From: a virus | IMG/VR virus record: IMGVR_UViG_3300035183_000421 | Coordinates: 1-29,539 of that record | Strand: one strand, 5' to 3' | Length of the DNA: 29,539 bases | Shown: positions 1-29,539 of the stretch, piece by piece | How the letters are laid out: each line of letters opens with the position of its first letter | Position numbering within the stretch: the stretch's first letter is position 1 | Position numbers and translations under genes: made by a program | The notes under the pieces: generated by a model | The model's input: the letters and a program-made list of their open reading frames with translations, nothing else | Databases searched by the model: none | What the model was told of the DNA's origin: nothing

Positions 1-1
1 A

Positions 2-694
2 AATAAGCCGCGGGCGCGCATTGACGTTTTTAACGACATAAATAGCGAAGCCGTTAATTTTTTTCGCGTGTTGCGCGATAGGGAAAAAATGGAGCGGTTG
101 CGCGCGTTGGCGCAGTTGCACGGGCAAGGGTGCGAAAACACGGACGACGTTATGCGCGCGTGGCGGTTTTTCTACGCGATAAAAATGGCGTTCGGTGGCA
201 AACAAGGCAACGGGGTCTGGCACAGCGGTTTACGTAAAAAAAGCCTAGTGCATGCGTATTTGGGCGTTATTGAACAGTTGCCCGAAATTTATGACCGATT
301 AATTACTGTGTGTTTTGAACATGACACCTGGCAAAAAATTATGGAACGGTACGACATGCCAACCACGTTTTTTTACGTTGACCCAGACTATTTTTTGCGT
401 GAACGCAAAGCCCAAAGCGATTTATATGCGGACGGTGTGCAAGCCGACCACTATGTTGAATTAGTGCGGCGGCTGTTATGCATAAATGGCATGGCAATAG
501 TCGTCTGCCATTACGGCGATGCTTATATGCCGTTACTAAACGCGGGCTGGGTGCGGCGTGATTTTCCAGTATATTGCAGTCGTTTTTGTCGGGGGCATGA
601 AGGCGCACACACGGGAAGACAAGAAACGCACACGGCGACGGTTCTCATTTGCCCGCGCACGGTGCACGCGTTGGGCGCGCGGTTATTTTGTTAG
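2..694 (+). CDS. D12-class DNA adenine methylase paralogue, 5' end outside window
   Basis: The frame is open from the first bases of the window, so the N-terminus with its SAM-binding motif is missing. The residues read from position 2 (NKPRARIDVFNDINSEAVNFF) align with TKPRSHIEVYNDVNPDLVNFF in the next gene, and the WRFFY and CPRTVHALG blocks are also shared, so the two genes are a tandem duplication. The family transfers methyl groups from SAM to adenine N6. The catalytic DPPY of the family reads DPDY here (FFYVDPDY, about 370-393), and roughly ten residues near the C-terminus are missing relative to the neighbour. The substitution suggests an inactive or altered copy. That is inference; the family assignment is by resemblance to the intact neighbour. 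Confidence 0.75.
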   Translation, partial: NKPRARIDVFNDINSEAVNFFRVLRDREKMERLRALAQLHGQGCENTDDVMRAWRFFYAIKMAFGGKQGNGVWHSGLRKKSLVHAYLGVIEQLPEIYDRLITVCFEHDTWQKIMERYDMPTTFFYVDPDYFLRERKAQSDLYADGVQADHYVELVRRLLCINGMAIVVCHYGDAYMPLLNAGWVRRDFPVYCSRFCRGHEGAHTGRQETHTATVLICPRTVHALGARLFC

Positions 695-707
695 AGTGGT
701 GGCACGC

Positions 708-1592
708 ATGGAAAAGGTTAAAAATCCTTTGAAATGGGTCGGTGGTAAGTATAGGCTGACCAAGTGGCTGCTGGCGTTCATGCCGCCCCATCAGGTTTAT
801 GTTGAAGTGTTCGGCGGGGCGGCGCATTTGCTTTTTACCAAGCCGCGGTCGCACATAGAAGTCTACAACGACGTTAACCCTGATTTGGTTAATTTTTTCC
901 GTGTTATGCAAGACGGGGAAAAGGCGCGCGCGCTGATGCTACGGCTAGCGTTGACGGCGGTAAGCCGCGAAGAATACGACGCAATGTTGGCCGCCAATAT
1001 GCACGGCGCAGACGACGTTACGCGCGCATGGCGGTTTTTCTATTTGTTGCGGCTCGCGTTCGGTGCACATTACGGGTCGACTTTTGGCTACGATGTAACA
1101 GGAAGCGCGACGGTGGTGAATTCATACCTTGCGGCAGTTGAAGCAATTGCGTGGGCGTCCAAACGGTTGCACGGCGTGGTAATAGAAAACAAAGACTGGG
1201 CGGAAGTCATAGAACAATACGACTCACCTAGCACGTTTTTTTACTTGGACCCCCCATACCTACCAGAAACAAGGCGCATTGCCAACGTTTACGAGTACGA
1301 GTTGGGTAGGCGCGAACACATTAGACTAGTCGAGCGGTTTCGCAATATTAAGGGCATGGCAATGTTGTCGTGCTATTTCGGGGACGTATACATGCCTTTA
1401 ATTGAGGCGGGGTGGCAGCGGTACGACAAGGCAACGAAGTGCTCAGTGGTCGGGGCAATACGCGGGACTACGTTCAAGGGGCGGGGTGGTCGGTCGCAAG
1501 AGAGCGCGTTGCGAACGGAGACGCGGCTAGTATGCCCGCGAACCGTTAGCGCATTGGGTACGTTACTGTTGCATGGTGCGGCGGACGCCTAG
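708..1592 (+). CDS. D12-class DNA adenine methyltransferase (Dam-like)
   Basis: This 294-residue protein begins MEKVKNPLKWVGGKYRLTKWL, the typical D12-class opening, followed by the SAM-binding block EVFGGAAHLLF at about residues 31-41 and the catalytic DPPY in FFYLDPPYLPE at about residue 180. The frame extends upstream to 558, but that stretch overlaps the previous gene and the family N-terminus begins at the ATG at 708, 13 bases after the previous stop. The family usually methylates adenine in short palindromes such as GATC. The specificity here cannot be read from sequence. The likely role is protecting phage DNA from restriction, which fits the marked scarcity of GATC in this window. Length is normal for the family. 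Confidence 0.88.
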   Translation: MEKVKNPLKWVGGKYRLTKWLLAFMPPHQVYVEVFGGAAHLLFTKPRSHIEVYNDVNPDLVNFFRVMQDGEKARALMLRLALTAVSREEYDAMLAANMHGADDVTRAWRFFYLLRLAFGAHYGSTFGYDVTGSATVVNSYLAAVEAIAWASKRLHGVVIENKDWAEVIEQYDSPSTFFYLDPPYLPETRRIANVYEYELGRREHIRLVERFRNIKGMAMLSCYFGDVYMPLIEAGWQRYDKATKCSVVGAIRGTTFKGRGGRSQESALRTETRLVCPRTVSALGTLLLHGAADA

Positions 1593-1628
1593 TAAAAGGC
1601 CGTGCGCGGCGGCATTTATTTATGCGGG

Positions 1629-1819
1629 TTGCGCGATGTTGCACTCGCGTGCAATCGTGTGCGTGACTACGCGCACACATGCACATGCGTGAAACCCTAT
1701 ATTTTACTAGGGTTTTCGCGTGCAAAAAATTTTGCTTGACTTTGGGGCGTGGTTTATGGTATGCTTTGGGTAGAAGGTTGGGCATGGGGCCCAACCAAGG
1801 GAAAACAAGGGATAACGGT
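1629..1819 (+). promoter_or_regulatory. Leader 1: stacked inverted repeats, promoter and 5'-UTR hairpin
   Basis: In order the region shows a TTGCAC/GTGCAA dyad, the inverted repeat at 1692-1715, a GCAAAA-AA-TTTTGC dyad (about 1722-1735), a promoter with TTGACT at 1736-1741 and TATGCT at 1760-1765 (18-bp spacer), and an 8-bp hairpin GGTTGGGC/GCCCAACC at 1776-1796 close to the expected transcript 5' end. The same elements in the same order recur at 28741-28920. The segment 1798-1812, just after the hairpin, is perfectly complementary to the loop of the candidate small RNA near 27.7 kb. Confidence 0.8.
1692..1715. repeat. 24-bp inverted repeat, copy 1 of 4
   Basis: Arms AAACCCTA and TAGGGTTT flank the 8-base centre TATTTTAC. 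The core recurs with an identical centre at 28711-28730, 28793-28816 and 29300-29319, each time preceded by a GCGTGA- or GCGCGA-like string and followed by TTTTC or TTTC. It could be an operator for a phage regulator or a short RNA hairpin. Here it lies about 20 bp upstream of a -35 box, which favours an operator. Confidence 0.8.
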
Positions 1820-2911
1820 ATGAACAGCAACATACACGAAACCACCAAACGAGAGGGTGCTCCTATGGTTACAGTAGTAGCAACAGACGAACTACGCGAA
1901 CGGGTGCGCGCGGCGGTTGCCGCGACGCTGACGGGCAACGCGTTCCCATATGCGCGGCTGGTAGTGGACGGCAACGGCATGCGCGTAACGTCGCACCTTG
2001 GCCACCTGCGTTATAGCGGGACGGTGACGGTCATTGCGCGCGACGGCGCGGAGGGTGACGCTGCGGCGTTAGTTAGCGGGTCGGCGTTGGCAGAGTACCT
2101 TGAAACCGTTACGCGCGCGGGCGTGCGCATAGCGTGGTACAACGACCGCATTGTATTGACCGACGGCGACGGGGTGTTTTCCATAAGCAAGGCGGCGGGC
2201 GGAAGGGAAAGCGATGTCGCGGTAAACGCGGACGCGGTCGAAGTGCGCGGTATGCCGTGGGACATCGCCGACGGGCTAGAAGCGGACGCGGTCGTACGCC
2301 TGAGCGTACTTTACGGGGAAGTCACGGTCGCCGCATACGACGGCACAAAATACTGTGCTGGCCGCGTGGCAATATGCGGCGGGTTCGAGGACCTAAAGGC
2401 ATACGCATACATTAAGGCCGAAGCCGCGCAATTCATGGCCAAGTATTTCGATGCGGAACGGCCGCAATGCGTACGGGTCGGGGAGGAATACGTAGAGGTC
2501 ACGGACGGCGAACGCACGGCATTAATACCAAATGACCACAAAGACATTTTCCCCATAGTGATGTCGGTAGACACACATTTAACCGTAGACCACCGTAGCA
2601 TGATAAAGGCGGCGCAACGGGCGCGTGCGGCGTACGGGCACGTTCCGAACGGGCGCGCGTGGATTAGGGTCGACAAGTCGGGCGTACGGGTCGGCTCGGA
2701 CTGGTTTATAACGGCCGACCACGAGGTCGCCGTGTTGCATGTAGGCGAAGGTGTAGGACCAGCAACGTATACGGTCGACGCGGATACCTTGCTTTGGGCG
2801 CTGCGCGTGGTAGACGACGAAGACGGCAGCGGTATAGGTATCGCGGCGAAATTCGGGCGCCTTGACATTGTAGGCGCCACGAGGTTCGCCATAATACCCG
2901 AGACAATCTAG
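1820..2911 (+). CDS. DNA polymerase III beta subunit-like sliding clamp
   Basis: The protein aligns by eye along its length with bacterial DnaN. ALVSGSALAEYLETV with FSISKA resembles the domain 1 core, VAAYDGTKYCAGRVAI resembles ATDGHRLAVCSMPI, IPNDHKDIFPIVM resembles the GRFPDYRRVLP segment, and the C-terminus RFAIIPETI resembles AYVVMPMRL. A clamp encircles DNA and tethers polymerase. From ATG 1820 it has 363 residues, near the family length. This start matches leader 2, where the duplicated leader also ends in ATGAACA, and it has AAGGG 8 nt upstream. An internal ATG at 1865 with GAGAGG 8-9 nt upstream is a credible alternative giving 348 residues. Residues I expect at the polymerase-binding pocket could not be verified by eye. 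No polymerase gene is in the window. Confidence 0.72.
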   Translation: MNSNIHETTKREGAPMVTVVATDELRERVRAAVAATLTGNAFPYARLVVDGNGMRVTSHLGHLRYSGTVTVIARDGAEGDAAALVSGSALAEYLETVTRAGVRIAWYNDRIVLTDGDGVFSISKAAGGRESDVAVNADAVEVRGMPWDIADGLEADAVVRLSVLYGEVTVAAYDGTKYCAGRVAICGGFEDLKAYAYIKAEAAQFMAKYFDAERPQCVRVGEEYVEVTDGERTALIPNDHKDIFPIVMSVDTHLTVDHRSMIKAAQRARAAYGHVPNGRAWIRVDKSGVRVGSDWFITADHEVAVLHVGEGVGPATYTVDADTLLWALRVVDDEDGSGIGIAAKFGRLDIVGATRFAIIPETI

Positions 2912-2998
2912 GCGGCACGGGCATAAGTAGGGCGCGGCGCGGGTGCGCGGTCGTGATAAGTATCGCGGCGGCGTGCCCGCGTTCTATTTTCCACGGCG

Positions 2999-3027
2999 TT
3001 ATGTGCGCGGCGCGGGTTGTGTATAAT
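2999..3027 (+). promoter_or_regulatory. Putative promoter for the HTH-terminase operon
   Basis: A perfect TATAAT lies at 3022-3027, about 45 bp before the HTH gene. The -35 region at the right distance (TTATGT) is poor, so an activator or a weak promoter is likely. The 9-mer TGTGTATAA at 3018-3026 overlaps the -10 and matches the DnaA-box consensus on the minus strand. This single match may be chance. The rest of 2912-3072 shows no gene. Confidence 0.45.
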
Positions 3028-3072
3028 GCGCGTACGGTGTAAAGGCTATAAAAACGAACGGGGAACAGCGAA

Positions 3073-3438
3073 ATGAAAGCCACACAGCGCAAAAAATTAA
3101 AGCCCGTGCATGTACCTAGCGCAAAAAAAATCGAGGAAATAATGGCGGTCATACGGCTATGCGAAGGGTGGACTGCGGACGACATTGCACGAACGGCGGG
3201 CGTAAGCGTTGATGCGGTGTATTCTTGGATGGCGGGGCGGCGTAGGCCGCGGCCAATAACATGGGCGCGGGTCGTGTGCGCGTTGCGGCCACGGGGCTGG
3301 TTCGACGCGGAGGGGCGATTCGTGCCGCGGGCGGTCGGGGCGGAGCACGTAGTAGCGTGGCGGTTGTTGGGCGACAGGCGTGGCACATTGCCGCGGGCAA
3401 CGGAGCGGGTACTACAGCGGCGCGAACGGAAGCGGTAG
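3073..3438 (+). CDS. Small HTH DNA-binding protein
   Basis: This 121-residue basic protein contains a clear helix-turn-helix, WTADDIARTAGVSVDAVYSWMAGRRRP, at about residues 34-60. The form resembles Cro/C1-type or transposase-like HTHs. It sits three bases upstream of the terminase small-subunit candidate and is probably cotranscribed with it. It could be a regulator of the late operon or a DNA-recognition partner in packaging. The rest of the chain (R- and W-rich) is not recognised. The ATG follows GGGGAACAGCGAA, a weak ribosome-binding site. Confidence 0.6.
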   Translation: MKATQRKKLKPVHVPSAKKIEEIMAVIRLCEGWTADDIARTAGVSVDAVYSWMAGRRRPRPITWARVVCALRPRGWFDAEGRFVPRAVGAEHVVAWRLLGDRRGTLPRATERVLQRRERKR

Positions 3439-3441
3439 GCC

Positions 3442-4053
3442 ATGGGGTCAAAGCGGCGCGACAAGGCCGAAGAACGACGGCGGCGGTTGGAACTGGTGGA
3501 GACCTTGTGCCTTGAAGGCAAAGGGCCCAAGGAAATAACGGAAATCCTAACAAAAGAGTACCACATAGCAACAACGGAGCGGACGGTTAAAGGCGATTGC
3601 GCGGAAGTGCGCAAGGCATGGGCGGCGTGGATGGTGACGGGCGCGGCGGAAGCGCGGGCGGAATTGGTGCGCAAGTGGTTGCGGGCGTTCGATGAGGCAT
3701 GGGATAGTTTTTTGCAAAGCAAGAAGAACATTAAGGTGCGGCGCGGCAGCGCGGTGAACACGGACAAGGCGGGCAATAGTACGGTGCGCAAATGGCAAAC
3801 GGAGGAGCATGAGTTCGGGGACGTGCGTTATTTTTTGGCCATGAACATCGCGGCGCAAAACGTGGCGCGATTCATTGGTATGGCGGGGGCCATAGAAGCC
3901 GACGGGGATGCCGTGACTACGGAGGACTTTTTAAAGGCGGCGGCCAGTCCCGAAGACTACAGGGCTATGGTGCGGTGGGTGAAGGAAAAACTAATCGAAT
4001 ATGCGAAAGGCGACAATGGTGCAAGCAACGCGCGCGGGGGGGCTACGGTTTAG
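3442..4053 (+). CDS. Terminase small subunit (putative)
   Basis: The gene lies directly upstream of and overlaps the large terminase by about 50 bp, the usual terminase arrangement. The N-terminus is rich in charged residues and contains an HTH-like segment, CLEGKGPKEITEILTKEYHIATTERTV (about residues 23-49), suited to recognising the packaging site. The middle is helical, and the C-terminal helix (ASPEDYRAMVRWVKEKLIEYAK) could contact the large subunit. At 203 residues it is a normal size. The assignment rests on position, size and HTH, since small terminases share little sequence. Confidence 0.7.
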   Translation: MGSKRRDKAEERRRRLELVETLCLEGKGPKEITEILTKEYHIATTERTVKGDCAEVRKAWAAWMVTGAAEARAELVRKWLRAFDEAWDSFLQSKKNIKVRRGSAVNTDKAGNSTVRKWQTEEHEFGDVRYFLAMNIAAQNVARFIGMAGAIEADGDAVTTEDFLKAAASPEDYRAMVRWVKEKLIEYAKGDNGASNARGGATV

Positions 4054-5416
4054 TCCCGACTTTGCCATATGGCAGGCCGTGTTTAGTGAGCGGCCCGTGG
4101 ACTTTTGCGAGATGTGCTTGGGCATACGGCTAACACGGTACCAGGCCGAAATAGCGGAGGCCATCGTGCGGCATAAGTACGTGGCGGTGCGCAGCGCGAA
4201 CGCGGTCGGCAAAACATTTTTAGCGGCGGCGTTAGCGGTGTGGTACATTGCGACGCATACACCTGCCTATGTAGTTACCACGTCGGCCAGTTGGGTGAGC
4301 CAGCGGAAGCAATTGCTGCCCGAAGTTGCGCGCATTAAGGCGGGGGCGACAAGTGCGGCGTTGCGCGACTTGGGCAAGGTGCTAGCGACGGAGTGGCAAA
4401 TAGCGCCGCATTATGGGCTGTTTGCGCTGAGCCCAGTGGACCCCGAAGTCTTTGCGGGGTATAGGCCGCCAGCGGGTGCGGGCACGTTTGTCATAGTAGA
4501 CGAGGCCAGTTCATTGTCGGACGAAATTTATAACGCCATTTTGGGCGTGGTAACGTCGGCGGAGAGCCGCGTGCTATTGCTCGGCAACCCGTTGCGCGCA
4601 GACGGGCCATTTTATAGGGCGTTTAAGTCGCCAAATTGGCGTTGTTTCAAGGTGTCGGCATACGACAGCCCGAACGTGACGGGGGAAGCGGAAGGGGTGC
4701 CTGGCTTGGCCACGGCGGAATGGATAGAAGAACGGCGGGCCGAATGGGGCGAAGCCAGTCCCATGTTTAAGGCGCGGGTGTTGGGGGAGTTCCCCGAAGA
4801 CACGGGGCAGGTCTTGTTCCCATTGTCATTGTTGGCGGAAGCGGTCGGGCGGTGGGAAAACCGTGGCGGGGCGGGCGAAGGGGACACGGGCGAAATGGTG
4901 CGGGTAGGGGTTGACGTGGCGCGGTTCGGTGAGGACTATAGCGTGATCCAAGGGGTGAAGGGGCGGGTGGCGTTCGAACCCGAGCGGGTGCACGGCGCGG
5001 ACTTAATGGACCTAACGGGGCGGGTTGTGGAATTTGTGCGGCGGCACGGGGCGGCAATCGTAAACGTGGACGAGATAGGGCTAGGCGCGGGGGTGTTGGA
5101 CAGGCTGCGCGAGGTCGGCGTGAACGCGGTCGGGGTGAATTTTGGCGCAAAAGCACGGGACGCGGACGCGTTCGCAAACGTACGGGCGGAGGCCTACCAT
5201 GCACTAGCGGAATGGATGCGGGACGGCGGCGCAATACCAAACGACCCACGGCTACAGGCGGGGCTTGCCGCGGTAGAGTACAAGTACAACAGCGCTGGCA
5301 AGTTAGTACTTAAAGACAAGGAACACATAAAGGCAAAACTAGGGTATAGTCCAGACGAAGCGGACGCCTTAGCGCTGGCGGTTTATAAGCCGTTTACGGA
5401 GTTGCGGCTGATTTAG
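4001..5416 (+). CDS. terL: Terminase large subunit (ATPase and nuclease)
   Basis: This 471-residue packaging motor protein has both required domains. The ATPase shows Walker A SANAVGKT (residues 65-72), Walker B FVIVDEAS (163-170) and the coupling motif LLLGNP (192-197). The RNase H-like nuclease shows VGVDVARFGEDYSVI with Asp305, VNVDEIGLG with Asp357, and DEADALALA near the C-terminus. It pumps DNA into the prohead and cuts concatemers. The start overlaps the small-subunit gene, and a second Met six residues in is also possible. No frameshift or missing catalytic residue was seen. Unusually, the next gene is not the portal but a tail-tip module behind a dispersed repeat. Confidence 0.95.
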   Translation: MRKATMVQATRAGGLRFSPDFAIWQAVFSERPVDFCEMCLGIRLTRYQAEIAEAIVRHKYVAVRSANAVGKTFLAAALAVWYIATHTPAYVVTTSASWVSQRKQLLPEVARIKAGATSAALRDLGKVLATEWQIAPHYGLFALSPVDPEVFAGYRPPAGAGTFVIVDEASSLSDEIYNAILGVVTSAESRVLLLGNPLRADGPFYRAFKSPNWRCFKVSAYDSPNVTGEAEGVPGLATAEWIEERRAEWGEASPMFKARVLGEFPEDTGQVLFPLSLLAEAVGRWENRGGAGEGDTGEMVRVGVDVARFGEDYSVIQGVKGRVAFEPERVHGADLMDLTGRVVEFVRRHGAAIVNVDEIGLGAGVLDRLREVGVNAVGVNFGAKARDADAFANVRAEAYHALAEWMRDGGAIPNDPRLQAGLAAVEYKYNSAGKLVLKDKEHIKAKLGYSPDEADALALAVYKPFTELRLI

Positions 5417-5469
5417 CGCGCACGGCACGGGCGTGCACATGGCGGCAAAGCCGAAAACAGCGCGGCGAC

Positions 5470-5568
5470 GGGCGCAAATTTGGCGCGTGTGTTATATCGG
5501 GGCGGGTGGCTATCGCGGCTCCTAGGGCATTCTAGGCGGCCGTTTTTATGGGGTGAATTTAAGAAAAT
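5470..5568. repeat. 97-bp dispersed element, copy A
   Basis: Copy A is an approximately 97-bp element shared with 21017-21114 and 28315-28411, all in the same orientation. The most conserved part is GCGGCTCCTAGG, then CATTCTAG, with a CCTAG/CTAGG dyad, preceded by TTATATCGGG and followed by a T-run and GGGG. Here it lies in the 172-bp gap between the large terminase and the P60 gene. This copy carries CTATCGCGG where the others have CGATCGCGG. Function unknown. Confidence 0.85.
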
Positions 5569-5588
5569 CGACATAGAAGGCCAAAACA

Positions 5589-5891
5589 ATGGAAAAGGGC
5601 GCGGGACAAGGCAGTGGCGGGCGGTATGAATGCACGGCGTTCGTGCTTGACATGTTGCGCGAAATTGGCGGCGGTCGGGCGGTGGTCGGGTTCGAACGGG
5701 TAACGGACGGGCAAATGCGGGCGGGTGACGTGGTGTTATTTGTGCGCGGTGCCGAAGCACACGTCGGTATATTGAACGAAACGGGGCAAGTGCTCCATAG
5801 TATAGGCGGGCGTGTGACGGTGAGCGCGGTCGCGGCGTTTGCCGCGGACAAAATAGAGGTATGGCGTGCGCGATTTAGCGGCGGAAATTAA
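5589..5891 (+). CDS. NlpC/P60-family peptidase, tail-associated
   Basis: The protein shows the Cys block RYECTAFVLDMLREIG with Cys15 and the His block GDVVLFVRGAEAHVGILN with His58, the hallmarks of NlpC/P60 cysteine peptidases, and a further His at 70 could complete the active site. At 100 residues it is shorter than the usual 130-150. Such proteins sit at siphovirus tail tips and cleave peptide stems of peptidoglycan during DNA entry. A ribosome-binding site AGAAGG lies 8 nt before the ATG. The neighbouring DUF1833-like and J-like genes follow the common tail-tip order. Confidence 0.82.
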   Translation: MEKGAGQGSGGRYECTAFVLDMLREIGGGRAVVGFERVTDGQMRAGDVVLFVRGAEAHVGILNETGQVLHSIGGRVTVSAVAAFAADKIEVWRARFSGGN

Positions 5892-6363
5892 AAGGCGTAT
5901 TATAGCGCCGTCGTCGGACCTAATTTTAATCCCGCTGGCGCGGTTCTTTGCGGACCCAAGCCAAGACGTGGGGGACATGACACGGCTGGCGTCGTTGGGC
6001 TACGGCGAAACGGTGACAAGTCGCGGGCACGAATATGTCGGGGTGCCGTTTATTGTTGACTTGCCAGCGGAAGGGGAAAAAAGCGACCAACGCGGCACTA
6101 TGGAAATAGACAACACGCTGGGCGTAATGGCCGAAGCGGCGGCCACGTTAACGTCGCGCATATTTTGCGACGTTGAGTTCATAACGGACGCGGACACGGA
6201 CAAGGTCATAGCGGGCCCGTGGCGGTTCATTGTGACGGGCGTAGAAATCACGGCGGGGCGCATACGGTTAGAGTTTGCCTACCCAACACTGTCGACGGAA
6301 ATGTTCCCGTCGGTGCGGTTCTTGCCCCATGATTTTCCTGGGCTGTTCGTGGCGGTTGATTGA
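5866..6363 (+). CDS. DUF1833-like phage tail protein
   Basis: The 165-residue protein has GYGETVTSRGHEYVGVPFIVDLPAEGE, then MEIDNTLGVMAEA, and ends RFLPHDFPGLF. The block order and the terminal FPGLF are typical of DUF1833 proteins encoded just before the J-like hub. They are thought to be tail-tip components, by position. The GTG start overlaps the P60 gene by 26 bp in another frame, which suggests translational coupling. A GAGG lies about 6-9 nt upstream of that GTG. Confidence 0.72.
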   Translation: MRDLAAEIKRRIIAPSSDLILIPLARFFADPSQDVGDMTRLASLGYGETVTSRGHEYVGVPFIVDLPAEGEKSDQRGTMEIDNTLGVMAEAAATLTSRIFCDVEFITDADTDKVIAGPWRFIVTGVEITAGRIRLEFAYPTLSTEMFPSVRFLPHDFPGLFVAVD

Positions 6364-6366
6364 AAT

Positions 6367-9300
6367 ATGCGCATTTTTTACGCGGAGACAATTTTTGGCG
6401 AAATTGAAGAATGGCGCGAAGCCCGCGGCCAAACGTTTGAAACGTTGGCGGACGTGGTCGGCCGGCTGCAGGCAACGGGGCGGGTAAAGGGCGACGCGGT
6501 GGCGGTGGTGAATGGGGAGGTTGTGTTCGACTTTGCCGCGGTTTCGTTGGACGGGGTCGGTGCGGTTCTGGTGGTCGGCGTGCCAGGCCAGTTTACACTT
6601 ACTCCCGAAGTGCAAAATAGGCTGCGCATGGTCGGGGTAGTATTGACCAATTTTGCGGCCATGCTAATCGGGGAAGCAATGGGCGGGGTGCGCGGCGCGG
6701 TGGCGCGCACGGTCGTGTCGTTGCTGGGCATTTTCGTGTGGCAGCGCATACTCCCACCTGCGGCGGTCAAGCCAGCGCAAGGGTATGCGTTGCGTGCGGT
6801 GAGCAATGAGGCGCGGCTGTTCGGGGTGGTGCCCTACGTGTTCGGGCGGTTCAAGTATTACCCACCTTTAGCGGCGCGACCGTTTACGGTCATAGAAGGA
6901 AATGAGCAATTTATTCACGTGCTTTTGGCGCTGGGGGTGGGCGACATAGAAGTCGAAACTATACGGGTGGGTGAGGTTGAAGTGGAACGGCTGGCGGGGG
7001 TGCGGTACGACATTTTTCGCAGCGATGACAAAAGGCGCATGACGTTTTACGGCGCGGCGTTCGAAGTGGCGGTCGGGGCCGAACTGAAGGCGTTAAAAAC
7101 CGTGGTGCTTGACGGCGGCGGGGCGGTGTTGGACGTGGGCGAAACCATCTCGCAAGGGGAGGTCGGCACGTTGTGGCGCGGCGGGTCTAAAATGTTCGTC
7201 GGCACAACGTACCAAAAGACCACGGAAGGGGTGGCGGAAGTACGGGACACTTATACGGACACGGTGGTCGACCGTGACAAGTACACGGTCGACTATAGCA
7301 CGGGGCGGCTAACCTATAGCGGCGGGGAATGGGCGGACGGCACGGCGCGGTGGGCGGTCACGTATGTGCCAGCGGATAGGGCGGTCGAGTCGGGCATTAA
7401 CGTGCGGGCGCAACAGTTAAGTTTTGACTTGGAAGCCTTGGACGGGATTTATAGGGAAGGCGGCAGCGGCACGAGCACGGTGAAGGACGAGGCGCTGGTA
7501 ATATTTCGCGCGGAATATCGCGCGAAAGGCGCGGCGCGGTGGCGACCTTATATTAGGTTTCGCGAGCGTAACCGTAAAAAAGAATTTAAGGGCGGCACGG
7601 CATTCCTACAGTTGCCCATTGTTCCGATTACGCGCGTGCGGGCGGTGGTCGACCTTACGGGAGACGATTATTGGACTGGAACGCAGCGGGCATTAGCGCC
7701 GTGGGAGTATTCGGTCGACAAGGATACGGGGCGGGTGTACTACAGCGGGGGCGATTGGCCAGCGCCGCCATGGCGGTACGAAGAACGGAACGAATACCGC
7801 GGCGTGCAAATGCTGGACTGGGACTATAGCGAGAACAAGTTGGTGGTACACATTGACCCGACGCGCATTTTGTTGTTGCCGCGGCCAGGGCCATTAACGG
7901 GTGAAGAGGGGCCAATATTAGCGGGCAGCGTGGAGGTATGGCATCGCATACCAACGGGCGCAATCCCGCCACTGGCCCAGTATAAGTACGTTCAGGTCGG
8001 CGCGGACAAGTACGACGTGAACTATACGGCGCGCGAGTTGGTGTACAAAACGGGGGCGTGGCCCATGCCGTGGGTTAACGGCGACGGCATGCCAGCGTAC
8101 CTAATAAAGTACAAGGTTGGCATTGTGCAAAAGCCCGAACGCTGGCGGGTGTATTACAGTTTTGACCCGTCGGCGGTATGGTTGCCGCATGTCACGGTGG
8201 CAAATGTCGGGGCGTGGCTGAGCACGGCGCGGGCGGACGTTGCGGCGTTATGCGCGAATATTAGGACGGTCTTACCAGCCAATCGCAAAATAACGGCAAC
8301 GTTAAAAAATACCTTAATTTTAGAAATTGAGCGGGTTCAAAAGCGATTAAGCACGTTGGACAAGTTCGCGGACATTTGGCCAACGGCTCAAGCGGTGCAG
8401 GACTACGCGGCAACGGGCGACGGCTTGGGCACGCTGAAGGTCCTAATTGCTGGCATGGTCGAAATTGAAGACATGGCGGCGTCGCCAATAGAGGGGTACA
8501 TTGAACGGGCTGCAAGTTTGGTCGGCGCGGTGGATTGCCTGACGACTTTTCGGCATTCGTTGGCGCGCACGTACGGGTCGGATGCCGAAAAGTACGCGGC
8601 CATGCAGTACGAAATAGAACGGTACGCACAGGCCCAATGGGATTTAGGCGACGCATACGGCGACCCGTGGGCGTTGATTAATGAAGAAGGGGAAGCGTGG
8701 CGCGACATGCAGGTGCAATGGCGCGGCGCGGATTCGAAGCCGTTACGGCGGTCGTTTTCCATGCACCCATTACTGTTTTCGGGCTACGACGTGCGTTTTG
8801 AACGGGACAGTTACGAGGTAAACAACGACAAAAACAAGTGGCAAACAAAGGTGACCGTTGCCGCGTTGCGGGCATTACGGGCGGGCGACGTGGTAAAGCG
8901 CGGCGATGTGTGGCTGCTAGGGCTACGGCTGCGGGCGCAGGAAGCGCTGAACGGGACGGTTGAACGGGTTAGCGTTATAGCGCGGCGCAAGGTGAAGGTG
9001 TGGAACGGGGGGGGATGGGTGGCGCAGTTCACGGCTAACCCGTGCTGGGTAGCGTTGGACATACTGTTGGGCAATAATGCGCGGCGGCCGTTGGAACCCT
9101 ACCCGACTTTTAGCGGCGGGGTGTGGTCTAGCGTGTACCTAAACATGCCGTCATTTTTGGCATGGGCTGCATATTGCGACGACAAGGGCATAGAAGCGGC
9201 GGGCGTAATAGAAGAAGCGGGCTCAGTGCTTGAAGCCTTGGAAATGCTTGCCACTGTCGGGCGTGCGAATTTCACAATAGTCGACGGGCGGTTAACGGTG

Positions 9301-11679
9301 GTGGTAGACAAGGAACGGGCGGGCGCGGTGCAATTGTTCACGGCGCGGAACGTTAAGGATTTTCGCATAACGGCGGCGTTTATAGAACAACGGCACGCGA
9401 TTAGGTTCCAGTTCAAGGATGAAGCGGCCGACTACGCGGACGCGGTAGTCACGGCATACGCCGACGGCTACAATGCGGACGGGTCGAACGACTACGTGGT
9501 GGAACGGCTAGACGGGACTGGCACGGCGCGGCTTCGGGTGAATTGGGGGCCGATTGCCGAAGTGGAGAGCATTCTAGACACTACGACCAACACGGTAGTA
9601 GACCCCAGCGAGTACACGGTAGTCGCGGACGGGTGGGAAATTGAACGCACGGGCGGCAGCGGCGTGTGGGAAGAAGGGGCGGAAAGGTGGCGGGTCATAT
9701 ATTGGGCGGCGCGGCAACAGGCCACGGTGTTCGAAGACGTGGACATTCGCGGGGTTTCAAGGCGCGAGGTGTTGTGGCGGCTAGGGCGGTACATGCTGGC
9801 TGGGGCGCAGTTGCGGCCGCGGCTAATATCGTGGCGGTGCGATTGGGAGGGCATACTGTGCACGGTCGGCGACAGAGTGCGCGTGAGCCATTTCGCGGGG
9901 TTGATAGGGCTACGGTCGGCGCGGGTGGTCGAAGTTGTGCGCACGGCGGGCGGCGCGGTTGAACGGGTGCGGATTGATGACACGGTCATAATAGAAGCGG
10001 GCAAAACGTACGCGGCGGTAGTGCGCGCAAGCGACGGGGCTATAGTTGAGGCCATGCTGGCGTCGCCAGTAGGCGAGACGGATTGGCTGGTGTTCGGGAC
10101 GCCGTTCGCGGCGGACGTGGCGCGCGGCGACGTGGTGGCGTTCGGAGAAAAGGAAAAGGTAACGCGGGACGTGGTGGTGGTCGGCATGGACTACGACGCC
10201 AATCTCGGCTGTACCATTACGGCGGTGGACTATAACGAGGCCGTGTACAAGGCGGAAACGGCGCCAATTCCCGCATTTGACGCGGGTATAACGTTGCCGC
10301 CGCCCGAAGCGCCGCGGGTTATACCCACGCCAGAAATCGTCGAAATATACGCGGACGAGCGGGCGGTAACGCGTGCGCAAAATAGGCTGGTGCCTGGCAT
10401 TGGGCTATTGCTGAAAACGCCAAACAATCGCGGGGATGCGATGGACGCCGTGGAAGTGCTGGCGCAATTGCGTTTTACGACTGACGGAACGGCGGCGGGC
10501 TGGTGGGACGCGTGGCGCGGCGCGTTGGCGACACAAATTTTAATCGCGGGCGTTCGTGACAAAACGGCGTACGATGTGCGCGTGCGGTACATAGCGCGGA
10601 ACGGCTTGGGCGGTGAATGGGCGACGGTGGAAGGCGTGGTCGTTAATGCGTTCGGCACGCCACCGCCCGAAGTCGAAAATTTAAGGCTCGTGTTCAATGA
10701 TTTGGTGTGGGATTATTCACGGCCACCGATTGACCTAGCGGGCTACATGGTGCGGTGGGTGCCAGGGGATAGGTCGGGGGATGAAGTCTGGGCCAGCGGC
10801 GTAACCATTGGCGACCCAATACTCACGGAAACGCGGGCAGAAGTGTCCAAGTACTTGAACGTGGGCGCGGGCACGTTCGCCGTTAAGGCCATAGACGCGG
10901 CAGGGAACGAAAGCGCGAAGGCGGCACGGCTATTTTTCGACGGGGAAGCGGGCGGCGGTGTTAACGTGGTCTGGGCGCAGCACGAGCGCGATTATTTCTT
11001 GCTAAAAATGGCCAACCATATAGTAACGCGGGGCGAAGTAATCCCGTGGATAGACGGCGGGCCCGCAATAGCGGCGGAACGGCTAGCAAGCGCGGCATTT
11101 TGGGGCGATGACTCAGCGGGCTTTTGGGGCGATGATTCGGACATATTTTGGGGGCCCGACATTTGGGGCGGGCTAACATACGAATGGGAGGCGACGGTGC
11201 CGATGGTCAATACGCGGCGCGATAGTTTGGCGTGCTTTATTGAAGTGTACCCGAGCGACTTTGGCTGGGGGGTAATGCAAACGTTTGTGAAACTAGTCGG
11301 CGGGTGGGCGGAAATACCTCGGCAGTTGACCGTTGAAGCGGGGCGCACGTATAGGTTCAGGCTGAAGGTCGACCCATTAGTAGACTTTACTGAGTCGCGG
11401 TTCGTAGTAACGGACATAAAAACGGTCGTAGACGTTGATGACATAGTCATGCGGTTAACGGACGTGGAAATTACGGACGCGGCTAACGGCGTAAGGATTG
11501 AACCCGACCCGCGCATGACCCAAGTGGTCGAAGTAGTGCTCACGCAGCGCGCACCAAGTGCGGCGCGGTCGTTGGTCGTTGTTGACAGAACGGTCACCAC
11601 GGGCATAATAATAAAGGCGTACGACGGGAGCGGGGCTGCTACAACGGCGCGGTTCGACGCGGTTATAAGGGGTTACTAA
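6367..11679 (+). CDS. Tail-tip hub / host-specificity protein J-like
   Basis: This is the largest gene here (1770 residues). The first 90 residues look like a small gpI-like domain, followed by a hydrophobic stretch around residues 90-140 and then the J-like start ALRAVSNEARLFGVVPYVFGRFKYYPPLAARPFTVIEGNEQFIHVLLALGVGDIEVE. The large middle is a baseplate-hub-like region. Fibronectin III-like sequence occupies about residues 1304-1530. A WG-repeat cluster, FWGDDS-FWGDDS-FWGPD, sits near residues 1576-1597. The protein should form the trimeric hub and carry receptor contacts at the tail tip. The gene starts three bases after the DUF1833-like stop with a poor ribosome-binding site, implying coupling. 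The fused gpI-like N-terminus is inference. Confidence 0.88.
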   Translation: MRIFYAETIFGEIEEWREARGQTFETLADVVGRLQATGRVKGDAVAVVNGEVVFDFAAVSLDGVGAVLVVGVPGQFTLTPEVQNRLRMVGVVLTNFAAMLIGEAMGGVRGAVARTVVSLLGIFVWQRILPPAAVKPAQGYALRAVSNEARLFGVVPYVFGRFKYYPPLAARPFTVIEGNEQFIHVLLALGVGDIEVETIRVGEVEVERLAGVRYDIFRSDDKRRMTFYGAAFEVAVGAELKALKTVVLDGGGAVLDVGETISQGEVGTLWRGGSKMFVGTTYQKTTEGVAEVRDTYTDTVVDRDKYTVDYSTGRLTYSGGEWADGTARWAVTYVPADRAVESGINVRAQQLSFDLEALDGIYREGGSGTSTVKDEALVIFRAEYRAKGAARWRPYIRFRERNRKKEFKGGTAFLQLPIVPITRVRAVVDLTGDDYWTGTQRALAPWEYSVDKDTGRVYYSGGDWPAPPWRYEERNEYRGVQMLDWDYSENKLVVHIDPTRILLLPRPGPLTGEEGPILAGSVEVWHRIPTGAIPPLAQYKYVQVGADKYDVNYTARELVYKTGAWPMPWVNGDGMPAYLIKYKVGIVQKPERWRVYYSFDPSAVWLPHVTVANVGAWLSTARADVAALCANIRTVLPANRKITATLKNTLILEIERVQKRLSTLDKFADIWPTAQAVQDYAATGDGLGTLKVLIAGMVEIEDMAASPIEGYIERAASLVGAVDCLTTFRHSLARTYGSDAEKYAAMQYEIERYAQAQWDLGDAYGDPWALINEEGEAWRDMQVQWRGADSKPLRRSFSMHPLLFSGYDVRFERDSYEVNNDKNKWQTKVTVAALRALRAGDVVKRGDVWLLGLRLRAQEALNGTVERVSVIARRKVKVWNGGGWVAQFTANPCWVALDILLGNNARRPLEPYPTFSGGVWSSVYLNMPSFLAWAAYCDDKGIEAAGVIEEAGSVLEALEMLATVGRANFTIVDGRLTVVVDKERAGAVQLFTARNVKDFRITAAFIEQRHAIRFQFKDEAADYADAVVTAYADGYNADGSNDYVVERLDGTGTARLRVNWGPIAEVESILDTTTNTVVDPSEYTVVADGWEIERTGGSGVWEEGAERWRVIYWAARQQATVFEDVDIRGVSRREVLWRLGRYMLAGAQLRPRLISWRCDWEGILCTVGDRVRVSHFAGLIGLRSARVVEVVRTAGGAVERVRIDDTVIIEAGKTYAAVVRASDGAIVEAMLASPVGETDWLVFGTPFAADVARGDVVAFGEKEKVTRDVVVVGMDYDANLGCTITAVDYNEAVYKAETAPIPAFDAGITLPPPEAPRVIPTPEIVEIYADERAVTRAQNRLVPGIGLLLKTPNNRGDAMDAVEVLAQLRFTTDGTAAGWWDAWRGALATQILIAGVRDKTAYDVRVRYIARNGLGGEWATVEGVVVNAFGTPPPEVENLRLVFNDLVWDYSRPPIDLAGYMVRWVPGDRSGDEVWASGVTIGDPILTETRAEVSKYLNVGAGTFAVKAIDAAGNESAKAARLFFDGEAGGGVNVVWAQHERDYFLLKMANHIVTRGEVIPWIDGGPAIAAERLASAAFWGDDSAGFWGDDSDIFWGPDIWGGLTYEWEATVPMVNTRRDSLACFIEVYPSDFGWGVMQTFVKLVGGWAEIPRQLTVEAGRTYRFRLKVDPLVDFTESRFVVTDIKTVVDVDDIVMRLTDVEITDAANGVRIEPDPRMTQVVEVVLTQRAPSAARSLVVVDRTVTTGIIIKAYDGSGAATTARFDAVIRGY

Positions 11680-11680
11680 C

Positions 11681-12367
11681 ATGGCGGACTACCCAAATGC
11701 GGGTTATATAAGCAACGCGGCACGAACGCACGGCGAAATGAAGGACGCACTAGAGCAGTGGCTGGACGCCGACAAAAATGGACGGGTTAAAATAGTAGAA
11801 GGCTACAGTGGCACGGGCGGCGGGACCTTTTCGGTCGAGTGGGATTTCCCAAATGTGCACGAGGTGCTCGTTATTGCCATAGGCCAAGGTGGTGGCAAAG
11901 GGCGGGAATACGGCGACACTACCACGCCAACAGCGGACGGCGGCGATACGTGGGTCTACGTGAAAAAGGCAGACGGTACGGAAGCGGCACGGCTGTGGGC
12001 GCAAGGCGGGGCGCGCGGGGGCGATGCGGGTATGTACGGCGGCGTAGTCTATCCTGGTCGGGGTGGCGGCTTTGGGGAATTAGCGGGCGGCGGGCATGGG
12101 ACCTTTGAGAAGGTGTACGACGCGGCGGCGGGAGCGCCGCGGTATTTCGGCGGGCAGGGCGGCGTTGGGTTCATGGGCTACGGCGATGGGTTTCCCGCGA
12201 GCGCGTCCTTCGTAAATAAGTGCGGGGGCGGTGGCGAAGCGGGCAAAATCGACATTAAAAAAATTTGGTTGGACGGTGAACGGGCCAACGGCTTTGTGCG
12301 GTTTAGGTTCCAGTTTACCTATAACGTGAACGGCGGGAAATATGGCGCGGTTATAGTGCTGTGGTAG
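11681..12367 (+). CDS. Glycine-rich tail adhesin
   Basis: The 228-residue protein has an N-terminal helical part (GEMKDALEQWLDADKNG), a beta section and then repeated glycine runs (GQGGGKG, GGARGGDAG, GRGGGFG, AGGGHG, GGQGGVG, GGGGEAG) ending in a beta strand with a terminal tryptophan. Glycine-rich tips of this type are receptor-binding ends of phage fibres. It starts one base after the J-like stop, with AAGGGG in the end of that gene serving as ribosome-binding site. It probably mounts on the J-like hub and contributes to host choice. Family assignment is by composition and position only. Confidence 0.7.
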   Translation: MADYPNAGYISNAARTHGEMKDALEQWLDADKNGRVKIVEGYSGTGGGTFSVEWDFPNVHEVLVIAIGQGGGKGREYGDTTTPTADGGDTWVYVKKADGTEAARLWAQGGARGGDAGMYGGVVYPGRGGGFGELAGGGHGTFEKVYDAAAGAPRYFGGQGGVGFMGYGDGFPASASFVNKCGGGGEAGKIDIKKIWLDGERANGFVRFRFQFTYNVNGGKYGAVIVLW

Positions 12368-12380
12368 AAAGGGGTGCGGA

Positions 12381-12683
12381 ATGGATGCGTTTTGGTTCGA
12401 AGTGTTGCGCGCGGCGGCCACGGTTATACCCACAGTCATGGGCGTGGTGGGGTACGTGCGCAAAGAACAACGGCGGCGGGATATTGAAACGGCGGAGATG
12501 CAGTTCGCCATTAGGCGCCTAACCGAAGACATGCGGCGCGTAGAAACGGACGCGGTCGCGCGTGTTAGTGAGGTCAACGCGGCGGTGAAGGAAATAAGGG
12601 ACGCGTTGGCCAGTATAGCGCGGGCGGTTGCGCGCATTGAGGGGCGGCTAAACGGGCATATTGGGAAAGACGGGGAGCGGTAA
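12381..12683 (+). CDS. Membrane-anchored coiled-coil protein, holin- or spanin-like
   Basis: The 100-residue protein has one N-terminal hydrophobic helix (about residues 5-26, VLRAAATVIPTVMGVVGYV), then a basic patch KEQRRR and a long charged helix with heptad-like spacing to residue 92. It lies between the adhesin and the amidase-like gene, where holins or i-spanin-like proteins are common. The topology (short anchor, long cytoplasmic or periplasmic coil) fits a holin accessory or inner-membrane spanin, but no signature decides. A ribosome-binding site AAAGGGG precedes the ATG by 6 nt. Confidence 0.6.
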   Translation: MDAFWFEVLRAAATVIPTVMGVVGYVRKEQRRRDIETAEMQFAIRRLTEDMRRVETDAVARVSEVNAAVKEIRDALASIARAVARIEGRLNGHIGKDGER

Positions 12684-12715
12684 AATGAACAAAAAAACAA
12701 GGGGCGGCGTATAGC

Positions 12716-13384
12716 ATGAAGCGCGACAAGGGCGCGGTCATAGACAGCGCTGGAATTGAAACGGTGCGCGGGCTAAACGTCACGGCGCAAGGGTGGGCGT
12801 GGGACAAAATAGTCGAGGCCAAACGAATCGGCGGGCTATTAAAGGGGCGGTTTGCGGTCGTGCTGCGCAATATAGGGGCTGGCGGGGCAGAGGCCGACGT
12901 TAAAGCGCTGACGCGGGACGGCATCAGTTCGCATTTTTACGTTGGGCGTGGCGGTGAAGTGGTGCAAATGGTGCCGCTGCATTATGCGGCCTGGCATGCG
13001 AACGTTAGCGCGTTCGTGCACCCACGTAGCGGGGCAATGTTCGTCGGCATGAACCAATACAGTTTAAGCATTGCGCTGGGCAATTGGGGCGAAGTGCGGC
13101 GCGGGGCGGACGGGCGGTTTTACGCGGCACCCATTCATTTCTCGCGTGTGGTCGTAGACGAAAGCATGGTCGTGAATGTTGGCGGGCTATTTTTTGAGCG
13201 GTATACGGCGGAGCAAGTCGAAGCCTTGGCCGACTTGTTAAAGCGCATACGTGCGACCTTTTCGGAAGTTGAATTTTTGCTCCGCAGGTCTGATATAGTA
13301 AGGCCTAGGATGAAATGCGACGAGCCAACGCTGGCGTTGGACATGGAACGGCTACGTGAAGAATGTGGTTATATTCGGCTATGA
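12716..13384 (+). CDS. Amidase_2-fold protein lacking zinc-ligand histidines
   Basis: The fold is that of N-acetylmuramoyl-L-alanine amidases (AmpD/T7 lysozyme type). SSHFYVGRGGEVVQMVPLHYAAWHA (residues 71-95), NQYSLSIALGNWGE (113-126), YTAEQVEALADLLKRI and RSDIVRPRMKCDEP (191-204) follow the family order. The first zinc-ligand histidine, normally in a VVxHxT block, reads VVLRN with Arg51. The one before SDI reads Arg191. Only the acidic or cysteine ligand (C201/D202) remains. It may bind peptidoglycan without cutting it. Upstream, 12685-12714 is a 9-codon mini-cistron (MNKKTRGGV) whose stop lies one base before this ATG. Confidence 0.8.
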   Translation: MKRDKGAVIDSAGIETVRGLNVTAQGWAWDKIVEAKRIGGLLKGRFAVVLRNIGAGGAEADVKALTRDGISSHFYVGRGGEVVQMVPLHYAAWHANVSAFVHPRSGAMFVGMNQYSLSIALGNWGEVRRGADGRFYAAPIHFSRVVVDESMVVNVGGLFFERYTAEQVEALADLLKRIRATFSEVEFLLRRSDIVRPRMKCDEPTLALDMERLREECGYIRL

Positions 13385-13613
13385 CCCGAAAATCACGGTA
13401 AAAAAGGCGCTGTCTACGGCGGCACAAGTTGCGGTCGGGCTTGCTGCGGCGGATGTGGCGGCAAACGGCGCGGCGGGGTTTTTGGAGCGGCTCGCGAACG
13501 AGTGGCCATTTACGTTAATCCCGCTGATTTTGGGCGTTATTCGCGCGGTTGAAAACCTACGTAAAAATGCGAGGCCTAACGGTGTACTATGGCGCTGGCC
13601 TTGGGAAAAATAG
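13356..13613 (+). CDS. Small membrane protein, putative holin
   Basis: The 85-residue protein has two hydrophobic segments (about residues 17-37, LSTAAQVAVGLAAADVAANGA, and 50-65, WPFTLIPLILGVIRAV) and a basic, tryptophan-containing tail (WRWPWEK). It begins at a GTG inside the end of the amidase-like gene, a 29-bp overlap typical of coupled lysis genes. Two helices plus a charged C-terminus and this position suggest a class II-type holin, which would open the inner membrane. No named family was recognised. Confidence 0.6.
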   Translation: MKNVVIFGYDPKITVKKALSTAAQVAVGLAAADVAANGAAGFLERLANEWPFTLIPLILGVIRAVENLRKNARPNGVLWRWPWEK

Positions 13614-13666
13614 GACGCGGGTTGGTGCAATGGCTACGGCGCAATGCGCTGAACAGGAGCAACGGC

Positions 13667-14740
13667 ATGCGAGTCGTAATTAAGGAGTTTGGCGTGCGTG
13701 TGCGCGACGACGCGGCGCAAGGTGAAGGTGGCGCCGACAACCGCCTAACGTTCACCATAAGCACGGCGGAAGTGGACAGGGCGGGCGACGTGATTGAAGC
13801 GGACGGCTGGGACTTTGCCGCGTTCGAAAAAAATCCCGTTTTTTTGTGGTCGCATGACCCGTCCGACTTGCCGCTGGGCAAGGTGGTCAAGTTGTGGCGG
13901 GACGGTGACGCAATTGCGGCCGAGGTAGAATTTGCCCGCGCTGAAAATGAAAAGGCCGACAAGGTGTTCCGACTGTACAAAGGCGGGTATTTGAACGCGG
14001 TCAGCGTAGGGTTTAGGCCCATAGAAATGGAGCCAATAAAAAACGAAAATGGCGACATTACGGGGACGCGGTATAAGCGCGCGGAATTGCTGGAAGTTAG
14101 CGCGGTAAGCGTGCCAGCGAACCAAAGCGCATTAATGCGCATGGCTGAATTTTTGCGGGAAAAGGAAGCGGCGGACACGCAAGAATCACGGCGCGGCGGG
14201 ATAACGGTACGGCTGCGGTCGGCCATTGCACCACACGAAACTGAAGTCACCGACATGGACACCGAATGGGACGCGGGCGAAATGGTGCGGCGGTTGCGTG
14301 AGGACGGGGATAGGGCTTACTACAGGGAAATGTTCGCGTGGGCGCCCGATGACCCCGACCTAGACCTTAGCAAATCGGCGTATAAGTTCCCGCACCATAT
14401 GGTGGACGCGGACGGTAACATTGGGGCGGCGAATGCACGGGCATGCGTTGCGGGCATAGCGGCGTTAAACGGTGCGCGGGGCGGCGCGGACATACCCGAG
14501 TCCGACATTGAGGGGGTATATAAGCATTTGGCCAAACATTTGCGCGACGCGGGAATTGAACCGCCCGAGTTGCAAAAAGCACTGGCGGCAGTGGATAATG
14601 CGGAAACGCGCGCGGCTGGCGAAAGCGCGGGCGGCGAAAGCGAAAAAACGGAATTTGAAAAGTGGCTTGACACGGTCGACCTTGACCGTGTAATCTTGGA
14701 AGCGGTAGAACGGTACTGCGCTGGCGCAGGCAATAGGTAG
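13667..14740 (+). CDS. HK97-family prohead maturation protease
   Basis: The N-terminal half is a U35-type serine protease. DRAGDVIEADGWDFAAFEKNPVFLWSHD carries His63, YLNAVSVGFRP carries Ser113, and LLEVSAVSVPANQSAL follows. It removes scaffold before DNA packaging. The C-terminal half (YKFPHHMVDADGNIG, IAALNGARGG, VYKHLAKHLRDAGIEPPEL) is an add-on domain often fused to these proteases. I chose ATG 13667 because AGGAG lies 7 nt upstream. An in-frame ATG at 13589 overlapping the previous gene would add 26 residues and has a poor site. The gene ends six bases before the capsid gene. Confidence 0.9.
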   Translation: MRVVIKEFGVRVRDDAAQGEGGADNRLTFTISTAEVDRAGDVIEADGWDFAAFEKNPVFLWSHDPSDLPLGKVVKLWRDGDAIAAEVEFARAENEKADKVFRLYKGGYLNAVSVGFRPIEMEPIKNENGDITGTRYKRAELLEVSAVSVPANQSALMRMAEFLREKEAADTQESRRGGITVRLRSAIAPHETEVTDMDTEWDAGEMVRRLREDGDRAYYREMFAWAPDDPDLDLSKSAYKFPHHMVDADGNIGAANARACVAGIAALNGARGGADIPESDIEGVYKHLAKHLRDAGIEPPELQKALAAVDNAETRAAGESAGGESEKTEFEKWLDTVDLDRVILEAVERYCAGAGNR

Positions 14741-14746
14741 AACCAC

Positions 14747-15937
14747 ATGGACGCGGAAGTGCGCAAGGCAATCGAAGACAAGGTCGCGGAAATTGTCGCG
14801 GCGCGGCTAAGCGACGCGATGAAAAACGCGGAAGCAAAGGCAAAGGAAAGCGCGGCGCGTGCGCCGTGGGTAGGGCTACCCGAGGGCGATGCCCCGAAAC
14901 CCGCGGAAGTTAGCGGGCGCGTGATTCGCGCCATAATCGCGGCGCGCGGCGACATGAAGACGGCGCGCGACTTAGCGCTGGGCAGCGTTAAAACGCGGGC
15001 GTTCGGCGAAGCGGTGGAAAAGGCACTGCTCGCATCGCGGCCGACAAGCGGCGGCGTGCTGCTGGCGCCCGAAGTTAGCACGGACATTATTGGGCTGCTA
15101 TACGCCAACACGGTAGTGCGCGGTAGCGGCGCGCCCGTGGTGAACATGCCAACGGGGCTCATGGACATCCCGCGGGTGGTTGAAGGCGACGAGGCGCATT
15201 ACATAGGCGAAGGCGCACCAGCACCGACCACGAGCATGAAATTCGGCAAGGTGACGCTGGTCGCGAAAAAGTTGGCGGCGTTCGTCCCGATTTCTAATTC
15301 ACTGCTGCGGTTTGACACGGCGGGCCAAGCGGACACAATCGTGCGCAATGACTTAGCTCGCAAGTTGGCGGTACGCGAAGACAAAGCATTTTTGCGCGGG
15401 AGCGGGGCGGAAGGCGAACCCAAAGGCATGCGGTACGCGTGCGACCCAACCAACGTCACGGCTAGCGCGGGCACGTCGCTGGCGCAAATACGCACGGACT
15501 TGAAGGACTTGCTGAACGCATTGGCGACCAAAAACGTGCCAATGACCAACGTTAACTGGTTCATGAACCCCGCGGTGGCTAACTATTTGCGCCTTGCCGT
15601 GTCCGACGGCAACGGCAACCTTGTTTTTGGCGCGGAGTTGGCGCAAGGGCGGCTCATGGGCTATCCCGTGCGGCTTACCACGAGCATACCCACGGGGCTA
15701 GGTAGCGGCGGGGACGAAACCGAGGTCATACTTGCGGACGTGGCTGAGACCGTTATAGGCGAAACCACCCAAATTTTAATCTCCGCAAGCGAAGAGACCG
15801 CGTACTACGACGAAAGCGGCAACGTTGTGTCGGCGTTCCAGTCCGACATGACCGTAGTGCGCGCAATCACGGAGCACGACTTTGCGCTGCGGCACGCGCA
15901 GGCGGTCGCGGTGAAAACGGGCGTAAAATGGTACTAG
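14747..15937 (+). CDS. Major capsid protein, HK97 fold
   Basis: The 396-residue protein has an N-terminal charged helical region (about residues 1-95) suited to act as a scaffold or delta domain. The HK97-family core follows: TSGGVLLAPEVSTDIIGLL, IPRVVEGDEAHYIGEGAPAPTTSMKFGKVTLVAKKLAAFVPISNSLLR, and FLRGSGAEGEPKGM. The C-terminal domain includes FQSDMTVVRAITEHDFALRH. The upstream protease would remove the N-terminal region. It forms the icosahedral shell. The only AGCT tetramer I found in the window lies in this gene near 15354. Confidence 0.95.
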   Translation: MDAEVRKAIEDKVAEIVAARLSDAMKNAEAKAKESAARAPWVGLPEGDAPKPAEVSGRVIRAIIAARGDMKTARDLALGSVKTRAFGEAVEKALLASRPTSGGVLLAPEVSTDIIGLLYANTVVRGSGAPVVNMPTGLMDIPRVVEGDEAHYIGEGAPAPTTSMKFGKVTLVAKKLAAFVPISNSLLRFDTAGQADTIVRNDLARKLAVREDKAFLRGSGAEGEPKGMRYACDPTNVTASAGTSLAQIRTDLKDLLNALATKNVPMTNVNWFMNPAVANYLRLAVSDGNGNLVFGAELAQGRLMGYPVRLTTSIPTGLGSGGDETEVILADVAETVIGETTQILISASEETAYYDESGNVVSAFQSDMTVVRAITEHDFALRHAQAVAVKTGVKWY

Positions 15938-15957
15938 TACCATCACAAGGGTAAAGC

Positions 15958-16383
15958 ATGAGCACATTTGAAAAGTTCGACATTGTTGCGGCGACCATTA
16001 CGGGGGCGGCGTTCGCGCCGCAATCGGTAACAAGCGGGACCCCGATTAACGGCGAGACCATAGACAAAGAAGGGACAAACGTTAACGCAACGCATGCGGC
16101 GGTCGTACTGGTAGGTACGGCGACACTGAGCAGCGGCGCAACGCTGACGTTAACCGTAGCGCGGGAAACGGCGGACAGTTCTGGGTTCGCGGGGTCTACG
16201 GTTACCACGGCGGGCACGGTGACCATTAGTTCGAGCGGCGCATTTGCGGCGGCCGTACGCGTAGACGTGACCACGGCAAAGCGGTATCTGCGCGCACGGG
16301 TAACACCAACGTTAAGCGCGCCAGGTACGGACTCGGCGACGGTCGGCGCGGCGTATATGCTTGCGGGGTTGAGCGTGGTCTAA
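15958..16383 (+). CDS. Putative head decoration protein
   Basis: This 141-residue protein is rich in Ala, Thr, Val and Ser, with alternating polar and hydrophobic residues suggesting a beta fold (ATLSSGATLTLTVARETADSS, then VTTAGTVTISSSGAF and RARVTPTLSAPGTDSA). It follows the capsid gene by 20 bp and precedes a strong terminator, so capsid and this protein probably share a transcript and high expression. Position and composition suggest a capsid-stabilising or decoration protein. No family was recognised, so a function in the head is inference. Confidence 0.6.
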   Translation: MSTFEKFDIVAATITGAAFAPQSVTSGTPINGETIDKEGTNVNATHAAVVLVGTATLSSGATLTLTVARETADSSGFAGSTVTTAGTVTISSSGAFAAAVRVDVTTAKRYLRARVTPTLSAPGTDSATVGAAYMLAGLSVV

Positions 16384-16409
16384 GCCCAAAGGGCTGTGTG
16401 TCATGGCGG

Positions 16410-16448
16410 GGCGTGTGCCTGCGGCTGTCGCGGGTACACGCCTTTTTT
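16410..16448 (+). terminator. Rho-independent terminator after capsid and decoration genes
   Basis: A 14-bp stem pairs 16410-16423 with 16429-16442, including two G-U pairs, around the 5-base loop GCTGT, and is followed by six T. It separates the head-protein genes from the neck genes and would let capsid mRNA accumulate above downstream messages. Read-through or another promoter must serve the neck genes. Confidence 0.88.
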
Positions 16449-16466
16449 AGTTAGGGGCTTGGCGCG

Positions 16467-17096
16467 GTGATTAAAATAGAAAAGAAAACGGCGCGGCGGT
16501 ACCTAGCGGAACCGTTGGGCGTGCTGGCGCAGTTCCAAATAGACGCAGCGGAGCGCGACTTTGTAGAGCGGTGCGTTTTGCAAGCGTCGGAAACGTTGGA
16601 GCGGTTCGTAGGGCGTACACTAGCACGGGCCAAAATACGGGAGCGGTTTTGGGCGCCGAATATGCGCGCGGGCGACGGGCTCGTACTTGCGGCGTACCCA
16701 ATCGTGTCGGTCGTACAGGTGAAGGTGGACGGGCTTGGCGCAATTGACTTAAGCGGCGTGGACATGGTGGCGGCGGAGGGCGGAATATTGCGGTGGCTAG
16801 ACGGCAGCGGCGTGCGGTGGTATAGCGGGGACATTGAGGTGGTGTACGTTGCGGGTTGGGTCGGCTACTACGCGGGGGACACGGCGCCGCCAGTAGACGG
16901 CGAATTAAACGACGGGGCGCCAAACGTGCCCGCGGACGTGGAGCGGATTGTGGCGGACTTGGCGGGCATTTTCTACGATGACCGTAAGCGCAACCTGTTG
17001 CGCGTAAGCGAAAGCGAAGGCGACGTCAGCGTGTCCTATAGGGCGGTGGACGAGTTTTTAGTGGAACGGGCGGGGCGATTGCGGTCACTATGGTGA
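16467..17096 (+). CDS. Head-tail connector, gp6-like adaptor
   Basis: The 209-residue protein begins at GTG. A helical N-terminus (DAAERDFVERCVLQASETLERFVGRTLA) is followed by beta strands (YPIVSVVQVKVDG, GDIEVVYVAGWVGYY) and a C-terminal helix with VPADVERIVADLAGIFYDDRK. This helix-beta-helix order is that of HK97 gp6-type adaptor proteins that form a ring below the portal. Its place upstream of the head-closure-like gene agrees. The start lies just after the terminator and overlaps none of it. Assignment is by pattern and position. Confidence 0.75.
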   Translation: MIKIEKKTARRYLAEPLGVLAQFQIDAAERDFVERCVLQASETLERFVGRTLARAKIRERFWAPNMRAGDGLVLAAYPIVSVVQVKVDGLGAIDLSGVDMVAAEGGILRWLDGSGVRWYSGDIEVVYVAGWVGYYAGDTAPPVDGELNDGAPNVPADVERIVADLAGIFYDDRKRNLLRVSESEGDVSVSYRAVDEFLVERAGRLRSLW

Positions 17097-17419
17097 ACAA
17101 TAGGGGCATGCACAAGACTAGGGCGCAGGTTTGGGTGGCCCAACGGGTTTATGACGGGCGTGGCGCGTGGCGCATGGAATGGCAAGACTTAGGCGCGCGC
17201 ATATGGTGCAGAATGGTGCCATCAAGCACGGCGGAAATACAGGCGGGCGGCTTGCCGCAAAATGTGCGTTATTACACGGTTTACTTGGATTACGGCGCAA
17301 GCATAGAGCGCGGGGACAAAATACGAATAGGCGCAAACGACTACATAGTCGAGTCGGTAGTGGTGCAAAGTGAAGGCGGGAAAAAGGTCATAGTACGGGG
17401 GACTGAACGTGGCCAGTAG
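17090..17419 (+). CDS. Head-closure protein, SPP1 gp16-like
   Basis: The 109-residue small beta protein contains WQDLGARIWCRMVPSSTAEIQAGG, then VRYYTVYLDYGASIERGDKIRIGANDYIVESVV, the pattern of phage head-tail joining proteins that plug the connector until the tail binds. It overlaps the adaptor gene by 7 bp and the next gene by 11 bp, a tightly coupled neck operon. Normal length for the family. Confidence 0.82.
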   Translation: MVNNRGMHKTRAQVWVAQRVYDGRGAWRMEWQDLGARIWCRMVPSSTAEIQAGGLPQNVRYYTVYLDYGASIERGDKIRIGANDYIVESVVVQSEGGKKVIVRGTERGQ

Positions 17420-17846
17420 ATTCGAACCAAACCCGCAATTTATTACAAGGGTAGTCGGCGAGTTGGAAGGCATTGGCAAGCGACTAGGCGCGGGGCTGGT
17501 CGGCGAAATCACTAAGGTGCTGAACGTGCGGCAACCCGTGGCGTTTGTCACTAGCAAAAAAACGGGGAACAGGTACATAGTCGGGCTCGAGCCGTCGGAA
17601 CCTGGCGAACCCCCCAAGATGCTAACGGGGCGGTTGCGCGATTCAATAAGTTACGCGGTCGAACGTGACGGGAATAAGGTCGTGGTGAATTTACGGGCTG
17701 CGACGAATTACGCGGCACGGCTTGAGTTCGGCTTTGTTGGCGTGGACAGGCTAGGGCGAAGGTACACGCAAGCGCCTAGGCCGTACATGCTGAGCACAAT
17801 TTCAAAGGAATGGCAGCGCGTACTATACGAAGCGGCAAAGGGATAG
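17409..17846 (+). CDS. HK97 gp10-like neck/tail-component protein
   Basis: The 145-residue protein starts at GTG. The diagnostic blocks are GEPPKMLTGRLRDSISYAVE (about residues 59-78), NYAARLEFGF (about 99-108) and PRPYMLSTISKEW near the C-terminus, all typical of the gp10 family. These proteins act at the head-tail interface during tail attachment. The order connector, closure, gp10-like, terminator-like is the standard siphovirus neck series. Confidence 0.88.
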   Translation: MASRFEPNPQFITRVVGELEGIGKRLGAGLVGEITKVLNVRQPVAFVTSKKTGNRYIVGLEPSEPGEPPKMLTGRLRDSISYAVERDGNKVVVNLRAATNYAARLEFGFVGVDRLGRRYTQAPRPYMLSTISKEWQRVLYEAAKG

Positions 17847-17855
17847 GGCTAGGCT

Positions 17856-18278
17856 ATGCTGGCGGATTGGATAAGTGAGGCGTTGTACGAATATTTGGCG
17901 AGCAATGCGACGGTGGCGGCAATGGTGAGCACGTACGACGGGCGGCCGGCCGTATTCTTCGGGGATTCGGTGCCCGAAGGGGCGGACTTGCCGTTCATAT
18001 GGGTGCAACCAGCGCTGGCGGACAGCGCGGCGGACAGCAAAACAACGCGGGCGCGGGTGCGGCGGTACGTGCTAGGCATATACGCGGCGGCGGACGGGCG
18101 GGCGGCATGGGTAGACGACGCGGCGGAACGGCTACGCGGCGAATTGCACCGCGCGAGCATTATTTCGGGCGAGGGCGCGTTCGTGGTTACGGCGGCGGAC
18201 ATTGTAGGCGCGGCGCCTAGTAGCGAGCAGATAGTCGGGCGGCTGGTACAGTTCACGGTGCGGTTCGCCGAACGGTAG
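17856..18278 (+). CDS. Tail terminator / tail completion protein (DUF3168-like)
   Basis: The 140-residue protein has an N-terminal helix (MLADWISEALYEYLASNATV), the strand DLPFIWVQPALADSAADSKT, and a beta-alpha-beta region ending VGRLVQFTVRFAER. This matches the small tail-completion proteins that cap the tail tube and bind the head. Position after the gp10-like gene supports the call. It is followed by a 95-bp gap with a palindrome and a promoter. Confidence 0.75.
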   Translation: MLADWISEALYEYLASNATVAAMVSTYDGRPAVFFGDSVPEGADLPFIWVQPALADSAADSKTTRARVRRYVLGIYAAADGRAAWVDDAAERLRGELHRASIISGEGAFVVTAADIVGAAPSSEQIVGRLVQFTVRFAER

Positions 18279-18286
18279 GGCTGCGG

Positions 18287-18364
18287 TTATGCGCGCGCGC
18301 ATAAACATTTGAACCGTTGCATAAAATATAAGCGAGCGCGTATATTATGGCATAGGCTAGGAGG
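18287..18364 (+). promoter_or_regulatory. Palindrome, candidate promoter and strong Shine-Dalgarno
   Basis: A perfect 18-bp palindrome TTATGCGCGCGCGCATAA occupies 18287-18304. Just downstream, TTGCAT at 18317-18322 and TATATT at 18341-18346 form a sigma70-like pair with an 18-bp spacer. AGGAGG at 18359-18364 lies 8 nt before the GTG start of the next gene, one of the strongest ribosome-binding sites in the window. The palindrome could be an operator. Its alternating CG core is also prone to Z-DNA. Confidence 0.55.
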
Positions 18365-18372
18365 GTTAAAAG

Positions 18373-18678
18373 GTGTACACATACCCGACCACGTTAGCAA
18401 CGTACACGGACATAGACAAGAACATGACGGCGTTAACGGGCGTGGCGGAGTTCGCGTTGGGCGACCGCGGCGTGCTATACCTTAAGGCCGTCGGCGGGGC
18501 GGCTACGGTGCGAATACATAGACGCGGCGGTGGCGGGTACTACCCAGATGTTGCGTTCGATACCATCACAATGGCGGCCAATTCTATTTGGGCGGTGTTT
18601 AACAGTCCGCGGTACGGCGGCATTGTTAAGGTTGAAAAGGTAAGCGGTGACGTGCGGTTTAAGGCGTTGGCAAAATAG
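18373..18678 (+). CDS. Small virion-associated protein of unknown function, A
   Basis: This 101-residue protein starts at GTG behind a perfect AGGAGG. Predicted as mostly beta: GVLYLKAVGGAATVRIHRRGGGG, ITMAANSIWAVF, YGGIVKVEKVSGDVRFKAL. The closing EKVSGDVRFKAL resembles DAVSGDVKITT in the next protein, and both have a similar layout, so they may be diverged copies. The context between tail terminator and tail tube suggests an abundant structural part such as a tail or head decoration protein. I do not recognise a family. Confidence 0.55.
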   Translation: MYTYPTTLATYTDIDKNMTALTGVAEFALGDRGVLYLKAVGGAATVRIHRRGGGGYYPDVAFDTITMAANSIWAVFNSPRYGGIVKVEKVSGDVRFKALAK

Positions 18679-18696
18679 AGCGGCGGGGTGAACGGT

Positions 18697-19053
18697 ATGG
18701 CGACAATTAGCGCGACAAGATTCTTGGACGATGCCCAGGGCGCGTTTGCGCTGACGGGTTGGGCGGCGTTGGACGCGTCGCCAGCGGAAAATGTTTATAA
18801 AAAGCAAGGCGGGGCGTGGCTACTATTGCGGAACACGAGCGCGGACACGGACGCCACGGTAACCATTGGGGCGGCGGCCGAATTGATTCGCGCGACCGAT
18901 AGCGGCGTAATAGGGCAAACGGGCGGCGTACAGGTCACATTAGAAAAAGGCGGGTACGCGTACGCGTTCAATGTGGACGCCGTGAGCGGCGATGTTAAAA
19001 TCACTACAAGCAGCACAACGGTGCAAGCGTTGGCGTTCGTATTTGTGAGGTAG
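18697..19053 (+). CDS. Small virion-associated protein of unknown function, B
   Basis: The 118-residue beta-rich protein contains WLLLRNTSADTDATVTIGAAAELIRA, GVQVTLEKGGYAYAFNVDAVSGDVKITTSSTTVQALAFVFVR. The block LLRNTSADTDATVTI is of the kind seen in small phage structural proteins with immunoglobulin-like or jelly-roll folds. The C-terminal part resembles the preceding protein. ATG 18697 is preferred over GTG 18688 because GGGGTG lies 6 nt upstream. No enzyme motif was seen, and the function is unknown. Confidence 0.55.
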   Translation: MATISATRFLDDAQGAFALTGWAALDASPAENVYKKQGGAWLLLRNTSADTDATVTIGAAAELIRATDSGVIGQTGGVQVTLEKGGYAYAFNVDAVSGDVKITTSSTTVQALAFVFVR

Positions 19054-19057
19054 TGCC

Positions 19058-19717
19058 ATGCGGCAAATCAATTTGCGAAAAACCCCGTTCGCGGAGTTAA
19101 CGTTTGAAGCGGCAACGGGCACGGTAGAGTTGCCGTGGCGGTCGTGGCTGGTCGGCGAAAATACAAGCGCGGGGCTAACGGCAACGATAACATTCCCGCG
19201 GCGGATTCAAATGGCGCGCGGGCGGTGGCGGCCCGAAGAGAAGACGGTGGCGGTGCCAGTTGCGCCGTTGGTCGTGCTGCGGGTGGCGGAGCCCGTCACG
19301 GTAACGCTGAGCGGTTCGGGCTTTAGCGGCACACTGTTCACGGACATGTGGGCGGCGCGGACGTTCGATAATCGTTACACGCCAATCGTGGCCATGGAAC
19401 CGTATGCGTTTTATTCGGGGAATTGGCAAGTTATGAACACGGGGCACACGGATTTGCGGTTTTCGGCTGGGCTGGTCCTGTTCGATAACCCCAACCCAAC
19501 CCTAGCGTTTAGGCTTTTGCCCAAAGGTGCGGGCGCAGCGGCGGATTGGGTAACCATCCCGATGGAAACCTTGCCCATTTTAAACAACAATAGGCGCACG
19601 GTGATTAATACAACCCCCGCGACCATTTCAATGATGAGCGGCGGTACGGGCTACGACTTAAGCACGGCGCCGCCAGCGAATGTTAAAATTGCATTCTTAG
19701 TCGAGCCTGGCATATAG
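19058..19717 (+). CDS. Predicted structural protein of unknown function
   Basis: The 219-residue protein starts 4 bp after the preceding stop, so it is likely cotranslated. It is beta-rich with aromatic residues and no hydrophobic helix. Segments include LPWRSWLVGENTSAGLTATI, VAPLVVLRVAEPVTVTLSGSG and YAFYSGNWQVMNTGHTDLRF. Its place directly before the tail tube gene suggests a virion protein, possibly a tail or head accessory. I do not recognise it. Confidence 0.55.
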   Translation: MRQINLRKTPFAELTFEAATGTVELPWRSWLVGENTSAGLTATITFPRRIQMARGRWRPEEKTVAVPVAPLVVLRVAEPVTVTLSGSGFSGTLFTDMWAARTFDNRYTPIVAMEPYAFYSGNWQVMNTGHTDLRFSAGLVLFDNPNPTLAFRLLPKGAGAAADWVTIPMETLPILNNNRRTVINTTPATISMMSGGTGYDLSTAPPANVKIAFLVEPGI

Positions 19718-19755
19718 TAAAGAGGCCTGCTTGCGGGCGTGTAGGTTAGAACACT

Positions 19756-20154
19756 ATGGCGAACGAAATTAACGGCAGTAGGATTTTGGTGTATGCGTCG
19801 GCGGACGGGACGACGTTCGTGCCGTTAGCAGCGCAACGCGGCGGGTCGCGAACGCGGAACCGCAACGCGATAGACGTTTCAAGCAAGGCGGACGATGCGC
19901 AGCGCGTTATTAACGGACGTTATTCTAGCACGGTAAGCGTGGACGGGCTGTGGATTCTTAGCGACGCGGCGTTAACCATGCTACAGTCGGCGGTGCAAAA
20001 CGGCGACCCCGTTTATTTGCGGCTTTACATTGACGGCGTGGCCAAGGAAGAAGCGGAGGCCGTGTGCACGGACTTGACCGAAAACTACCCCGACCAAGAC
20101 GTGACCACGTACACGGCATCGTTCACGGTGAGCGGTAAGTGGGCCACGGTATAG
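19756..20154 (+). CDS. Major tail tube protein, TP901-1-like
   Basis: The 132-residue protein opens MANEINGSRILVYASADGTTFVPLAAQRGGSRTR and has NAIDVSSKADDAQRVINGRYSSTVSVDG, then PVYLRLYIDGVAKEEAEAVCTDLTENYPDQDVTTYTASFTVSGK, the typical order for the TP901-1-type tail tube family. Stacked hexamers would form the tube around the tape measure. It precedes the tail-assembly chaperones, as expected. Length is at the short end of the family. Confidence 0.9.
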   Translation: MANEINGSRILVYASADGTTFVPLAAQRGGSRTRNRNAIDVSSKADDAQRVINGRYSSTVSVDGLWILSDAALTMLQSAVQNGDPVYLRLYIDGVAKEEAEAVCTDLTENYPDQDVTTYTASFTVSGKWATV

Positions 20155-20211
20155 CGGGCGCACGGCTAACGGGCGGCGACATATTCCCCGCTGGGCGGGA
20201 AAGGAGACGGT

Positions 20212-20649
20212 ATGGCGCGGTATGTTGAGGTCAACGTTAGCGGTAAAAAGTACGCGGCGGCGCTGAACACCACGGCGTTGCGCGTACTTGAAGAAGTCCA
20301 CGGCATTAACCCGACCGAAGTTGCCAATGCGACGGGTCGGGTTAGTTTTTTGGGTCGGTTTTTCCATGCGCTGCTGGAAGGTGGGCGTGTCGCGGCGCGG
20401 GCCAACGGCATAAGCGACGCGGAAAATGCACGGCGGCGGCTTGATTTGGAAGACGCCGAAGCCTTAGTCGACGAAATCATGGGCGCGGGCGGCGTGGTGA
20501 ATACGGACGCGTTCGGCGCGGTAAGCATAGCGGACTTTTTTGCCAAGGTTTCGGAAATGTCGGCGTTCCGATACGTGCGGGACAAGCAAGCCGAAGACAA
20601 TGGGGGCGCGGACGGGGGAAACGCGGCGACGGGGGCGGCGGGGGAATAG
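20212..20649 (+). CDS. Tail assembly chaperone, G-like
   Basis: The 145-residue acidic protein carries a helical domain (TTALRVLEEVHGINPTEVANATGRVSFLGRFFHALLEGG), as in tail chaperones that coat the tape measure during tube assembly. The C-terminal region (NGGADGGNAATGAAGE) is flexible and holds a slippery heptamer, GGGAAAC, at 20616-20622. A strong ribosome-binding site GGAAAGGAG lies 5-6 nt before the ATG. Between tail tube and tape measure this is the expected gene, although an inverted cassette now separates it from the tape measure. Confidence 0.82.
   Translation: MARYVEVNVSGKKYAAALNTTALRVLEEVHGINPTEVANATGRVSFLGRFFHALLEGGRVAARANGISDAENARRRLDLEDAEALVDEIMGAGGVVNTDAFGAVSIADFFAKVSEMSAFRYVRDKQAEDNGGADGGNAATGAAGE
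20616..20622 (+). other. Programmed -1 frameshift site GGGAAAC
   Basis: In the chaperone frame the codons are GGG GGA AAC, so the heptamer reads G GGA AAC, a canonical X-XXY-YYZ slip site. After slipping back one base, reading from 20622 stays open through RGDGGGGGIAEPYYVGAM to the stop at 21005. Lambda uses the closely related GGGAAAG in its G-GT pair. No downstream pseudoknot was worked out. Confidence 0.85.
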
Positions 20650-21005
20650 CGGAGCCGTACTACGTCGGCGCAATGCGCACGGCACTACGGGCGGGCATTA
20701 GCGAAGCGCAGGCGTGGGCTATGACGGTCGGGGAAATAGGCGACGCGGCAGCGTTAGCACACGAACGGGCGGAATCCGAAGAGATTGCACGGGTACGGCT
20801 GGCGTACTACACGGCTATTTTCGAACGGCAGGAGCGGTTAAAGCCACTCGAGTTTTACCTTGCGCGCGCGGGGGCGCGTAAACCACCAACGCGGGAAGAA
20901 TACGAGGCGGTCAAGGCTGAAGCGCTGGCGCTGTGGCAAGCGGACGCAAAACCGAAGGCGGTCGCGCGCGGCATGGAACGAAAAAGCAAGGAAGGCGGCG
21001 ACTAG
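20622..21005 (+). CDS. Tail assembly chaperone T-part, made as G-T fusion
   Basis: This frame has no usual start near its beginning; the first ATG is at 20673. It is entered by the -1 slip at 20616-20622, giving a fused protein of about 264 residues (join 20212-20622 and 20622-21005). The segment ALRAGISEAQAWAMTVGEIGDAAALAHERAE resembles the T-type domain with its W-x-M-T-x-x-E core. A minor fusion of this kind recruits tail tube protein to the tape measure in lambda. Here the same job is inferred from order and frameshift. Confidence 0.8.
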   Translation, partial: RGDGGGGGIAEPYYVGAMRTALRAGISEAQAWAMTVGEIGDAAALAHERAESEEIARVRLAYYTAIFERQERLKPLEFYLARAGARKPPTREEYEAVKAEALALWQADAKPKAVARGMERKSKEGGD

Positions 21006-21016
21006 GGCGACATAAT

Positions 21017-21114
21017 GGGCCAAATTGGCGCGTGTATTATATCGGGGCGGGTGGCGATCGCGGCTCCTAGGGCATTCTAGGCCCATATTTTTTTGGGGGT
21101 AATATGCGAAAATT
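21017..21114. repeat. 97-bp dispersed element, copy B
   Basis: This copy lies in the 130-bp gap between the convergent ends of the chaperone operon (+) and the inverted cassette (-). It begins GGGCCAAATTGGCG, with a GCCAA-A-TTGGC dyad, and contains GGCGATCGCGGC, the CCTAG/CTAGG dyad, TTTTTTT and GGGGG. The gap holds nothing else. A terminator role would suit this location, but the T-run is set off from the hairpin by several bases. Confidence 0.85.
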
Positions 21115-21135
21115 GCAGTACGGCGGGGGATTTGG

Positions 21136-21594
21136 CTATTTTGCGCGTACGCGGTTGTCGGCGTGCACGTGGTCGTCGGGGTAGTTGTATTTTACCCAGT
21201 CGAAATACTTGGCGGCAATAGGGCCAAGCACGGCGGACGGGATAATTTTGCCCGTGGTGCGGTGTATGGCGTAGAAGTCCACGGCTATGCCGCCATATTC
21301 GGGCAAGTGCTTAGACGTGCGGGATACGGCGCCACCTTGGTCGGTGTACCCAAGGCGGGCGGCAAGGGCTTCATTTTCGGACGGGAGGCGGGTGCCGCAT
21401 GTTATTTTTATTATTACGTCGTTGCCCAGTTCGCGGTTTAGGTGCGCGCGTAGTTGTTCAAGGGACACCAATAGGGTCGGGTGCACGATTACCAACCCAG
21501 TTGTTTTACTTTCAAATTCGTTTAGGCTGAAGTTCGACACAAGTTGCCCGTTTAGGTCGGTGAACAGTTTAATGTGGTTCGATTCCGTAAGCAT
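21136..21594 (-). CDS. Peptidase M15-like endolysin
   Basis: The 152-residue protein has FSLNEFES (a common M15 opening), then HPTLLVSLEQLRAHLN, ITCGTRLPSENEALAARLGY, the zinc motif SKHLPEYGGIAVDF with His96 and Asp106, and the C-terminal DHVHADNR with His144. All zinc ligands of M15 peptidases appear present. These enzymes cut peptide cross-links in peptidoglycan and serve as endolysins. The ATG overlaps the stop of the preceding 43-residue gene as TAATG, so translation is coupled. An upstream TTG at 21639 is a poorer start. Probably the active endolysin, as the amidase-like protein at 12.7 kb lost its ligands. Confidence 0.85.
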   Translation of the reverse strand: MLTESNHIKLFTDLNGQLVSNFSLNEFESKTTGLVIVHPTLLVSLEQLRAHLNRELGNDVIIKITCGTRLPSENEALAARLGYTDQGGAVSRTSKHLPEYGGIAVDFYAIHRTTGKIIPSAVLGPIAAKYFDWVKYNYPDDHVHADNRVRAK

Positions 21595-21725
21595 TACCCA
21601 AAAACCCCGTAAAGAATGCCCAAGGCTGCGCCCGCGCAAAACACGGCGAAATAAATCAGGGCGCGGACAATAAGCGGGATAAGGTGCTGGCTGCCGCGGG
21701 CAATGTGGCGGACTTCGTTCAGCAT
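21594..21725 (-). CDS. 43-residue single-helix membrane protein
   Basis: This small gene starts at ATG (complement of 21723-21725), 4 nt after the portal stop, with AAGGG about 11 nt upstream inside the portal gene. The product has a basic N-terminus (MLNEVRHIARGSQH) and then one long hydrophobic helix (LIPLIVRALIYFAVFCAGAA and LGILYGVFG). Its stop overlaps the endolysin start. A lone transmembrane protein directly before an endolysin suggests a holin or pinholin. It resembles no family I recognise. Confidence 0.7.
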   Translation of the reverse strand: MLNEVRHIARGSQHLIPLIVRALIYFAVFCAGAALGILYGVFG

Positions 21726-21729
21726 GGTC

Positions 21730-23832
21730 TTAACCCTTAAGCGCGGACAGTATAACGGTTTTTTGCGTTTCGAGCCAAGTGTTGAATTTGTCGCGGAACG
21801 AAGCGGCTAGGTTTATCTCTTCGCGTAGGTGCAAATGCCAGGCTTTTATGTAATAAACGGGCGCAAGTTTGCGGCCGAAATACGGCACAAGCGTGCAAAG
21901 GCAATTAATGTCTTGGTCGGCTATGCCAAAACCGCCAGGGTGGTACGCGGTCTCGTTGCGGTCGTTCACGAACGGCTCGGCTATGGGGCGGACTTGGCCG
22001 TCAAGGCGTGAGCCAGGGCTGTGTTCTTCGCGGTGTTTGACGGGTCCTTGGGCAATGACCCACTGAAGGGCATGGCTACCTGCTTGTGCAAACGATTCGC
22101 GGCGGGCAAACGAGGACGCCGTGTGTACTTCGGTGCGGGCTATAGCGTGCGACCGTACGCCACGGGCATCGTTGAACACGTCCACAATGGCGTCCTGTAT
22201 TTTTGCAATGGGCAAACCTTCTTGCACGGCGTTGGTTAGCGTGTTGCGTATGCGGCGGCGGAGCGATTCGGTTACGACGCCCTTAATGCGGGTAGCGGCG
22301 CGCGTGTTTAAAAATTCAAGCACGGCGGGGCTGGCTAGGTTGAAATTAATCGAGCCGAGCCCGAAGGATATGCCTGCCGTGTTCCCAATATAGGTCAAAA
22401 TTTTGGCATATTCGGGTTTTAGGATTTGGACAAGGTCGTCGGTTGAAAGTTGGGCGGCTATGCGCACGGCATCGGTTTCCGAAAGTGATTTTTTAAGGTA
22501 CGCGGGTGCGGCCGTGGCGGTGGTCGGTTGGTCGGGTTGGTCGGGCGGTGTTTCGTCGGCGGGCGGTTCGTCGGTAGACGCGGGGCGGGTGCCAGGTATA
22601 CGTTCCCGAATTTGTGCAAGGTTGGACACGATGAACTGACCGCCACCGTTCGGGAACGGCGGGAGTTCGGCCACGGCACGCCATTCGTCTAGCGTGAACG
22701 CCATGGGCATGGCGGACATTGCGCGCAGTTGCAGGTCGGCGTCGGCTTGCGCAAGTGGGTAGTAGTCGAGCGCATAGTCGCCGAAGTCGGGCGCAAGTTG
22801 CGACTGAAAGGCCGAGCGGAATACTTCAACAATGGGCTCGACCGTGTGCCGTATGAAAAGGTACTCGGCGGCGGAAATGGTCGCACGGTTCGAATTTTGC
22901 ACGTCGCCCAATAGTTCGGGCGGGATGGCAAAAATGCGCTGAATATAGCGGGCGAGTTCGGTGCGGGCCGCCAAGGTCGCCGTAATGTTAAAGTCGTTCG
23001 GGAGCACGGTGACCGTGATGTCTTTGCCGCTGATGGCTGCGGCGCGGCCAGTATTGCGGGCGCCACCGTAGCGCTGGGCCCAATCTTGCTCAAGGCGGCG
23101 CGCGGCGGCGGGGTCGAACGTGCCCGTGATGAGCAGGTCGGGGCGTGCGCGGTTTTGAATTTGCGCAAGGGTATACTCGCTGATGGCTTCGTCTAGGGCT
23201 ATCTCGTCGACTAGGGTCTGCGCAAGTCCTAGCGTTTTGCGGTACGGCGCGGTAAAGTCGGGCAAGTAAATATGCACGACGTCGGCTGGGCTTGCGGTCA
23301 TGGTGTGGCCGAATAGGCTAAAACTATATTGCGGCATTTGGCCAAACGCGGGGCGCGCGGTAATGTCGGACTGCGGGACAATCCACAAGGCCGTGACCGT
23401 GCCGCTGTCGTCGCGTTGTTTATAGATTAGGACTTCGCCAGTGGTAAGGTATAGCGCGGCGGCAAGGCGGTAAAAGGCCGACTTTCCTATGGCGCACGGG
23501 TTCTCCAATAGCGTTAAAATGGGGGCGGATTCGTCGGCTTCGGTGAACGCGCTGGGGTATTGCCGCGTAATAAGGCGGCGGGTGTCGGGCGCGGACTTTT
23601 TCAAAAGGCGGAAAGAACGGGCGGCATCGGGTGGCGTGGCATTGGTTGGGGTATAGGCGCGCCAGACGATTTGGGCAACGGCGCCGCCTATTTTGTGAAT
23701 TATAGCGGCAAGGGTCGGCACACGCGAGGCATACTGCGCGGCGATATATGCGTCGCGGGTCGGCACGGGTGTATGCGTGGGCAGGTAGAACGCCATAGGC
23801 TCGGGTGCGTTTTGCTTGCGTATGCGCGGCAT
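21730..23832 (-). CDS. Portal protein fused to MuF-like head morphogenesis domain
   Basis: This 700-residue protein joins two virion proteins. Residues 1 to about 415 follow the HK97-type portal pattern (LTLLENPCAIGKSAFYRLAAALYLTTGEVLIY, IVPQSDI, ISGKDITVTVLPND, FAIPPELLGDVQNSNRATISAAEYLF). Residues 416-445 are a Pro/Thr/Asp linker. Residues about 500-652 are MuF-like, with SHAIARTEVHTASSFA and QDINCLCTLVPYF. The portal forms the dodecameric DNA channel, and MuF-type domains are usually separate ejected or minor head proteins. The gene is on the minus strand, alone among head genes, and its protein is rich in Thr, Pro and Ala, because the coding strand is C-rich. Separate genes would be expected next to the terminase. 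Confidence 0.9.
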   Translation of the reverse strand: MPRIRKQNAPEPMAFYLPTHTPVPTRDAYIAAQYASRVPTLAAIIHKIGGAVAQIVWRAYTPTNATPPDAARSFRLLKKSAPDTRRLITRQYPSAFTEADESAPILTLLENPCAIGKSAFYRLAAALYLTTGEVLIYKQRDDSGTVTALWIVPQSDITARPAFGQMPQYSFSLFGHTMTASPADVVHIYLPDFTAPYRKTLGLAQTLVDEIALDEAISEYTLAQIQNRARPDLLITGTFDPAAARRLEQDWAQRYGGARNTGRAAAISGKDITVTVLPNDFNITATLAARTELARYIQRIFAIPPELLGDVQNSNRATISAAEYLFIRHTVEPIVEVFRSAFQSQLAPDFGDYALDYYPLAQADADLQLRAMSAMPMAFTLDEWRAVAELPPFPNGGGQFIVSNLAQIRERIPGTRPASTDEPPADETPPDQPDQPTTATAAPAYLKKSLSETDAVRIAAQLSTDDLVQILKPEYAKILTYIGNTAGISFGLGSINFNLASPAVLEFLNTRAATRIKGVVTESLRRRIRNTLTNAVQEGLPIAKIQDAIVDVFNDARGVRSHAIARTEVHTASSFARRESFAQAGSHALQWVIAQGPVKHREEHSPGSRLDGQVRPIAEPFVNDRNETAYHPGGFGIADQDINCLCTLVPYFGRKLAPVYYIKAWHLHLREEINLAASFRDKFNTWLETQKTVILSALKG

Positions 23833-23933
23833 AGTATTCTTTTAGTATGCGACAAGTCGCGGACTAAAGTTAATTATGCCACGGGTGACGGGCGAAAGTC
23901 ATAAAAAAGCAATAAAGCGGCGAGGTGCGGGCT
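23833..23933. promoter_or_regulatory. Divergent intergenic region with candidate promoter for the inverted cassette
   Basis: The 101-bp gap lies between divergent genes. Read on the minus strand it has ATGACT, an 18-bp spacer and CATAAT, a weak sigma70-like pair pointing into the portal gene. A dyad GCGAC-AA-GTCGC lies at 23849-23860. For the tape measure, GAGGTG lies 6 nt before the ATG at 23934. No good plus-strand promoter was seen. Confidence 0.45.
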
Positions 23934-26900
23934 ATGGCGTTTAACGTACAAGGGGGCGAGATTCGCGTCCCAATAATACTCGAAGGAATGCAAGCGTGGC
24001 AGCAGTTGAAGCAAGCGGCGGCCAACGCGGTCAATGCGCTGCGCGGGGTCGACTTGTCGGTCGAACGCATAAAAAACGGGTTGACACGGCTGGGGCCAAT
24101 CGCGGGCAAGGCATTCCTAGCATACGGCGGCGCGGCCACCACGGTTATACACCAGATTAACGCGATAAACGAAGCGTCGGACTTTTTGCGCGCGCGCACG
24201 GGCAAAATGGGGGAAGAATTCGAGGGCGTGTTCGGCGCGGTGCGGCGGTCGTTAAGCAAGACGGCGTCGGACGTGATGACCGTGGCGGACGTGGTCAAAA
24301 TTTTGACCATTCACCTTAATTTGTCGGGCAAAGACCTAGAAGAATTAACGGAGCGGTTAACGGCAGTTAACGACGTAATGGGCGAAAACGTCGCGGAAGA
24401 ATTTGCCCGAACGGTTAAGTTTTTTGGGCTAACGCAGGACGAATACGAGGCACTGCTGAACACGGCCGTAAAAGTGTCGCAAGAAATAGGCGGGTCGGTG
24501 GCGGACGTGTTGGCATCGGCGCGCATGCTGAACCTATTAGGTCCAGCGCTGTTCACGAATTGGGAAAAGGCATTTGGGGCCATAGCAAAAGCAAAGGAGG
24601 CGGGGGTAGAAGTCGAGCAAGCGAAAAGGGCGGTGGTCGGGCTGGTGGTGGCATTGGACCAGATGGCGGCGGTGACGGGGCTCAATATTGAGCAAGTTTG
24701 GGAACGGCTTGGGGCGGTGATGGCGCAAGACACGGCGCAAGCCAAGGAGTTGCAAAAAATACTGTTCGGCAGTACGGTCGCGGGCGCCGCGGCGCGCAAA
24801 CTGTTCGAAGTGGGCGCGTTCGACCCGCGGGCTATACAGGAAGCGGGCGAAGAATTACGGCGGTCGGCGGAAGACGTGATCCACATGCGCGAGGCCGTGC
24901 TGAGCGCAGATTCCGCATTTTCGTTTTTCATTAATAACGTGCAGCGCGGGCTGGCGCCAATGGTCGAAGATTGGGGGTTTTGGGGGCAGGTCGGGCGCCA
25001 AGCGGCGAAACAAATCGGCGACGGGCTGGAATGGGTAACATCGGCGTTTATGCGGTTGCCTGGCGTGGTGCGCACGGCAATAGAAGGGTTTAGTTTGTTC
25101 GCGGCGGGCGTGTCGGCGGGGACGTTAGGGCTCGGGCTGTTGCAACGGGCGCTGGAGTTCGTCGGGCTGCGGGTCGATTTGCTAGGCACGGCGTGGCGTG
25201 CGATTGCCGCGACGTTCGGAATAGTCTGGCGGGTCGCGGGCTTTGTCGCGGCGCGGCTGACCACGGTCGGGGCGGTCATTGCTGGCGCGGCAGCGTGGGC
25301 CAAAGTGTTCGCGGACTGGCGCGAAAGCATTGCGGGCGTGGCGGCTATTTGGGACGTGCTAACGGGTAAGGTGGGGGTGTTCGACGTATGGCGCGAACTG
25401 AAAAGGGAAATAGGCGACGCGTTGGGCATAGACGTGAACGCGTTAGAGGTCAAGTTCGACGAAGCGCTGGGCGTAATTTTTTCATTCGCGGGCAAGGTCA
25501 TAGACACGTTTAGCGAATTGAAAAGCGCCGTGACGGACACGGCCAAAAGCATAGCGCAATCGGTCGCGGGGTGGTTTTCATGGTTGGGCGACACGTTGGT
25601 GTTCCATTCAATCGTGCCCGACATGGCGCAGGAAATTGTCGCGGTATTTCGCGACATGTACGGCCGGCTGGGGGTGCTGTCGCAGGACTATTTTGCCGCC
25701 GAAATTGAACGCGTGAAAAAGCAAGCGGAAGCAATAGTCGACGCCTACGAAGAAGCGGAACGGGCACGCATAACGGCCACGCGCAAAGTGCTAGAAGCCG
25801 CGGACGGTGGCGGCGGCGCGGGTGGCGCGGGTGGTGCGGAAGGGTTGAGCCCAGAATTGCAGCGGGCTATGCAGTTGGCTGGGCTAACGGCGGCGGGTGG
25901 CACGGGCGGCGGGGGCGGCAAAATGGTCGAGAAGGAGGTGGCGGTATTTTCGGCGGAAGAACAAAAGCGCATGCTGGACGAATTAACGGCCAAAACCAAC
26001 GCAATGCGCGACGCCATAGCAAACGCGGGGGAGGAGTTGGTGCGGTTCTTCGACATAGTCGGGCAGGCCGACCCATTGGCGGCGCTGGCGGGGCAAGTCT
26101 TCGACGTTGTGCAGTTGTTTGAACGGTTCGGCGGGCTCACGCCTACGGTGGACGTGTTGGACGCAATAGGCGCAAAAATTGGGGTCGCAAACCTAAACCT
26201 TGACCAAATGCTAATGCTGCACGAACGACTGACTGAAGTGGCGGGGAAATTGGGCGGGGTGTACGAACGCGTGGCGGACGGACTTTTGGAATGGTGGCGC
26301 GCGGCGCAAAAGGCCAAGAACGCAACGGACGCCGTGGCAACGGCAACGGTAACGGTAAAAAGGTCGTTCGCCGACATGTGGAAACAAATGGACGCGGGCG
26401 AGCGCGCCATGGCAATAATGGACGGCATTGGTCGCGTACTGGCGGCATTGCCGCAAAAATTTAGGAAGGTGGCGCAAGCGGCGGACGTAGGGTTCAACAT
26501 TGTGCGCGACGCGATAGAAATAGCAAAGGGCAATCTGTTGGCATTTTTCGACATTTTGGCACAAGTTTTAAGTTTGCTGGGCATTTTTGGCGACAAAGTG
26601 GAAAAGGAAAAAAGCGCGTTCGAAAAAATGAAGGACGAACTAAGCGACGCGCTGGAGGACTTTTCGCGGCGGTTTGCCGAAACGCTGGCGACTTTAGTGC
26701 GCGAAGGCAAGGCACAGTTTGGGGACTTGGTCGACTATATACTAAACAAACTGTTAGAGATAACGCTGTACTACACCATCTCGTACCCAATAGAGCAAGG
26801 CATACGGGCGGCGTTTAAAGGCATATTTGCCAAGGGCGGCGTGTTCAACGGCGGGGGCGTTGTGCCCATGGCGCGCGGCGCGGTCATAACGGGGCCAGTG

Positions 26901-27194
26901 GTCGCACCAATGGCGCTGATAGGCGAGCGCGGGCCCGAGGCCGTGTTGCCGTTAAAACGGTTCGCGGACGGGTCGCTGGGCGTACGGGCGGAAACCACGG
27001 GCGGCGGGGTCGTGGTCAACGTGTTTAACAACGCTGGCGGGGTCGAAGTAGACACGCGCACAACACGGGCGGCGGACGGGACTAGGGCGGTCGAGATATT
27101 CGTTAAGGAAGCGGTGCGCGCGGGACTAATGCGCGGCGACTTTGACGCCGAAATGCGGAGCATGTACGGCGTGCGGAGGCTAGGGTTTGCATGA
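23934..27194 (+). CDS. Tail tape measure protein
   Basis: This 1086-residue protein is mostly helical, with hydrophobic segments in the middle (about residues 380-475, including LFAAGVSAGTLGLGLLQRALEFVGL) and a Gly/Ala spacer near 625-665 (GGGGAGGAGGAEG). The C-terminal block GGVFNGGGVVPMARGAVITG, then ALIGERGPEAVLPLKR, is the hallmark of siphovirus tape measures. It sets tail length and is ejected with the DNA. By the lambda scale (about 850 residues for about 135 nm), a tail near 160-170 nm would be expected. ATG 23934 with GAGGTG 6 nt upstream is preferred over GTG 23925. Confidence 0.93.
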   Translation: MAFNVQGGEIRVPIILEGMQAWQQLKQAAANAVNALRGVDLSVERIKNGLTRLGPIAGKAFLAYGGAATTVIHQINAINEASDFLRARTGKMGEEFEGVFGAVRRSLSKTASDVMTVADVVKILTIHLNLSGKDLEELTERLTAVNDVMGENVAEEFARTVKFFGLTQDEYEALLNTAVKVSQEIGGSVADVLASARMLNLLGPALFTNWEKAFGAIAKAKEAGVEVEQAKRAVVGLVVALDQMAAVTGLNIEQVWERLGAVMAQDTAQAKELQKILFGSTVAGAAARKLFEVGAFDPRAIQEAGEELRRSAEDVIHMREAVLSADSAFSFFINNVQRGLAPMVEDWGFWGQVGRQAAKQIGDGLEWVTSAFMRLPGVVRTAIEGFSLFAAGVSAGTLGLGLLQRALEFVGLRVDLLGTAWRAIAATFGIVWRVAGFVAARLTTVGAVIAGAAAWAKVFADWRESIAGVAAIWDVLTGKVGVFDVWRELKREIGDALGIDVNALEVKFDEALGVIFSFAGKVIDTFSELKSAVTDTAKSIAQSVAGWFSWLGDTLVFHSIVPDMAQEIVAVFRDMYGRLGVLSQDYFAAEIERVKKQAEAIVDAYEEAERARITATRKVLEAADGGGGAGGAGGAEGLSPELQRAMQLAGLTAAGGTGGGGGKMVEKEVAVFSAEEQKRMLDELTAKTNAMRDAIANAGEELVRFFDIVGQADPLAALAGQVFDVVQLFERFGGLTPTVDVLDAIGAKIGVANLNLDQMLMLHERLTEVAGKLGGVYERVADGLLEWWRAAQKAKNATDAVATATVTVKRSFADMWKQMDAGERAMAIMDGIGRVLAALPQKFRKVAQAADVGFNIVRDAIEIAKGNLLAFFDILAQVLSLLGIFGDKVEKEKSAFEKMKDELSDALEDFSRRFAETLATLVREGKAQFGDLVDYILNKLLEITLYYTISYPIEQGIRAAFKGIFAKGGVFNGGGVVPMARGAVITGPVVAPMALIGERGPEAVLPLKRFADGSLGVRAETTGGGVVVNVFNNAGGVEVDTRTTRAADGTRAVEIFVKEAVRAGLMRGDFDAEMRSMYGVRRLGFA

Positions 27195-27565
27195 GCATAG
27201 TGTGGCCATTTAGTGACGGGCTTGGCGCAATGCCGCAAAGCGTAGAAGTGAGCGAGGCCCCCGATGTCCTAACGCAAACGGTAGACGTCGGCGCGCCAAA
27301 AACGCGGCTATTGCGGCGCGTAGCGGACAAAATCGTAAAGGTGCGAGTGCTAATGAACGGGCAACGGCTGGAGCAGTTCATGGACTGGTGGCGGCTGTCT
27401 ACACGGTGCGGCATGTTCGAGTTCGAATGGGTGGACGCGGTCGGGGACGGGCTCGCAACGTACAGGTTCGAAACGGCGCCGCAGTATAGTCTTGTGCGCG
27501 GCGGTCCCACGTCGGCGGCACGGGTGTGGGAGGTGACTTTTACGGCGCGAATGTTAGGGGCTTGA
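27191..27565 (+). CDS. Distal or minor tail protein
   Basis: The 124-residue protein starts in an ATGA overlap with the tape measure stop. It is beta-rich and carries LMNGQRLEQFMDWWRLSTRCGMFEFEWVDAVGDGLATYRFE, the sort of F-x-W-x-D core found in small minor tail proteins encoded just after tape measures (lambda gpM-like). It would join the tail tube to the tip. The usual next genes (P60, DUF1833-like, J) are instead at 5.6-11.7 kb. Its stop codon overlaps the -35 box of the small-RNA promoter. Confidence 0.7.
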   Translation: MSIVWPFSDGLGAMPQSVEVSEAPDVLTQTVDVGAPKTRLLRRVADKIVKVRVLMNGQRLEQFMDWWRLSTRCGMFEFEWVDAVGDGLATYRFETAPQYSLVRGGPTSAARVWEVTFTARMLGA

Positions 27566-27590
27566 TTTTGGCGGGCGGGTGTGCTATAGT
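27562..27590 (+). promoter_or_regulatory. Sigma70-like promoter for the candidate small RNA
   Basis: TTGATT at 27562-27567 and TATAGT at 27585-27590 have the ideal 17-bp spacing. The expected transcript start is about 27597. The -35 overlaps the stop codon of the tail gene. No good start codon with a ribosome-binding site follows, which favours a non-coding transcript. Confidence 0.75.
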
Positions 27591-27596
27591 TAGCGC

Positions 27597-27700
27597 GCGG
27601 AACAGTTGAAACCCGACCCATAGCGACGGCGCGGCGAAGCGTGAGCAACTCCCTACCCCTCTCCTTCCCTTGTTTTCCCTGCCGCGTCGTCGCGTTTTTT
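27597..27700 (+). ncRNA. Candidate antisense small RNA with terminator-like hairpin
   Basis: After about 26 nt the transcript folds into a 13-bp stem, 27623-27635 with 27681-27693 (one G-U pair), enclosing a 45-nt C/U-rich loop, then G and TTTTTT at 27695-27700, so it should end near 27700. Loop bases 27666-27680 are perfectly complementary (15 nt) to 1798-1812 in the sliding-clamp leader. Bases 27660-27676 pair at 16 of 17 positions with 28899-28915, which includes the Shine-Dalgarno of the 98-residue gene. The two targets sit at the same place in duplicated leaders, just after the conserved hairpin. A trans-acting antisense repressor of both genes is inferred. Transcription is unproven. Confidence 0.65.
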
Positions 27701-27880
27701 GTGTATTTTGGCCGTAGGGGCGCGAAAAAACGGCGGGACGGCAACGAATACGGGACGCGGGGCTATCGCGCCAAGGCGGGCAAAATTGCGCGGGTTCTTG
27801 CCAAGCGGTTGGGCGGAACACATTCTCGCGCGCGCGCGCGTGCGCGCGTAATCCCCAAATGTTCAACAAAGACCAAGGTA
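27701..27880. other. Gene-free stretch with alternating CG tract
   Basis: No convincing gene was seen. An uninterrupted CG/CA-type alternating tract lies near 27825-27848 and is prone to Z-DNA. An open frame through 27641-27889 gives a basic, low-complexity peptide without a usable ribosome-binding site and overlaps the small RNA. Confidence 0.6.
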
Positions 27881-28075
27881 CAAGGCTAAGACTAAGACTT
27901 AAACGCAATAATAAGAGAGAGAACCCTATAGTAGTAGTCGGGGGTGTGGAAAAGTTGCGGCCTTTTGTGGAAAACGGTCGTAACCAGTTGAAAATACACG
28001 ACTAAAGATGCCTATGGGGTTGTGGATAAGTTGTGGAAAACCTGTGGATAAGTTGTTAAAAAGTTGTGGAAAAAC
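27881..28075. other. oriC-like DnaA-box cluster
   Basis: Six 9-mers match TGTGG(A/T)(A)AA, the minus-strand form of the DnaA box TTWTNCACA. TGTGGATAA starts at 28021 and 28043, and TGTGGAAAA starts at 27945, 27966, 28032 and 28065. All have the same orientation. Start distances are 21, 55, 11, 11 and 22 bp, so the boxes are on nearly one face of the helix. An A/T- and purine-rich flank with AAGACT repeats (27881-27930) could be the unwinding element. This looks like a replication origin or a DnaA-titrating site. Which it is cannot be told from sequence. Confidence 0.75.
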
Positions 28076-28189
28076 GCGGGCGGGCGGGCTGGCTAACGCG
28101 CACGTAACGAGCGCGGGCATAGTGCTAGCGCATACGGTCGGCACGTAGGCAATGCGCCACGCATGCCTTCCAAATTTTCCCGCGGGGCA

Positions 28190-28314
28190 TAGCGCGGGCG
28201 CATGCATGGCACGCACACACGGCGCACACATACACACGTGCGCATGCGACAGTGGCACGCACGCATGTACACACGGGCACGGCGCACACGCATAGGCATA
28301 GGGCGGCGGAAAAT
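28190..28314. repeat. Alternating purine-pyrimidine low-complexity tract, block 1
   Basis: The stretch is made of CACACGG-, GCGCAC- and GCATG-type steps that almost strictly alternate purine and pyrimidine, and the usual G excess on the plus strand disappears. Such DNA readily adopts the Z form. No gene was seen. Confidence 0.65.
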
Positions 28315-28411
28315 GGGCCAAGTGGGCACGTGTGTTATATCGGGTCGGGGGGCGATCGCGGCTCCTAGGCCATTCTAGCGGCATAGTTTTTTGGGGGCAA
28401 TACGTAAAAAT
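28315..28411. repeat. 97-bp dispersed element, copy C
   Basis: Copy C sits inside the gene-free control region. It keeps TTATATCGGG, GGCGATCGCGGCTCCTAGG and CATTCTAG, and ends in TTTTTT-GGGGG-CAATACG. Differences from copies A and B are scattered single bases. Open frames read through it on the minus strand show changes that alter amino acids, so it is not a conserved coding unit. Confidence 0.85.
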
Positions 28412-28435
28412 GGCCGTGCGGCACGGATTGGGCTA

Positions 28436-28710
28436 TTACACGCACGGCACGGTGCGCACGCGCGCGTACGTACATGGCGCACACGCGGCCACGCAGTGCA
28501 TACACGGCGCACGCATATGCACACGGGACACGCACGCAATGCGTGGCATGACTACATGCGCATGCGCGCATAGGCACGTACACGGCGCACATGCATGCAT
28601 ATGCACATGGTGCACACACAGGCATGCAATGCGTGGCGTAAATACACATGCACGCAAACGCATGCACACGGTGCACGCATACATATACGGCTCGCACGCA
28701 CATGCGCGAG
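28436..28710. repeat. Alternating purine-pyrimidine tract with degenerate tandem units, block 2
   Basis: Units resembling GCATGCAATGCGTGGC, then a TACATGCGCATGCGC-type run and CACACGG or GTGCACGC, recur loosely every 60-75 bp. They do not form equal direct repeats with unique spacers. The sequence is Z-DNA-prone and also rich in ACGT/GCATGC-type palindromes. It ends at inverted repeat copy 2. Confidence 0.65.
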
Positions 28711-28730
28711 ACCCTATATTTTACTAGGGT
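28711..28730. repeat. Inverted repeat, copy 2 of 4
   Basis: The arms ACCCTA and TAGGGT with centre TATTTTAC match copy 1. It lies 83 bp upstream of copy 3, and is not directly followed by a promoter. The gap between copies 2 and 3 has TTGCAC/GTGCAA and CGCGTAATTACGCG palindromes. Confidence 0.8.
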
Positions 28731-28740
28731 TTTCAAAAGT

Positions 28741-28920
28741 TGCACTCGCGTGCAATGGTTCGCGTAATTACGCGCACATGCCGACATGCGTGAAACCCTA
28801 TATTTTACTAGGGTTTTCACACGCAAAAAATTTTGCTTGACTTTGGGGGTTACTTTGTGTTATGATTTAGGTAGAAGGTTGGGCATGGGGCCCAACCAAA
28901 AACAAGGAAAGGAGACAACA
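28741..28920 (+). promoter_or_regulatory. Leader 2: duplicated control region of the 98-residue gene
   Basis: The order is as in leader 1: TTGCAC/GTGCAA dyad, CGCGTAATTACGCG palindrome (28761-28774), inverted repeat 28793-28816, GCAAAA-AA-TTTTGC dyad, TTGACT at 28837-28842, 18-bp spacer, TATGAT at 28861-28866, hairpin GGTTGGGC/GCCCAACC at 28877-28897. AAAGGAG at 28908-28914 lies 6 nt before the ATG. The segment 28899-28915 pairs with the small-RNA loop at 16 of 17 positions. Confidence 0.82.
28793..28816. repeat. Inverted repeat, copy 3 of 4
   Basis: Same 24-bp sequence as copy 1, with AAACCCTA and TAGGGTTT arms. It lies 21 bp upstream of the -35 box of leader 2, nearly the same spacing as in leader 1. 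Confidence 0.82.
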
Positions 28921-29217
28921 ATGAACACAAGCAAGAGCCAATCGCAAGCGACCACCTATTACACGCCGCTGATTGCGCGGTTGCCGCGCGCGAGCCGTGT
29001 GCGTAAGGCATACGAACACGGGAAAATGTCGTACGCCCGCGCGGTGTACGCGGCGAGCATGATCATCGCGCGGCTCGACGGTGCGGTGTACGACACGCCG
29101 CTGTGCACGAGCCCCGCAATGCTGCGGGATGCCGTAGAAGAATATAGCGCGCAACTGCGTGCGCGCGAGTACGAATTAAACCAAGGCAAAAGCATGCACC
29201 CGATCCCCGTAGACTAA
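28921..29217 (+). CDS. 98-residue protein of unknown function under leader 2
   Basis: The protein is helical and basic in its first half (LIARLPRASRVRKAYEHGKMSYARAVYAASMIIARLDG) and acidic later (AMLRDAVEEYSAQLRAREYE). No known domain or membrane segment was recognised. It has the best-placed ribosome-binding site in the region and its own terminator-like hairpin downstream, so it is a dedicated small transcript. It shares its promoter layout and its small-RNA target with the sliding clamp, so it may act in replication or its timing. Two of the six GATC sites in the window lie in it. Confidence 0.75.
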   Translation: MNTSKSQSQATTYYTPLIARLPRASRVRKAYEHGKMSYARAVYAASMIIARLDGAVYDTPLCTSPAMLRDAVEEYSAQLRAREYELNQGKSMHPIPVD

Positions 29218-29243
29218 GCGAGCCCGCAACGGCTGGCGCAATG

Positions 29244-29283
29244 CCCCGACGGTGGCGTAACGAGCCCCGTCGGGGTTCGTGTT
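29244..29283 (+). terminator. Putative terminator of the 98-residue gene
   Basis: A 9-bp GC-rich stem pairs CCCCGACGG (29244-29252) with CCGTCGGGG (29267-29275) around a 14-base loop, then TTCGTGTTT. The T-run is broken, so efficiency is uncertain. Confidence 0.65.
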
Positions 29284-29299
29284 TCATGGCATGCGTGAG

Positions 29300-29319
29300 A
29301 CCCTATATTTTACTAGGGT
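29300..29319. repeat. Inverted repeat, copy 4 of 4
   Basis: ACCCTA and TAGGGT arms around TATTTTAC, as in copy 2. After it comes CGTAATTACGCG-like sequence, part of another leader-like array, but no promoter is visible before the window ends. Confidence 0.78.
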
Positions 29320-29325
29320 TTTCGC

Positions 29326-29523
29326 AATCGGCACGGGCATGCAATGCGTGCACGTAATTACGCGTGGACGGTGCACGCATACGGCGCACGCATGCAATGC
29401 ATGGCGTGGCTACATGCGCATGCGCACGCACACACAGCGCGCGCACGCATACGCGCGGGCATGTAATGCACGGCATGAATACATGAGCACACGCACATAC
29501 ATGCATGTGTATAGGCTGGCAAT
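29326..29523. repeat. Alternating purine-pyrimidine tract, block 3
   Basis: GCATGCAATG-, GCACACAC- and GCGCGCGCAC-type steps continue the pattern of blocks 1 and 2. No gene seen. Confidence 0.6.
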
Positions 29524-29539
29524 GTGGCCAAATTGGCGC
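29524..29539. repeat. Beginning of a fourth 97-bp element, cut by window end
   Basis: The last 16 bases, GTGGCCAAATTGGCGC, match the start of element copy B at 14 contiguous positions (GGCCAAATTGGCGC). The rest would lie beyond the window. Confidence 0.55.

Follow-up and report, generated by a model that had tools for sequence, protein, structure and literature searches.

A candidate phage small RNA complementary to two duplicated leaders may be an off switch for replication genes

Introduction

Plasmid copy number is set by antisense RNAs, stem-loop transcripts that pair with a replication-gene leader. Known examples of phage small RNAs that act on phage replication genes are few. In Listeria monocytogenes, the small RNA LhrC carries CU-rich motifs, one of them in its terminator loop, that pair with the Shine-Dalgarno sequence of a target mRNA and impede translation (PMC4132741). 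In phages, c4 RNA (P1/P7) and sar RNA (P22) each block the translation of a phage gene by base-pairing at and near its ribosome-binding site, which c4 probably does via its loops, and PreS (LPR1) of lambda, a trans-acting RNA of ~88 nt, acts on the host dnaN mRNA in an Hfq-dependent manner and is reported to favour phage propagation (PMC12197685).

Here we describe a locus of an uncultured phage whose predicted small RNA is closest by mechanism to LhrC, c4 and sar, and by target to PreS; these are likenesses of action, and homology to any of them is not claimed. As in LhrC, pairing of a CU-rich terminator loop at the target Shine-Dalgarno is predicted for the phage RNA. LhrC, however, is bacterial and multicopy, has three redundant motifs of the CUCCC...UUUU type and targets a virulence adhesin (PMC4132741). 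With PreS the phage RNA would share trans action, a similar size and a dnaN (sliding clamp) target, but PreS acts on the dnaN of the host, whereas the RNA found here would act on the phage's own probable clamp, with repression as the expected outcome. In contrast to our candidate, c4 and sar act on antirepressor genes, have one target each and lie at a different position; their sequence relation to it was compared by Rfam only, whose covariance models gave no match at the gathering score anywhere in the analysed DNA. The parallel with plasmid antisense RNAs, drawn in the original prediction for this locus, holds for an RNA that pairs with a leader. It is inexact because the plasmid RNAs normally act in cis, lying opposite their targets, whereas the phage RNA is encoded on the same strand as both targets and elsewhere, ~1.2 kb from one and 26 kb from the other in the record, i.e., in trans.

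Results and Discussion

The sequence record and its relatives

The window (the whole stretch of DNA analysed, 29,539 nt) is the entire IMG/VR record IMGVR_UViG_3300035183_000421. It starts within a methyltransferase gene and lacks end repeats, and no polymerase, helicase or primase genes were seen in it; the record is probably a fragment of a phage genome. Searches for relatives with several proteins and two DNA patterns returned one contig, L008, and one distant terminase contig. The former is the nearest relative, 97% identical across 9.1 kb that end at 24161, short of the locus. No relative spanning 27562-27700 was found with six protein queries and two DNA patterns against viral contigs or in two genome scans.

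A candidate small-RNA gene

The promoter, 13-bp stem, T6 and two long leader matches of the original prediction all lie at the coordinates it gave (Table 1). In a plain sigma-70 scan (9/12 hexamer match) there was no excess over chance and the small-RNA promoter was unremarkable. Its -35 shares bases with the stop codon that ends the tail gene at 27191-27565, and TGC precedes its TATAGT, which makes it an extended -10 promoter with TG one base ahead of the hexamer. Five such promoter-like sites were found in the window versus 0.68 expected from block shuffles, an excess that is somewhat flattered because the criterion was added after the extended -10 had been sighted in both target promoters. 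Since sites of this kind front the dnaN-like gene, the gene for the 98-residue protein (gene 98) and the portal gene, the site at 27562 falls in a class that marks real phage genes. The portal promoter, on the minus strand at 23902-23867, reads ATGACT-18-CATAAT with an extended -10; the portal gene itself (23832-21730) is inverted relative to the other structural genes.

We scanned for stems of at least 12 pairs with a loop of up to ~60 nt followed by T5. This combination was expected 0.01 times per shuffled genome, and 27623-27700 was its sole case in the window. The stem includes one G-U pair, and positions 27636 and 27680 could add a fourteenth pair, again G-U. The fold of the small RNA has a z of -2.3 to -2.5, and the only + strand run of at least 12 pyrimidines (27656-27671) lies within its loop. 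Compared with an ordinary short-loop terminator, the hairpin has the stem and the T6, but its loop spans 45 nt, or 43 nt if the G-U pair forms; unlike an ordinary intrinsic terminator as it is, it may still end transcription. The promoter and the stem with T6 both lie outside the target genes and each exceeds chance, and so they point to a separate transcription unit. By these sequence features, the locus at 27562-27700 looks like a genuine small-RNA gene.

A + strand frame at 27641-27889 overlaps the small RNA; it has 82 codons, a basic second half and a codon score of +0.06, and neither an evident Shine-Dalgarno nor a family was found for it.

Table 1 Features of the candidate small RNA and its putative targets in the window.
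Feature	Position	Strand	Details
Small-RNA promoter	27562-27590	+	TTGATT 27562-27567, TATAGT 27585-27590, spacing 17, extended -10
Predicted small RNA	27597-27700	+	~104 nt; start inferred from promoter, end from T-run
Stem, 5' arm	27623-27635	+	GC-rich, 13 bp, pairs with 27681-27693
Loop	27636-27680	+	45 nt, C/U-rich, largely unpaired (folding prediction)
Antisense segment 2	27660-27676	+	16/17 complementary to 28899-28915
Antisense segment 1	27666-27680	+	exact 15-nt complement of 1798-1812
Stem, 3' arm	27681-27693	+	literal sequence check
T6	27695-27700	+	terminator-like, one G between stem and T6; also likely 3' end of tail transcript
Palindrome	1692-1715	+	AAACCCTATATTTTACTAGGGTTT, 24 bp, upstream of dnaN-like promoter
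dnaN-like promoter	1736-1765	+	TTGACT-18-TATGCT, extended -10
Leader 1 hairpin	1776-1796	+	GGTTGGGC-ATGGG-GCCCAACC; Shine-Dalgarno region after hairpin unpaired
Target site 1	1798-1812	+	covers Shine-Dalgarno AAGGGA 1807-1812, 7 nt before ATG 1820
Target gene 1	1820-2911	+	363 aa, probable DNA polymerase processivity factor (phrog_947, E = 1.5e-4)
Palindrome, second identical copy	28793-28816	+	upstream of gene-98 promoter
Gene-98 promoter	28837-28866	+	TTGACT-18-TATGAT, extended -10
Leader 2 hairpin	28877-28897	+	sequence identical to leader 1 hairpin
Target site 2	28899-28915	+	covers Shine-Dalgarno AGGAG 28910-28914, 6 nt before ATG 28921
Target gene 2	28921-29217	+	98-aa protein, all-helical low-confidence model
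Possible weak third target	12694-12703	+	10-nt match AAAACAAGGG, before amidase/endolysin gene at 12716
Extended -10 sites	1736, 28837, 23902, 27562, 18974		dnaN-like gene; gene 98; portal (minus); small RNA; inside a gene

Two genes with duplicated leaders

The leaders of the two target genes are paralogous duplicates with 89% identity overall. The 24-bp palindrome, the promoter and the 5' hairpin are near-identical between them, and the 20 nt that hold the Shine-Dalgarno have diverged. The likeness runs to the end of the hairpin, and past it both leaders retain their long complementarity to the loop. The predicted mRNAs of both targets have a stable 5' hairpin followed by an unpaired, purine-rich Shine-Dalgarno; in these predictions the loop and both Shine-Dalgarno regions are largely unpaired.

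The first target had been called a sliding clamp. A profile match to phrog_947 speaks for this identity, but it is weak and the sole match, with Pfam, NCBIfam and PDB sequence searches of the 363-aa protein empty, and the clamp is therefore probable rather than established. An alignment-free structure prediction for this protein failed (pLDDT 35). For the 98-aa protein, searches of PHROG, Pfam and NCBIfam gave no family and the helical model gave no significant fold match.

The palindrome AAACCCTATATTTTACTAGGGTTT occurs in four copies in the window (1692-1715, 28709-28732, 28793-28816 and 29298-29321; 0 expected), two of which stand exactly upstream of the paired target promoters. Five low-GC viral contigs (L002-L006) also carry the central 20-23 bp of this palindrome and otherwise showed no DNA similarity to the window.

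Complementarity between the loop and both leaders

The leaders complement different, overlapping parts of the loop. Leader 1 pairs through AGGG-AAAACAAGG-GA, and leader 2 through AAAACAAGG-(mismatch)-AAGGAGA, i.e., 9 + 7 bp flanking one mismatch. Coverage of the gene-98 Shine-Dalgarno, as originally claimed, is correct, and that of the dnaN-like gene is covered likewise. The two matches are partly one event, because the core AAAACAAGG is common to both paralogous leaders, and the CUCCUU of the loop would pair with any strong Shine-Dalgarno.

Taken singly, matches of 14-15 nt are near chance: when 30 leaders were compared with 59 kb, both strands, three other sites scored 14, and the GC-rich stem itself has two exact 14-nt matches to coding DNA. 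For complementarity to two leaders at once, the loop outscores every other one of 3,934 45-nt windows on both strands, with scores of 15 and 14; the score for the second distinct leader was at most 11 in all other windows of this set. A shuffled-sequence search, the check that the original prediction had proposed, agreed with this: none of 3,000 shuffled loops (dinucleotides kept, ungapped score) reached the double match, as no best score rose to 15 and no second score to 12 or above.

Pairing energies were also compared. RNAduplex over whole leaders, without an accessibility limit, did not single out the targets (ranks 2 and 9 of 30), which counts against selective pairing; the C-rich loop can form long bulged duplexes with G-rich DNA of any kind, and this measure was replaced by pairing limited to short accessible stretches. 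With energies thus corrected for accessibility, the leaders of the dnaN-like gene (-21.7 kcal/mol) and of gene 98 (-21.0 kcal/mol) took the top two places among 30 starts, with the third-ranked gene start at -14.9 kcal/mol. The two leaders fall within the top 0.2% and 0.4%, respectively, of random + strand windows, and no shuffled loop (0/3,000) reached both leader values, or even -18 on both. We thus find an accessible segment in the loop that is selectively complementary to the target leaders. A possible, weak third target is the amidase/endolysin leader at 12694, which contains the core AAAACAAGG; its energy (-14.1 kcal/mol) is not distinct from background.

Alternative explanations

Our combined findings suggest that the locus probably encodes a small RNA that represses both genes in trans by covering their Shine-Dalgarno sequences, which we regard as the best explanation of the sequence. 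The alternative that survives best, although we consider it unlikely, is that the hairpin does no more than terminate the tail operon, with a CU-rich loop that is incidental or serves Rho loading and with which purine-rich Shine-Dalgarno sequences pair anyway. The hairpin does stand directly after the tail gene (27191-27565) as the sole stem with a T-run there, C-rich loops bind many G-rich windows, and this loop, C-rich and G-poor, resembles a Rho-loading site. Yet its 45 nt are unlike a standard terminator, for which the canonical strong phage terminator at 16410-16442 (15 bp, 3-nt loop, T6) served as yardstick. Composition alone, moreover, did not yield the double match in the shuffles, and a terminator would not call for the dedicated extended -10 promoter ahead of the hairpin.

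It is also conceivable, though improbable, that the loop derives from the Shine-Dalgarno segment of the leader as an inverted copy that a duplication left behind, has since decayed and plays no regulatory role. The leaders are themselves duplicates, and the reverse complement of the loop segment, AGGGAAAACAAGGGAAGGAGA, resembles a common ancestor of both; the likeness, however, ends at a 21-nt core, neither the hairpin nor the promoter of the leader can be traced on the minus strand, and chance would have had to place the copy within a stem-loop that has both a promoter and a T-run. Still more doubtful is a role at the DNA level, in which the hairpin and its polypyrimidine tract would belong to a replication origin: there are six DnaA-like boxes 245-373 nt downstream, at 27945-28073, but such a role leaves the promoter, the T-run and the selective leader complementarity unexplained. 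The idea that the segment serves as Shine-Dalgarno for a minus-strand gene starting at TTG 27648 has next to no probability and was rejected on codon use, since its 181-codon open frame, despite a purine-rich stretch ahead of it, scores -0.41, in line with the antisense strands of known genes (+ strand genes, +0.13 to +0.42), matches no family and lies opposite a tail gene that has a PHROG match.

A proposed mechanism

For the trans-acting small RNA, we infer the following course, from transcription and a duplex in cells to repression and its purpose, from sequence and computation. Driven by an extended -10 promoter of its own, an RNA of ~104 nt would start near 27597, form a strong stem that leaves a CU-rich loop of 45 nt open, and end at T6. 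The loop would pair in trans with two mRNAs, whose promoters and leaders are duplicates of each other, at the unpaired Shine-Dalgarno of each and, by covering it, would block ribosome binding, such that the probable sliding clamp and the 98-residue protein would be lowered together. The purpose would be to limit the replication genes or switch them off, possibly upon transcription of the upstream tail operon, and the small RNA may thus serve to turn replication genes of the phage off. In a more specific and tentative form of this proposal, the RNA could be a joint brake on the phage's own clamp and on one further member of its regulon, the promoters and leaders of the two having arisen by duplication; produced at the 3' end of the tail genes' region, it would let structural expression shut off the translation of replication genes. 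If this is true, one RNA that fits two duplicated leaders within the same phage would offer compact control of the level or timing of replication, and such RNAs would be predictable from one uncultured phage sequence.

Neighbouring elements

The DnaA-like boxes, clustered on the minus strand just downstream of the small-RNA gene, mark a probable replication origin. Long intergenic stretches at 28200-28700 and 29340-29520 are rich in alternating purine-pyrimidine CA/CG/TG repeats. A further intergenic repeat of ~95 bp is present in three copies (5474-5568, 21017-21143 and 28312-28437) and once more in the nearest relative (L008:5967-6093); its layout, GTTATATCGGG...GGCGATCGCGGCTCCTAGGGCATTCTAGG... 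and a T-run with a CCTAG-CTAGG hairpin, is conserved between copies.

Follow-up and report, generated by a model that had tools for sequence, protein, structure and literature searches.

Why should a tailed phage carry a row of binding sites for DnaA, the replication initiator of its host? Phages are usually thought to bypass DnaA by means of their own initiator or primer system. The question is raised by a non-coding stretch of an IMG/VR virus record (IMGVR_UViG_3300035183_000421; 29,539 bases, classed as linear), which was analyzed in full and is called the window below. The original prediction for this DNA had singled out an array of six DnaA boxes on nearly the same face of the helix, through which the phage would either rely on host DnaA for replication or titrate it.

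Six DnaA boxes and an 11-bp ladder

The six 9-mers were found exactly where they had been predicted, in a single orientation, and they are all exact matches to TTWTCCACA (TTTTCCACA or TTATCCACA on the minus strand), in agreement with the DnaA consensus assigned to them. The trio-proximal box (TTTTCCACA) occupies positions 27945 to 27953 and the second one (TTTTCCACA) positions 27966 to 27974, 21 bp from the first. The second box is separated by 55 bp (5 x 11) from a ladder of boxes with rungs 1 (28021 to 28029, TTATCCACA), 2 (28032 to 28040, TTTTCCACA), 3 (28043 to 28051, TTATCCACA), and 5 (28065 to 28073, TTTTCCACA), all on the minus strand. The vacant position is filled in exact 11-bp register by a degenerate minus-strand box with two mismatches at 28054 to 28062 (rung 4; TGTTAAAAA on the plus strand), which lies within a repeat member and brings the ladder to five sites.

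The proposed phasing was borne out as well, with a phase coherence of the six boxes of R = 0.986 at a period of 10.9 bp. Random non-overlapping placement of boxes reached the same coherence with a P of 0.0003 (20,000 trials). The window contains 8 matches to TTWTNCACA; shuffled sequences contained 1.8 on average and 6 at most, and 8 or more matches were obtained in 0 of 100 shuffles.

DnaA-trios and the least stable segment adjoin the boxes

The interval first proposed for the element held all of the boxes but started one element too late, as TAGTAGTAG, TCGGGGG, and a segment of low stability at 27887 to 27936 adjoin it on the 5′ side. Directly 5′ of the first box, TAGTAGTAG represents three DnaA-trios, TAG TAG TAG (read 3′-GAT-5′), at positions 27929 to 27937 of the plus strand, and it is unique in the window on both strands. 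In the sequence, a GC-rich spacer of 7 nt, TCGGGGG (27938 to 27944, plus strand), leads from the trios to the first box. On their other side, the trios overlap by 8 bases with a candidate DNA-unwinding element, the 50-mer at 27887 to 27936, which is the least stable of the record by nearest-neighbor free energy (rank 1 of 29,490, lowest).

The chance of finding TAGx3 at a spacer of 0 to 14 nt from any of the six boxes was 3e-5, 1.2e-4, or 1.3e-3 under three composition models, and the stability minimum of the record fell within 100 bp upstream of a random site with a P of 0.0022, both tests having been chosen after the sequence had been seen. Chance alone would satisfy the published loose trio rule, (.A.)x3, at about 19% per box, for which reason trios were counted in the strict TAG form only.

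Bacterial origins show the same order of elements

The order and strand of the elements in the window, i.e., unwinding segment, DnaA-trios, GC spacer, and boxes, are those of the basal unwinding system (BUS) of bacterial oriC. As set out in three reports, a BUS of the Bacillus subtilis type comprises one or more boxes, a GC-rich gap, at least three trios, and an adjoining unwinding segment; DnaA bound to the boxes beside the trios assembles in an ATP-dependent manner into an oligomer, which takes hold of the trios in single-stranded form and separates the duplex, a process for which no fewer than three trios suffice (PMC6669920, PMC8287927, PMC10721633). The trio rule calls for at least three trios with a central A and the consensus 3′-GAT-5′ within 16 bp of a box (PMC8287927). 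Where a BUS has at least one consensus box, the window has six; where it has at least three trios, correctly stranded and no more than 16 bp from a box, the window has TAGx3 at 7 nt from the box at 27945; and the unwinding segment that adjoins its trios is its least stable 50-mer, as in the bacterial positive controls described below.

The likeness is one of sequence layout only, and it is imperfect. The window belongs to a phage record without dnaA or dnaN, its spacer is 7 nt long whereas the bacterial gap averages about 4 bp, and its second box lies 21 bp off rather than in immediate tandem. The number of trios, three, is the minimum. The spacer consists of 4 nt plus one triplet, TCG, and is reduced to 4 nt only if this trio-proximal triplet, which is without the conserved central A, is taken as a degenerate trio.

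As a positive control, 84,980 bacterial and archaeal genomes (species) were scanned with the strict pattern TAGTAGTAG-N0-14-TGTGGAWAA-N1-30-TGTGGAWAA, which yielded 20 loci. DnaA or DnaN was detected by tblastn in the fetched DNA of 16 of them, and DNA among the least stable 0.5% was located on the trio side at 12 of the 20 loci but on the box side at only 1 of 19. Both results indicate that the pattern and the side of the instability mark real bacterial origins. The window has its trios on the same strand as the 20 loci. In the majority of cases, 3 to 4 nt separate the trios from a first, often imperfect box, and a perfect box starts at 12 to 14 nt; at three others, the perfect box starts 4 nt (L125), 6 nt (L126), and 3 nt (L133) after the trios. 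The 7-nt spacing of the window was absent among the 20 loci.

The closest chromosomal likeness is a locus of Gloeomargarita sp. SKYG116 situated beside dnaN (L134). It displays TAGTAGTAG, a GC gap, and boxes as in the window and also has, further downstream, a set of three boxes that point the same way and follow one another in 11-bp steps, as the window does. Unlike the window, it has a 4-nt gap to an imperfect first box, it contains more boxes, on both strands, and it is chromosomal. An oriC proper lies on a chromosome, usually by dnaA or dnaN, and the window is a virus record; judging from its sequence, the element of the window appears to work like an oriC unwinding module rather than as a chromosomal oriC.

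The replication origin proposed in the original prediction thus gains from an array that is joined, in oriC order, to trios and an unwinding segment, in a record in which no DnaA or DnaB domain was found; the proposed alternative of titration is retained and is weighed below. We consider it probable that the region from 27887 to 28073 is an oriC mimic carried by the phage and that host DnaA fires it.

Phased arrays and BUS-like loci in other viruses

By itself, the array is not remarkable, a point on which the original prediction is weakened. At least 119 other viral contigs contain three TGTGGAWAA sequences at steps of exactly 11 bp, and DnaA boxes are found in named phages, e.g., T5. The matches listed group into 88 clusters. 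None of the 88 clusters had TAGx3 at a distance of up to 14 nt from the first box, 1 of the 88 had TAGx2 near it, and unstable DNA at the 0.5% level displayed no side bias (6 upstream and 8 downstream of the 76 usable clusters). Since there is neither trio enrichment nor a side preference of unstable DNA, most viral phased arrays are probably not BUS origins, and the idea that all of them are origins found no support. The genes nearest to the 88 arrays (116 proteins of at least 90 amino acids) belong to mixed families, including terminase and replication families, with no single context.

The abundance of such arrays, and their lack of BUS features, would fit a titration or decoy function, in which host DnaA is sequestered by the array and chromosomal initiation is delayed, while the trios and the unstable segment are incidental. 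Boxes as such, which a datA-type titration site would need, are indeed present in the window. However, titration requires no trios, no GC spacer, and no unwinding segment, all three of which the window has in oriC order, and six high-consensus boxes are, by general knowledge, few compared with the DnaA supply of a cell. We regard titration as unlikely, albeit as the strongest of the rival explanations.

Apart from the window record, which the scan may leave out, the strict pattern was found in a single IMG/VR contig (L124). A relaxed pattern, TAGTAG-N3-9-box-N0-30-box, was found in 29 viral contigs. By inspection, 9 of the 29 have a G-containing gap of 3 to 4 nt after the last trio (L147, L148, L150, L153, L158, L165, L167, L173, and L174); 7 make up one AT-rich family, in which the gap measures 9 nt and an unstable segment is absent upstream, 6 form one family with TAATAGTAG-TAAGT, and the other 7 are mixed. 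None of the 18 relaxed-pattern records tested had a Bac_DnaA match over the cutoff, with one match below the threshold (G017). The terminase phrog_2 was matched in 9 of the 18, including the records of L165, L173, and L174; it was not found for L147, L148, L150, L153, L158, and L167, whose viral status is by IMG/VR assignment alone. Among 12 such records, a DnaB_C domain was detected only in the two of L171 and L173.

L173 belongs to a record of 29.8 kb (G011) and reads (TAG)4-GGGT-box-box, with seven boxes in total; within the locus examined, stability is lowest in a segment on the trio side. The 30 proteins of G011 that were scanned include tail sheath, portal, terminase, DnaB-like, DnaD-like, and ParB-like families, and no DnaA was found in this record. 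L173 resembles the window in its trios, G-rich spacer, multiple boxes, trio-side instability, terminase, and lack of DnaA. It differs in that its spacer has the canonical 4 nt and two of its boxes stand in immediate tandem, and by its DnaB-like and DnaD-like proteins and contractile-tail families. In L176, which comes from the same record, G011, as L173, positions 13208 to 13360 show a textbook BUS layout with seven DnaA boxes. Another contig, from IMG dataset 3300036768 (L107), contains five TGTGGAAAA boxes at an 11-bp step and two more; no match to it was found among the window proteins compared.

BUS-like sequences were also encountered in gokushoviruses, as a by-product of two queries rather than in a survey. 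KT264804.1 (L182, positions 398 to 520) has TAGx4, a GGTGC gap, TGTGGAAATGTGGATAA, and more boxes downstream, and KT264798.1 (L183, positions 398 to 425) has TAGx4 or more, GGGC, and TGTGGAAAA. Both are single-stranded DNA (ssDNA) viruses of about 5 kb in which TAG-trios, a short G-rich gap, and DnaA boxes are laid out as in bacterial oriC. Trios also occur in gokushovirus KT264816, which lacks an exact box, and in the fecal phage MT836079, whose box is inexact.

Origins containing DnaA boxes have been suggested for phages before. In Pseudomonas phage vB_PseuGesM_254, an AT-rich stretch with DnaA boxes was proposed as the origin by Ori-Finder, and the available part of that description makes no mention of DnaA-trios or of a phased array (PMC11512268). 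Among titles and abstract openings of the literature on DnaA-trios or oriC-like elements in phages and on gokushovirus DnaA, we found no description of a phage BUS.

Array-like sequences are present in many GenBank phages, including T5 and several Klebsiella and Salmonella phages, and several of the matches lie near record ends or terminal repeats, in T5, Siara, phiEap-1, and Arthrobacter phages. The boxes of T5, like those of the window, are in non-coding DNA, namely, in the left terminal repeat. According to one report, repeats, palindromes, and DnaA boxes mark the injection-stop signal of T5 (PMC13250531). The array of the window, which sits in low-complexity DNA 1.5 kb from the end of the record, could likewise be an injection-stop or genome-end element. 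Nevertheless, no overlap was seen between the ends of the window record, its end is not known to be that of the genome, and T5, unlike the window, has no TAGTAG beside its boxes (L145). This is the most improbable of the explanations considered.

Genomic context of the array

The window phage is a long-tailed, siphovirus-like phage, as profile searches identified terminase, portal, capsid with protease, tape measure, and tail families among its proteins. The record is a fragment that is incomplete at its left end, because a methyltransferase-like reading frame located there is open upstream. The array sits in a non-coding stretch 3′ of a plus-strand open reading frame (ORF) at 27191 to 27565, which follows the tape measure gene and, in the ORF list, stops 321 bp before the unwinding element; the adjoining ORF at 23925 to 27194 matches tape measure families. 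Two D12-type adenine methyltransferase genes are present, at 68 to 694 (a fragment) and 558 to 1592, and the window strongly avoids GATC (6 occurrences versus 103 expected from base composition).

Downstream of the array, positions 28100 to 29539 consist of a long low-complexity DNA rich in GCGCACACGCATGC-like units that reaches the end of the record and is perhaps the point where the assembly broke. A phage-specific non-coding repeat of 111 nt lies at 28312 to 28422 (plus strand), with further copies at 5469 to 5579 and 21014 to 21124; one of the three copies is located between convergent genes, and their conserved core surrounds ATCGCGGCTCCTAG. The imperfect palindrome CCCTATATTTTACTAGGG, possibly a repressor operator, is found in four copies, at 1695, 28712, 28796, and 29301, two of which are inside a duplicated promoter-like segment. 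As phage elements thus occur on either side of the array, a chimera with a chromosome is unlikely, and chromosomal contamination was rejected, with phage repeats and phage genes on both flanks and no dnaA or dnaN.

The duplicated segment, 208 nt at 28720 to 28927 that are 79% alike to positions 1619 to 1826, includes a promoter-like site (28837 to 28866, 10/12 matches). The boxes might belong to a regulatory region in which DnaA controls the transcription of neighboring phage genes. The site is more than 760 bp from the last box, however, its copy at 1619 is without a box array, and transcription control leaves the trios and the unwinding segment unexplained. We hold this to be very improbable.

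None of the relatives found extends over the array: the only close one (L123), 97% identical, spans window positions 15051 to 23931 and thus ends short of it. Searches of viral contigs yielded no relatives for the tail ORF and the clamp protein discussed below, one distant locus for the terminase, and L123 only for the major capsid protein, for which genome contigs gave none. A search with an element-specific 23-mer returned 0 matches. Terminase relatives among phage records (455 records) are all below 60% identity and are spread over many hosts, and hence point to no particular one. GCGATCGC, presumably the cyanobacterial octamer, is present only twice in the window.

Replication genes

The profile search found no recognizable Bac_DnaA or DnaB_C domain in the window record, and neither DnaA nor DnaN was detected by tblastn. 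The only "DNA helicase" match, to phrog_16, was produced weakly by the terminase. An initiator of their own is brought along by many phages, and with a record that is a fragment, the gene for such an initiator may lie outside it. The boxes could then be iterons for a protein encoded in the missing part of the genome, their likeness to DnaA boxes being coincidental. The incomplete left end leaves room for this explanation; on the other hand, all six are exact DnaA consensus 9-mers adjoining trios, and none of the window proteins scanned could be convincingly assigned to an initiator, helicase, or primase family. Iterons appear improbable to us.

A phage-coded clamp and an antisense RNA adjacent to the array had been put forward as strengthening a link to replication. 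The product of the plus-strand gene at 1742 to 2911 is a possible sliding clamp, a part of the prediction for which a weak profile match speaks (phrog_947, E values of 1.9e-4 and 1.8e-4). Its comparison with bacterial DnaN by hhalign was weak (309 collinear columns, E value of 0.15, probability of 0.4%); no match was found in Pfam, PDB, or phage records, and DNA_pol3_beta, the Pfam beta-clamp, was not reported at an E value of ≤10. The AlphaFold2 single-sequence model, with a mean pLDDT of 34.5, was of no use for judging the fold. The antisense RNA found no support in Rfam, with only eukaryotic microRNA and internal ribosome entry site (IRES) models matching the low-complexity DNA, far below their gathering scores.

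GC skew

The GC skew of the plus strand is about +0.2 through the coding region, including the minus-strand portal and neighboring gene (0.197). It remains at about +0.2 across positions 21136 to 23832 despite minus-strand genes and hence follows the DNA strand, not transcription, which hints at replication asymmetry. In the non-coding DNA around the array, the skew falls to about 0.05 with no switch of sign. The fall at the array is suggestive. On a circular genome replicated in both directions from 27.9 kb, a sign switch would tend to be expected, so its lack is a poor fit; the profile could be compatible with replication that is unidirectional or linked to packaging.

A model for host DnaA at the phage element

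If the region is an oriC mimic, host DnaA would bind the 11-bp ladder and the two proximal boxes and polymerize along these same-facing sites on one face of the DNA. The polymer would reach the trios across the GC spacer and stretch the adjoining unstable segment open, and a host or phage-coded helicase would be loaded onto the opened DNA. We infer from the layout that DnaA binding, unwinding, helicase loading, and the start of phage replication may take place here, which would make the phage dependent on host DnaA. Against an oriC mimic stand the 7-nt spacer with its TCG triplet, the minimal number of trios, the absence of a relative over the region, the absence of a skew switch, and the fragmentary state of the record.

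In a broader perspective, unrelated bacterial viruses, such as the tailed phage of the window, the phage of L173, and ssDNA gokushoviruses, might carry a complete oriC mimic, start their genomes with host DnaA, and compete with the chromosome for the initiator, some of them bringing DnaD-like and DnaB-like proteins for the next step; we give this generalization somewhat less than an even chance. In a phage with an unwinding module of the chromosomal type, replication would be tied to the cell-cycle initiator of the host, which would explain how a small genome replicates with few replication genes, and such phages would offer small natural oriC variants with which to test which features of the BUS matter.
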